Positions 1 through 64,000 of a stretch of 64,000 nucleotides of DNA are shown here, piece after piece (the first letter of the stretch is position 1; every line of letters begins with the position of its first letter). Where the stretch lies: contig JAIWNI010000034.1 of NCBI GenBank assembly GCA_025331435.1, positions 186,001 through 250,000 on the forward strand. Direction: 5' to 3'. The notes beneath the pieces were generated by a model that was given only the letters and a program-made list of their open reading frames with translations, had not been told where the DNA came from and did no database searches. This stretch comes from Choanephora cucurbitarum (taxonomy: Eukaryota > Mucoromycota > Mucoromycetes > Mucorales > Choanephoraceae). The translations under genes were made by a program, and so were the position numbers.

Positions 1-1435
1 TAATCTCGGTGCTCCTTTACATTCACTCGTCCCTGACTCAATAGACCACCAATCACGATACCCACATCTAGACAATAACATGAGCTATACAATAGAGAGA
101 GAGAGAGAAAAGAGCGTATTGTGTTACCTGGTAATGAATAGACTTCTTCAATCTGAAATTCAACAGGCTCTTCCAATAGTGTATCATAATCCAATCGAGT
201 AGGCTTAGGAAGACAATGAAAGAACTTTTGTAACAGAGGTATTCGAGATCCAGTCACATTAGAGACCATAAAGATAGGAATCTCAGGACCCCTTCGAGCA
301 AAATGAGAGGCACAGGTCACTAAATCACCTTCTGTCTGAACCACCACAGGCACCTTATTCATCCAAGGTGATTTCAAAATAGTCAAGAGTGAATGAAGAG
401 TGCGCCTCAGTTGATCGGGTGTAGCAATATCCGATTTGGTGATCACCACAAACACAGGCACATCAATCATGACAGCAATCGAGAGATGTTCACGTGTGAT
501 ATCAGCCACTGTACCTGCATTCCCTGCAATCACCAGACAGGCATAATCAGGCGCATAGCCCATCAGACCCGAGATGGTGGTCCGAAGGTATTTGGGGTAA
601 CCACAGGTATCTAAAAAGGTAATGATCTTACTGCTAGATTCACAGATCTGCTCCCATGTACTGACATTGGTAGTGGCATAGTTGATGAGACCACCGTCTG
701 AATCATAGCCAATGATCTCATGTGAGATAGATGAACTTCGACCTGATTCCAGTTCATGGCGATGCCGCAGTAGATTGAGACGTGCCTTGCCTCGACCGTT
801 GTCTTTGGCACCATGAGCCAAGTGACTGACCAGTGTGGATTTACCTGCACCTAATCCACCTACCAACGCAATACGGAGATCGGCAAATGGCTGAATTTGG
901 TCATCTGTGGGTCTTCGTCGGACTAGAATCTCGGCTACCTTTAGATTTGATTTTGTGTGATGATGGAGTGTGAATTCTCGCATGACTGAGATATCAGCTT
1001 CCAGGGCAGTTGCCATTGTCCTTAATGTCTCAATTGTCGTGTTCATATCTTCTGTTGTCAATCCTTTATTTGATTGTGTGAATGACTGATGTTTAGCCCT
1101 TTTTTTTTCAGTATTACCTTTCATGGAACCATCGTCTTCTATACCTATCTCATACACAGCTTCACCATTGCCTTCAGATAGTCTATTAGAAGATAGTCAA
1201 TTTGATGTAATGCATAGATATAGTTGAAATAGACCTCCATTTCATCTGAGTGATCAAATGCTCTAATCGTTCAATTGATGTATTTGTCAGTTTAAGCTAT
1301 GTATTGTTAATAGACTTGTACAATAAACAATGAACTATAGATTACTTTGTATTCTATATTGCCTTGATCATCCACTTCTGGAGGAAGATTGCCATAAGGA
1401 TAACAACGAGTCAGTAATGAAGACCCTACTACCAT
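1..1435 (-). CDS. GTPBP1/GTPBP2-like translational GTPase (partial, C-terminus beyond window)
   Basis: Exons read as 1346-1435, 1235-1296, 128-1182 and 1-67 (minus), with GT-AG introns in phase; the gene runs off the left edge. Start at 1435 is the first ATG of the exon carrying LPPEVDDQGNIEYK, which with LKL, TQMKWRLSEG and GEAVYEIGIEDDG matches the N-terminal signature of the GTPBP1/2 family. The P-loop GGLGAGKST lies near residue 160, followed by HRHELESGRSSS and GYDSDGG, also family hallmarks, and by the NKxD-type motif TKSD. These proteins are cytosolic EF-Tu/eEF1A-related GTPases linked to ribosome rescue and mRNA surveillance. Odd point: the G3 motif, normally D-x-x-G-H, reads DTCGYP, so the catalytic histidine is replaced by tyrosine. 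Family assignment is firm; orthology to GTPBP1 versus GTPBP2 is not resolved. Confidence 0.88.
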
Positions 1436-1696
1436 AATAAATAAACTAAAGAAATAAAAAATGAAAAAAAGAAAAGGCATTAAATCAAGCGAGCTGAATC
1501 ATAAATACACTGAGTTTAAATTAGTCTAAGGGCATGAATGATATAGACCGCAGTCAAGTGAGTCATCATAAGCACACTGCATTCTTAAAAAGAGTGTCTT
1601 TTTACACTGTCTAAAGAGAGAGAGAGAGTCAGGGAATGTACTAATGGGTATGGTTTTGCTTTATTGTACACGAATAAATAGATGATCCAATCAGAT

Positions 1697-2168
1697 TCAA
1701 TCGAGATCCATTGGTTCAAACATGTCATCATTGTCAGATTCAGAACTGGTTAAACTATCAGTGTCTTCATTGTCTGTGATCTCTGTTATTCTGGGCATTG
1801 AATCATGCTTTCGATATAATACAAGAGGACCTGAAGTGAAAGGGAGATAACTATCGTCTTTCATTGTCAGTTTATCTACTGGTAGCTTGTTTATGTATCA
1901 TACGTTACTCTGAGCTAGAATTGGATAGAATGAAATGAGGAATAGTATACCTTGATGAACCAGCCTTCTGTTCCATTGGAAGCCATGTACCATTCACATC
2001 TACCATATGCAGTGTATCTTTCAGTGGTAATTTAGGCTTAGGTAAGAAATCTGTTTGTGTGGATATCAGTCTTTTTTTAAAGCAATGGGATTCGAAATCA
2101 TCTGTTGAGGATCGCATGCGTTTTTTAGCATTGTATTGATTAGGTGTAAGTAAAGGTAAGACTTGCAT
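1697..2168 (-). CDS. Small acidic hypothetical protein, two exons
   Basis: Exons 1951-2168 and 1697-1850 give 123 residues. The donor is GTATAC at 1950; the acceptor TAG before 1850 is preceded by a CTGAC branch-like site about 18 nt upstream, and this is the only nearby acceptor that keeps the frame open. The N-terminal half is basic (KKRMRSS, CFKKRL). A middle segment reads TLHMVDVNGTWLPM. The C-terminus is strongly acidic and serine-rich (DNEDTDSLTSSESDNDDMF). I do not recognise a domain. The basic/acidic split could fit a small nuclear or chromatin-associated protein, but that is only a guess. It is followed on the plus side by the mobile-element island. Confidence 0.6.
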
Positions 2169-2347
2169 GATGACAGTAGATATTCCAAAAAAAAAGAAAA
2201 TGAAAGAAAAAAAAAAGCCTTGTTTTTATTTAAATAACACGTTCATCGGACTATGAATTTGCATTGTATTGTATTTTTCTGGCAATTTCTTAATACAAGC
2301 TTTCTACAAATGGCGAAAACTCAAAAACGATTGGCCTAGCTCAGAAA

Positions 2348-2846
2348 ATGATTGGCCTAATGGGAAAAATAACTTGTCCTTTGGGCTGTAAGCAAATGTT
2401 CATAAGTGCTCAGTTGATCTGGCGTGATTTACGGGAACAATGCCTAGTCTATGATTCCATGGAAGGCATTTTGACTGATATCAACGATCCAAACATTGTT
2501 CTTGAGAACATTGTTAGTAGAGGGAAGTATTTGAGTGCTAAGCGTCCCGAAAAATCTCGTGAACCAGTTTCAACAAAAAAAGCAGTCGAAGCACAAAGAG
2601 TTCAGAAAAGCCACCTCTTGTAAGAACTACAATGGTTTAACAAGAGAGGCTTTCATTGATTATATGCTTGAGCAGCCAGTGGAGCGAGGCGTTGTCAGTA
2701 GAGTTGCAAAAGACTTGAATATCAATTACTGTATGGCCTTGAGGTGGTGGCACCTTTACAATGAAACTGAGGAAGCTGCTTATATAAAGTCAGAACAACC
2801 TGTTAACAGAAACCTGCTGTTAATAAATGAGCAGACTCAGTATTGA
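2348..2846 (+). mobile_element. Helix-turn-helix transposase-like N-terminal fragment, frameshifted
   Basis: Two overlapping frames together read like one protein: the first from 2348 to 2620, the second from about 2535 to 2846. The shift falls near 2590-2620, where the first frame stops right after KSHLL. The second frame carries a helix-turn-helix-like stretch (YNGLTREAFIDYM, VVSRVAKDLNINYCMALRWW), resembling N-terminal domains of Tc1/mariner or IS630-like transposases that are multi-copy in mucoralean genomes. No DDE catalytic domain follows; the frame ends at 2846 and is succeeded by a LINE remnant. Seen: the frame change and the helix-turn-helix pattern. Inferred: origin from a DNA transposon. 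Confidence in the exact superfamily is low. Confidence 0.5.
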
Positions 2847-3079
2847 AAGCTCGCATAACTTCCCAAGTAATTTTGCGTTTCCTTTTTCCTAGGAAGAAAA
2901 ATAAACAATTGGCGTTTATAATGAGAGGGATTCCTCCTGAATTACGATATTGACACCAAGAACTTTGGTACTATCGCAAAACAGGCCATACCAGATTCTT
3001 AGCTCTTCTGCTTCAAGTGTTTTGCTTTCACACCCGTCCATTTTAGGTAAAAACACTGAATAGGGCAATATGATTAGAC

Positions 3080-3640
3080 AAGAGCTGATTTTAGGATGAT
3101 TGAACTCATCAGCAAGAAGGCCTGGAATAGATCTGCTTTCTCCTGGCTTATCTCTCCAGCCTCGCCTGCTCGCTGCCATCCTGCATCCTCCTGGGGCTTT
3201 TGCTCCTGTCACTACTCAACCATTTAATGCCTTATGGACTCAATCTGCATTCTGAGATGATTTCTCTAATCGCTCTTTTTGTGTCTCTCTGGGAGATAAC
3301 CTCCTTCAACAGGCCACCTCCGTACTTCCCTCTCGTACATGGCGCTTCTTTTTGGTCACTACCATTGATGCCTGACAGCCGCTCTAGGTGATATCGAACT
3401 ATCTATGACAAGTTCCACTGTCATGCTTCCATCGTCCAATCTTTGGCTGAGGTTGCCCCCTCCTGCTCATAACGCTATTGAAGATCGCCGCCATCTGTTA
3501 GTTGAATGCCCGGTTAAGTGGGGAACTATGATCTCTCGTGCTACGGAGGCCTGGAAGAACTCAAATAAGTTGCTCAAAGTCATGACCTACAAACGAATTG
3601 ACATGACGCAAGTGCTTTCTAAAGTTTTTAAAATATGACT
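3080..3640 (+). pseudogene. Degenerate non-LTR retrotransposon reverse-transcriptase tail (zf-RVT-like)
   Basis: No single frame is open, but pieces in different plus frames resemble the C-terminal end of LINE-type reverse transcriptases. Around 3390-3455 one frame reads YRTIYDKFHCHASIVQSL, and after a shift another frame (3460-3520) reads IEDRRHLLVECPVKW, the kind of C/H-rich zf-RVT segment that ends many fungal LINE ORF2 proteins. Upstream, 3090-3370 contains similarly broken coding-like sequence with stops and shifts. No polymerase core motif (such as YxDD) is visible. I read it as a 5'-truncated, mutated LINE copy. Function: none expected. Confidence 0.5.
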
Positions 3641-3883
3641 TGTTGCTCTCGTTTCTTTTCAGTCTTTGAACCAAATAATCCACTCTCGCTTTGTTGGTAA
3701 TTCCTTTTGTTGTGTAAAGGTAAGTGGTTTTATAACTGGAAGGTGTAAATGGGAGTAGAAATTCTATGAGAATTTGTATGGGTGCTTTTAGTTATGAAAA
3801 TAGAAGATTATGTTCAAAATACAAAAGATGGAATGTAAAGTAAGATATAAATAAAAATACAAAAAAGACCAGCTCTATTTTGT

Positions 3884-6020
3884 TTATGCAACATTGGTGG
3901 TAGTGTCTGTTGAAGACAATTGTTCAGTTACTTGCGTAGTTTGTTTGCTTGTTGAAAGCCCATACATACTCCTCAGTACGTCAAATGAAATTATAGTAAT
4001 TTCTTGTCGTTGTTCTTGTTGCTGGTGGCAATATTGTTCATAAACATGGCAGATATTGAACAAAGCCTCCAAAATTGACAGTACTCGTCAATTGTTGAAG
4101 GAAAGTTAATGACTTCAATTTCTGTCATGACGAAAGAACCAAGGTGGTGAAAACACAGGTAAAAGGACACCTCTAATCCTATTGTGTTTGTTTCGTACAC
4201 CTCAGAAACTGATATAGCTGGTATACATACCCTTGGCTTGAAAAGCTAAAACATGCTTTAGATTGTTTTGAGTCAATAAAGCAACGGAGAAGGTACCTAA
4301 ACGGTATGTATTCAGCGCAAGTTTGGAGGGGGAGCAAGAAAAAGGCTTCACCAATCAAATTTATGAAATTTCTGTCCGCAGAGACTTCAACAGCAAAATC
4401 AGGTCGGCATTTGGTTAAGGGGTGGGGAGCGGGAAAGAGCACATTGTCAAACCTGGTATAAAAAAAGTGAGCCTTGTTTACCCTTAGGGGTCATGATCAT
4501 CTGTTATTTTGAAAAGGCAGCCCCGCACGGCCTCAAGAATATTTTCTGCCTTCTTTTCTCCAACATCTTTCTTCTTCTTAGTGACCTTATTTACCCTATT
4601 CTGGATGTATTAGAGAATTGCTTTACTAACGTTTTTATGTACATCATACTTACAGCGTCATTAAGCCCTCTACAGTTCGAAAAACTGCGCCATCTTCTCT
4701 TTTAACGATCTCGGCAAGACTAGATTTCAATTTCTTTTTATCACCGTCATTATGGTAGTCCTATTATATACTAATTAGATATTGCTGGAAAGTTAGGATA
4801 ATTTAAATAATGACATACGGAAAGTAAGTCCAATATTTCTACTTTGAGAGTAGAGCTCAAGCGAGTAGGCTTGCCGAATACTTTTGTTCTGAAGTGCCTG
4901 CAGAGATCCTCCATTTTTTTTTGGCACAGAAGACACCAACAAGATCAGTATCAATGCATTTGTTCAGCTTTAAGATACCATGGATAGCACTAAAAGACTG
5001 ATGTTAGTGATAGCTAGAAAGGAAAATGGCTCAATACTTACAGCCATCTGTTCATATCGTCGCGAAAGCGACTGATGCTGTTGGAAATGAGCCATGGATT
5101 CATTGGCAAATTTGCTCATTGCCTTGCCTACATCATAGTCTTCAGAAACAAATTGGCCTTCTTTTTGCTTATAGACATTAAAGCCTTGAAACCTACATTG
5201 GCATTTAGTTATTCGTTTCTCTTCTGCAATAGACAGATAGTCAATACTTACACCTCGAGGATATTGGCATTGCCGTGGCTGCGCTTGACGGCAGAAGGCT
5301 TCTTGAATACAACCTATGCATGTTAGAATTCTAGAAACTTACAAAAGTATCCCAGACTTTCGCTGCTTGGCCTTTTTTGACCTATGAATAAGATCAAAGT
5401 AAGTTTGTAGCCATTCATGCTGAGATTTTTGCACTTACATTCTTAAATCCAAGTTTTTTTTTTGGCGTGCTGCTTGAAGAGACCAAACCAGTTACCAAAA
5501 TGGGTACTAGAATCACCTGCAACGTTATTTCGGATGTAAGCGAAATGCTGTTCAATGAAATTGGCGTAGGAGGGAACACTGTTGCTTTTGGCGCAGTTGG
5601 TAAAGTAGGTGCGGAAAATATCGTTATGTGTTGAGTTCATAGTAGATAACAGTAAGGAAGTAAAGGAAAAGCTACCAAGAGAAATACTCGATACTATGCA
5701 TTTACTGCCGGCAATTTGAAATAGATAAGCACGGCATGACTTGACAGTTTTGGCGTCAACAATGTCAACAAGGTTGTCAATCATGTCTTTTCGTGGATCT
5801 TTAATGCCTCCTCTGAAAACAAGCACGTAGCACTTCTCTTGTTATAAGATAGATTTGTTTGCAGCAAATACTAGCAAAAGTCTTGCACTGACCAATGGAT
5901 ACAGGTGTTTGAAGTCCAATAGCCTAAATAACTTTAGTTAATAATTCTCTAAGGCTACTTTTGCTCCTCTTTCTTACTTGGTATGTGAAGCTTTGGCTTT
6001 AGGGTTTCCCATTCAGACAT
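3884..6020 (-). pseudogene. Decayed multi-exon gene of an apparent multi-copy Mucorales family
   Basis: From the ATG at 6020 (MSEWETLKPKL) a chain of exon-like segments with good GTAAGT/TAG boundaries runs to 3884. Readable blocks include VLVFRGGIKDPRKDM and AKTVKSCRAYLFQIAG (5443-5826), VKKGQAAKVWDTF, VVFKKPSAVKRSHGNA, FQGFNVYKQKEGQF, then EILDLL, KKDVGEKKAENILEAVRG, RPDFAVEV plus NFINLIGEA, and a tail ending at 3884. The frame is broken at least three times: a 10-A run (plus-strand T-run 5454-5463) where 9 restore the frame, a second A-run near 4917, and one shift near 4085. The RPDFAV...GEA block is reminiscent of a PD-(D/E)xK-like core found, from memory, in repeated hypothetical proteins of these fungi. 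Function unknown; decay or homopolymer sequencing error are both possible. Confidence 0.45.
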
Positions 6021-7801
6021 TGTGAGTAAATCTTTAAAACGCGAAAGTATTGAGAAACGGAAAGAGTTCTTAAAACGACACAGAAAGAAAAAGGCATGTC
6101 ACATTGTGTGATCGATATGTGAGGTTTGAAACATAGGATGTCATCAGATTGACAGCGATTTTATGTCAGTTTCAGGGTGTTTCTTCCATGAATATGCCAT
6201 TTCCTTATGTCTGTTACAGGCCTACTCCTATTTGCTTCTTCGACTGAAACATAGGTTATGACATTGGCTTAAAGACACCTTTTGTGCTTCCTTCGGTCTT
6301 TAGATTGATAAATCTTCATAGATTCTGATCATTATACAAAGGAGCAATCAGAAAAAGTTGATAATATAGTTTCTATATCAATCTCTTACCTTTTAGATAT
6401 ATTGCGAGCTTTGCCCCACTTCTGAAAGAGGATACACCAGATACAATATCTATTAGGTATAATCATTTAGAAACTAGTATTAGCCTGAGCATTATTAATC
6501 TTGAACTTACCAAACGACCAGTAGAAACATAGTGCTCAGGTATTCTTTGGAGATACTTTTCAAGACGCAAAGTAATCACTTGCTCTCTTTGCGAAGCATA
6601 CAAGCAACAAAACTAGCTACATGCTTGACATTGCTATACATTGTCTGATATTAGTAAGAGCCATTATTTTTTCCAGCTACAGATACATACCTTGAACCTT
6701 TAATCGAGAAAGAAAAAAAAAGGAAAAGAAGAAGTTGAAAATTTTTAGATCAGTTCATTGTCATTCTGATCCACTCATCGCTCAGACCACATTTCATTAT
6801 AGTTCCAATTGTCTTCAGTAGCTAAAAAATACTTTATCGAATGCTTAGAAGTAAAGATGTTGTAGCACCTTCCTCTTTAATCTTTTATCAACATTTGTCT
6901 CCCTTTACTTTCGATTGGAGATGCTCTTTGTCGTCTTTGCTCGTTTTAGTATTTAGAGTTGTCAGTTGCCAAAATAGATCCAGAGATAGCAAGAAACATA
7001 AAATTATCTCTACTGAGGATAATATCAAGTTTAAAGATGCTGGTACCTTCTTGAAATATCATCAATAAAGAAGTTTGTTCAAGGACAGTTATTTGCCATT
7101 CAAAAGACTGAGATAAAGCGAATTGCGCTAAACTAATGCATTGACTCTCTGGTAACACTAACTTCTTTCAAAGCTCTACCTGTTTACAGCCAGAAGAAAT
7201 CCTTTTTTTTTTTAAGTTGTCTTCTCAACATGCTCATGCACTACAAAAAAATCGTTTGCAGCGCGAGATGTATACAACTTGATGAGAAAGAGTAGAGTTA
7301 ATGCCGGCATACATATTCAGCAATAAAGTTCTACTATCTCATTACTTGTTCGTTGCTTTTATTTTGAATGTTCTTTTAAGATACAAGAAGTCTACAATTT
7401 CGCCAAAATTAGTCCTTGCAGATCATGAGCAAACTTGTTTTTCGTGATGAAATGCAACAGTAGTCATTCATGTATAGAACCTTTAGTTACACAGCCACTC
7501 TTCAATTATGTTTGAAATAATTCAGCAGTTTTTTTTTCTGGACATTGATAAGCTGCAAATATAGCTCTTCAAGGTCTCTGCAAGCGATGGCTCTAAATGC
7601 CTTGTCACGACTGTACTCAGTATCGTTACAACCCATGCCAAGATGAGTTATTTCATCAATACTTTAGTTTAAGAAAAGTGTACCTTAGTGGCTTATCCTA
7701 CCACTTTCAAACTCAGAGTACACCCCTTTTCAGTGCGCCCGTTTTATGTGCCCTCCTGGCTAATCGATGGCATCCTCCTTCTGAATAAATCATCATAAAG
7801 A
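6021..7801. other. Gene-poor stretch flanking the mobile-element island
   Basis: No complete gene is supportable. On minus, near 6490-6600, one coding-like patch (EQVITLRLEKYLQRI, then PEHYVSTGRL) ends at a GTAAGT donor, and another piece (KWGKARNISKR) lies at about 6395-6430; they may be leftover exons of an element like the neighbouring pseudogene. The remainder is AT-rich with poly-A/T tracts and short chance ORFs. Confidence 0.4.
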
Positions 7802-8466
7802 ATGGTAGAGTATCTTCTCCATCCATCTAGTTTAGCATAGTCAACCTATCAATGCATGTACACTCTTTCTCTCACTTTCAGTCTTTCGTTCGATTTCCTC
7901 GCTCTATTTTCCTTATGATTGACAACATGGATTGATACACATAAAATGGATTGAACCTTAATTATCACATGTCGACATTGGATATTGACACCATGCGCAT
8001 TATTATGATCATACCTTTGGAAACGAATGAACACCATTGTCATCAGTCACTTCATATAAAGAGAGAAAGAGTTGTTACATGAGAGGATGACTTTGCATGT
8101 TTAATGAACCCCTTTATATTGACCTCTTATTATTATTTTGAAATAGACCAAGGGTACTAGTTCATTCGGTAAGCGTCACACCAAGACTCACACCTTGTGC
8201 CGCCGTTGTGGCAACCGCTCTTTCCACAAGCAAAAGAAGACTTGTGCTCAATGTGGTTACCCTGCTGCCAAGATTAGATCTTGTAAGTGACAGATTCTTT
8301 TTTTTTTTATTTCAATCCTAACACATCTCATACAGTCAACTGGTCTGAAAAGGGTAAGCGTAGAAAGACTACTGGTACTGGTCGTATGGCCCACTTGAAG
8401 GATGTTCAACGTCGTTTCAAGAATGGCTTCCGTGAAGGTACTCAAGCCAAGAAGGTTGCTGCTTAA
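7802..8466 (+). CDS. rpl37: 60S ribosomal protein L37 (eL37)
   Basis: Exons 2 and 3 (8147-8282 and 8336-8466) encode [18 protein letters not shown] and the rest of eL37, including the zinc-ribbon cysteines in [10 protein letters not shown] and [10 protein letters not shown] and the basic tail ending GTQAKKVAA. The protein is a structural component of the large ribosomal subunit. The initiator ATG must lie in a separate small exon because exon 2 begins directly with ACC after TAG. The only ATG followed by GT in the 350 bp upstream is at 7802-7804 (intron 7805-8146, donor GTAGAG), which gives an 89-residue protein of normal length. Exons 2-3 are certain; the first exon is a proposal. Convergent with the G-alpha gene 100 bp downstream. 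Confidence 0.9.
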
Positions 8467-8566
8467 ATAAACTTGTTTATTTTCTCCTTTTTTTTCTTAA
8501 GAAGCTCTTTTCTCCTTTTTGATACAATAATAAAAAGAGTTTTTTCATATACAACATAATTACATA

Positions 8567-9833
8567 TTAAAGAATACCAGAATCATTTAATTGGCTTTGA
8601 ATCAGTGTCTCCCTTATACCTTGGAATGTATGATCCATCTAGCATTAAGTGTTAACTTATACATCATTATAAGATTCATATAAGCTTACATTAGTAGTAG
8701 ATGTTGCCTGTGTTAAACTAGAAAAATAATGTTAAATAAGATAGATAGGCTTATAGGGAATTTTAGGATCTTACTGTGGATAAATCTTCAATTTAGCACG
8801 GTTCATCTGATTAAATCGCCATAGGATATATTTAGCTGCCAAATTGACCTTCTTACCCCCACCATAGTCAGGAAAGTATTTCTCTAATGGAACCTTTTTG
8901 ATCTTCTCTTTAAAGATATCCACCTTATTTAGAAATAAGATGATGGTTGTTGAAGAGAACCAGCGACTGTTGATGACTGATTCAAACAGCACCAGGCTTT
9001 CCATCATTCGATTCTGCCTTGATTCTTCCAACAAGACTTGATCATATTCAGACAGTGAGACACAAAAGACGATAGAATCCACTGATTCAAAGCAGTGAAT
9101 CCATTTCTTACGTTCACTTCGTTGTCCACCCACATCAAACATATGGATAGTGATCTTATTGATACTAAATCGAGTCTCCACTATGCCTGTTGTCTTTGAT
9201 CTTGCATGAACAACATCTTGTGTGGTTGGAATGTAATCTGACTGTGCTATTCGACCTAAATTTTCAAAAAAACTTGAAAAGGAGTTGAATAAGAAATATA
9301 AAGAGTCAATAAAAGATGAGCTTACTAGGCTGCTGAATCCATCAGATAGAAATCAGATGCATGTGTCTCTAACATGGAAGTGACGATAGCTGTAGGCCAG
9401 ACTGAAAGAACGGCATCTACAAATAATGGGTCAAGGGTATCTTCTGTAAGGCGGTAATCTATGATACGCTGTATCTCATAACCTAGTTTCTCTGATTGAA
9501 TAGGATAATCATATTGTCTTAATGCATTGGCTATTGTCTGTGCTGATTGGATGATATTCCGAAAGACAGTGATTCGCCAATTCTTTAATTCTTCTGTTGA
9601 ATAACCATTTTGATGCAAAATCTTCATTTGCTTGAAGATAGTTGATTTCCCAGATTCACCACTGCCTTTAAAATCATGCGTTAGTGTGTATAGTCAGAAT
9701 GTGTATGGTATTTACCTAACAATAACATTTTAAACTCTCTTTTCCTATTTTTATCATCTTCTTCAATTGTCTTGTCAATCTTGTAACTATTCAATTTCTC
9801 ATCTCTTTCTTCACTTGATAGACACGCACCCAT
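8567..9833 (-). CDS. Heterotrimeric G-protein alpha subunit
   Basis: Five exons (9716-9833, 9326-9665, 8775-9272, 8690-8717, 8567-8638) give 351 residues, close to the usual 353. MGAC at the start is a myristoylation/palmitoylation signature for the inner plasma membrane. P-loop GSGESGKST (residues 40-48), switch [11 protein letters not shown] with the catalytic Arg, switch [14 protein letters not shown], and G4 NKVD are intact. Unusual: the G5 guanine-binding loop, normally TCAT, reads TQAT, and the extreme C-terminus is DSGIL instead of the typical DCGLF or similar, so the receptor-contact tail has no cysteine at -4. Both lie in the last two short exons (28 and 72 nt). It probably transduces nutrient or pheromone signals; which fungal G-alpha class it belongs to is unclear. 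Confidence 0.93.
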
Positions 9834-10019
9834 CCTCTTTATTTCAAAAAGGGAAAAATATAAGAAAAAAGAGGGAAAAATAGGAGAGAAAGTTAAGTTC
9901 ATATTTATAAACAAAAATTAAGCATCACACTACAAAAAAAAAAGGAGGAGGAGGAGACCCTATTAGAATATTTCTTTTTTAAAAAAAAAGGGGTTTTCTA
10001 TCTAGTTTTACTGCTTCTC

Positions 10020-10681
10020 CTATTGTTTCTTTGTCTTTTCTAAATAATCAGCCCAACTGCCTACATAGTTTTGAAGGCTTATTGAATCAAGTTAGAAACA
10101 AATAGATCAACATGAAAACACACTTTACTTGTCATAGCCTAATTCAGAAAGATAAAGAGCAGCCTTTGTACTACGAACACCAGCTAAACAATAAAGAGTG
10201 ATACTGGCATCCTTCTGAGGTTTATCAAATCCAAATTGTTGCTTAAACTCTTCTTCTGAAAGATTCCAGGCAGTGGTAAATTGACTCTATCATCTATCTA
10301 TCAGCATCCTATTAAAAAAAACACATTTATCTTTTTAAGACTTACTAGAGGGATATTCTTAGCATTGGGAATAAGACCACCAGCTACTTCTTTAGGTTCT
10401 CTTACATCAATCAAATGTTGAGTCTATACAGATAATAGGTCAACCATCTCTTTTCCTGATCAACTATTCTCATTTACACTCTCTTGAGTCAACTGTTGAA
10501 TATCCTCAAATCCAATGACCTTAAAGGGCATGGCCTGAGTATTGTATGAACGCTGAGAACTAAAACTAGGACGCGTCAAGGAAGGCACCATGAGTCGTGT
10601 AGCATGATAACTGGGTTGTACAGTCTGAATACGTGTCATTGAAGACACCAACAAACGAGTGATTCTACGGGATGCCATCAT
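10020..10681 (-). CDS. Rhodanese-domain protein, probably mitochondrial
   Basis: Exons 10478-10681, 10346-10423, 10129-10286 and 10020-10077 encode 165 residues. The N-terminus (MMASRRITRLL, rich in Arg/Ser/Thr without acids) looks like a mitochondrial presequence. The single rhodanese domain shows LIDVREPKEVAGG, IPNAKNIPL, and the active-site loop YCLAGVRS with the sulfur-carrying cysteine, ending SWADYLEK. Single-domain rhodaneses transfer sulfane sulfur to cyanide or thiols. An in-frame ATG exists at 10786, but it lies inside the upstream gene's coding end and gives a hydrophobic leader, so 10681 (or the adjacent ATG at 10678) is preferred. Only 94 bp separate it from the primase stop codon. 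Confidence 0.85.
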
Positions 10682-10775
10682 GAAGTAAAGATAAAAAAAG
10701 GGAAAACAAACAGATGGGAAAAATAATTTCAAATCAAGGTTACACTGAAAGAAAGGAATCCGAATTTCAGGTTTT

Positions 10776-12455
10776 TTATTCATCAATCTCCATGGATTCT
10801 TCCGCTAGTGCATCTGTTGTCATGGTTACTTCAGTGGATTTACTGGCTTCATAGTATTGGTTGGGATGTTCAATGATATCTACTTGTTTGCCAGTATGTG
10901 TCACTTCAAAATGACGAGTACAGGCCACTTGGTAATGTCGATTACGAACAAGCTCTAGAATTTCATTGATATGGTTACTGCTGATCTTGTCTTTTTGAAG
11001 TCGATTCTCTAGACTGCCTGCTGAGAAATGACGGAAGGGACAGCCATGGTTATCTCCTGTAGAAGGTGGGTTGCCTGAAATGATCTTGATACAACTAATT
11101 ATACAGTATAAGCAAATGTGGTATAGCTCTCATTTTTTCTTATTACCTAAGTGGTGTATAATTTGTATGCTTTCCTTCTAAACCATAACTATGTCGAATG
11201 TTATAAGCATAATCCTTATTGAATTTATCATCAGTGATCTTGGAAAAGGCTGTTCTCCAGAACAACAGTGCTTCTTCTACCGAAAGACCAATACCCTTAA
11301 GGAACAAACCATATTGAAATCGACCATCATGACGAAGATGTCTATCAACACGTAATGATTCATGCAAGTTACGCATACAGAGTGGCGCATGATGATGAAC
11401 AGCCTAAAGATCATATTAACTATGTTTTTTTTAAAAAAAAAGGACTCTTGAATAACTTACAGTATCCACCTGAGAAGCAGAGATCGATCCAACAGTCGAT
11501 TGATCTACACCATACGATTTTCCTACATACTGTCGTTCTACATTCAACAAGATAGGCTTCAATCGATCATCTTCCTCTAATCTCGGTAATAATTTAGCTG
11601 TGGCCTCTAAGGCTCTCTCAAGGTAGTTTTTGAACTCAAGCATCACTAGGTTGATCTGTTCTGTCATGGGCACATAGGCCTTTCCTTTTCTCACATAGAC
11701 AGATCGGTTGCCTATCATAACAGGTACTTTCTCGAAATCAACTTCAAAAAAGGTCTCTGAAGACACATAGTCAGAAGAAGACATGCCTTGTTTTGGTCTT
11801 GAACAGATCTCCAGTTGTTCACGTATCGCTTCTTTTTCTTCACTGCTTAACTAATAATTAAAATGAGTAAGGCAAGCTAGGGACAATCGAGTGTTACATA
11901 CAATCTTCCAATTCAAGTTGAGATAGTTCAAAAAATTCTTTTTTTCTTCCATCGTCTCTTGTTCAAATCGATATTGAAATAAGGTACATTCTTGCTTTAT
12001 AAACCAAGAGCGTAGATCATCACTAGCATAAGCTAAATCAGTTTAAGGCTCAAGATATCTCTCTGTGCTTCTTACCTTCGACAGTAAGCCATACGCAATA
12101 CGAAATGACTAATGTGATCTTTTCTTCTTTCTTCATAGAGATCTGTTGATTTGGATAGATTCGATCGTAGTGGTAAATGTTGATCCAACACTTGACCAAG
12201 TTCTGTCTTTAGATCCTTGTTACGCAAAGCAGCTGCCTCAATAGCACGTAAGACCTGAAGACGATCCAGGGCAAATCCTTCAAACTCTTCAATCGTGATC
12301 TCGGCAGGTGGAGGTTTTAGATAAAAGTTGAGTCGAAAGGGATAGTCGAGATCCAGTCGATGGTTGCGTCCGTTTTCTGAGAACACAAGACGACCTGCAT
12401 TGGCTGTCTGAGAAGCAGCTGCAAAACGATTGACTCTATTTTTACTCTTGAGCAT
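10776..12455 (-). CDS. PRI2: DNA primase large subunit
   Basis: Exons 12076-12455, 11902-12022, 11461-11850, 11147-11403 and 10776-11094 give 488 residues, normal for Pri2/PRIM2. The N-terminal helical domain shows [12 protein letters not shown] and [11 protein letters not shown]; the C-terminal iron-sulfur domain keeps four cysteines in the expected contexts: [32 protein letters not shown] and QVACTRHFE, plus the conserved [12 protein letters not shown]. With the small subunit and Pol alpha it makes RNA-DNA primers at replication origins and on the lagging strand. The exon 2 acceptor is the TAG just before TGATGATC (12022), which restores [11 protein letters not shown] as in other family members; a closer TAG would introduce a stop. 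Confidence 0.95.
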
Positions 12456-12563
12456 GATATATATAAAGAAAAGAAAAGAAAAAAAGGAAAAACGCGAAAC
12501 ACGTCCCGGTATCTAAAAAAGATGCTATTTTGATTGGAAAATAAATAAATATAGAAAATTTTA

Positions 12564-14709
12564 TTATGTTGCATGTTGCTTTTTTAAGTCATGTCTTAGA
12601 GCTTCAAATTCACCTTGTTGTTCAGCCAAAGACATCTTGAGATGAATCAACTGTGATTCTGTATCTGTCAATTGACCAGTGAGATGAGCATTTTCATCTG
12701 CCAAACGCTGATTCTCTAATCGCAATGCCTGTAATTCTTTCTCAAAAGAGGCCTTGACACGAGCCAGATCATTCTTCAGTTGATCCTTTTCATCTTCTGT
12801 ACGCGCATGATCCATTTTGGCATGAATGATCTTCTGAGTCAGTTCCTTGTTCTCTGTCTTGACAATCTGAAGTTGTCCCTCTACAGCACGGATATGTTCA
12901 GTCAGTTGACCGTTGACACGACGCAGGTTATCCTCTTGAGAACTCGATTTGCTCTCTCGGGCCTCATCTCCTGTGAACTGTTGAGCCAGACGAGCCATGA
13001 AACGAGCAGGGAGATCGACACGATAGGTATCTTCTACAAAACTGTTGCCATCATCACCAAAGACAGTAAAGACACCATTACACAAGAAATCAACCAAGGT
13101 TTCGAAATGGAGCTTGAGGATCTTTTCTTGGTTACGGACAATGATGGCTAACCCAATCTGGATAAGGACTTGTGTACCCTCAATCAGTAAGAGATCAATC
13201 ACTCGAAAAGCGAATTCGATAGGACAGCGATAGGCAAAGAGGGTGATAAACCATTGAGAGGCATACATGGAGGGCGTCACACCTTCATTTTCCATATGGC
13301 GGTGGATGACAGGTAGTTTCTGTTGAAAGACATTATCGAACTGATAGATGTGTTGATGTAATATTTCCATACGAGGTGTAAAGTGACCACGTAATCCATA
13401 TTTACCCATCAATTTGATCAAGACACAAAAGGCATTTTCTTCTGACATCTTTTAAAAAGGGTCAGAAACAGAAGTTAGATATCATCCAAACTTACATGTA
13501 ACAAAAGACAACCGATGATAAAGGCCAGACCTTGACAATAGCCTACTTCTTGATCAAAGACACTATAGGCTTTGGCTACATTAAATAGAGATTGTCGACC
13601 TGATTCTTGCATAAAGTAAGGGTGATTAGGAAACGTTCTTGAGATATCTCGTTGAATCTGCTTCTCAAATGGACTGTTGGATCGTTTTAGGATATCTCGG
13701 TATTCTAGTTCCATATCGAAACTATCTCGAGACTTGGAAATGAGCTGCCATACCAGACCACGAATAGGAGAAGGAATACCACCATTTTTGGATAAATTCT
13801 GTCGTAAATCATCCATTTGTGTCTCTATCACTCGACCAAAATCATCAATCACCATAGCCCAGAAATCTAAAGGACAATCAGAACAACACTATCATCAAAA
13901 AATTTGTAATTCTTACCCCAATCATAACTATTGTTTTGATAGCCACCTTTATCTCGATAGTGACCAAGTTCTTCCATGGCTTGTTCTTTTAACATGACAT
14001 GTTTCTCAGAATCGTATTTATGGTCATTATGAGAGAATCGTCTGAATCGAGAAACAAGTTTATCAAAATGACGATGATTAGCACCAGGTGAGCGAGGTGT
14101 GCCTATGACCTGAGGTTTATCAGAATACCGTTTACTCTGTCGTCTCTGATAAGATTCAGAAGGTCTTGAGATTGACTGGACAGAGACAACAGAAGAAGGT
14201 CGAGTGGCAGGTTTCATGAAAGAAGAAAGGATACTGTAACGAGCGCTGTTCTGACTGGTGCTACTGCGATGGGTCTCCTTTGATTCACGACTGTCATAGG
14301 TAGCTGAACGTTGTCGAGCAGGTGGGTTCTTGAGGATAGGAACAGCAGGTGATTTTTGATCGAGCGAGCGTTGTGCATAAACTTGATGGGGTGTTGTCAG
14401 GGTGGTGTCGATCGAGTCGTCGTCACTGGTTGCTGTGGAGGTAGTGGAGGGTACGGCTGGCATGGTCTTTTTCTTGACCTGTTCAAAGTCTGATTCGTCT
14501 CCACTGGACGATTCGTCATCTGTTCTGACATGGATCTTGAAACCAAAGTGATCCATGTACTCATGGCTGTTGGGATTCAGCAGGGCGTCATCCACTACGT
14601 CCAAGTCATATTCGGCCATTTCTAAACTTTCGTCATTTTCTTCGTAATCAGAGCCTGATTCATATAAATCTTTTTGATGATTGACAGGTGTATCGTAAAG
14701 TGTAGTCAT
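12564..14709 (-). CDS. TBC-domain Rab GTPase-activating protein (Gyp5/EVI5-like)
   Basis: Three exons (13917-14709, 13496-13866, 12564-13448) encode 682 residues. The first about 250 are low-complexity, acidic then Ser/Arg-rich, and probably phosphorylated. The TBC domain starts near DFWAMVIDDF, contains IRGLVWQLIS, the arginine-finger motif IQRDISRTFP and the glutamine-finger motif YCQGLAFI, and continues with EENAFCVLIKLM and SMYASQWFITLF. It is followed by a coiled coil of about 110 residues (LRRVNGQLTEHI to the end), as in Gyp5 and EVI5. Such proteins switch off Rab GTPases on Golgi/exocytic membranes, relevant for hyphal tip secretion. The best neighbour comparison is yeast Gyp5, but fine orthology is unproven. 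Confidence 0.92.
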
Positions 14710-15416
14710 TTGTTGAAGTGAAAGAGAGTAAAAGAGGGGTGTGAGCGGAAAGAAGAGGAAGGAGTTAATGTAGTTTTTTTTTTGTGTTACTTGGTTACTG
14801 ATTTAGTCTCAATTAAACTCAAAAGCTCATTTGACAACAAATTTTCAACAGAAAAACCCTTCTCTCCTTTTTATACACAAAAGAAAATAGATGAGAGATT
14901 AAGAATGATTTTAACCTGAAAAAGATGCTATGTATTCTCATTCACTCCTAACATATGAATATCAGTCTATGTCTCCTTTCATTCATTCTCTCATCTGAGA
15001 CTCTTTTAGCTTATTACTTTATGATTAATTTATCAAATGAAGATTGCATAGTGGCTTATGTTCTAGATAGATAATAATTAATTCATGGTTGCCATAACAA
15101 CCTTTTCATTGTTTCATATGTTGTGAAAACAACCTATTTATAGTAGACTTAGCTGACTTTGAGAAATGAAATTTTGGTTTTCAGGTTAAAGCGTACTACC
15201 ATGAATAAGAAGCCAGATAAAGAAGTCTATGACAATAGAAGATCTCTTTTTTTTTTGTGTCAAATAACTTTGTTACGTCATCAATCAGTGTAGATAAATT
15301 TGTACCTTAATTTTAATTGTCTAAATCGGTTTCTTTTTTCTTTCTTTATACTCCAACAAGGTATTGATCGCGTTTGTTAGATCACTCTTTATCTTGAGTT
15401 ACTTACCGTATACTAG
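14710..15416. promoter_or_regulatory. Divergent intergenic region between Rab-GAP and APC/C activator
   Basis: About 700 bp separate two divergently transcribed genes, so both promoters should lie here. It is AT-rich with pyrimidine runs near both starts (for example CTTTTTTCTTTCTT at about 15330-15350). I see no ORF of note and no clear factor-binding site. Confidence 0.5.
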
Positions 15417-17049
15417 ATGTCAAATAATTATAAACGTAAACTAAGATCATATAAACCAAATAAAGATACACAAGTGGAAGTGAAAAAAGAAGAAGAAGAA
15501 GACGAAGAAACAGCAAAAGAAGAAGTAGAAGAGGAAAGTAGACAGTTACCTCAGACACCATCTCCTGTAGATGATATTCAACCTTTCTTTCCACCTTCAC
15601 CTTTTGGAAGAAAAAGACAGCAGCCTGCAGGCGATCGATTCATACCCTCACGAGAGAGAGATATTGTAAGAGACTTTCAAGTGCATAGTGATCCCAACAA
15701 GCGATATTCTACTGATTTATCAACTGAGCCTATCCTCTCCGAATCCAGTCGACGTATTCATGCCTTTTTTCGAGCTGAAATCCTAAATGATCCGACTGCA
15801 GCAGACGAATATATCTCGCCTGAAAGAAATACGCAACGTATCCTTTACTATCAGTCCAATTCTAACGCCACTGTTCATCATTCAGAACCATCAGAAACAG
15901 AATCACTTGGAGTTGAATCATCATTAGACAGTCCAACACCCCATGCTCCACGTTTTCATACATCTGTCATTAGTGAAGCAGGCAGGCGAATTTTATCTTC
16001 AACAAGCCATCTTGAGCGACCTATCAATCAGGCACCCATCAAGACACTAGATGCACCTAACCTTCAAGATGATTTCTATCTGAATTTGATTGATTGGGGC
16101 ACGAATGATTTTGTAGCTGTCGGACTGAATCATGCTGTCTATCTATGGGATGCAGGCACCAGTCGAGTGACTAAGCTACATGAGTTTGTAGATACAGTCA
16201 CTTCTGTCAATTGGTCTCAAGCAGGTTCCTTGTTGGCCATTGGTACATCAAGTGGACATTCATTTCTATACGATACAGCAACTACTCGGTGTATTCGTGC
16301 ATGGCATAATCATGTATCACGTATAGGTAAAAACATATATATATAGATAGATAGCAATTGTCTAACATATACACAAAGGCACGATAGCTTGGCGATCGAA
16401 CATATTAAGTACAGGTGGAAGAGATCGCAAGATCTACCATCATGATGTGCGTTCACCCAACGCCTTTTTCAGAAAACTATCCGGTCATCGACATGAGGTA
16501 TGTGGACTCAAGTGGAATCCAGAAGGCACGATGCTTGCTTCAGGTGGTAATGACAACAAACTGCTTGTTTGGGATTCTCATCAGGACAAGGTGTCTCATT
16601 GCTTTTCAGAACATCAAGCAGCCGTCAAGGCTATCAGCTGGAGTCCTCACAAACGTGGTATCCTGGCCAGTGGTGGGGGTACGGCAGATATGACCATCAA
16701 ACTATGGAACACGATCTCGGGTCAGATGAATGCCTCTTACCATGTAGGCTCACAGGTATGTAATCTGTTATGGTCCAAAAAGACAGACGAGATCGTCTCT
16801 ACACATGGTTATTCTCAAGATGGCGCTGCTTCTTCTAACTCGGTTATTCTGTGGAAAGCAGACAAGATGAAGAAGCTGGCTTCGTTGTCAGGGCATAACT
16901 CGCGTGTACTCTATATGGCACTGAGTCATGATGGCAGCACGGTCGTGACCGGTGCAGGTGATGAGACTATCAAATTCTGGGATCTCTTTTCTTTGGTGAA
17001 AACGACAAAACCAATAGAAACAGACGAAAGGAAAGGTTGTCTTCGTTAG
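15417..17049 (+). CDS. APC/C activator of the Cdc20/Cdh1 (Fizzy-related) family
   Basis: Two exons (15417-16326, 16379-17049) encode 526 residues. A charged Lys/Glu-rich N-terminus is followed by the C-box DRFIPSR, which docks the anaphase-promoting complex, then by LDAPNLQDDFYLNLIDWG and seven WD40 repeats (VNWSQAGSLLAIG, GLKWNPEGTMLASGGND, AVKAISWSP, GAGDETIKFWD and others). The terminal blade wording TGAGDET fits Cdh1/Fizzy-related better than Cdc20. The protein recruits substrates with D- or KEN-boxes for ubiquitylation at mitotic exit and G1. The family normally ends in Ile-Arg; here the end is GCLR, so the tail is Leu-Arg. The intron interrupts the beta-propeller after HNHVSRIG. Confidence 0.9.
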
Positions 17050-17576
17050 ATCTCAAAGAAAAAGAAAAAAAGACCTATTTGCATTTGTATCATATAACTT
17101 CATCCATACCCCCCTCTCTCTCATTGACAACATTGTTCATCTAACACACACACTCTTTCTCTCACCAGAATGATTCCCTCTTTCAATTAAGCTAATAGTA
17201 ATATCCCTTTTCCATTTGATTCTCTTCTTATTCTATGAATAAAGCTAGCCATTAGGTAGTGTTGAGAGTATGTTTGTGGGGAAATTTAAACTATTGGTGA
17301 CAGAAAGGGAGATTTTTATCCCGTTATTTCTCTTGTACCCAATTGACGCGCACTTTCGGATTCTAAACCCATCTCTGGTTAAACTGCTGTTGTTCAAAAA
17401 AAAAAAATCTTGTGTATATTTAAACACAAGATAAGCTATAATTCTCTTTCTTTTTTTTTTTATTCTTTACTCAAGACTTCCTGTCTATCTGCTTTAGAGT
17501 CGCATACTCTCCCTGTAGGTTATATTTTCGGTTTTTTTTAAAGTTTGAAAGCCATATTTGTTATTATATAAAGAAT
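17050..17576. other. Intergenic spacer
   Basis: Between two plus-strand genes. Contains a pyrimidine-rich 3' region, a poly-A run near 17398-17407 and a poly-T tract near 17450-17460 that probably belongs to the promoter of the transporter. No gene seen. Confidence 0.5.
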
Positions 17577-19108
17577 ATGACGAACGAACGTACTATTACT
17601 TTAGATCGTTCTGAAAAGACATTTACTGATCTGGAGGCCATTTCAAATGAATCTAAATCAAATTATTCTCAAGGTAAGACGATGAATTAGCATGTGTCAA
17701 TTGTACTCATCACTCTATAGAAACAACAGATCACACAGAAGAATCACCCTCTACTGAAGATGAACATGATGGTGGCTATGGTTGGTTTATAGTCTTGGGT
17801 GCATTTCTTGTTCAAGTCACTAGTTTTGGCACTATCACAAGTTGGTATGATCTTGTTCAAAAAAAAAAAAAGCTTGTTAAACCTATTTTTACTAATGCAC
17901 AATTCTATTGACTTATGTAGGGGTAATATTTCATATGCATTTGAATGATCTGACTGAAAAAAAAAAAAAAAGACTAACAATAGAATCTAGGTGTAATGCA
18001 AGATTATTATGAACAACATTATTTTAGTCAAGTCTCTAATGCTGCGCTCAATCTCAGTTTTGTCGGTACACTCTCCATGGTCTGTCTAAACGGTATCAGT
18101 CCTCTTGCTCAGATTCTTGTGTCCACCTTTGGTATCCGCATCGTGATGATTATTGGTACGCTCTTTATTGCTCTGGGTCTAGAAATGGCTAGCTTTGCTA
18201 CACAAATTTGGCATCTCTATCTGACTCAAGGTATTGTGTTCGGTATAGGCGCAGCCTTTATTTATGTCTCCATCATGGGTGTAGCACCACAATGGTTCTC
18301 TCGCCGTAGAGGATTAGCCTTGGGCATCATTGCAAGTGGATCTGGTATTGGTGGATTAGCTATTCCTTTCATTATGACAGCTGTCAATCAACAGTTAGGT
18401 CCTGCCTGGAGTTACCGTATCCTTGGTTTTGTCTGTCTCTTTTGTGATGTGATTGCCTGTCTTACTATTCGTGAACGTGTCCCATTGCCGCGCAAACGCT
18501 TGTCTCAGATGATTGATTTTTCCGTCATGAAAGATGCTCGTTTTGTCTTGTTCATGGTGGCTTCCAACATCGGTCTGTTTGGTTATTTTATTCCTTATTT
18601 CTTCTTGCCCTCCTATGCTACCTATATTGGTCTGTCAGAAACAGAAGGTTCTGCCTTGGTGGCCGTCAGTGCAGCTGGTAATTTTGTGGGCCGTATTATC
18701 TGTGGGTTCCTTGCTGATCGTATTGGTAAGATCAATACCAATTTGATCTTTACATTCATCTCTTCCTTGAGTTGTCTCTTGATCTGGACCTTTGCTGGTT
18801 CTTATGGTAGTCTGATGGCCTTCTCTGTTGTGTTTGGTCTGACAAGTGGGTCGTTCTTTGCTTTGATCTCTCCCTTGACTGCCTATCTATTGGGCATGGA
18901 ATTGTTTCCTTCGGGCCTGTCCTTACTTTTGTTGTCTAATGTGATTGCTGTATTTGGTTCCAACATTGCCAGTGCAGTGGAATCTGGTGTATCCTCTTCT
19001 CCTTTCTTTAGTTACAAGATGTTTGCTGGTGTTGCTTATCTGATAGGTGCTATCTTGCTTTTAGTCCTCAAGTTGAACTTGAATCGTAGCTTGTTTGCTA
19101 AAGTCTAA
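17577..19108 (+). CDS. Monocarboxylate-transporter-like MFS permease
   Basis: Exons 17577-17673, 17721-17844, a proposed 2-nt micro-exon 17921-17922, and 17991-19108 give 446 residues. After a hydrophilic N-terminus comes DGGYGWFIVLGAF, the hallmark TM1 motif of the MCT (SLC16) family, then TSWGVMQDYYEQHYF, and the loop motif ISVMGVAPQWFSRRRGLALGIIASGSG-like sequence between TM4 and TM5. About twelve hydrophobic segments follow. Fungal members (Mch/Esbp6-like) move monocarboxylates, riboflavin or unknown substrates at the plasma membrane. The junction coding Trp-Gly needs the bases GG, which are present only between two complete introns (17845-17920 and 17923-17990); reading through the first acceptor gives a stop after eight codons. 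The substrate is unknown. Confidence 0.88.
17921..17922 (+). other. Proposed 2-nt micro-exon of the MCT-like gene
   Basis: The context is TTATGTAG-GG-GTAATA: an acceptor, two bases and a donor. The two bases complete TGG (Trp) and begin GGT (Gly) of the conserved SWGV motif. The downstream intron has a CTAAC branch-like site 12 nt before its AG. Confidence 0.6.
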
Positions 19109-20716
19109 ATTAAAAAAAAAACCCCCCTTTCCTTTTCTGCTTTCTATTGATCCTTTGCTTATGTTGAATGACAAATCGTTTTATTCTGACTTTCTTCAAT
19201 AATTCAAGCAAGGTAGATAAACTTATCTTGTTTTTTTTTAAAAGTCCTCAAACCCCTATCAATCAACAGAATTACATCTTATTTGTCATTATGACTTTAA
19301 GTACCAAATGATTCTTGACTATCAGAAAACCAGCAAAAAAAAAAGAAGAGAAAGTACAAGCATTATTCTAAGATGATGGTGAAACCATTGACTGCTTTAG
19401 ACGAAGCACAAGAAGCATCTCAGTATATTGTCTCCAAACTCAAAAGAAAAGTCAAAGAAGCAAATTTGGTTTTATCAACTATGTTGTCATTTGAAGGAAA
19501 CATAAATAGAATTGACAAGTAAATAAAAACAAAGACCTTACATCAGTTCCCCCCCTGTCGAGATCAAAAAGAAAGATAAACCAATTATAGGAATAGGCAT
19601 TGACAGATACAAACGGGGCTGTTTTCATTCAATTGAATCATTCTCTAGACAACAGCCTTTTTTCTTTTCTTTTCTTTGGCTCTCGTTTATTCAAAGTTTT
19701 ACAATGACAACATATAGAGATTTGATTCAATAAAAGTCTATCTTAAAGCAATAACCATAAAGAGTAGCTGTTTGCTGAGATACAGACAATGTTCTCTATA
19801 TTGTTCTATCATTATCTTTAAGCAACTGTACTACGTCTTACTTTGAAATACAAAAAAAGAACACTTTGTGGTCAGTAACATACACAAAAAGAAAGAAAAA
19901 CTATTTTGTTATGTATATAACAACTGTTTTCTTAAGAAAAGGAGATCGGAGACACTTGTAAAAAGAGCATCACTTTGGCAATAAAAGAGTCACCTTTAAA
20001 TGAAAAAACCGGTTGATCTCCAAAGAAATTCATCTAAAGGTGTCTACATTAGAAGTTCTCTGTTTACTGTAGTTCCAAAAAAAGCTATTAAATATTACTA
20101 CCTTGTTTGTCGTTCTATTTTTCGTAGTACCATCATTCTTGACATTAAAGCAGATTGTCAAATACTATCATCACTACTTTATTTAAGGTTTGATGTTGCA
20201 ACTAGAATTGTCCATAAAGCGTACACAATTGTCTAAAAAAAGTAATGAACGGCCCGAAAGTTGGTTTTCTATTTTGTGGCTCCTAATATCCTGATTGTAG
20301 TTTCAACTTTGATACATCAGTGTGAGATATCAAACTCTCATTTTTTCGCGTCTTGGGGTGAGTCGAGTGATCTGAAGGTCTCTTCTTCTATTCACCATGA
20401 CTCACTAAACCAACTAGATTTGTTTTTGTCTAAATGACCATTAATTTTCAACAAGTAAAACGTACGATCTGATGCACAATTTTGAAATCCGTTACTGCCC
20501 AAAAAGTAAAAGTAGAAAAACAAGGAAATTGCCAGTTTAGTATTTGGTCTGTGAGTGATACAAGAATAACCACATGAGCGCCAAAACAATTAATTTTGCT
20601 GTTGTTTGCTATTGTCTTTCCTTTTCAAACATTGCCTTCCTATATAAAACAATGAACTCATCTCTTACTTTTTCGCTCCCTTTCTATTCCTCTCCTTCTT
20701 TATTTCCTTAACCTAT
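19109..20716. other. Intergenic region of 1.6 kb
   Basis: AT-rich with poly-A/T runs. Apart from the small ORF listed at 19373-19522, only chance ORFs are present. The last 60 bp upstream of the F-box gene are pyrimidine-rich (CTTTTTCGCTCCCTTTC), a common promoter-proximal composition in this window. Confidence 0.45.
19373..19522 (+). CDS. Possible small protein of 49 residues, amphipathic
   Basis: An ATG-initiated ORF (tandem ATG ATG) encodes MMVKPLTALDEAQEASQY and continues with IVSKLKRKVKEANLVLS to a TAA at 19520. Composition is protein-like, with alternating charged and hydrophobic residues that could form one amphipathic helix. There is no signal peptide and no known motif. It sits alone between the MCT and F-box genes, about 260 bp after the former, so it may also be part of that gene's 3' untranslated region or a chance ORF. 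Confidence 0.3.
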   Translation: MMVKPLTALDEAQEASQYIVSKLKRKVKEANLVLSTMLSFEGNINRIDK

Positions 20717-22090
20717 ATGCCCGCTACACTAGATACCACCTATAACTTTTTACCCTTATCAGAACCTCGCTTTTTAATTGAACCTTATCTAAAGAGTTAT
20801 TACCTCAAAACCAATCGAATTAAGCGCAGTCCTAAGCAACAAGGTAAAACTCCTTTTTAATAGGATTTATTATTTAAACTGACATTTGAATTAGATAAAT
20901 TCACTTCTTTACCTTATGAAATCATCTGTCATATTATTTCTCACTTGGATGGACCAACCTTATGCCGTCTCGCGTCTGTTTCACGTAAATGGTTCAGACT
21001 GATTCGATCCAACCATTCTCTCTGGAAACACCAGACACTAAGCACATTCAACTTGACATTACCCCATTCCAACATGGACTGGTATCGTCTCTATCAACAA
21101 CAAGCAATCTTAAAAAAACGATGGGCACTTGGCCAAGTCAACACTCATTACCTACTTGGACACCTCGACAGTGTCTACTGTCTTCAGTTTCACGACCGTT
21201 TCTTGTTCACCGGCAGTCGAGACAAGACTATCCGATGCTGGGATCTAAAAGAGTATCGCACTCTCTATACTCTCAAAGGTCATCAGGGCAGTGTCCTTTC
21301 TCTCTGTTTTGCTGGTCAACTGCTGGTCTCTGGTTCCAGTGATGGCAGTGTCATTGTATGGAATCTGCAGACACAACAACCTATCTATCATTGGAGAGGA
21401 TATCACCAGAGTGCAGTGCTGGGTGTCTGCATGAATGAAAACTACATTGTCAGTTGCTCCAAAGATCAAACTATCTGTATCTGGGATATCAAGACAGGGC
21501 AATTAAAGCGACGCATGCTGGCTCATCGAGGACCTGTCAATGCTATTCGGTTAGTAGGCAATCGTCTTGTTTCCGCTTCAGGTGACACATTGATCAAGAT
21601 GTGGGACATTGAGTCAGGTGAATGTGTCCGCAAGTATGCAGGTCATACACGTGGTATTGCCTGTCTTGCCTTTGATGGCACCCGTATAGTCAGTGGCTCT
21701 AATGATAAGACGATCAAAGTCTGGGATGCAGAGGTAAAGCTTACTTATTAAAAAAAAAGAGAGAGAAATGATAATTAACTATGAACAATAGTCTGGTCAA
21801 TGTATCATGAGTTGTGAAGGACATACTGATTTAGTCCGAAGCCTCAGTATAGATCAAGACCGTATTGTCAGTGCAAGTTATGATCAGACTATTCGTGTAT
21901 GGAACATCAAGACAGGTGCTTGTTTGCTCAAATTCGAAAGTGGACATTCAAGCTGGATATTTGATGTTCAGTTTGATTCAAACAAGATTATAAGGTAAAT
22001 ATAACACACTTCTGTACAGATCATCATTGGCTAACAGTACCTTACATTAGTGCAAGTCAAGATCGACGCGTTCTTGTGATGAACTTTTAA
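20717..22090 (+). CDS. F-box/WD40 protein (SCF ubiquitin-ligase substrate receptor)
   Basis: Exons 20717-20843, 20895-21733, 21792-21994 and about 22051-22090 give roughly 402 residues. An F-box lies near residues 43-90 (FTSLPYEIICHIISHL, LCRLASVSRKWFRLI), followed by a WD40 propeller of about seven repeats (LLGHLDSVYCLQF, TGSRDKTIRCWD, SGSSDGSVIVWN, CSKDQTICIWD, SASGDTLIKMWD, SGSNDKTIKVWD, SASYDQTIRVWN, and the last SASQDRRVLVMNF). The F-box would bind Skp1 and the propeller would capture phosphorylated substrates, as in Cdc4/Fbxw7 or Met30. It is shorter than Cdc4 and Met30, with almost no N-terminal extension; the specific ortholog is unclear. Confidence 0.9.
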
Positions 22091-22941
22091 AGATAGAGAT
22101 ACCATCTACTATGAATATAGATACCACTTTGTACATACCAACTCCACTCCAAACTTTACTTTGCTTAATAATAATAATAACACTGATTCACTTTCTGATT
22201 AAATAAGCCTCATTACAAAATTCCCTATAAGTTACCTATCCATGCACACATTAATTAGTGACTGACTTGACTCACTTGATAAATAAACAGCCTTTATCAG
22301 CTTCCTTAAAGCAGCTTTTATACAAAGAAGCAGGTACTTTATGTTGACCGTATCGATACTGTGCACAAGTACTTTTTCTCTCTTTTTTTTTCTCTCTCTC
22401 TCCTTTGTGTTGATTCAATTCTTTTTAAGCATATTTCTTAAAGTGTAAAAGTTTCTTATTAACTCATTCAAACCGGTTTCTGAGTTTTGTTTAAAAAAGC
22501 TTGACAGTTTCTTTTTTGGCTGCTGGCCTTGTCAACTAATGGAATGTTCATAATTACGTAAAATTTACCTTAAGGAGCTTATTCAACATGCTTATGTGTA
22601 TCGACAGCCTTTTTGCGGTGTTTTTTTTAGTCAGCTCTCTTAAGGAATAGATAGTGCATAAACAGCTATTTATTTTGAGTGGCATTTTTATTTCTACATA
22701 AAATTGTAGTTTGGGGAGGGCTGTCAATGACAAACCAAAAATAAATGCTTATTTAGTGAACCAATTAAAATCCATTTTTATCAATAATTTTTTTTTTACA
22801 CATGACTTGTGCACACATACACACACATCCATACATAAGAGAGTTAAAAAAAAAAGGGCAAATGAAAGTTTTTAACTCTTTTTTTTTCTCTCTCTCTCTC
22901 TCTCTTTCTTTTTTTTTTATATTTTTTTTTACCATAGAAAT
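22091..22941. other. Intergenic region, 850 bp, with CT tracts
   Basis: No gene. Long poly-T and (CT)n tracts occur at about 22377-22404 and 22877-22930, the latter ending just before the Rua1-like start codon. Short tandem ACACACAT occurs near 22811-22830. Confidence 0.5.
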
Positions 22942-24621
22942 ATGTATAATAGCATGAATTATCCTATAAGTCAACCAGATATTTATGCCATTCTATCTAC
23001 GGATGATCCTGTGGATGTAGAAGGGTCTGAGCATATCGATGCTGATGCTCTTGTCATGAACATGTTTAATACTCCCTATAATACCCAACCTACATCACAG
23101 CCAGAATTTCGTTTTCCCAATACTTCACCTGCTATTCAAAGAGTGATGATGGAAGACCATCCTCTCTCACCATATACTCCACCTTTTACTTCTTCTGTTC
23201 AGTTAAGCCCATCAAGTAAGCTTACTGCTTTTTTTTAGAAAAAAAATAGCTTAATTTTAACTTTCTTTTTCTTTATAAAGCTACAACGCAACCCTATACC
23301 CTTTCAGATAGTTCTTTTCAGTTCCCAGAACCAAATTCGCTGTTGGCTCGACGTCACTCAGTAGCCGTCAGTGGAGGATTGACTGAACTCCGTAGACCAG
23401 CACCACCAGGGTTTCAACCTCAAGTACGTACCCCTTTAGTGAGACAACAACCACCTAGTTATACGCCTCGCAAAACACAGTTATCGACAGTAATGGAGTC
23501 ACATACTCCTCATATGGGACATCGTGCTTCAATGCCGAATATATTCTTACCCGAGCGTCATCATCGACCTAGAGTAGAATCTATGTCGGCCAAAACGACG
23601 CCTACTAACACACCACCTCCGGTGTCCATTCAGTTTAATGCAATGCCTTGGTCTACAGAATCATCTGAATCTGCAAACCTATCACAACAGCAGCAACAAC
23701 CTTTTGTCCGTAAACGATTCTATTCCCAACAGTTTGATTCAATCAACCCAATTCCATTTGACAATGCACCCACCCTATCTCAACAAAGCAGTAACCTCTG
23801 TCCATTCCCTATGTCTGGTATCACAAGCAGACGTGCAAGTGTGGCCACACCTCAAGATATCTCCACTTGGAATCATATGGTCGATCCTAGTAATCGTATC
23901 GTACCCCCTCCTCCTCCTCCTCCTCCATCTACATTGCCATCTTCGTCAAGAATGGAATCAGCTGTTGGACAGAAACGTGTCCGAGAAAAAGACAGTGATG
24001 ATAACGATGACAATGCGCCTCGAAAGGAACAAAAGATTCAACTAGAGATACTGGAAGAGTCATCAGCCGAAGATTACCCTGTGATCACTGATGCCGACCT
24101 AGATGCGGCCAAAAGAGATACCAATGCCATTCCTCGACGACAGAAGTTACGTTTTGAAGGTGATGAATATACGCCCAAGTGGGTACGTTATACAGGACAA
24201 CTGAAAGAAGGCTATTGTGATACTTGTCAGCCAGGAAAATGGCTTCAACTGAAGAACAGTGCATTTTGGTATCATAAACAATTCTTTCACGGCATTTCCT
24301 CTGTCTCTGGAAAACCCTTTCAACAACCTTTGGAACAGCAATCAGGTGAAAATGATGTGGTTGAAGGTCTTTGTCACCAGTGCCACCAATATGTACCTAT
24401 CTGTAACTCAAAGCGAAAGAACAGCGTACTTTGGTATCGACATGCTCATAAGGTAAGATAGTATTGACCATAGAATGGCTGTGATGTTAATCGCATATAT
24501 CTCATAGTGTCATATTTACGATAAGCCAAAGCCAAAGACGCTCAATAAACGAGCCTCTATTTCTCCTTCTAGTAACCTTAAATTCGAAAATAACAATGAC
24601 CAACCACAGAAAATATACTAA
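22942..24621 (+). CDS. Rua1-type transcription regulator (C-terminal DUF4451/Rua1_C domain)
   Basis: Exons 22942-23215, 23281-24452 and 24508-24621 give 519 residues. Most of the protein is disordered: Pro/Ser/Gln-rich, with a short Q stretch and a run of eight prolines near 23905-23930. The conserved C-terminal block begins KLRFEGDEYTPKWVRYTG and has two Cys/His units: EGYCDTCQPGKWLQLKNSAF with YHKQFFHGIS, then GLCHQCHQYVPI with LWYRHAHKC. This matches the Rua1 C-terminal domain found in fungal regulators (Rua1 of Ustilago controls a glycolipid cluster). It presumably binds zinc and DNA in the nucleus. Target genes are unknown; there is no adjacent secondary-metabolite cluster. Confidence 0.82.
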
Positions 24622-25214
24622 CTATTTCACTCAAAAAAAAAACTCTACCCCCCCCCTCCTTCATTTATAATAGCATCTACATGATATGTACATACAATAT
24701 TCTTCTTTTATTATTTTTGAAATAACTCTCATCTTATTGTGTAAATAAATCACTAACAAAAAGAGAACCAACTGCAATCTATTTTAAATAAGACTATCTA
24801 TAGCTATTGTTGTCAAGTTGACTTTGTCTCCTTTATTAAGGATGGACAATTGCCCGAAACAGATGGGGGTAGATTTAATTTCAGAATTACACAACACACA
24901 CATAATCTCTACTATTAAAAAAGGCAATTTAGCTATTCTAACCCATGATAAATGTACCCTTTTCATAAACTATTATCGAAAGGGAGGGGTATGTTTATAA
25001 GGATCTTTCCTTTTTTTTTAATACAATGACGTTTAAACAAGTTTTTCTTTATAGTCAAGATCAGCACAAATGATTATGTTAAACACCCCTATTGGTCTCC
25101 TTATTTCTACCTTTGAGCAATCTTTGGTAACAGTCTGTTTGCGTCTATTGAATGTGAACACTTAGTCTGTATTTGATCTGTTATGGCTACTTGGGCTTCT
25201 ATAGGTAGTATCTT
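24622..25214. other. Intergenic region
   Basis: AT-rich spacer after the Rua1-like gene. Two overlapping ORFs of 60 codons on opposite strands (24784-25000) have no protein-like features and look like chance. No gene called. Confidence 0.45.
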
Positions 25215-25820
25215 TCATGCTAAATATCCTTCTTTTAGTGTCTTAAGAACGCCACTTTCAGGACAAAGTACATAACGATCTGCTGAATTCCAATAGTTGA
25301 ATAGGTCAATTGAAGGAGAGAATAAGTAGTCATTGTGTCTTTTAGGAAAAGATCTTTTCTTTCCAAAGAAAGGATAACCAATCTGTTCTGATCTACCTTG
25401 ATTAGCAAAGAAGTGAATTTCTTCTTCTCTTCTTGATGTTGTCTTTGAAATCATATGATGATAAAGCTCTCTCGTTATTTCAAATGCAGTCTAACTTGTT
25501 AATAAGCATTATGTGTCATAGACAATAGAATTCTAGTTGGAAAATAAAACCGAAAGTATGGTATTTATCTGATCATTATTACTCGTGTATTGTAGTTATT
25601 TTTAGTAATGTATCATTCAGAAAAGAACTGAAAATCGCTCAAATTTACTTCTTTCCCTCTCCTCCTTAAGTCACAACAGTCAACGAAGATACATACCAGA
25701 AATGTATTGTTTTGAATGCTATTTAAAGCGTCAAGTAGATAGGTGATACAGATACATTTAGGTTTAAGCTTATAGGTTGTCACTATCAAAGCTGTCAATG
25801 ATTGTTTCCTTTTTGAAGTT
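25215..25820 (-). CDS. Possible two-exon hypothetical gene
   Basis: The stronger exon runs from a TTAG acceptor at about 25494 to a stop at 25215 and reads TAFEITRELYHHMISK, then TSRREEEIHFFANQGRS, GYPFFGKKRSFPKRHND, SIDLFNYWNSADRYV and LKTLKEGYLA. Composition and codon flow look coding. A candidate upstream exon (25697-25798) ends ALNSIQNNTFL at a GTATGT donor in the right phase. No in-frame ATG is found in that exon; a TATAAATA sequence lies at about 25850 on this strand. The start is therefore unresolved, and it may be a gene fragment. No domain recognised. Confidence 0.33.
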
Positions 25821-28063
25821 AATTAAGCAATCTATTTTTATCCAGTCTATTTATAAGAACAAGGTTGACAATAGGCTATAGCAAATAGAATACTTTAAAA
25901 GATCAATATGGGCCACTTCCCCTCTTCAAATGTCTTCAAATGGCTTCTACCGACTTGGAAAAGGAGGGGTGAAAAATAGCAAGCATGAGTCGCGTTTGCA
26001 CCATTCAATCTGGATCGAATAAATAAAGCAAGATTGCGACAAGTCAACATTCATGCGTTTGTTGAACTTTAAAGTGACATGCATAGCCTTTTGTGAAAGG
26101 TCTTCATGTCATCCATTGTCAATATTTCATTCTCAGCAAAACTACTAAAGTCTTTGGTACTACTTTTAATGGAAGAAGCAGTATGATCTCTTCATTTTTA
26201 TAGGGAAATATAAGAGTTTTCATTAATCTTTTTTTTTCTGAAATATTCTAATCGTCTAAATAGACAGTTCTTTAGAGAAGTCATGCTTAGTCAACAGTAT
26301 TGTCTTCTTTAAGTGACGGACATAAGACAATGAGACTGATTCATTGTCTATCATTGCTAGCATCTACAAGGTGATAATGAACGAAACTGACTTGACGGTT
26401 CATCTCTAGCTATTTGCGATACTATCTATTAGAGGTAATCAAGACAGTTTGTAAATATAAAAAGACATATTTTAACAGAGGGGAAGACTGATTTCATTTT
26501 CTCCCGTGGTTTTCTACCAAGGGAATGAATCGAGAAGAGCAAGAGGTCATGATATAGGCTATGTGGCAATGTGCTTATAGCAACATTCTCTTTAGATCCC
26601 TCCCTTTTTTTTTTACTCCATATTAGCTTTTGATAATGAAACACTCTCTCAAGCTTTATAATTAAAATATGCAAGATTGTATCATCTGCTATTGTCTCTG
26701 GTTTTTATTAACCATAAAGGATATGTGAGGGAGAAATAAAGCGAATAAGATTGAAAGAAGAAAATGAGGTGCATTCTGATTATAGCTTAGTGTATTTGGA
26801 TAAATCAGATGAGAGATAGGCTGATCATTGTTTGCTTGCTGTGGTCCAAACAAAGTTTATATGTTTCGCACATTGAGATGTTGATAAGGCATAGCTCATT
26901 GGTTTGTTCATATATGATGGATCTCATTATCAGTACATTTAGTATCAGAATTCACTTTACAAAAAAGACAAGTAAATCTTTAATTGTCATCACTGCTCTA
27001 TATAACATGCTTGAACAAGCGTCAAAAAATGACTCATTAGAACAAAAACCTCTATTGCTGTTTGTACCTAGAATTGGTTGAACAAGAATGCTATCAGGAA
27101 TCACTAGGAGCATAACACTTTTGTGGGAAAAAAAGGATCAAGAAATGCCCGAAAACCAGATCAATAGAGCAGGAGATACTTAATGTGTATTGTTAGGCAA
27201 CTTTGACCGATCTCTTGGATTTAAGGTCTTTCAAATGACAGTACCTGGGTTTACAACAAAGTAACAAAAAGTAAATAGAGAGAGATGATAGTCAAACCTG
27301 TCAAATAGTTTTCTCTTTTGTAGTCATTTAAACACATTTAGATCAACCATTGTCTTTATACTAAAAAAAATCAGAAAGGTTGATTTTGAGCATCGTAGCA
27401 TTATAACTCTTTTCAGGGGACAGAATAGGCACATTTCCTTTTATTGAACTAGTGACAGCATAAAAAAGCATACTGAATCAAGGCAGTAAAACATCATACT
27501 GATTTAAGCTGAAAAGCTTATAGCTTGAGAGAGAAACAAATAGTACTATCCCAACTATACTCCACAACAGTCTATGTCTAAAACCGTTTGGAGACAAGTC
27601 GGAGTCCATTAGGATTATTTACTGTCAGTTAACAAAGGCGAATCAAGAAAGATAACCAAAAGAAAAAAATCCCTCATAATAAAGAAGCTCTATCTATCAG
27701 TTACTTGAGAGAAATGAAGCAGTCATATAGAGAATTGAGTGATTCTCTGTCTATTTTGAAGACAGGTAAAGAGAGAAAAGGATGCTATTTGAATAATAAA
27801 AGAAGTGATTATATATAATTTCTTAAAGTACAAAAAAGGGAACTAAAAGCGTGTCTCTTGAAGCATTTACCACATTTTCTGACTCGTCTTTGTCAACTAC
27901 AGCGTTTGACACTGTATTCACAGTAATAGGGCACTGGTTACACAAGCAGTTAATTGAAGCAAGGTGTAGCCTTCATGTCCCTTAATTTTTTTTTGTGTTT
28001 TAGCGCTCCTCTCTATTTTATTTCTCTCTTTTCTTTCTTTCTTACTATTTTTTTTTTCTTTAA
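25821..28063. other. Gene-poor region of 2.2 kb
   Basis: No convincing coding signal on either strand; ORFs at 26429-26674 (minus) and 26809-27081 (plus) have biased hydrophobic composition and no splice context. The last 100 bp are T-rich and probably the SPA2 promoter. Confidence 0.45.
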
Positions 28064-30639
28064 ATGTCGTATCAACAGAGTTCACCTTTACGATCTGTGT
28101 CCTCAGAGGAATGGGCAAAATTCAAAACACAATCAACCTCGTCTGCAGCCTATTCAGTGTCTTCTTCCTCAAGTAGACAGACTACTGTATCTATACAAGA
28201 ATCGTATGCTAAACAATACTATGTGGACCTTAAACGATACCTTCATGATATGCTAGCTGCAGGTTTGAACTGTTTATGCTACAAAAGAAGACAGGACACT
28301 GACTATGTTTGACCATTAGAGCTAGCAGAAGGTGTACCACCTCAACGAACAACTGCAAGACAGAAATTATCCAGACTCAACAACTTACAGTTTCATGAAC
28401 TAGCAACTGATGTTTACGATGAAATGATGCGAAGACAGTCTGATAACAGTAAAACTTTGTGTAGCTGCAGTTGAAGTTGGCTTTCAAACACTGATAGTTT
28501 TCTTATAATAGAATCATATTTACCAAGAAAAGATGAATATCATTCGAGAAGGAATCAGGCAAGAGAGAAACTATCGACATTGCCATTATATCGATTCCAA
28601 GATTTAGCTAGTGACGTTTATCATGAATTGAGACGAAGATACCCACAAATCATGAATATGGAAGAGGAGGTAGCTCGCTCTATATATATGTATAAAGAGT
28701 CAGGACTGAAACAGATGATTAGGATGTACCACCTATGCCAACTAAATCTCTAGAGCCACAGGCACATCCCAGTCAATCTACCAATATTGTGCCTGTCAAG
28801 GGTATGATCAGTGTCGAGAATGTCAGTTTTGATGATGATGAGGGACGACCTACTACTGAGCCAGAAAATTTACAATCCTTAGACAGTTTAATGGCAGATT
28901 TAGGAAATATGGTACAGACACCTAATGATCATTCAGAGGTATATAGATATATGCACATAAGCTGAGGAAGAATAGAGTTAAAGGGCAAATCGTAATCCTT
29001 CTTTTCTTTATGCATGTAGTCCCGTTCATCCAATATAGAGACGATGCGCCACAATTATGAACTCAAGATTTCATCAATGGCTAAGCGAATAAAAATGCTT
29101 GAACTATCACTCAATAATGTAAGTCAAATACCAGACAAGAAGACAGGGCAGTTGATTTAGTTTTGGGTAGGAACAAAGTCATGGATCAGATTCAAGTCCT
29201 TCTGTAAGTCTTCCAAATGGATGTTATATGAAAAAAAAGGTTGTCATTGATTTTAAAGCAAGACACAAACAAACTTAGATGAGATTAAGGCAAATGCAAC
29301 AAGAATACGATCAATTGGATAAACGATATAATCAGTTAAGTCAGGACCATCAAGAGCAGCAAATGGTAAACGACACAGTCCTCCTGTATTCTTTCCATTG
29401 TCTCTGAAAGATCTAAATAGGCAGTTCGTGAAGTCAAGAATGAAATGAAACAGTTGATTGAGGAAATCAAAAGTCTATCTAGCAAGAATGAAGCCTTAAG
29501 AGTTGAGAAGGAAAAGGCAGATGCACAAATCAAGACCATGACAGATGAGGTTAATATGAAACTTGGTTCAGTAACCACTTTGTACTGATCTGTTTTAAAC
29601 TAGATGAAAGCATGGAAAAGAAAATACGAAACTGTCAGTATGGAACTAAGAAGCTTCAAAGTGAAGTCGATCAGTCTAGAGAATGCTAATGTACCAAATG
29701 AGCTCTTGTTGAAGCCAAGCTTAAAGGGAGCTATTGCTCATCAGTACATCATTGACTTCCAAACAGCCATTGATGAACTGATGAAGACGTCAAGGTATGT
29801 TATATTCAAAGAGAAGAAGATGAGTGTATTGATATATTTCTCGAATAGATCAAGCAAACCTACTGATGTATTGATGTCTATGCGAGTGATTGTCATGGCA
29901 TGTAAAGCCATCACTACTGAGGTAGAGAATCATGAGACAAAGGTCGAATTACCACCAGAGACTCGAGATCAGCTGTATGACATCAAAAAGAGATTCTCAG
30001 ATGAATTGACTAGCTTGCTAGCTGCTTCAAAGAGCTATGCGAGTGGTATGGGGATTACACCTGTTAGCTTGATTGATGCATCTGCTAGCAATCTTACCAA
30101 TACCATTGTGGATCTTGTCAGATTGCTTGGTATGAAGCCTATTGAATCATTTCAATCAGAACCATCACACCAACCCTCCTCTCAACATAACAACATTATG
30201 AAGCCCAAAGAGCTTTCAGTAAGTAGAAATATTGAAAACTATTTATACTATAGTTAACTTGTTACTTTTTTGCTATCAGCAATTTCTCAAGACAGAGACA
30301 GATCATATCGTTTCCTCGGTGCAAAGCCTATTAAGTGCTCTTCGATCGAGCGATGATAGTCTGTACAACATTATAACGTCTATTATTGATATTGTATCAA
30401 ACATTGTTCATACCTCAAGAATTACATTTTCTAATGGTGAAGGCATTCGATACCAAAATCAAGGTCATGCAATTCTGAGTGATTTGGATAACTGCAACAA
30501 CAAGATCGTCCATATTAGAGATACTTCATTCGCCCATTCACCTCAAAATGCTAATGCTATTGCTAAACGAAATTTAGCACAAGAGTCTTATGAGATAGCC
30601 AAGTATACAAAAGAACTGATTCGCATGCTGGATATGTAA
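28064..30639 (+). CDS. SPA2: Spa2-like polarisome scaffold
   Basis: Eleven exons in phase: 28064-28262, 28320-28448, 28512-28669, 28723-28938, 29020-29118, 29171-29203, 29279-29365, 29421-29549, 29604-29794, 29849-30218, 30280-30639 (656 residues). Two Spa2-homology (GIT_SHD) repeats lie at residues 70-160: ARQKLSRLNNLQFHELATDV and AREKLSTLPLYRFQDLASDV, each followed by YDEMMRR or YHELRRR. A coiled coil spans the small middle exons (AVREVKNEMKQLIEEI). The C-terminal helical domain (SSKPTDVLMSMRVIVMACK, TETDHIVSSVQSLLSALR) matches the Spa2/GIT1 C-terminal region. Spa2 holds formin, MAPK-pathway kinases and Rab-GAPs at growing tips. Exon 8 uses a GTTAAT donor. Shorter than yeast Spa2 (about 1460), closer to basal fungal forms. 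Confidence 0.9.
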
Positions 30640-31802
30640 AATCTTTAGGTTCAGATTGTATCTTGTGTATATACTTTGCTTTTTATTCTTAAAAACAAGC
30701 AGGAGGAACAATAAAACCCTTTCGCCATATTGACTGTCTACTATGTATGTCTCTCTTTGTACAGTATGATGCATCTGGAATGGCTTCACATCCTTTGTTA
30801 GAATTTAGAACAGAGATAGATTATTCATCGTCTAGGAGACAGCTTGAAGGCATTGAAGTACAAAATGACTGTAAACATGAGCCAGAGATACTAAGCATAC
30901 AGAATAACTTGAAAAAGAGAATGCAGCACACTATCCCACATCACTTTGATATAAAAGAAATGATGCATATCTACCTTATATGTGTTTTTTGTTGTTCAGT
31001 CCTAAGAAAGTGAATGACCTGATTTACTTGGTACGTCTGAAAGAAACCATTGCAGTCTCAACTGAAGCAGCATTGAGTAAAGAAGCAAGTAAATATATAA
31101 GAAAATTCATAGGCTAGTTAGACTGCTGTTCAGACCATGTGTTATATTAATGAGGTTTGTATATGCGACAAACAGAAGAGAAAGCAAAGTTCTGTTATAC
31201 AATCCATCGATTCTGTTGATAGATAGAGCAACTGTTGGTGTGACTTATGCTTCAGTCTCTAATTAGTACCTGTTTCTCAAAAGACACACTATAGCTATAC
31301 AGCCCATTCCAACACTTTTTTCTTCTTAGTCTAAAAGACAGTTTCTATTTAACTTTTTTTCTATATCAGATTTTCGGCTAGACTCATCAATTTCAATCCA
31401 GTTTTACGCTCAGGATTTAAATCCAAAAAAGAGAGACAACATTTTGCAGATCAGATTCCATGCAGCTCATTTAAGCTTGCTGAGAAATCAATGCGTGTGA
31501 CCTTATTTCGATCAAGCCAAATAAAATAAAAAAAAATCATGCCACAATTCTAATAAGAGTGATGGCCAAACAATAAGCGATTTTGCTGTGTCGTCTCGAT
31601 TGTTTCAGGCTGAAATAGCTTAGTCAAGTTGGCTAATAACTTGGAAAAGGTGGGTGATATTAACATATGATTTTTTTTCTTTTACAAAAAGAGACACCTT
31701 TCTCACCTTATGTCCCACCAGCTTTTGTTTATGTGTTTTTATTGAAGCTATCTCTCCTGTATTTTTTTTTTATTTTACTCCATTTCCTTTCCTTGTTCAT
31801 AG
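30640..31802. other. Intergenic region with one possible coding patch
   Basis: On plus, 30747-31013 is an ORF starting MSLFVQYDASGMASHP and including SSRRQLEGIEVQND; after a shift, 31005-31130 reads KKVNDLIYLVRLKETIA and STEAALSKEASKY. The two together look protein-like but need a frame change or an unclear intron at 30985-31003. It could be a decayed gene or an extra terminal segment of the upstream locus. The remaining sequence to 31802 has poly-T tracts and no gene. Confidence 0.3.
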
Positions 31803-32822
<1,020 letters not shown>

Positions 32823-32826
<4 letters not shown>

Positions 32827-34055
32827 TAAATAGAGTTGGGTCTAAACTTAGTTGCCAGATTGACCGTACAGGGCCCATAGTCATTTAGATCCACTTGAAT
32901 CTCTGTCCAAGCAGGCCAGATACCCACCACTTGTTCTTCATGAATGAACCGATCCATAGCGATATTGAGATAGACAGCTGAAAAGGCAAACAGGAACTTT
33001 TCTTCCTGACTGTCCTGTTGATAATCCGGTAAGCGTACAATAGGCTGAGAGGTGAAGTCTGTGATGATATCTTGACTGCTCTCATCCACTAATGTTGCCT
33101 TTGACCTAAGAAGCTCTACTTCTTCTTCCTTTAATAATACACACCATGAGAATACTAAACCACCTTCTGACCATGTCTCTAACATCCTAAATAAAAATAT
33201 TTCTGTATCCTGTTGACAATACAGTTCTACTAGGTTTCCATAATGTGTCACTTTGTTTTTGAAGTTTGAATCATAAGCCTTATCCATTTTGAATAAAAAG
33301 AATTTACTTACACTGTTGATTAAGGCTCGCCTCCCATTGCCGATGTGCCTTTCTCTCTCTATTAGCTGACTCTAAAGCCAAATCGGCCAATCCACCTTTT
33401 TCTAAATCTACTAACTTTCTCTTGTTTCGTTTGTCTGGAAAAGGCGAAGGTATTTTGTGAGCCAGAGGATCAAATTCAACAGGATTACTTAATATTGGTG
33501 GAGGTTGTGGTGATAAAACAGAAGGCTCTTCAACTGGAGGAGGCACGAAATCAGTTGAGAAATCAGATACAATACTATCAGCATCACTAGTTTTCTTTTC
33601 TAAAGTGTTGGGCAAGCCTTCTTGAATAGAAGAAAAATCAGAGATGATGGTATCACGTTGCGTATTAGGAAATTCAATAGAAGGTACAGAACTAATACTG
33701 CCTTGTCTATCACGAGGCTTATCTTGAGGCAAATCAAACAGAAAAGGTGCTGCCAAATCAGTGTCCTCTTCGTATTCCTCATTCGATGAAGGTGCCCATT
33801 GACTTTCTATCAAAGGTGGATTAAACGAGGGAAGATCAAATTCGTCTTGTGTTGCTGCACTTGCTTGGCTGAATGAACCAATCGGATCTTTATCAAGCAC
33901 ACTTTCTTGATCTAGTTGACGCGATGATTTGGTTAAAGTAGGATCAGGACTGAAGTCTGAATCTACACAAGCTCTTTTCTATATAAAACGTGAATGCCAC
34001 GAAACAATCACAGATCCACTCTTTTTTTTTTTACTCTGCTTTGAGAATCAGACAT
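32823..34055 (-). CDS. Hypothetical protein, disordered N-terminus with conserved-looking C-terminus
   Basis: Exons 34035-34055, 33312-33978 and 32823-33250 give 371 residues. Exon 1 is only seven codons (MSDSQSR). Residues 20-200 are acidic, Ser/Pro-rich and likely disordered, with a basic patch [15 protein letters not shown] followed by a helical segment [17 protein letters not shown]. The C-terminal 140 residues ([67 protein letters not shown]) look globular. I do not recognise a family. The 33250 acceptor was chosen because it is the only AG giving an in-frame join after the GTAAGT donor at 33311; otherwise two ORFs would sit only 16 nt apart. Confidence 0.75.
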
Positions 34056-34356
34056 AGTCTTTTTGAAAGGCTATTAACATAAAACAAACAAAGAGAATGT
34101 TTACTTAGATCGAGCAAGGGGGGAAGGCTAAACCTGTAGCTTGCCTGCATCTTTATACAACTACGTAGAAAAAGAAAGTAAAAGAGAGAAGTTATGCAGG
34201 TAATTTAAAGCTCAGCCGTAACCATAGTAACAAAAAGTCGAAATGCACTCATGTGATTTTTTTAATCAATTTTTATTTATTTTATTAATGTGAGTACTTT
34301 GTGTGAATTGGATGAGAAAAGTGAATATGTACAATAGTTGAATGAATGGACATAGA

Positions 34357-34902
34357 CTATAGGCCCATTTCTCTTAGTTCTTTGATCATTGAAGCTGTTT
34401 CTTCTTCTGTCAAATGTTGCTTGAAAGCATGAGTGAGTTCCGTTGCCTTGGCTATATTTCTGATTCGCTGATTAGCTGCCTTGTACTGCCAATTCGATTT
34501 GTTAGACTCATTAACTAATTGTGCAGAACATGACCTCCGATGTCTGCTTTTGCCGATAGATTTCTTTTCTGTCTTTAGTGTCTTTCGCAGTAGTTTATCT
34601 AAGGCTTCTGCGTGCTCTAATGGGCTCATTTTGCTTTCCCTTTTTCTAGTGGGTGCCACTAGACAACTTTCGAGACTAGGAGAGAATAGCATGTCTAGCA
34701 TAGGCTGTTGTTGAGGCGAAGGTGGAGGTGCTTGTAATATGTCATTATTGTCAGAAGCCATTGAAAGTCTTCGACTGGAAGGTATCATGCTTGTGCTAGC
34801 AGAAGGAAATAACTCGTCCATCACAAATGAAGAATAATCTTCTGTCTTATTGATAAAAATAAGATCATCATTCAAATCGTTATCCATCACTAAAGCGCTC
34901 AT
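34357..34902 (-). CDS. Hypothetical protein, 181 residues, single exon
   Basis: An intronless ORF from ATG at 34902 to 34357. The N-terminus is acidic (MSALVMDNDLNDDLIF), then comes SSRRLSMAS, a textbook basophilic-kinase (PKA-type) site, a short PPPSPQQQP stretch, a basic middle (KTEKKSIGKSRHRRSCSA) and a helical end LTEEETASMIKELREMGL. Could be a small nuclear regulator or kinase-responsive adaptor, but no domain is recognised. T-rich and CT-rich DNA precedes the start, as at other genes here. Same strand as its upstream and downstream neighbours. Confidence 0.7.
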   Translation of the reverse strand: MSALVMDNDLNDDLIFINKTEDYSSFVMDELFPSASTSMIPSSRRLSMASDNNDILQAPPPSPQQQPMLDMLFSPSLESCLVAPTRKRESKMSPLEHAEALDKLLRKTLKTEKKSIGKSRHRRSCSAQLVNESNKSNWQYKAANQRIRNIAKATELTHAFKQHLTEEETASMIKELREMGL

Positions 34903-35280
34903 TATAAAACAAAGTTTTTTTTTCTAACAAAAGAAAAGAAAAAGAAAGAGAGATAGAGAAAAAAGGAAAGAATAAATGGTTCCACCGTCACTAGAATTGG
35001 CTGCCACAAAAGGAAGTAGCAGTCCTGTCATTAGCTTGTGCTGTTTCACCTTATGAAGAATTAAGAATATACTAGCATATAATTTGGGAAGACATATTGA
35101 GAAAACTTTTTCAAAGAGTTGAATGTGCTTTTATCTATTAAGGACAGTTAGGATTCGGTTTCAATTCCAAGACAACAAATAAGCTAGCTATTGAGTACAC
35201 TACAGGATATAGTTGAGATGAAGATGCAGCTTTTTATTGAGTAATTGAATGCATGTGTAAAGAACAAAGTCTTTTTTCAA
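34903..35280. other. Short intergenic region
   Basis: Promoter side of the 181-residue gene; poly-T/CT near 34915-34980. No gene seen. Confidence 0.4.
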
Positions 35281-35368
35281 TGATGAGTATGAGTATGAGT
35301 ATGAATGCGAATGAGTATCAGTATGAATATGAATGAGTATCAATATGAATATGAATGAATATCAATGA
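35281..35368. repeat. Degenerate hexanucleotide tandem repeat (GAGTAT/GAATAT type)
   Basis: Roughly 14 imperfect units of the kind ATGAGT/ATGAAT in tandem. It lies within 70-150 bp downstream of the secreted-peptide stop codon (minus strand), thus probably in its 3' untranslated region or terminator zone. Confidence 0.8.
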
Positions 35369-35435
35369 GATCTTGAGTTGAGAGGCGTAAGGCGATGAAA
35401 ATGCAAGCTTGAGTACGATTTGAATTTGATTAGTT

Positions 35436-35582
35436 TTAATCCGCATAAATGCAGTGATCGTAAGACCAATCATAACCATCTTCACAATAACCATCACCAT
35501 CATTTTCGTTTTCCTTGCGTCCTGGGGCAGCTACGGCAAGACCAATGAGAAAGAATAGAGTAAAAAGAGTCAAACCACGCAT
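35436..35582 (-). CDS. Small secreted peptide precursor, 48 residues
   Basis: A compact ORF from ATG at 35582 to TAA at 35436. The first 18-19 residues form a classical signal peptide (MRGLTLFTLFFLIGLAVA followed by AP), with a hydrophobic core and small residues at -3/-1. The predicted mature part is about 29 residues: acidic, with GRKE near its N-terminus, two cysteines ten residues apart, and many Tyr/Asp (CEDGYDW, YDHCIYAD). A TATATAAAG box lies 56 bp upstream. No intron is needed. The size is below usual gene-calling cutoffs. It could be an effector-like, signalling or antimicrobial peptide; I recognise no family. Coding support comes from the signal peptide, promoter and single clean frame. 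Confidence 0.62.
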   Translation of the reverse strand: MRGLTLFTLFFLIGLAVAAPGRKENENDGDGYCEDGYDWSYDHCIYAD

Positions 35583-35637
35583 AATTGATAGTGTTGAAGA
35601 TACAAAAAAAAGAGAGAAAGTTTGCTTGAAGATCTGC

Positions 35638-35646
35638 CTTTATATA
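35638..35646 (-). promoter_or_regulatory. TATA box of the secreted-peptide gene
   Basis: TATATAAAG on the minus strand, 56 bp upstream of the ATG at 35582, followed by a pyrimidine-rich leader. Position fits a TATA box with a short 5' untranslated region. Confidence 0.6.
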
Positions 35647-37313
35647 AGATTTTCTTTTGCTGCAGCTGAGAATTTTTTATGGTTCTGGTCAAGTCAATTG
35701 CTTTCCATACTATTAACAGGAATTGCGAGCACTTGAAAAAGAAGGAGGCTAAAGGGATATGATGTTTAGCTTTAGTTTTGCTTCTAGGGAAATGCATTGT
35801 TTGTTTATATTGGCTTTGGCATGTAGAGAGAGAGGAGAACCAGGCTCTGAAGAAAGAGAATAGGACAGATAAAAGGATTTAAATTAAAAGCTCTCGTCTT
35901 ATTTTTGAACCTGATACTATACATCATAATTATAATACGCATTTCTTTATCTGCTTTCTGTCTAAACTTCTTCTTTCTGTTTCAGCTTCGAATCACACTT
36001 AAGCTTTTTCTTTCCTGTGCAATACATTTCATGGATGTTTCAAGATCTCTCTTTATATTTTTGGTGCTCTCTACTAGCATGTCATGTGCAGTTTTAGTTG
36101 ATCTTGTTTTTGGAATGCACATTAGGTTTATTTTTGTAGATACATAAAATACACAGGACGATACACGATTATGCATGTACACTTTGAATTAAGCTGCATA
36201 GCTGATTCAAGAGCCCTAGAAACAAAATATACCTGAACTAAAAAGTATATTTTCCGATGTGTTTCTAAAAATGTATTTCTACACGATCATCGATGTTACA
36301 TATAAAGACTATGTAGAATCTAGCAATCTGCTTATTGACAGATAATACAGAAAATTAGGCTCACCGGTTGACTCAGAGGGGAGGAAATGACGGGAGAAAA
36401 TGAGCTCGCACCCCTCTAGGTTAACCGGTGGCTCATTTGTTTCAACGAGTAAAAGTAGCCGACTGTCTCTATCTTATAGATAAAAAAATACAGCAAACTA
36501 ACGAAAGTTTAGAACAGAATCAGCTTGTAAACATTTGAAGAGGGTTGCTTCATTATATATTACTCATTTTATTAGTAGGAAAGATCAAAATTTAAGAAAG
36601 TGCACTGTGTCTATAAGTAAACCTTCAAGGGGGAAGGGGATTATGACCGTAAATAGAAAGAAATTTGAATCAAACAAATGCATGATGCATGGACTTTGTC
36701 AGTTGCAAAATTTTCAGCGATTCAGTTGATTTTGATACTCAAATGTTGTCTTTTAGTTTAACCAGCATTTTATGCGTTAGGTATACTTTCTTTTTTTTTC
36801 GTTGAGTAAGCTCATATGTCAATAAATTGGATTCTAGGCTGGTGTTGTATTTGTGAATCAATCGAAAGAAGTAAGGCATGAATCTAAAGAAGATACGTTC
36901 TGTTGAGCTCTAAGAAAGGAGTCAGGACAATGAAAATAAGAGGATTTCTATTGGCTATAAAAATATATAATGAAAGGGAAACAGTGAAACTTATGAAATA
37001 TAACTTGTCTGCACTATTGTAGGACTAGCTACAATTTTAAAAAAAAAAGGGCACTTGAAGAGCAAATCAGAAACAAAAAAAAAGCGCTTTCAAAAACGAA
37101 GACAACCACTGACAAGTGAAGTATAGCCTATTCCTTTCATTATATTTATCTAAGCACTCAAATTTCATTGTTCATTTTGATTGATTATACAACAATCAAA
37201 CAAGTGATAAATTAAACGGGCATCGAGACATTTATTCTTTTCTTTTACTTAGTCTTACTATTTCCTTCTTCTTCTTCTTTTTGCTTCATTGAAAGCTTTT
37301 GGCCTAAGAAACC
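35647..37313. other. Gene-poor region of 1.7 kb
   Basis: No gene is supported. ORFs at 35905-36147 (plus) and 35982-36182 (minus) overlap and look like chance. The region holds the inverted repeat listed separately. The final 60 bp (CTTCTTCTTCTTTTTGC) form the promoter-proximal pyrimidine tract of the next gene. Confidence 0.45.
36362..36430. repeat. Imperfect 20-bp inverted repeat with 29-bp loop
   Basis: Left arm 36362-36381 begins CACCGGTT and ends AGAGGGG; right arm 36411-36430 begins CCCCTCT and ends AACCGGTG. Pairing is about 17 of 20. GC content is clearly above the surrounding AT-rich DNA. Could be a hairpin, a protein-binding palindrome or the relic of a small terminal-inverted-repeat element. 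Confidence 0.65.
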
Positions 37314-38918
37314 ATGGATGCCAACATAAATCAATTTGCGCACAAGCTCTCTGACCCTTTAGGTACATACTTTTTTTTGGTATTCGTCCGCTCGGTTCTC
37401 TCAAGCATCCTATTGACTTGGACTCTATATCTCATTAAACCAATCTTGGTTCGAGTTGTACAGTTCTATGTTCTCTTGTGGAAGGGATGGTCACCGAATC
37501 ACGCATTATTAAGCATTGTGATCGAAATGCTTGATACACAACCTGATTTAACAGACATTGACTTATCACTTCCTCCTCCGAAAAATGATAAAGTCAGTCA
37601 TAATAAATTCATTGCTGATCAGCCTGAGTCCAGTCTTCCAGAGCTTTCTACGGATGAGCTCCATTCAGATCTAACTTTAGAAGATACCACTTGGAATGAG
37701 ACCACAGATGATACATCTTCAGATGCTGCTCAAATAGTAGCCACAGATACCACGGAACAACCTAAGCAATCAAATGAGGAGATATATCTTGATAAAACAT
37801 CATCTAATGAAGCCAAAGATACTCAAAGTAGTCCAGCAGATAAAGAACAAAAGGGATTAAAACTGTCAGATATAAGGAACGAAGAAGAACCACATTTTGA
37901 GCAACTCAGTCAACACTACCTACCTCAGGAGATGTCGCATCAGAATAATGGCGAGAAATCTTATCCTCAGCTAACACAATTGCAATCGGATCAAATACAG
38001 CACCAACACAAGCAACAAGAAAGACAGGCATTTGAACCTGTTGAAAAAGGACCTCCACAATCAGGACAGCAACAGCATACGAATGAGCTGAACCAAGAGA
38101 GATCATCTACATTGTCACAGTACAGTCAGGCCGAGAAAGCCAGAAAGAACAGAGAGTATCTGGAACAAAAGAAGATATATGAAGAACAATACAAACAAGA
38201 ACGTATCAGGCAAATTCAATCACAACTGCAAAAGGATCGGCTGAAAAAAGGACAACGATATAAAGAATTGACAGAGCAACAAAAACAGCAGCTTGAGCAA
38301 CACAGCCTTACCAATCAAGAAATACGAGCAAAACAGACTCCAGGAATATTAAAGACTCATAAAGAATATAGAGGTACATCTGAGCAGCCCAAAGACATGA
38401 ATAATTTCATCATTGATCAAAAGATCACTCAGGATCATCGGCATGTCTCTTTTAATTCAGTATCTACAAAAGATGCAAACCAATCATCAGTCGCAAGACA
38501 GATATCTTCCTATGCTTTTGAAAACAATTTTTATAACTCTAGTCCTGGAATCGAGGCAGAAGCTTCCAAAAATAGCTCAAACCAACAGAGCAGCACATTT
38601 TTGGATCAACCGAATAGAGGCTATGGTAAGAGTTTAACCAAAAATGGAGGAAATCAAAACAATTCTTTGGCTAGAGAGCGAAATAAACCATCTTCTTCAA
38701 AGGCAAGCAGTAAATTAATGCAACTGGACTCTCAAACAGAGATAGAGGAAGCAAAATCAATGGAAGGTACACCATCTTTAGGCTCAAGTTTGGATGGAAG
38801 GCCTGACATTTTTAAACTCAAGCAAGTGTTCAGTCAAGAAATATTCAAAGACGATCATGAAAAAGCAGAGAAGATAAATGCTGCATTGACATTTGCTAGT
38901 ATGAACAGGTCAAGATAA
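37314..38918 (+). CDS. Q-rich, membrane-anchored hypothetical protein
   Basis: Single-exon ORF of 534 residues starting MDANINQFAHKLSD. Residues 17-65 hold one or two hydrophobic segments (YFFLVFVRSVLSSILLTW, then KPILVRVVQFYVLLW), so the N-terminus is probably in a membrane without a cleavable signal. The rest is hydrophilic: an acidic Ser/Thr-rich part (80-200), then a Gln/Glu/Lys-rich, coiled-coil-prone part (AEKARKNREYLEQKKIYEEQ, RQIQSQLQKDRLKKGQRY) around 270-350, and a Ser/Asn-rich end. I do not recognise a family. The layout suggests an organelle-surface tether or scaffold, but this is inference. Confidence 0.75.
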   Translation: MDANINQFAHKLSDPLGTYFFLVFVRSVLSSILLTWTLYLIKPILVRVVQFYVLLWKGWSPNHALLSIVIEMLDTQPDLTDIDLSLPPPKNDKVSHNKFIADQPESSLPELSTDELHSDLTLEDTTWNETTDDTSSDAAQIVATDTTEQPKQSNEEIYLDKTSSNEAKDTQSSPADKEQKGLKLSDIRNEEEPHFEQLSQHYLPQEMSHQNNGEKSYPQLTQLQSDQIQHQHKQQERQAFEPVEKGPPQSGQQQHTNELNQERSSTLSQYSQAEKARKNREYLEQKKIYEEQYKQERIRQIQSQLQKDRLKKGQRYKELTEQQKQQLEQHSLTNQEIRAKQTPGILKTHKEYRGTSEQPKDMNNFIIDQKITQDHRHVSFNSVSTKDANQSSVARQISSYAFENNFYNSSPGIEAEASKNSSNQQSSTFLDQPNRGYGKSLTKNGGNQNNSLARERNKPSSSKASSKLMQLDSQTEIEEAKSMEGTPSLGSSLDGRPDIFKLKQVFSQEIFKDDHEKAEKINAALTFASMNRSR

Positions 38919-39070
38919 TGCTACGAAAAATAAAAAGAAAACTACAAGTCTTCATTATCTATTTGATAAGCTTTTTGGTGCTCTCCTGTCAAACATAGAT
39001 TTTTATTGGCTGGAAAAAAAGAGCCTTTTATCTGAAGTATATATTTTTCTTCTTTCTTTTACACACAGTA

Positions 39071-40252
39071 ATGCTCGTCAAGGATCTACCAGAAGAACAG
39101 CGTGTTGCCATTAGAGTAATGCAGTTAACTCAACACTTTTTTACACACAAAAAACAAAAGACATTCTCTCTGACGATTATAGCGATTAGAAAATACAACA
39201 AGAGATCAGTTCTCTTTATGCTACAGTTTCCAAAGATTACTTGAATGACTGGAAAGCTGAATGTCAAAAGCAGACTTACACAGAATGTCCCGAGATTGTT
39301 CAGCATGTAAGAGCATTATGTTCATTTTTTGTCAAAAAAAGAAAGAAAGGATATCTTATACTGTTGATAGGTCAAAAACGAGTGCAAAAAGCTCGGTATT
39401 TTAGATCAATGTCAAATTATCCCTGTAGAGCCAGATTATTATGACTGGGAACTCCAACAAAGAGCGTAAGTGTTACCAAACAAGGCTGAGTGCTAGATCG
39501 TTGACAGGCTCTAGTTTTCGAGTAAATGCACCTTCAAAGGAGCATATGTGTAAAAGTGTTATTCTAGAAAACACTCGTTGTACGCATGAAGAGATTTCAG
39601 GTAACCTAAAAATAGTTGCTTGTCTTTTTTTTTTATTTCATTTATCTGATTTTCTTTTTGTTGTGGTAGATCCACTTTATTCAAGATATTATTGTGTGAT
39701 TACTCAGGTAAAGTAAATTAAGACGAGAAGGGCGTAGGTGCTGATCGTATTTGATATATAGTATGTTAAGCCTGTCAATACACAAAAACTACTAAACTAT
39801 TGTCGTGCTATGAAAAACAAAGAAATCAGCAAGAAACATTACAACTACCGTCTTGCTGATCCTGAAGTAAGACCAAAAAGAGAGAGAAAAAGAGAGATTG
39901 AATGCCTAATTCGATTTCATTCTGCAGGTTTCTCTTAAGCTGACAGGATTTCAAAAGGGTGGTGTTAGTGCTATCGGTAAGTTTAATGCGAAAAAGGCTT
40001 AAAGAAGCACACATTGATCCATTGTTTGATAGGAATGAAACAGCCTATTCCCATTATCATTGCGGAATCTATCACTCACTTGGAGGTAAAGAAGAAGAAG
40101 AGAGTAAGAACCACAGGGCAACAGATCTAACTAACTTATATACTAAGCCTGGTGTGATATATCTTGGTGCTGGCCATATTGATTGGAAATTGGGAATTCC
40201 GGTGTCTACATTTATCGAGACAACTGGCTGTTTTGTTGCTGATTTAGATTAA
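39071..40252 (+). CDS. YbaK/aminoacyl-tRNA deacylase-domain protein
   Basis: Nine short exons in phase (39071-39115, 39190-39306, 39371-39465, 39515-39600, 39670-39707, 39762-39866, 39928-39976, 40033-40085, 40148-40252) give 230 residues. After a helical N-terminus (MLVKDLPEEQRVAIR) comes the YbaK/EbsC fold: VNAPSKEHMCKSVILENT, SRYYCVITQ, KKHYNYRLADPE, VSLKLTGFQKGGVSAIGM, PIPIIIAESITHL and VIYLGAGHIDWKLGIPVSTF. Bacterial relatives hydrolyse mischarged tRNAs such as Cys-tRNA(Pro); fungal stand-alone copies are thought to do similar editing. The acceptor at 39514 was preferred because the nearer one at 39508 would insert a stop. Confidence 0.87.
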
Positions 40253-41005
40253 AGTAATAAACGAAGATAGAAAGACGGAAGATTTAGCGTATCATAAGAT
40301 TCATTTAAGCTTAGGGTTCAGGAGAGTTAAAGGAGCTTGATCAAACTAAGCTATATCACTTTGACAATCTATCGAACTCGGTCATTGTGAAAAATATCTT
40401 CCGCTTGAAGGATCCTGTGATATAAGCAACTTACACCATTGAGCATGATGCCACTGCATCACTAGGAGAGTCATGATGTCATTCAGCTCATAGAAGAAGA
40501 AAATTCAATCCAGACAAGAGGTGACTTTATATGAAATAAACTACATGTCAAACAAATGTTCTTTTTCCTTTTTGCAAATAATACACGTCATAACTAAAAT
40601 CAAATGAGTTCAAATGGTGTAATAGAACAATCACTTGAATTCGGTTTTTTCCCTCTCGGGCTCATTCTTGCTTAGCAATTCTTTGGTCTCATTTTGCTAT
40701 AAACGTATGGTTTTGTCGACAACAAAAGATCCTTATACAAAAAAAAAAAAAAGAGGACGTTTATGAAAATCGGAATTATTGTGTTTGTTTTGTCTTACCT
40801 GCCAAATGAAGGAGAATGTTTATTATTTACTTATGAGCTATTAAATCAATTCTTGGATAGAGTAAGTGAGTGGGTGAGAGAAACAGTAATTGTATGTGTG
40901 CGTGTGTGTGTGTGTGTATATTAAAAAAAATATGCTTTTTTTTTCTTCTTTATTTTTTTTCTCTTCTGTAATTTTTTTTGTTTTTCGTTATTTGCAATAT
41001 TCCCG
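40253..41005. other. Intergenic region with a GT microsatellite
   Basis: No gene. A (TG)n tract, interrupted once, lies at about 40892-40918, and dense poly-A/T tracts fill 40738-40755 and 40920-40985 just before the kinase gene. Confidence 0.5.
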
Positions 41006-44000
41006 ATGTCAAGAAAACACATTATTCGACAATTGATAGACAAAGATGCTTTAATTGATGCATTAATTTCACTTTATCATAATGCAACTAAATGTCAGCC
41101 AAACGATAACCTAAATAAGTTCATTCAGTTATGTAAGAGAGCAGTCTGAAGAAAACAGGAGAAAGGCAGCTAACTCTACTAAATAGATAAGCCAGTATAC
41201 TATGAAATCATTCAATCTAAACTATCGATAAAAGACTTTCATATTATTCACAAAGACTCATTTGCGGAAGGTGCTTTCGGGAAAGTAACCATCGTCAAAT
41301 CTAAAGACAATCAAACATATGCTATGAAAACATCCAATAAAGCGAAACTTATACACCAAATGGATCGTTCATCACCGATGGAAGAGCGACTGTTGTTGTC
41401 AATTGCAACTGACGAAAATGATCCATGGTTTCCGAAATTACATGCATCCTTTCAAGACAGAACCAACCTTTATTTAGTCATGGAATATGCTCCAGGTGGC
41501 GATTTACAAGGTCTTATGGAAAGAAGATCCTATGCACCTTTTGCCGAAGAAGAAGCTCGATTCTATTGCGCAGAACTAGTATTGGCGATTGAGAGAGTAC
41601 ATCAGCTGGGATTCATGCATCGTGATATTAAGCCTGGAAACATATTGATTGATAAGACAGGCCATATCAAATTAGGCGATTTTGGTTCTTGCATCTCCAT
41701 TGATACCAACGTAATTATCTTCCTTTGACTATTTTCCTTGACAAGAAAATGATATTGATATTGTTATTTAGGATTACCTGTTTATGGTAGGCACTATGCC
41801 GTACGTTTCACCCGAGATGTGCAACTCCGAAGGTAGTAACCCTCTTGATGGACCTGCTTATGGTCCAGAAGTAGACTGGTGGTCCGTGGGTATTGTACTT
41901 TATGAGCTATTGTATGGTGATACCCCTTTTATTGGAACAGATATCAAGATTCAAATGAGTCTTTTAGATCCGAAGGTAAGGTTATGCCTTTTTTCTTTTT
42001 CCTTAAAAGAGCCTATCAACTCATATAAAGTCTATTTAGATTGAAGTTCAATACAATCCAAACATTGAAGTATCTAATGAAGCTCAAGATTTAATATCAA
42101 GGTAAAAAAGCGATATAGATAAAATGATATAGATAGAAGAATGAATAACCCATTGTGTTTTGTTCCGAAAGGCTATTGGCTAAATCAAAAGACAAAAGAC
42201 TTGGCCTAAATGGTGTAGCAGAAATCAAATCACACCCCTTTTTTAGCTCTATCAATTGGGACTCAATACGAACAACAGCCACACCTCCATTTATACCAAC
42301 CATCAGTTCACCTGACGATGTTACCTTCTTCTCGACTACAAAAAGTGAGGACGGAGCTACAAAATGGAAAGAAAACGACAGTATGTATTCAGACAGTCTA
42401 GAAGATGAACTGAATGACCACGAATACCCCTTTATTGGCTATACCCACATTCATCATGGGACTCACCAGCATGAAGACAAAGATACCAAATATCAACAAG
42501 AAATTGATCAATTACAAGAGCGGCATTTGAAAGAAACGCAAAAGCTAGAAGAGGAAATTCAACAACTCAAATCAAAACTTGAAACAGATCAGACAAGCAA
42601 GGAGCAAATACCTCAGCGCCTGAATCGACTGGCTCACCAGGACAATAAACCACCCCACTTAGATGAGCGCATGATACAGCTGCAAAAGAAGGAAAAGCAG
42701 AAGCTTCAAGATCAGATGATCCGCATGAAACAAGATTATGAACAGCAGATGAAGAAGGCACAACAGGAGCGAGCCAGTCTTCAGGCTTCATTTAATAGAC
42801 AATTAATTGAAAAGGAGAAATTGCAGGCGGCCTTGGAATTAAATCATGCATCCCTCGACTTTCAAGAGACGATTGAACATCAGCAATCACGACTTGAACA
42901 ACTGGAGAGAGAGCTTGAAGAAAAATCAGCTCTATATGAACAAACCATTCAAGAAACAACATGGTCGCTTGAGCAAAAGATTCAACAGACAACAGAAGCA
43001 TATGAATTCGAAATGGATCAAAGCCGGCAACGTATCGCTGATCTGGAGAAAGAAGCGCAGTTGAGTGTCAAAGAAAAACATGATCAAGCCACAGAGACTG
43101 ATGAGACTGATCTGTCGGCATTAAAACGATTGGAAGAAAAGCTGGAGTATGAAGTTGAAAAGACAAACAAGCTGAGAGAAAGATTCAAGCAAAAGTTGAA
43201 AGATCAATACCAAGACTTTAAGCTCCTCATCCAACAAGCGCGAGACGAAAGTTATCAATTAAGACAGCAGCTAGAAAAACAACAAGAACAAGAACAGATA
43301 AAAACATCCTCTGAAAAGAGAAAGTCGCTGCCTAAAGTGCCTTATTATCCACAGTCACCTGGAGAGAACAAAACGATCGTGAATGCCATGTGGAAGCGAG
43401 ATAGAGAATCACTCAAGACAGTTCAACAAGCGCTAGAAGATTCAGAGGACCGACTCTCTTATGCTAAAAAGCAAATCATGCGTCTTAAAAAGGAAGTTAA
43501 ATACTATCAAGCACATCCAACCAAAGCCAATGACTATGACTATGATGAAAAGCACTATGACCATGCAGTCAAGAATAAGCTAGACTATGCCAACTATTCT
43601 AAGCCCACATACCTTCATTCGTCCAAGACCCATACTTCTTCCGAAAAACCAACTGTCTATCATGATTATACTGGCCTTGAATCAAAATCGAAATTCTATA
43701 AATCTCTACAGTGTCGATCAAAAACACATTCAGACAGGTAAAGAGTATGCACACACACGTTGTAATTCCATGCTGATACATTGAATAGAGCACAAGATAT
43801 CCTTGAACGTATTCAACAAGAAAAAGATTTCATCCAGAGTACACAAAAGACACTGTTGGCTCGAGCACGCTTATCACGTACACGTACTGATGTAGACAAA
43901 GAACTCAAAGTCTCTTTAGAACGATCTTATTATCAACTATCCATGTTAGAAACTCAACTAAAAGGAATCAGTCATTCCCCTTACCTTGCTGAACATACCA

Positions 44001-44017
44001 AAATAAATCCTCTTTAA
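41006..44017 (+). CDS. AGC-family (DMPK/MRCK/citron-like) Ser/Thr kinase with long coiled coil
   Basis: Exons 41006-41132, 41187-41710, 41772-41975, 42040-42101, 42172-43737 and 43789-44017 give 903 residues. The kinase domain (about 58-340) has ATP loop EGAFGKV (71-77), Lys in YAMKTSNK (K90), HRDIKPGNIL, DFGSC at the magnesium site, MVGTMPYVSPE in the activation loop and VDWWSVGIVLYELLYGDTPF. DFGSC and WWSVG...YGDTPF are typical of the DMPK/MRCK/ROCK group. From about 400 to 720 the sequence is heptad coiled coil (QLQERHLKETQKLEEE, QEIDQL, KQKLKDQYQDFK), then a second helical end. Related kinases drive Cdc42/Rho-linked actomyosin control. No PH, C1 or CNH domain is seen, unlike animal MRCK. 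Confidence 0.9.
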
Positions 44018-44200
44018 TTAGTTTGAAACAAACTTAGTAAGAGCAAGAGAAAGAATACATTCCATTGGTTCATCCATTAAGCACACCCCCATCTCCTCCT
44101 TTCTTTCTGATTAACTAGCTCACACTCATTTTTTTCTCTTTTTTTTTCTCCTCCGTCTTCTTCAAAGATAAGAAACACCTTTTCTTTTATTTTGTAAACT

Positions 44201-45118
44201 ATGGCAGCCAACAGTCTTCCTCCAGACCAAAGATATACGCGTTTAGAGAAATTAGGTGAAGGCACCTATGCAACAGTCTATAAAGGAAAAAGCAGAGTTA
44301 CAGGTGAGATTGTTGCCTTGAAAGAAATACATCTGGATCCAGAAGAAGGTGCTCCATCTACAGCCATTCGAGAAATCTCTCTGATGAAGGAACTAAAGCA
44401 CCCTAATATCATGCGACTTCAGGATATTATTCACACAGAAAATAAGCTGACACTTGTATTCGAATACATGGACCAAGACCTCAAGAAATACATGGACTCA
44501 GCTGCGCGCTCTACACATGGCGCTTTGGATGCCAATACCATCAAGTCGTTCATGTACCAACTCTTACGAGGTATTGCTTATTGCCACGAGAACCGTGTTT
44601 TGCACAGAGATTTGAAACCACAGAACTTGCTTATCAACAAGCACCACCAGTTGAAACTAGGTGATTTTGGTCTTGCTCGTGCCTTTGGTATTCCTGTGAA
44701 TACCTTTTCAAATGAAGTAGTAACATTATGGTATCGTGCACCAGATGTCTTGTTGGGTTCTCGTATGTATTCTACATCAATTGATATCTGGTCCGCAGGT
44801 TGTATTATGGCAGAAATGTATACAGGACGACCCTTGTTTCCAGGCACCACCAATGAAGATCAACTTCAAAAGATTTTTCGCTTGATGGGTACACCCAATG
44901 AGCAAACATGGCCCAATATATCTCAGTTGCCTGAATACAAGCCTGCTCAGGTAGCCTATCCACCTCAGCATATTTCTCAATTTTTGCCCACGATTGATAC
45001 ATGCGGTCTAGACTTGCTCAGTCGAATGCTTCAATATCAACCTCAGCTGAGAATTAGTGCCAAAGATGCATTAAATCATGCTTACTTTAATGATATTAGA
45101 TACTTATTTACAGATTAA
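44201..45118 (+). CDS. PHO85: PHO85-type cyclin-dependent kinase
   Basis: Single-exon ORF of 305 residues, the standard Pho85/CDK5 length. Motifs: [11 protein letters not shown] (19-29), Lys in IVALKEIHL (K41), PSTAIRE helix (52-58), HRDLKPQN with the catalytic Asp near 137, DFGLAR (155-160), [10 protein letters not shown] and the CDK insert [27 protein letters not shown] and [18 protein letters not shown] are typical for Pho85. It pairs with Pcl-type cyclins to couple phosphate/nutrient state, glycogen metabolism and polarity. It lies 180 bp downstream of the MRCK-like kinase and is convergent with the HAC1-type gene. Confidence 0.95.
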
Positions 45119-45245
45119 AGAAATCAAGAGTTTTTTTTTATTACTTTGGAAGAAAAAATGCACATGAATTAAATAGTAAGAGAGTATATGAAGTATAGAC
45201 AAAAGAGAGGGGGAGAGATTGATGAAGATGGGAGGGTTAGGATAT

Positions 45246-46083
45246 TCATACCAGTGGAATTGAGAACAAGGAATCCCAGTTAAATAGATCGTCCAATTGA
45301 AAATCTTGGTTGACTATTGTGTTTGGTGAATATACAGTATCTTCATCTGAAGAGAATGAGGGTGATAACATAGGAGAAGGCAATCTTGTGGTAGAATCCA
45401 ACACTTGAAGTTTTTGAGTATCATCTGTCGCTTGGTCAACAACCTCCGCTGCAGGGAAAAGGAAAATGGATTAGATCATGAAATTATCAAAAAAAAAAAT
45501 GGGTGGTAAACTTGGCTTTATGAGACGATATGGTATCCAGTTTTTTTTTTTTGAACTTTCTTCAATAACTAAGGCATTCCTTCTTTACGATCCGTGCTGA
45601 ATCGCAAAAGTCATTAAACAAGATAGGATGAACATTGTCAAACTTCATGTGTGGTAATTCAGTGAGTTGTCTTGTGATAGCCTCTAATTGTGCAGTGATG
45701 AGAGCATTTTGAGCCTGCAATTGTTTCACTTGTTCATTCAATGCTTCATTCTGTTCTGTAAGTTGCTTGTTGTTAGACTCAAGTTCAGAAACATATCTAC
45801 GCTTTTTATCGCGAGATTCTTGAGCTGCTGCACGATTACGAAGGATTCTTTCTTTTGTCTTTTGGTCTTTATCATCCAGTGAAAGTCTTGATTTCTTTGA
45901 AGCAACAGAATCATCTCTTTCAATACTCTTTCTCTTTTGATTGCCAGAAGCAACTGGAGGAGGAAGAGGAGAAACGATAGTAGAAGTAGTGGTTGCTACA
46001 AGAGGGTCAACAGCAAAATCCATAGGCAACGATAAGATATCGGCAAGTGAATTGTTGTTGTCGTTGTCGTTGTTGTTGGTCAT
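45246..46083 (-). CDS. HAC1: HAC1/XBP1-type bZIP regulator of the unfolded protein response
   Basis: The first segment (45597-46083) encodes an Asn/Asp-rich N-terminus, a Ser/Pro linker and a bZIP: basic region RILRNRAAAQESRDKKRRY (79-97) and leucine zipper (99-140). Unspliced translation adds ARIVKKECLSY and stops at 173 residues. A second open segment (45246-45451) encodes EVVDQATDDTQKL, LPSPMLSPSFSSDEDTVYS and QLDDLFNWDSLFS, an acidic/aromatic activation-domain-like tail. No GT-AG pair joins the two in this frame, whereas cuts at CAG/CAC (45597/45596) and CTG/CAG (45452/45451) give a continuous 230-residue protein. This is the arrangement of Ire1-spliced HAC1/XBP1 mRNAs; the predicted product would be the nuclear activator of ER-stress genes. 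Confidence in bZIP is very high, in Ire1 processing high. Confidence 0.9.
45452..45596 (-). other. Predicted Ire1-type unconventional intron (145 nt) of the HAC1-type gene
   Basis: The 3' site is the 7-nt loop CTG/CAGC closed by CC:GG and further T-A/T-G pairs, identical to the XBP1 3' loop. The 5' site CAG/CACG sits in a loop on the stem GCGAT...ATCGT, with a T-G pair closing it; it fits C-x-G at the cut but has C instead of the usual G at position 6. Removal shifts the frame and replaces the stop. The segment also holds GTAAAG and a CTAATCC plus poly-pyrimidine before the 3' site, which might attract the spliceosome but would give another frame. Confidence 0.78.
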
Positions 46084-48771
46084 GATTTTATAACAATAAA
46101 AAGGATTTTTATTTTTTTTTATTATTTGTTGGAGCCAAGTTTACCACCCAATGAAGGATACAAATAAGAAAAAAAAGTACGTCTAAAGAGAGAAAAAAAA
46201 AAAGAAAAAAAAAACGCAAAGTTAACTTCATAGTCTGATTATTTAACCAGCACTCTGACCAATCAGATAGAAACACTTGTTACCGAGTCAAACTATAGAC
46301 ATAAAAAGAGAGAGTTGCTATTCTTGGAAACTGCTATTAAATAAGCGCAGTCGTTTTGGAACACTTGTCCAAATTGTCTTGGAAGTGCAAGTTTTATCTA
46401 TAGTGTCATAAGCCCATGTACTTGATTATTGCAGTCAATACATTATCGCCTATCTCCTTTCCCTTTTACTAAATATGCCTTTTGTTTGTACCACTTTAAA
46501 GAATAAACATTTTCTGCAAATAGGCTTTCTTCAGAAATGCTAGTCTGAACAATGAATTGGTTGGCATTGATATCATATCGGATACTAAGGAAGATTAAGG
46601 CAGAAGAATCCAACTTGAGCTGGCTTTTATTCTTGACAAACGCACCTAATTAGTCATTCTTTATGCTATTTTTTTTTACAAGAGAATATTAGGCACCATT
46701 CTGGTTCTATTACATAATCCAAGATCCTCTCTATTGCCGATATTTATGAGACACAGTGTACTCACATTGACTGTAACATACAGGAGAACATATATTAAAA
46801 AATAAAAAAAAAACTGGTTTGTGTTTCTTGACTCTCTTCATCTTCTTTTAAACAAGTCTATCATACAAACATCAATCGCTCCATGACCCTAATCGATGCA
46901 TTATCCTCTCAAAAGCACCAATTCATTGTTTTATAGAAACAGTGAGTGGAGCAACTTAGTAATTGGTCTCTTTTTAACTTTCTTTTTTTTTTCAGTCACA
47001 CCAAGATTCGTTTGTATAGTGCGCATGCATGCTTCTTTTTTGTGAGTACGACAAAGAAAGTTTGAAGGCCCGTTTGCATAAGATGTTACACCTGACATCT
47101 TCTTTTGCTCTTTTATTTACTGTGGCTCTAATCTTGTGTAGCTGTAACGGAAAAAAGAACCGAATAGTAGTTTACATCGAATGTATCAAGGCTATAAACT
47201 CAAAACCTGTTTGACATTGTGATCATTGTTTGTTGTATCTGTTTTAGCCCAATCACGCCATGAAGTGCCAAATAATTCTAGGCACTCTCTTGTCTCTTTA
47301 AAGGAAATCTCGGGAAGGAGGGAGTATCTATATTGATTGTTCACTGAAAGAAAAACGAATAAGTCTATGCCCTAGATTGATTCACAATAAAGGCAGGATA
47401 CACCGATCATCATCATCAAAAAAAGTTAGTGACGATTTCAACTTGAATAAACAATGAATGACCTGGAATCGCGTTAGAGACTATTTCTTCTCCTCTCTCC
47501 TTAATTGATTGGTAATGTGATATCATCTTAGATGAAATATCGAAATTCGATAAACATTAAGCAATTCTTTATTGAACAAGTAGTCATTGTGATCTAAACT
47601 ACATTTACTTCAAACAGATTATGTTTCAAAATTACTTAATCCGAGAGAAAGAGAGAAAAAGTCAATCAGCGGAAAGAAAAAAAAAAGATGGTTTGAAGAT
47701 CAAAGACCCTGTTGAGCAACCCACTGTGTTCCTGGATTTGCTAAAGAAAGGAAACCGAAAGGGCAATTATACAAATAAGTTAACTTTGCAACACTTGTAT
47801 TTCTAGGAGAGAGAAAGAGAGATGAAGGTAACTCTAAGCATAAATTTCCTTTCCCACTCTCTCTCTCTTCATCTCTTGTTCTATCAACAACATGCGCAAA
47901 CATTTTCCCGGTCAAAATGAAAGGCAAAAGGAGGTAAAAAAGCGAGAATAAGATGACACACGATTAATCTCCGTTTCAAACTATCGATTCAAATCATACT
48001 GACCTGCGTATGTGTGTGTGACCCTCAGTGATGATGATTGGACTTTTCTAAATTATTCAAAGACAGGTTGGTCTGGGCAAAAAAAAAAAAAAAATAAACA
48101 CAAACTTAATTTCAAGGCTTAATCATTTTAGTTATTCCAAACTTAACTATAATTGATAGTCCAAACCATTTAAAAAAAAGAGAGGGCAAATTAAACATCA
48201 TTTAGTAAGAAGAAAAGGAGAAGAGAGCGTTTCTCTATTTCTTATTTGGAGATTGACTGTAAAAGAAACGATTGAGGTAGTACAAGGTCGTATGAAGATC
48301 CCTTTCCCGCTATAAGCTGCTGTTACTTTATGACAATGACATTTATTACTAAGATACACAAATTACTTTTTGCGTCTGGATGTTACAGAACAAAAAAAAA
48401 AAGGGAAGTAGAGGGTATAAAAGAGAGAGTAAGAAAAAAGAAGTAAAGTAAACGGGCCAAAGAAAAAAAAAGAAAAACGCCTTAAAGTACTATCTCTCTT
48501 GTTGTTGATAAGATGCGGCGTTTGATTTCCGATAGTATTAGCCAATTTACTCTTTTCTTATTTTCTCTGTCTCTCTCTTGCTTTCTTTTTTTCTTACAGT
48601 AAGGTTACACAAATTTCGGAACACTTTTTTGGCTCTTTTTTTCACTTTAAGTTTAAATCAAAGTTTTTTTTTTTCTTTCTTAAAAGACCATTCAGCTGTT
48701 GTTTTGCATTTCAATCTCTTTCTCTTTCTCTCTTCTTTCTTTCTTGTTTAAAAAAAATCATAAAGAAAAAG
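46084..48771. promoter_or_regulatory. Divergent 2.7-kb regulatory region between HAC1-type and NDT80-type genes
   Basis: No protein gene is supported. The region must contain both promoters. Features noted: T/C-rich leader before the NDT80-type start (48540-48770), CT repeats near 47855-47875, and a spliceosomal-looking intron without an ORF at about 46941-46996 (GTGAGTGG to poly-T-CAG), which might belong to an untranslated leader or noncoding transcript. Two CCAAT motifs occur (46148 and 46259). Confidence 0.45.
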
Positions 48772-50327
48772 ATGAACTCTGTACACGAAACCAAAGATTG
48801 GCAAGGAAACAGCTGCCAGCAACCACCTTTGCAGACACCACCTATTGCACTTGATTCGGCTGCTTCTCCTAAACTTTCCCATAGTGCAAACGCATTTCCA
48901 ACTTCTCCTGCTAGTGCTTATCAACAAAACAATGTGTATCGAGCTCAATCACAGCAAAACATGTAAGTTTAAAGAAAAAATTGAGACTTGTTATAATCAT
49001 GGGCTTATAAAGACCGTGCATTATGCTGTACCTGTCGCTGTTTAAGTGCTACAGGTATCACATAAAAAAAAAAGATAAGAATGGCTTATTTATTTTATTT
49101 TTTCTAGGCAACCTTATACACCAACAGAAACAGACCCAAATGCAAGATTGCCTGGGTAAAGTTGATATCATTTATTTATTTAAACAGTTAGCTTTCTTTT
49201 TGCTGAAATCGGTGCTAACTGTTTTTTTTCTCTCCTTTAAAAATTATTGTTTATAGTATGATGGCGCATTCACAACCTGGAACACCTTGTCCAGAAAATA
49301 ACAATGGCAACGTGACAAACCTTACATCCGAACCAGCTTTATACCAACAACCTCCTCCATTTGCTACTCGCAACGTCTGCAGAGGAAGATCTAACCTGTT
49401 TGCTAACGAAACCGGTCCTTACTTTAGTTCATCTAAGCCTTTTGATAACTTATATGCATCTGACAAACAGACACTGTAATGTGATACATATCATTAGCAT
49501 AGTAACATACTCATGGTTTTGATCTCAATAGATTATCAGTGCGTGTTCAATCAAAGATGGATCGAGGTTTCTTTTTAGCAGACAACGATTGGACGTGTTA
49601 CCGTCGTAACTACTTTCAAGTCAGCAGTGTCTTTTCTGTGCATGGCTTTAACCATTACTACTCTATCAATGAACCTCGTGTCTATGTCAAGTCAGATGAA
49701 GATGGTGCTCTTTACCCCGTTCAACGCTTCTTGCTTGGTATCTCAGCTCGAGTAGCCAACAGTGAAAAGGAAATCGATCTGATTCAACATACACCTAAGC
49801 GTGACAAGGGTCCTCAATTCAAACCTGACCCTAAGCCTATTTCACCTGGTGGCAACCTGACAATGAGCTCAGTCGCTAATAATCAAAACATTGTCACTTT
49901 TGAACGTGTTCAGTTCAAGACAGCCACAGCCAACAATGGAAAGAGAAGAGCTGCTCAACAGTATTATATCTGTATCACTGAACTCTATGCCGAGACAGAC
50001 CGTAACCAGCTTGTGAAGGTCGCTTCTTGTCAATCTGCTCCCCTGGTGGTGCGTGGTAGAAGCCCTGGTCATTACGCCGATAACCAAGAACGTCATCATC
50101 CCTATGCTGCTTCATCTTCTGCACCTATCAACTCTGTTTCGGATGCAATGACATCTCAGCCTATGACGCCTCAGCCTACACCTCCCATTCATCAAGAGAA
50201 CAACAATCGCCAAATGATGTATAACTCTTACCCAAAGACACCTACTCAAGAAACATCACCTATGATGCAACATGGTTATGAACAACCTAACCCTCCACCT
50301 CCCCCACCTCCTCAAGTTCAACAACAA

Positions 50328-50359
<32 letters not shown>

Positions 50360-50933
50360 ACACCAACAACAACAACAACACCAACAGCAGCAACAGCAAC
50401 AACAACAACAACAATCTTCTTATTCGTATTATCCTGCTTACCCTTCTTATTCTCATGTTCAAGGTCAACAACCTCAACAACATCAAATGGCACCCAGTGT
50501 TTCTTCACCCATGTCTCACCCTCCTATGCCATCTCCTTATGGTCATCATCCACAAGTGAACTATGCTGTTCATGATGGCAATCACTCTAATCCTTATGGC
50601 AATGAAGTCTACCACAACAACTCGACACCTACTACAGAAGAACCTAAGATGCCTCATCACTTCCATATGCAACAAACAGGACCTATTGAGTCTCCCCATA
50701 GTGGCTATGACTGGCAACGTGCAAGATACAACAGTTCATCTTCTGGATCTTCTTCTGTTCCATCTCCTGGTGGTCAACAAGGTGAACCTCAACAAGCCTA
50801 TTTCCCTCACCATCATCACCCAGAAGGACGACCTTACTCACCTACCACACCTACCTATCCACCTAATATGATGCAATCAAGAAAATACAGCAGTACTGTA
50901 TCCAATCTGATGAACAAACAACAACTTGCTTAA
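48772..50933 (+). CDS. NDT80/PhoG-domain (p53-like) transcription factor
   Basis: Exons 48772-48962, 49108-49155, 49257-49475 and 49532-50933 give 619 residues. The N-terminal 150 residues are Ser/Gln/Pro-rich. The DNA-binding domain begins near 153: VRVQSKMDRGFFLADNDW, TCYRRNYFQVSSVFSV, VQRFLLGISARVA, HTPKRDKGPQF, VTFERVQFKTATANNGKRRA and YYICITELYAE, ending SAPLVVRGRSPGHY. These are core elements of the Ndt80/Vib-1/Xpr family. The C-terminus is low-complexity with a long poly-Gln tract (about 416-448). Family members control meiosis, nutrient response, protease or xylanase genes; the targets here are unknown. Confidence 0.93.
50320..50415 (+). repeat. CAA/CAG trinucleotide tract encoding poly-Gln
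   Basis: About 30 consecutive CAA/CAG/CAC codons in the NDT80-type gene give Gln with two or three His interruptions. The reverse strand shows poly-Leu and poly-Val shadow ORFs here. A likely site of length variation between strains. Confidence 0.9.
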
Positions 50934-51199
50934 TTGTGTCTTGTATATATAACTTGTACATGAAACAGTATCTCCTTTTTTTTTTCTTAAAAAAAGCAGG
51001 CAAAAAGAAGTGGAAGACGCTTATACCCTTTCTTTACCCTTCTCTCATTCTATTCGTCTTTTGAAAAGATGATATTACATATTTGTTTATTCTATTGTTA
51101 TTAGCCCACCCTATTTTATACACACAAAAAAAAAAGAAATGTTATCCTTATACAATTAAACCTCTTAAATCAGAAAATGAAGCGTGTCCTTTTCTAAGA

Positions 51200-53828
51200 T
51201 CAATCTTTCTCTTTATTGTCTACAAATTTCTCCATAATGACATCTTTGATTGTTGTCAGAAAGTGATCTTCATCTTCTTTACTGATAAACAAATGGGCTC
51301 TTAGGGAATCTAATAATTTCCCCATACGTGTTTGTGTACCAAAGGAATCCATCATATTCATTTTACTATATCATTACAATAAGCTATTGATTCACAAACA
51401 AGATAAGCTTCACTTACTGTTCATAATCTTTGTATTCATCTAACAGAACAATCAATTGATTCAGAATACCTTCACCCACCTTTTCTGACTGAATCACTTG
51501 ACGCTTACAGGCATAAGGCACACCTAACATAATATCAACAAAAGGTTTCCTTCCAATAACAATAGAGACTTACGGAATGAATGAGATTGATCCCATTGTT
51601 TACTGATATGTAAATATTGTATTTGTGAATGGTTGCTCAAGATCTCAGGATCGTACGGTGTCACAATCACACCAATAAACGGTTCATCCCCAGTTTTCTC
51701 CTCTTGAAACAGAGTCTGATAAGATGTTTGATTTTCAATGTCTCTTATGCTTGGATGAGGTTCAAATGTGGGATGAGAGTGATACCAACCTACCACATTC
51801 AAACCTCGTTCAGCAAATTCCTCACGGGCCTTCATTTCAGATGTGGGGTCCATTTCACATTGAATGCCTGTACTTGTGCTCTTACAAGGAAAGACAGCCT
51901 TGACCTGCAATAGTTTGGACTCACCTTGTACAACAAAATTACCACCTAACAATCCAATGATTTCTGTATGAGCTAAATGTGAATGGAAATCCATAACAAG
52001 CTATTGGCATAGTGTTAGACTAAAAAGGCATTTTTCTTTTTTTTAATGCTTACCAATGCATCACTCATGATATTGACTTCAAAAGGTGCCGGTGTTTCTT
52101 CATCATAATGTAAAGTGGGGACCAGTCTAAAGGGATCATATCCTCTACTGAAATCATCGCCACCATAATAATGTTGATGAAAAGGCCTTTTTGGGACACG
52201 CTTTGGTTTTGAATCTAATTGAAGATAATGGATAAGCAACCGAGATCGTTATTTCTCTTTAGAGAAACGAAACACATTACCTACTCGAGTGATCACCTGA
52301 CCATGCTCAATGACTCTACCTTCAAGTTCTGTAGGATCCACCCTACAGAATGAGACTGTTGAACAACACAAGATAACGATGCCACTTCAGATAGCCCACT
52401 TACCAATCACCATATTCATTCCTCACCTTTCTCTTTCGGGGGCCATCATAGCCAATCACATAGTCAGACGCATCGACCAATTCCTCTTCTGTCTCACGCA
52501 AGATACGCTTAGGTGGTCGAGGCGCACTTGTGACACAGTTGACATTGATGGCACCCAGAGATTCCAGGTATTCATGCACTCTACCAATCGCATTGACATC
52601 ACCACAATCCTTAAGGCCCTTACGTGCACTTGTCTTTGTCAAGTACCGAGGTTTGCATTGCTGCCAACATGCCAACATATGATTTCGTATCTTCAGGTAA
52701 CGATCGGGTGTTTTGCTGTATTTCTGTCGAAACCATTCTGGATTATCTTGTTTTTCAGTTTCGGAAACAGTGTAAGGATCAAACATGGTAGTCTCTGTCG
52801 TTGACCCAATCGATTCGTGTGCTGTCTGAGGCAAGTTGGTTGTTTGATCCAGTGTCGGTTCTATAGGTGTGGTATTGAATTCGGCGATAGGAACACTCTT
52901 GTGCTCGGGTTGCTCTTGTGTAGGCTCTGTCTGGGTGTCTTGAGTGGGTATATGTATGACATGCGCTGGCTCTTTCTCTGTTTGTTTGGCTGTGTCTTCT
53001 TGTTCATCGTCAATGGACAGATCATCTTCATCTATGGATACACTGTTGTCTCCCTGTATCTCGTTCTGCTGCACTGTATTTTCGGGTTGAAAGGAAGGTA
53101 TAGATGGGGGTTTTGAGTCTACTGGTGTTGTTGAGGAAATCTATAGTACTGTTAATCACTCTTGAAAAACCATAAGTTATGAGTGTATTTACTTTATCGG
53201 ATGATTGAAGATGCCTTGCATGATTCTTACATTGTAAAGGATTTCTAGTCTTTACATGTTCAGCTATCAGTTTCCAATTGCCATAAGCATATTTGTTCTA
53301 TCCAACACTACTTTAGTTTGATGGGTGCATGCTATTTTGGCTTTACTTACTAAAGCTTCTTTCAGTCGCTCATCTTCTTCTTCACTCCACCTTGTCTTAT
53401 GTGATGGTAATGATGCCGAGGATCTTCCTAGACTCCAGAAGACATCAGTATCACACATATATATGTAAGTGGGCTAGACAAAAACCTTCTTTTTTTGACT
53501 TTTTTGTATCATGATCTGCTGGCTGTTGAGGTGATTTTCTCTTGTGTTTCTTATTCGGCATAGTATGTGCACCATAATAATATTCTTCCTCAGCAAGCAT
53601 CTGTTCAATTAATTTTCGAGACTGTTCATCCATCTCACTATCGATCGTCTGTGAGGGTCCATCTGTTGGCCAGGCATACACTTCTTGTTGTTTCGTCTCT
53701 TCAAGTGAACTAGTAGAAAACATTAGCCTAGAGTTGATTGTTCTGTTCTGTTCTGTTGCTTGCCTTGTGTTCTGCTCATATTTTCCTTGGTCATCGCCAA
53801 TATCGATAAAGTCTTCGTCCTCACTCAT
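51200..53828 (-). CDS. MYSM1-like histone H2A deubiquitinase (SANT-SWIRM-JAMM)
   Basis: Nine exons in phase: 53486-53828, 53351-53427, 53193-53297, 52404-53140, 52281-52342, 52054-52214, 51574-52000, 51418-51523, 51200-51365 (727 residues). Domains in order: SANT (115-175: TRWSEEEDERLKEAL, KYAYGNWKLIAEHVKTR, CKNHARHLQ), acidic linker, SWIRM (292-385: WFRQKYSKTPDRYLKIRNHM, DVNAIGRVHEYLESLG), MPN+/JAMM (496-640). Zinc residues are complete: E508, H569, H571 in WYHSHPTF, and D582 in PSIRDIE. The set and order match animal MYSM1, which removes ubiquitin from histone H2A at genes. ATG 53828 is preferred; an in-frame upstream ATG (53933) lies before a TATAAAAAAG box at 53904-53913. Confidence 0.92.
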
Positions 53829-54555
53829 CACTGTCTTTAAAGACAAGAAAAAAAAATTTACAATTAAAAAAAGTTGAAATGCGCGCCTAAACAGGTAACG
53901 TGACTTTTTTATACAGGGAAAGTGATCTGTCACTTTTTTTTTTAGTGTCTATGTGAGCACTCAATCAACACTCTCTTTATCTGTAGCCTAAAAAGAAAGA
54001 CAAGACAGAACAAATAGACTGAATGTATAGCTTTCAAAGAGACACAAAATGACTTGTTACCTATAAACTATATGAATTTCGCTAGATAATAAACAGGCAC
54101 AATTGATTTTCATGCCTATAATGACGTGATAATATTCGCTCTTTTAAAAAAAAAATTTGTGCATTGATTACCATGACAATGGTCATTGTCTTGGTAAGAA
54201 CCATAGTAACACTTGACAATGATCAAACGCGATGCTCTTCTATACACAAACACATACACAATTGACGCGCATCAAATACAGTGAATAGACTGAGCATCAA
54301 GTAACAATAGAGAGAGAAGTAAGATGTTGAATGATTATACTGATGTTAAGACCACATCTCAAATGACATCATTGTTACACTGCTGTTTGTCTCGCTTACT
54401 CGGTTCTTTAAAGAGTCTTTTTCTTTCTCTTTCCTTCTTTTCTTTTTTCTTCTTCATTGTACATATATATATACACACACATACACATAGTAAGTCATTG
54501 ACAACAAAACGCTATTGAACAAGCCATTGATCTATAATATTAGAAAACCATCTAA
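53829..54555. promoter_or_regulatory. Divergent promoter region between MYSM1-like and caleosin-like genes
   Basis: About 730 bp. A TATAAAAAAG box (minus, 53904-53913) serves the MYSM1-like gene. Toward the plus gene there are (TA)n/(CA)n tracts at about 54464-54488. A short ORF at 54324-54518 (plus) ends in simple repeat and is not called. Confidence 0.5.
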
Positions 54556-56328
54556 ATGGATCCAAAAGAATTCCCTACACTACATGAAGCTGTTGCTGGT
54601 GAAGATCAAGGCAAGACAGAGACCAATGTAGACAAATCCACTGGTACACTGAGTTCTTCATGGGCCGAAGTAGCTCAACCTACACAAGAAAAGAACGCGT
54701 CCTCTGAACCACCAAAGCCTGAAATACAACCTAATCAATCGACTACATTTGCAGAGGTAGCTGGTCATGAAAAGAAACAAGAAGAAGAGTTCCCAACACC
54801 TCAACAGAGTCTGGAAAAGACAGACATACCTTCCTTACCTACTTCTGGAGGTGTCAGTGATCTGATCAACACAAGTGAGCCTGTAGTTGAAGGTAAGGGC
54901 GTGTAAAGAAGCAAAAGGCACGGATAGACTGATGTAGTTGTAGATACAACACAACCACCTAATCCTGATAGATCCTTTGCTGATGTTGCATCCAATAAAG
55001 GCTTTCCTCAGCCAGAACCTGATCAATCACAACAAGGGAATGATCAACCTCCATTGTCTGATTTACCTGATGTCAAGGATATGTTACAACAGCCCTCTGT
55101 TCATGTACCACCTGTGCCTGCCTCTCAAAGTTTCGCTAAAGTGGCTGCTAAAGAGATACCTCCTGAAAAGAAACCTTTGAGTGAACGCGCCCAAACCATC
55201 CTGAAAGAACAAGACAAGATATCTAAACAACAAGATCCTATGGCATTAAACCATGATAATTTCCCTACCTTGAGTCAATCCAATCTAATGGCTCAAGAGA
55301 ATGCAGCTGATGAAGAAAGAGAAGCCTATGCTGAAATTGCTCGATTGAGTGAGGCCGCAAAGGGAACATTAGAGGAAGAAGAGAAGAAAAAGAAAGGTTA
55401 GAATAAGATAGAGTGTGAATACAGAAGTGATTATTGACTTTGATTTATTGTTAGATGCTACTTTGACCAAATCTTTTGCTGATGTGACTAGTTCTAACCT
55501 TGAAAATGCACCTCCACCTGCTGTTGCTCATGTTGATCAGCTACCTGTGTATGATGAACAAACTGTTCTTTTAGAAAAGGCAAAGAGAGAAGAAAGAAAG
55601 AATGTTCAGGTACCAGTGGGTAATAATGAACAGTTGATTCAAGAAGAAGGTAAGAAGAAATGAAAACACAAAGGGTCTTGGGTTCTAATCTCTTTCCTAC
55701 TTTAGAATTGAAACAAGTAGCACCTACACATGAACAAAAGGAACAGGAAGTAAAGAATGAAAAGAAATATCAAAAGAGTAGAGAGATAGTGAGTGGTCAG
55801 CAGGAAAGAGAAGAAGAAGATGCCCTATTGGCTCGTCTGCATACATTTGACCGTTCTCGTACTGGCAGAATCACTATCTTCAATACAATGGCAGCCTTGT
55901 ATCGCCTAGGCTATCCTTGGTTGACTATCATTCCTGGTGCTATCCTGATGCATCTTCGTTTGTCCCCCATGACCTCACCTTATGGTTTCCCATTCATTTA
56001 CCGCTCCTTGTTTGATTTGATTCTGCTTCCTATCTATACACGCAACTTACCTTATGCACTCGGCTATCAGACACCTATGCTTCACCAAGATCAATCCAAG
56101 GTGCATGAGATGGTAGAGACTTATGGTCAACAGAAGAATGGACTTGGTTTTTGGGAAGGCATGAAAGCCATGCGCCATTCCGAACGAGGTCACATGAGAT
56201 GGTGGCAATTGGGCTTGTGGGCAGTTCATCGTATCCAATGGACATTGACGTACACTATGTTGCACGAACCAAAGACAAACGTTGTTTCCGAGTCTGCCCT
56301 TGTCTCTTTAGCGTCTTCTCAGCATTAA
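54556..56328 (+). CDS. Caleosin-like protein with repeated SFADVA/FPTL motifs
   Basis: Exons 54556-54892, 54944-55396, 55455-55649 and 55706-56328 give 535 residues. Residues 1-330 are disordered and charged, with a short motif repeated at least five times: SWAEVAQ, TFAEVAG, SFADVAS, SFAKVAA, SFADVTS, and FPTL three times (EFPTLHE, NFPTLSQ). The C-terminal 165 residues align by eye with caleosin/peroxygenase: HTFDRSRTGRIT at the EF-hand place, LYRLGYPWLTIIPGAIL (hydrophobic hairpin), LLPIYTRNLPYALG and FWEGMKAM...W. Caleosins sit on lipid droplets, bind calcium and haem. Here the EF-hand lacks the acidic ligands after the first Asp and the His-containing segment after the proline knot is absent, so catalysis is doubtful. 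Lipid-droplet or ER association is the likely role left. Confidence 0.78.
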
Positions 56329-57803
56329 ATTACTCTTTTTTTTTTTATAATAAATATTGCCTTGTATCACTTTTAGCTGGGAACTTGCTAAATAAAGTAA
56401 TCATCAGACCTCTAAGAGAGGGTGGAGAAATGACGATATGTGTAAAATGACAGGTATTTTATAAATATCATTTTTTGATTTAGTCAGTGCTCCTCTTTCT
56501 CTATCCCACAATAGGAAGAGGCAGGGACAATTGTATTTCCCTCTTTTAAATAGAGAGAAAAAGTATGCCAAAATGACATTTTTTTTTAGAGTAATTTGTT
56601 GTTAGTATGATCAGTAGAACAATAAGGTAACATTTCCCTCCTTTTTTTTTTCAAGTATCTGTTCTATTGCTTTACCTATACTTTTAAGGGAGAATACATG
56701 ATTAGGCAGGTTTCTTATGAACACAAAATAAACCTTTTTTTTTTCTTTCTTTTTAAGAAATATGCATGAATAAAGAGAGAGAGAGAGAGAGATGATCTAG
56801 TGCATTGACCAGAAGGCTTACTTACAAAATACTCAAATGCTTTAGGGTATAAAATAAAATATATCTGCAAAAGTGAAACCATAGTTCATTCTCTCCCTTT
56901 TTTTTTTTTCATGAAATCTCCCTACTCCACTGTATCATTGACTGTCTTATGTTCTGGACAAACCAAAGGCTCTAATGATCAACACGGCTTTAATTCTCAA
57001 ACAAAATTGACCCTGACATCCAATAGCGTGTGACTCCTTCCGTCTTGTGTCCAACTTTATTTCCTAAAGATAGTTTTTTTACTTTTAGAGAAAAGAACAC
57101 GCCATTTGAGAAAGCATAATCATGCTCATTACAGGCAATAAAGTCTGTTGAAAAAAGGAAAAGTAGTGAAAATAAAAAATAGTCGAAAAAGTCTAGATTT
57201 CTCTTTTACAAAAGGAGATAAAAATAAAACGATCAGGTGAAGATCTGGAATCTTTTAATCGAACTTTTTTTTTTTGGTGAAACAATACCAAGTGTAATTC
57301 TTTGAATCTTCTTTTTTTATTAGCACTCTTCTTTGAATACAGTTATCCTGGTGTTGCATAGAAGTATTGTTTTTTGAGAAAATAATAAAGTAAAAAAAAA
57401 AAAATATTAAAGTAAATATCCATAAAAGCCTTTTTTTTTCTTATTTATTTCACTTCATTATACCCGTGCAGGTCCCGTACAACATACACACACACCCCCT
57501 TTTTTTAGAGAGAGAAAGAGAGAAAAAAGGGAAAATACACTCTCTCTCACTCTCTTTTTTTGATCCCGGGTTGTCTTTGAAATTTAAACTCCAAAGTAAG
57601 TGATATTTCTCTCTTTCTTTCTTTTTCTCTTTTTCTTTTCTTTTCCCTCTCTTTTTTTTTTAAAAAAGCAATATTTTGGCTTGCTTTCATACTCTCTATT
57701 CGTTTTGACATACCAACCTAAATACGTAGCAACAAGCCATCTATCCGAATTGGATAGACGTAAACGCAGAAGATTAGCAAACAATAGCATAGAAACCTCT
57801 GTC
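56329..57803. other. Intergenic region of 1.5 kb with homopolymer and GA tracts
   Basis: No gene seen. Contains (GA)n at 56776-56792, several A/T homopolymers of 9-12 bases, and long TC-rich stretches at 57540-57660 that form the leader of the following gene. The stretch 57700-57803 is open in frame with the acetyltransferase (SELDRRKRRRLANNS) but has no ATG. Confidence 0.45.
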
Positions 57804-58497
57804 ATGACAAACACACACCCTTTACCCTCTCCTCCTGATTTTAAAATGTCAGGTTATGCAAAAGAATACATCAATCAACCACTCAAGAACACAACAGCAG
57901 ACACAAAAGATGATATTCTATCCATGCCACTCTCGCCACAGACACCACCCTTACAGCCTACAGATCCAAAAGATTCGCTACCGCCTCTTTCAGCACTATC
58001 AAAATTAAACACACATTCACTCTCACTATCCGCATTAAATATCATTCATGACTCTGATCATTATATGTTTAAGATCAAATTAGATTCAAAAGGCAATACA
58101 GGTAATAGCAACCCACTGACCCAAATTACATTCAACTAAACTCATCTTGGCTATTAGCTGCCTTATGTTATTTACCGACACGGTACAGAAATATCATTGA
58201 ATTCTATCATATTGTCAGTAAGAAAACCATATTTAAAATTGTCTTGTAAAAAGAAAATTAATCACATTTCCATATTAGGAAATCCCAGTTGCATATCGAC
58301 AGCAAGGTCTAGGTGACCTCTTATTATACAAAGCATTCCAATGGGTGGAAAAGTCAAATTTACTGGTGATACCAACCTGTCCTTTTGTTCGTAAATACCT
58401 GGAAGCACGTTTTCCAGACCAAAAGAGTGGAAACTGGTCATATATAGCACTACATGAACAAGCTTCAACAAAATTATCATCCTCACCTTCATCTTAA
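57804..58497 (+). CDS. NATD1-like GNAT acetyltransferase-domain protein
   Basis: Segments 57804-58101, 58158-58217 and 58279-58497. The first encodes a Pro/Ser-rich leader (MTNTHPLPSPPDF) and a strand HYMFKIKLDSKGN; the second LPYVIYRHGTEISLNSIILS; the third EIPVAYRQQGLGDLLLYKAF, VIPTCPFVRKYLEARFP. EIPVAYRQQGLG is the acetyl-CoA pyrophosphate loop (R/QxxGxG/A) of small NATD1/YjdJ-type GNAT proteins. Function in fungi is unclear. The second intron joins in phase; the first (GTAATA at 58102 to TAG at 58157) leaves one surplus base, so the gene either uses an unseen splice choice, has an indel, or is a pseudogene. The start ATG is the first in the frame. Confidence 0.68.
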
Positions 58498-60242
58498 TTT
58501 ATTTAATATTTATATCTTTATTTTGTGCATCTTACCTTCATTTCCCTTTTGTACATGATCATCTTCACACCTTATTAAAAAGCTGCCTCAATAAACCACT
58601 GTGTATGCTAAACATGGGATAAAGGATAGAAACCTGTTGAGATGAAACCTAGGTTTCATATATCGATCAACACGGATGAATCTATCATACGCTATTTTAC
58701 CACGAGAATAAGCTATCGTCTTTCTGCCGATCCTTAGAAAGATAGGTCTTGTTATTTTTAGTTTCGATAACTGGTCTCATTTCTAAGACAAACACTAGTC
58801 TGTTTCGATTGAATTGGTTTTAAATGCTTATTGTTCAAGGTAAATCAAGATCTAAGACATTTCAGAAAAAAGCGCGACTTTTTTTTCTACTAGGTTATTT
58901 TTACAAAAAAAGAATTTTTGTTTCGTGAGTGTAAGAGAATTTCTTTAAAGTGTTTCAAGATACAATGAATTTCAATAGAGTATAGCCAATAAGAGGTGAA
59001 TGTTTTTAAGACACAGAACTTGAAATATATGTATCATTTGATATATTTCATGAACACAAAAGAGAGAGAGATAGAATGAGTGATCAAAATTATCCCATGC
59101 TTCATTTGAATGTTGTCAGAGAAATAAGTGCCTTTTTTCCTCCAAAGTAAGAGAAAATTCAGGCACAATTAAGATTTATTGGCGTTCTAAAATGAGTCCT
59201 ACACTAAAAATAAATTTGGATAATTCATCACTATAAATACATTTTTCTCTTTCTTTTTTCTGTCTTTTCTTTTTATTAATTCCTCTTGAAATACCTCGTA
59301 AAAGAGAAATGAATCAATGAAAGAACTCTTGTATAGAATGCATTCTTTTCTCTTATTGGCTCATTTGATCTTACTTTTCAATCAAGTATCAGGGATTGCA
59401 TTCAGAGATAGAAGACCAATGTTCATCTGAGAGTTACAAATTATACTGCTGTCAATCATGAAAACAATTGGCTCAATAAAAGAAAGGATGATCGCGTCAT
59501 ACATACTCTTTTTTAGTTCAAAACCATACAAGTGCCTATTATACTTCAAGTCTTTTAAGTTTAGCTCTTCTCCTCCTTTCTTCCTCTCCTTCCACCTTAT
59601 GGCTCACAGGAAAGTTATAGCTAGAATGCTATAAATTCATTTTAGCTATTATTTTTTTTTTTCCTGACTGAGTATAAAATCTGATTTAAAGCAAGTGTCA
59701 CCTAAGCGCCCTTGAAGGTCCCTGACAGAAAAGAGACGCTTTCTTGACTATATAGTTTCTCAAAGTGTAAGCCTAACAAAGAAAGTCTAGCTTGCTTTTA
59801 AGCCTCCTTAGTTGTTTTAAGAGGAATGTGTAACTCAACTTTTATCTTTGAGGACTAGCTGTGCTTTCTTTTTTTTTTTCGTTATGCAAGCCTTATTTTG
59901 TTTATGGTGATACTTTCACAAAAAAAAAAGTCATTTCATACCCACGTTTCCTATACCATAACAGTAGTGAATTGTCATGCTATAACTCATGAAGTGAGAT
60001 AGGCCTTTGACTGTCAATTCTTTTGCTCACTCCCTCCCACTCTTTTTTTTTTTTTTTTTTCTCTCTTTCTTTCATTCATTCTCCTATTTGTTGTTGTTGT
60101 TGTTAGGTATTTGCAAGGTAACACGAATATTTTTTTACTTGATAAAGAAATTCAATCTAACTCATGTTGCTCTTTTTTTTCTTTTTTGCTCTCTCTCTCT
60201 CTCTCTCTTTTTCCTTTATTAAGATACATTTTTCTGCTGACA
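58498..60242. other. Intergenic region of 1.7 kb
   Basis: AT-rich, with homopolymers and no supportable gene. The last 250 bp carry a 19-T run (about 60042-60060), a (TTG)n stretch and (CT)n at 60190-60208 immediately before the KIN1 start. A hydrophobic ORF at 60007-60222 simply translates these tracts. Confidence 0.5.
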
Positions 60243-63063
60243 ATGGCAACAGAAGGAACTGCGTCAATGCAGGCAACCACAGATCAAAAAGTGAAGCGTC
60301 AACCTTCCACTAAACAGAGCAAAGAAAATCTGTCTCGAAAGACGTCTGAGCGACACCAAGTCATGAAAATTCAAAACTATGTCATCTATCGAAAAACCAT
60401 TGGAGCAGGTTCCATGGGCAAAGTAAAATTGGCTGAATGCCTTACTGACCCTGATAAACAAAAAGTAAATTGTATAGCATCACATCATATCCATTCTAAC
60501 ACCCATAGGATTAGTACGCTGTAAAAATCATGCCAAAAGTAGATCTTGAGGCACTTGCAGGCAAGACGAAATCAAAAGATCCAAAGGATACACCTGAAGA
60601 AAGAGAACAGCGAACCATTCGAGAGATGGCCATCATGCGTCTGTTGAGACACCCTAATATCTGTCAACTGAAAGAATATATCACAGAAGGCGACAAGTAT
60701 TATATGTTTCTGGAATATGTAGACGGTGGTCAGTTATTAGACTATATTATCAAACATGGAAAACTTCGTGAAAAACAAGCAAGGCGATTTGCTCGACAAA
60801 TTGTTAGTGCACTAGGTAAATCCATCAAATCAAGGGAAGAGAGTGATTTTGGCTCATGTGTGTTTTTTTTAAATGTAGATTATTGTCATAGAAATTCAAT
60901 TGTCCATAGAGGTAAGTCTATGACACTGAGATCAGCATCATCTTAACGAGCTTTCGTTGTTCTTTAGATCTCAAAATTGAAAACATCTTGATCACCCAGT
61001 CTGAACAGTTAAAGATTATTGACTTTGGTCTATCGAACGTGTATTCACCCACACAACAACTGGATACATTCTGTGGATCACTCTATTTCGCTGCACCTGA
61101 GCTGTTGAGAGCAAAACACTATACAGGTCCAGAAGTTGACATTTGGAGCTTTGGTGTTGTCCTCTATGTTTTAGTCTGTGGTCGAGTTCCTTTTGATGAT
61201 ACCAATTTACCTGCGTTACACGAGAAAATCAAAGCGGGTGTAGTGGAAGATTACCCAGATCATTTAGGAAAAGGTAATAAAAGAAAGAAATAGAGACAAA
61301 GAAATAGACAACTCATTTATACAAACAGATTGTCTGGATTTACTCTCTAAGATCTTTGTCGTTGATCCTGCGCAACGTATTACTCTCTCAGCCATTCAAG
61401 CTCATCCCTGGATGAACAAGGGCTATGAAGAACCTATTCGCAACTATCTGCCTCGAAGACAGCCTATTGAACATATCGATATGGACATCGTCAAGGGCAT
61501 GCATGGATTCGGTCTCGGAAGTCCCGAGGAAATCAAAGAGAAATTGGAAAAGATCATTCATTCACCTGATTATCAATCAGCAGCCTCCAAGATTGACCAA
61601 AACTTTCAAAAGAAAGCCAACGACGATCAATCATTAGCCAACAAGCCTCGATGGAGACGGAGTCTGTCGACACGCAAGAAGACAGTCATTCAAGATGACT
61701 TTCAGACCCTGCCAGCCATGTACGATCCACTTGTGTCCATCTATTACCTCGTGAAAGAACGAAAAGAATCGGACGAACGAAAACAACAGCTGTTGAATGC
61801 AGAGCCCAATGCCCTCACCCTCAGTCGATCCACCAGTACATTAGTGGGCAGTCGATCATCAAGGCCAGACAGCACACAAGAACCAGCTGTGCCCTTGGCT
61901 CGAAGCAAATCAACCGGGACCCGACGAAGAACCTTCGATACCTCCAAGAAGTTACCTGACCTGCCTTCTCTCAAGAAAGAAACAGCCGATACACTGACGG
62001 CACCCAATACCCCCGTGCCTGTCTCCAGCAAGAGCGAGCGTGTCAGTACATCGACCTTGATCCGAAAGAAAAGCATCCAGGCCGTCAAGAAGTTCGGCCT
62101 CAAGATCCCTGGTATTGGAAACCCATCCATGCATACGCCGGACGATGGTGCTTCCGACACATCCGTCGTACCTGCCTCTCGTACCAGCAGTAAGCGATCG
62201 AATGCAAGTGTGCCTGCCTCGTCTCATTCAGCAGATCCAGTAGAACCAAGACAACGCTCGACTGAAAGTATACCGACGTCGAACACGTCGAGGAAATCAA
62301 GCTGGCTTAAACAGAGTAGTAATGATGCCACTTCACGCGATCAACAAAAGCGTCAGACCCAAGAGTTGTCTCGTCGACCTTCTTGGCGAAAATTGTCGTT
62401 CAGTCAGAAAAGTACGCCTCCATCACTTGACCAGTCTACTCTGGATGATGTGCCTGCACAGACAGATGCTCAAGAAACCAAGACGGCCTCTGTTTCACCT
62501 TCTCAATCGTCTAAAAGTAAACATGAAGGTAAGTCAAATGTTATTTTTTTTTAACTGTCTTCTCATCTCTGTATCTAGAGAGAGACGTGGATCAGAAAAA
62601 GTTGCCTCCTATCATCTTAAAGAAGAGTACATCTGAGCGTGTACCTAGTTCAAAGAACCGAGCCAAATCTCCTTCACCTCCCAAAAGCTTTTTCAACTTC
62701 AACAGAGGTCATTTGTTCCGTGTGACTTCGATGCAAATGGTGATAGATTTGCAGCAGGTACTGGATCAACTCCATATTCCATTCTCAAACTCCACAGCTG
62801 ACCAGTTCACATTCCATTGTGTTTGTCCCCATACTGTCTGGAAACACTATGTCACGCTGTCTTCTGAAGAGACGCACAACATACCTGATTATGGGGATTT
62901 AAAGTTTTCTGTCATGGTCTATGAAGCGCGTTGGGCTGGCCACAAGATGGGCATCAAAGTGAAGGAGCATGATGAACATAATACCCATAACTTTTATACC
63001 AAACAAATTCTCAGAAACATCAATCATGCTCTTCTTGGTCAATTCGAAAAGATGTACAATTGA
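60243..63063 (+). CDS. KIN1: KIN1/PAR-1/MARK-type Ser/Thr kinase
   Basis: Exons 60243-60464, 60515-60815, 60879-60911, 60968-61273, 61329-62528 and 62579-63063 give 848 residues. The kinase domain (45-330) shows [12 protein letters not shown] (54-65), Lys in YAVKIM (78), [10 protein letters not shown] (split across a 33-nt exon), IDFGLSNVY, the activation loop [16 protein letters not shown] with the LKB1-type Thr, and [20 protein letters not shown]. The linker is Ser/Arg-rich with many RRxS-like sites. The C-terminus is a KA1 membrane-binding domain ending [12 protein letters not shown], with [14 protein letters not shown]. Kin1/Kin2 act in exocytosis, septation and ER-stress signalling (HAC1 mRNA processing in yeast), interesting given the HAC1-type gene nearby. 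Confidence 0.94.
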
Positions 63064-63100
63064 AACGATCAATAATAAAGAAAACTATATTATTTTATTA

Positions 63101-64000
63101 TCACATCCATCCCAATAGTTTCCACCAGCCCATACCAATCGTGAAATAGACAAATAGATAGAGTAGAGCAATTTGGAAACCAATGATAAACCATTTTGAT
63201 CGCTTGACATAGCCAGGTGCAAAATACATGGCTAAGCTTCCTGTAGAAAAGTTGGTCTATGTCACAGAGGGTAAGCATGAGTTTAGGCGAATGTTTTGTT
63301 TGACTTACCATACAACCACCCAGTGCACCAAAATAGGCCAGTAAACATGTTAGTATCATTGGATTTGCTCCCAAGGCATGACCTGCATCCAAAAAGGTGG
63401 CAACAAAAGCGACGGTATGTGCACTCAATGAAGAGAACATAAATGTAGTCAAGAAGTAAGCGATACTCAAAGCAGGTACTGGTGGTAAATGAAGATGAAT
63501 AATAGCAGATGAGATTTTATGACCTAGGAATTGAGAAGCACCTGACTCTGACAATTGATTTGCCATTGTAACAAAACCACCTAACCAGAAAAGTGTCTCC
63601 CACTTTTTCAAAAGAATAAAGGAGGAGAGAAAGGGTGAATACTTTGCATATATTTTTTCTTAAGAGAGAATGACTTACAGCATTTGTATTGTTTGAAACA
63701 TCTTTCCATTGAATGGTACCCATATGTAATAAGGAAGCAATACCCACCAAAGCAACCAAAGTAGAATCAATTGAAGTATAAGCTGAAGTAACCCATAATA
63801 CAAGACAACCAAGTAAAACAAAGCATAATTGCTATAGAGTAATAAAGTGATGATAAGTGATCGACAGAGAGAGAGAGAGAGAGAATAACATGAAGGGGGG
63901 GATAAAGAGACTGTTGATTGTTTACATACCCATTCCTTACAAGTCATTCGTCCCATTTCTTGAAGTTGTTTGATGGCATGTTTCACTACATCGTCTATGT
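63101..64000 (-). CDS. DASS/SLC13-type anion transporter (partial, N-terminus beyond window)
   Basis: Exons read as 63930-64000 (partial), 63679-63831, 63309-63602 and 63101-63256, all phase 0. The visible part starts VVKHAIKQLQEMGRMTCKEW and carries hydrophobic helices: CFVLLGCLVLWVTSAY, STLVALVGIASLLHMG, WKDVSNNTNAWETLFWLGGF and VAFVATFLDAGHALG, then YFGALGGCMTNFSTG, LAMYFAPGYVKRSKWFIIG and WWKLLGWM. TNFSTGSLAMYFAPGYV resembles the plastidic 2-oxoglutarate/malate translocator branch (DiT1-like) of the divalent anion:sodium symporter family. It likely transports dicarboxylates or similar anions. The stop codon lies 37 bp from that of the convergent KIN1 gene. Confidence 0.87.

Follow-up and report, generated by a model that had tools for sequence, protein, structure and literature searches.

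The bZIP gene on the minus strand of the window, which is the whole 64-kb stretch of Choanephora cucurbitarum DNA analysed here, raises the question of whether its mRNA is cut by Ire1 in the manner of HAC1, and whether the intron removed in this way could also hold back translation by pairing with the leader. The features of the gene on which the argument depends are as follows.

46083-45597, minus strand, 487 nt: exon 1, from the ATG through the bZIP region up to CAG, by frame reading
45870-45703, minus strand: bZIP domain, residues 72-127 (Pfam bZIP_2, 44.5 bits; bZIP_1, 37.9 bits)
46083-45562, minus strand: unspliced frame of 173 aa, with an intron-encoded tail at its end
45596-45452, minus strand: predicted Ire1-type intron, 145 nt, by frame restoration, the joins of relatives, and folding
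45451-45246, minus strand, 206 nt including the stop: exon 2, with the remainder of the split codon, an acidic-aromatic tail, and the stop
45588-45444, minus strand: rival GT-AG intron GTAAAG...GCGGAG, 145 nt, phase 0, by enumeration of joins

Coding segments and their predicted join

Both Pfam bZIP scores in exon 1 lie above the cut-offs. Translation confirmed the original prediction of a bZIP product of 173 aa when unspliced: removal of the 145 nt leaves a single open frame of 230 aa, of which 68 residues come from the exon-2 tail, and the bZIP is the sole domain that Pfam recognises in this product. The exon-2 frame is closed upstream by a stop at 45473. The intron had been described as longer than those of Aspergillus and animals and shorter than that of yeast; at 145 nt it lies within the range of 19 nt to almost 850 nt given for fungal introns of HAC1 type in an excerpt of PMC6222058. 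In the genome searched (33.4 Mb, 357 contigs), the profile PF00170 matched 29 places, 26 of them above the cut-off, and a homology search returned the gene itself plus 11 distant matches with E values no better than 1.3e-7. Two of the bZIP matches (C76:7011-7190 and C112:357488-357667) share score, length, and frame, and reflect either a recent duplication or a copy made in assembly. A search against Rfam gave 5 matches, none at the gathering score, and a tRNA scan of the window found zero tRNAs. The convergent neighbour on the plus strand (44201-45118) is a protein kinase frame without introns (Pfam Pkinase, 254 bits) that we take to resemble a PHO85/CDK-type kinase; a further plus-strand frame (49539-50933) is rich in glutamine and proline runs and presumably resembles a velvet-type regulator.

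Among the 68 homologous proteins, the best named matches were from Mucor, Parasitella, Rhizopus, Helicostylum, and Gilbertella. Both coding segments are present in Mucorales relatives, which is the outcome that the original prediction had made a test of itself. Three Mucor lusitanicus proteins display the alternatives side by side: P0009 is the unspliced model, ...NDFCDSARIAKKECLIE (DFCDSARIAKK), P0002 has exactly the predicted join, ...NDFCDSA^AEVAK... (the caret marks a join or cut), and P0079 carries the tail as an independent protein. Hesseltinella P0023 has the same join (SA^AEV), while 4 models join the segments differently (M. bainieri P0003, Parasitella P0004, Helicostylum P0006, and Rhizopus arrhizus P0022). 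With two gene models joined at this very point, the cuts first proposed, like the assignment to the HAC1/XBP1 type, are well supported, and we infer that P0002 and P0023 rest on cDNA. A query with the tail returned 20 ORFs, all of them tail-bearing by construction, whose tail protein sequence is strongly conserved. P-A-A-E spans the 3′ site in 18 of the 20, the exceptions being P0079 (another upstream join) and P0084 (which begins within the tail). Since P-A-A can only be CCN GCN GCN, the 3′ loop in these ORFs must be CNG^CNGC.

The conserved tail bears on the notion that there is no splicing here at all and that the locus holds either a pair of independent genes or a tail that has degenerated. 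Such an arrangement would fit the public annotation of Mucor lusitanicus, which splits the tail (P0079) from the bZIP part (P0009); given the conservation of the tail and its fusion to the bZIP in 6 models (P0002, P0003, P0004, P0006, P0022, and P0023), we regard it as barely credible. The two parts are nevertheless split in at least one public genome and joined elsewhere by doubtful introns, so that the active tail of a stress regulator is missed or garbled in annotation.

A different challenge comes from the spliceosome. The original prediction held that no GT-AG intron joins the two segments in frame, a claim that did not survive enumeration: there are 103 frame-restoring GT/GC-AG joins, many of which delete bZIP sequence, and at least 23 have a GT donor beyond offset 250, including GTAAAG 45588-45444 (230 aa) and GTTATT 45569-45449 (238 aa). 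Judged by eye these joins are weak, the donor at 45569 being poor. The most relevant form of this alternative is an ordinary intron from GTAAAG at 45588 to ...GCAGCGGAG at 45444 with no need of Ire1. It restores the frame by joining SARI to VVDQ, its acceptor region is preceded by a pyrimidine-rich stretch, and P0003, P0004, and P0006 keep SARIAKKE ahead of the tail. Yet the join must pass over a CAG 5 nt upstream of its acceptor, which is out of frame for that donor, and the donor GT is not conserved in most homologues, where the residue after SARI is A in 43 of the 51 with SAR and V in the other 8. Codon reading indicates that no GT-AG intron yields S-A-A-E from the S-A-R of P0009 and the P-A-A-E of P0072, which has the same tail, and the letters of P0002, taken with the unspliced P0009, are incompatible with a GT-AG cut. 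A spliceosomal intron also explains neither the hairpins nor the 18-bp match presented below, and we consider it quite unlikely.

Some ORFs of relatives may bear the marks of introns elsewhere in the gene. P0031, P0036, P0038, and P0039 enter RILRNRAAAQ straight from unrelated letters, as at an ordinary intron; P0008 and P0010, from near relatives, are continuous at RILRNRAAAQ yet retain the downstream intron, which, if they derive from RNA, would have been kept while ordinary introns were removed. The intron-encoded tails of P0007, P0008, P0013, P0014, P0016, P0018, P0020, and P0038 vary in length and end in (V/M/L)C plus at most one residue, an ending that may reflect conservation of an element in the RNA or a degradation signal at the C-terminus.

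Hairpins at the predicted splice sites and candidate processing enzymes

The predicted Ire1-type intron is bordered by two hairpins, whose loop sequences are as the original prediction gave them.

45609-45583, minus strand: 5′ hairpin, loop CAGCACG (45599-45593) on a 10-bp stem with G-U pairs, putative cut after 45597
45459-45443, minus strand: 3′ hairpin, loop CTGCAGC (45454-45448) on a 5-bp stem UUUCC/GGAGG, putative cut after 45452

The 3′ loop equals that of XBP1, as the original prediction stated. Folding of both sites, which had been proposed as a check, gave a divided answer. The 5′ hairpin is stable (−10.9 kcal/mol for a 36-nt piece; z −3.17; equalled by 2 of 200 shuffles), whereas the 3′ hairpin is weak on its own (z 0.91 and 0.11 for two piece sizes, equalled by 171 and 78 of 200 shuffles, respectively). 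The presumed transcript (1061 nt) contains 25 C-x-G heptamers, and stems of at least 5 bp occur in exactly 2 of them, which are the two predicted splice sites. Dinucleotide shuffles of the transcript carried two or more such hairpins in 40 of 2000 cases and one of 10 bp in none. Over both strands of the window there are 42 C-x-G heptaloop hairpins of at least 5 bp, and 3 of at least 10 bp, the 5′ site among them, so that a long stem is by itself not unique.

According to an excerpt of PMC8104961, S. cerevisiae Ire1 prefers CNG^(C/A)NGN. The 3′ site fits CNG^CNGN here and in 18 of the 20 ORFs of relatives, as a sequence whose hairpin is weak in isolation. The 5′ site departs from the preferred form: C1, G3, C4, and a strong hairpin are present, and position 6 of the loop is C, which makes it a variant, non-canonical site. 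In predicted folds, this loop can close as C1-G7 around 5 unpaired bases.

The deviant base had been presented as a feature of this gene. We were able to follow it through the residue after S-A, which was scored in 58 of the 68 homologues (P0022, P0054, P0056, P0058, P0061, P0062, P0063, P0065, P0066, and P0068 being unscored), because with the serine taken as TCN, as in the window, R bars G at loop position 6 and A or V requires it. R was found in 51 homologues, including that of Choanephora cucurbitarum itself, V in 4 (P0059 from Entomortierella, P0060 from Mortierella, P0064, and P0067), and A in 3 (the spliced models P0002 and P0023, and P0048 from Endogone). By protein letters, then, position 6 is without G in all 51 SAR-bearing homologues and G is kept in the Endogone and Mortierella-type ones; the canonical form CNG^CNGN suits the outgroups but not the R group. 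The C at position 6 is therefore present as predicted, and it is no oddity of a single gene. The missing G6 across the group amounts to a natural experiment on substrate recognition by Ire1.

The genome also encodes candidate enzymes for both steps. One gene carries a KEN (RNase) domain, in 2 exon pieces on contig C12 that align with IRE1 structures, and a kinase domain lies in the open frame preceding them. A Trl1-type ligase domain (PF09511) is present in 3 pieces on contig C14. RtcB gave no match in the genome, compared to 9 of 14 control genomes that were positive. PF08302 and PF08303, the CPD and kinase parts of Trl1, had no match in the genome either, but the controls were equally silent. 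The Trl1-type ligase frame (C14, 1091-2326) ends with no evident fused kinase/CPD part nearby, and Mucorales, we presume, may use a split ligase. Together, these results make it very likely that the gene is of HAC1 type and that its intron is of the Ire1 type.

Complementarity between leader and intron

A complementarity search and folding added three elements to this picture, of which the leader-intron match is absent from the original prediction.

46150-46133, minus strand: leader arm, −67 to −50 from the ATG
45517-45500, minus strand: intron arm, +567 to +584, by complementarity search
45554-45487, minus strand: A-tract/U-tract stem in the intron with the intron arm in its loop, by folding

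The two arms are perfect complements over 18 bp, the leader arm standing 50-67 nt before the ATG in a leader that, like the transcription start, we infer. Within 150 nt of leader sequence a single ATG is present, at the extreme 5′ end. Across 2000 shuffle pairs no match was longer than 15, or than 11 when GC-poor matches were excluded, and none reached 18; of 299 pairs of stretches taken from other parts of the window, a single one attained 15 with GC-poor matches excluded, and no pair attained 18. The 18-mer has 2 perfect copies in the genome, which are the two arms; with 2 or 3 mismatches it occurs at 28 further places, the same number as for the reversed control. The duplex has an energy of −34.1 kcal/mol, and its arms exceed the 11 bp that an excerpt of PMC8881652 gives as enough for repression by the yeast HAC1 pairing.

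When the intron and its flanks were folded (z −1.96, equalled by 4 of 200 shuffles), the arm lay in the loop of the A-tract/U-tract stem and both splice ends were brought together. Folds at near-full-transcript length are unreliable, and the free ones nonetheless lend the duplex no support: three free folds contained 0 of the 18 duplex pairs, with mean pair probabilities of 0, 0.016, and 0.188. Forcing the duplex cost 1.9 kcal/mol (46190-45246), 2.3 kcal/mol (46160-45246), and 9.4 kcal/mol (46190-45120); at 28 °C the cost for fragment 46190-45246 was 5.1 kcal/mol.

A search for the DNA of relatives in one genomic and one viral contig collection gave no match, and the introns of relatives were read only via protein letters in differing frames. 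A nucleotide core, CCACCCAATGG, is compatible with 5 of the 20 exon-2 ORFs in three frames, being read as STQW (P0056), PPNG (P0058, P0077, and P0085), and IHPME (P0079); 9 other ORFs start with M-E, consistent with ATG-GAR at the core position, and traces of the core are absent from 6 (P0069, P0070, P0071, P0072, P0078, and P0084). When the residues encoded by the introns of the 18 P-A-A-E ORFs were shuffled, the mean was 0.006 compatible ORFs against 4 observed (P0079 excluded), counts that are not independent insofar as the core was picked by eye and some ORFs are perhaps from near relatives. A conserved exon-2 start codon at the ATG-GAR of the core was considered and dropped, since P0056, P0058, P0077, and P0085 use other frames. 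Extended by AAA, the core matches the complement of the window's leader over 10 nt and the window's own intron over 7; matches of at least 10 nt occurred in 2 of 5000 shuffled leaders. The introns of relatives thus appear to keep a core that matches the leader, and our reading is that the two arms may drift together, with the leader here retaining 3 bases that its intron has lost. For Mucor, a lock of this kind predicts a leader element close to TCCATTGGGTGG.

It is also conceivable that Ire1 splicing is real and the match has no translational role, arising as an accident of an inverted repeat, or as a promoter element together with a protein site in the intron. The leader copy includes ATTGG, which is a CCAAT box in reverse, and CCAAT is found in the relatives' intron core as well; transcription may start downstream of the leader arm; and the free full-length folds lack the duplex. 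The intron arm in this gene is CCACCCATTT, without CCAAT, yet 18 bp of complementarity are kept, and the shuffle pairs argue against an accident. The arms are moreover placed in leader and intron as in the yeast HAC1 described in an excerpt of PMC8881652. Weighing these points, we find a match devoid of translational role unlikely, and a working leader-intron lock likely.

A proposed locked HAC1 and its known counterparts

In the mechanism that we propose, the unstressed mRNA would retain the 145-nt intron, and the 18-bp duplex between leader and intron would hinder ribosome loading; any protein that leaked through would end in the intron-encoded tail and lack the activation domain. ER stress would lead Ire1 to make its cuts at CAG^CACG and CTG^CAGC and the Trl1-type ligase would join the exons, whereupon the lock would depart with the excised intron and the protein would gain, through the frameshift, the acidic-aromatic tail of 68 residues. 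We hold this whole proposal, a Mucorales HAC1-type gene with Ire1 splicing and a leader-intron lock, to be quite probable. For the wider reading we see about an even chance: that Mucorales HAC1 is under such a lock with arms that have co-drifted, and that the 5′ substrate loop of Mucorales Ire1 has moved from a G6 to a non-G6 form, possibly closed by C1-G7, whereas G6 was kept in Endogone and Mortierella-type fungi.

Leader-intron control of HAC1 is a classic example that was established in a single yeast. The novelty here is a probable lock outside the yeasts and a variant 5′ loop across a group. If true, the lock would be either ancient and repeatedly lost, or arisen twice, and its presence in Mucorales would allow its age and origin to be tested from the leaders and introns of public genomes. 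Among the literature matches listed, none reports HAC1 splicing in Mucorales; the 2011 intron survey of Hooks and Griffiths-Jones, reportedly the main survey of HAC1-type introns, was outside their scope. In an excerpt of PMC4891664, the terms Mucor, Rhizopus, and zygomycete are absent.

Excerpts of the yeast literature allow the closest comparison. S. cerevisiae HAC1 has a 252-nt intron, and its leader (−38 to −20) pairs with the intron (764 to 782) (PMC8881652); ribosomes are kept from loading by this pairing, and any protein that escapes the block is targeted for decay by its intron-encoded tail (PMC5114014). The gene studied here shares with it the bZIP, the stop-bearing intron, the short second exon, the two predicted hairpin sites, and a leader arm complementary to an intron arm (PMC8881652, PMC5114014). 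It differs in its 145-nt intron, its perfect 18-bp arms, a leader arm that is farther upstream (−67 to −50), a 5′ loop without G6, and a second exon that adds 68 residues compared to 18. Kluyveromyces lactis HAC1 likewise has a predicted pairing (−52 to −28 with +909 to +936; excerpt of PMC6116095), in a yeast close to S. cerevisiae, whereas the present case is from Mucorales. The excerpts consulted describe such a lock only for S. cerevisiae and yeasts related to it. A review, in the same excerpt of PMC6116095, relays the suggestion that the lock is confined to the long introns of yeasts near S. cerevisiae, and intron size was thought to rule it out for Candida albicans HAC1 (PMC6116095). Cryptococcus neoformans HXL1 is, like this gene, an Ire1-type bZIP mRNA beyond Ascomycota with stem-loop borders; its intron is 56 nt and, in an excerpt of PMC3154848, the authors found no leader complement to it, whereas the intron here is longer and has such a complement. 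With Aspergillus hacA, Candida albicans HAC1, and animal XBP1, finally, the gene shares the predicted cut in two heptaloops and the frameshift to a new C-terminus, and it differs from them in that their introns are much shorter, at about 19-29 nt.
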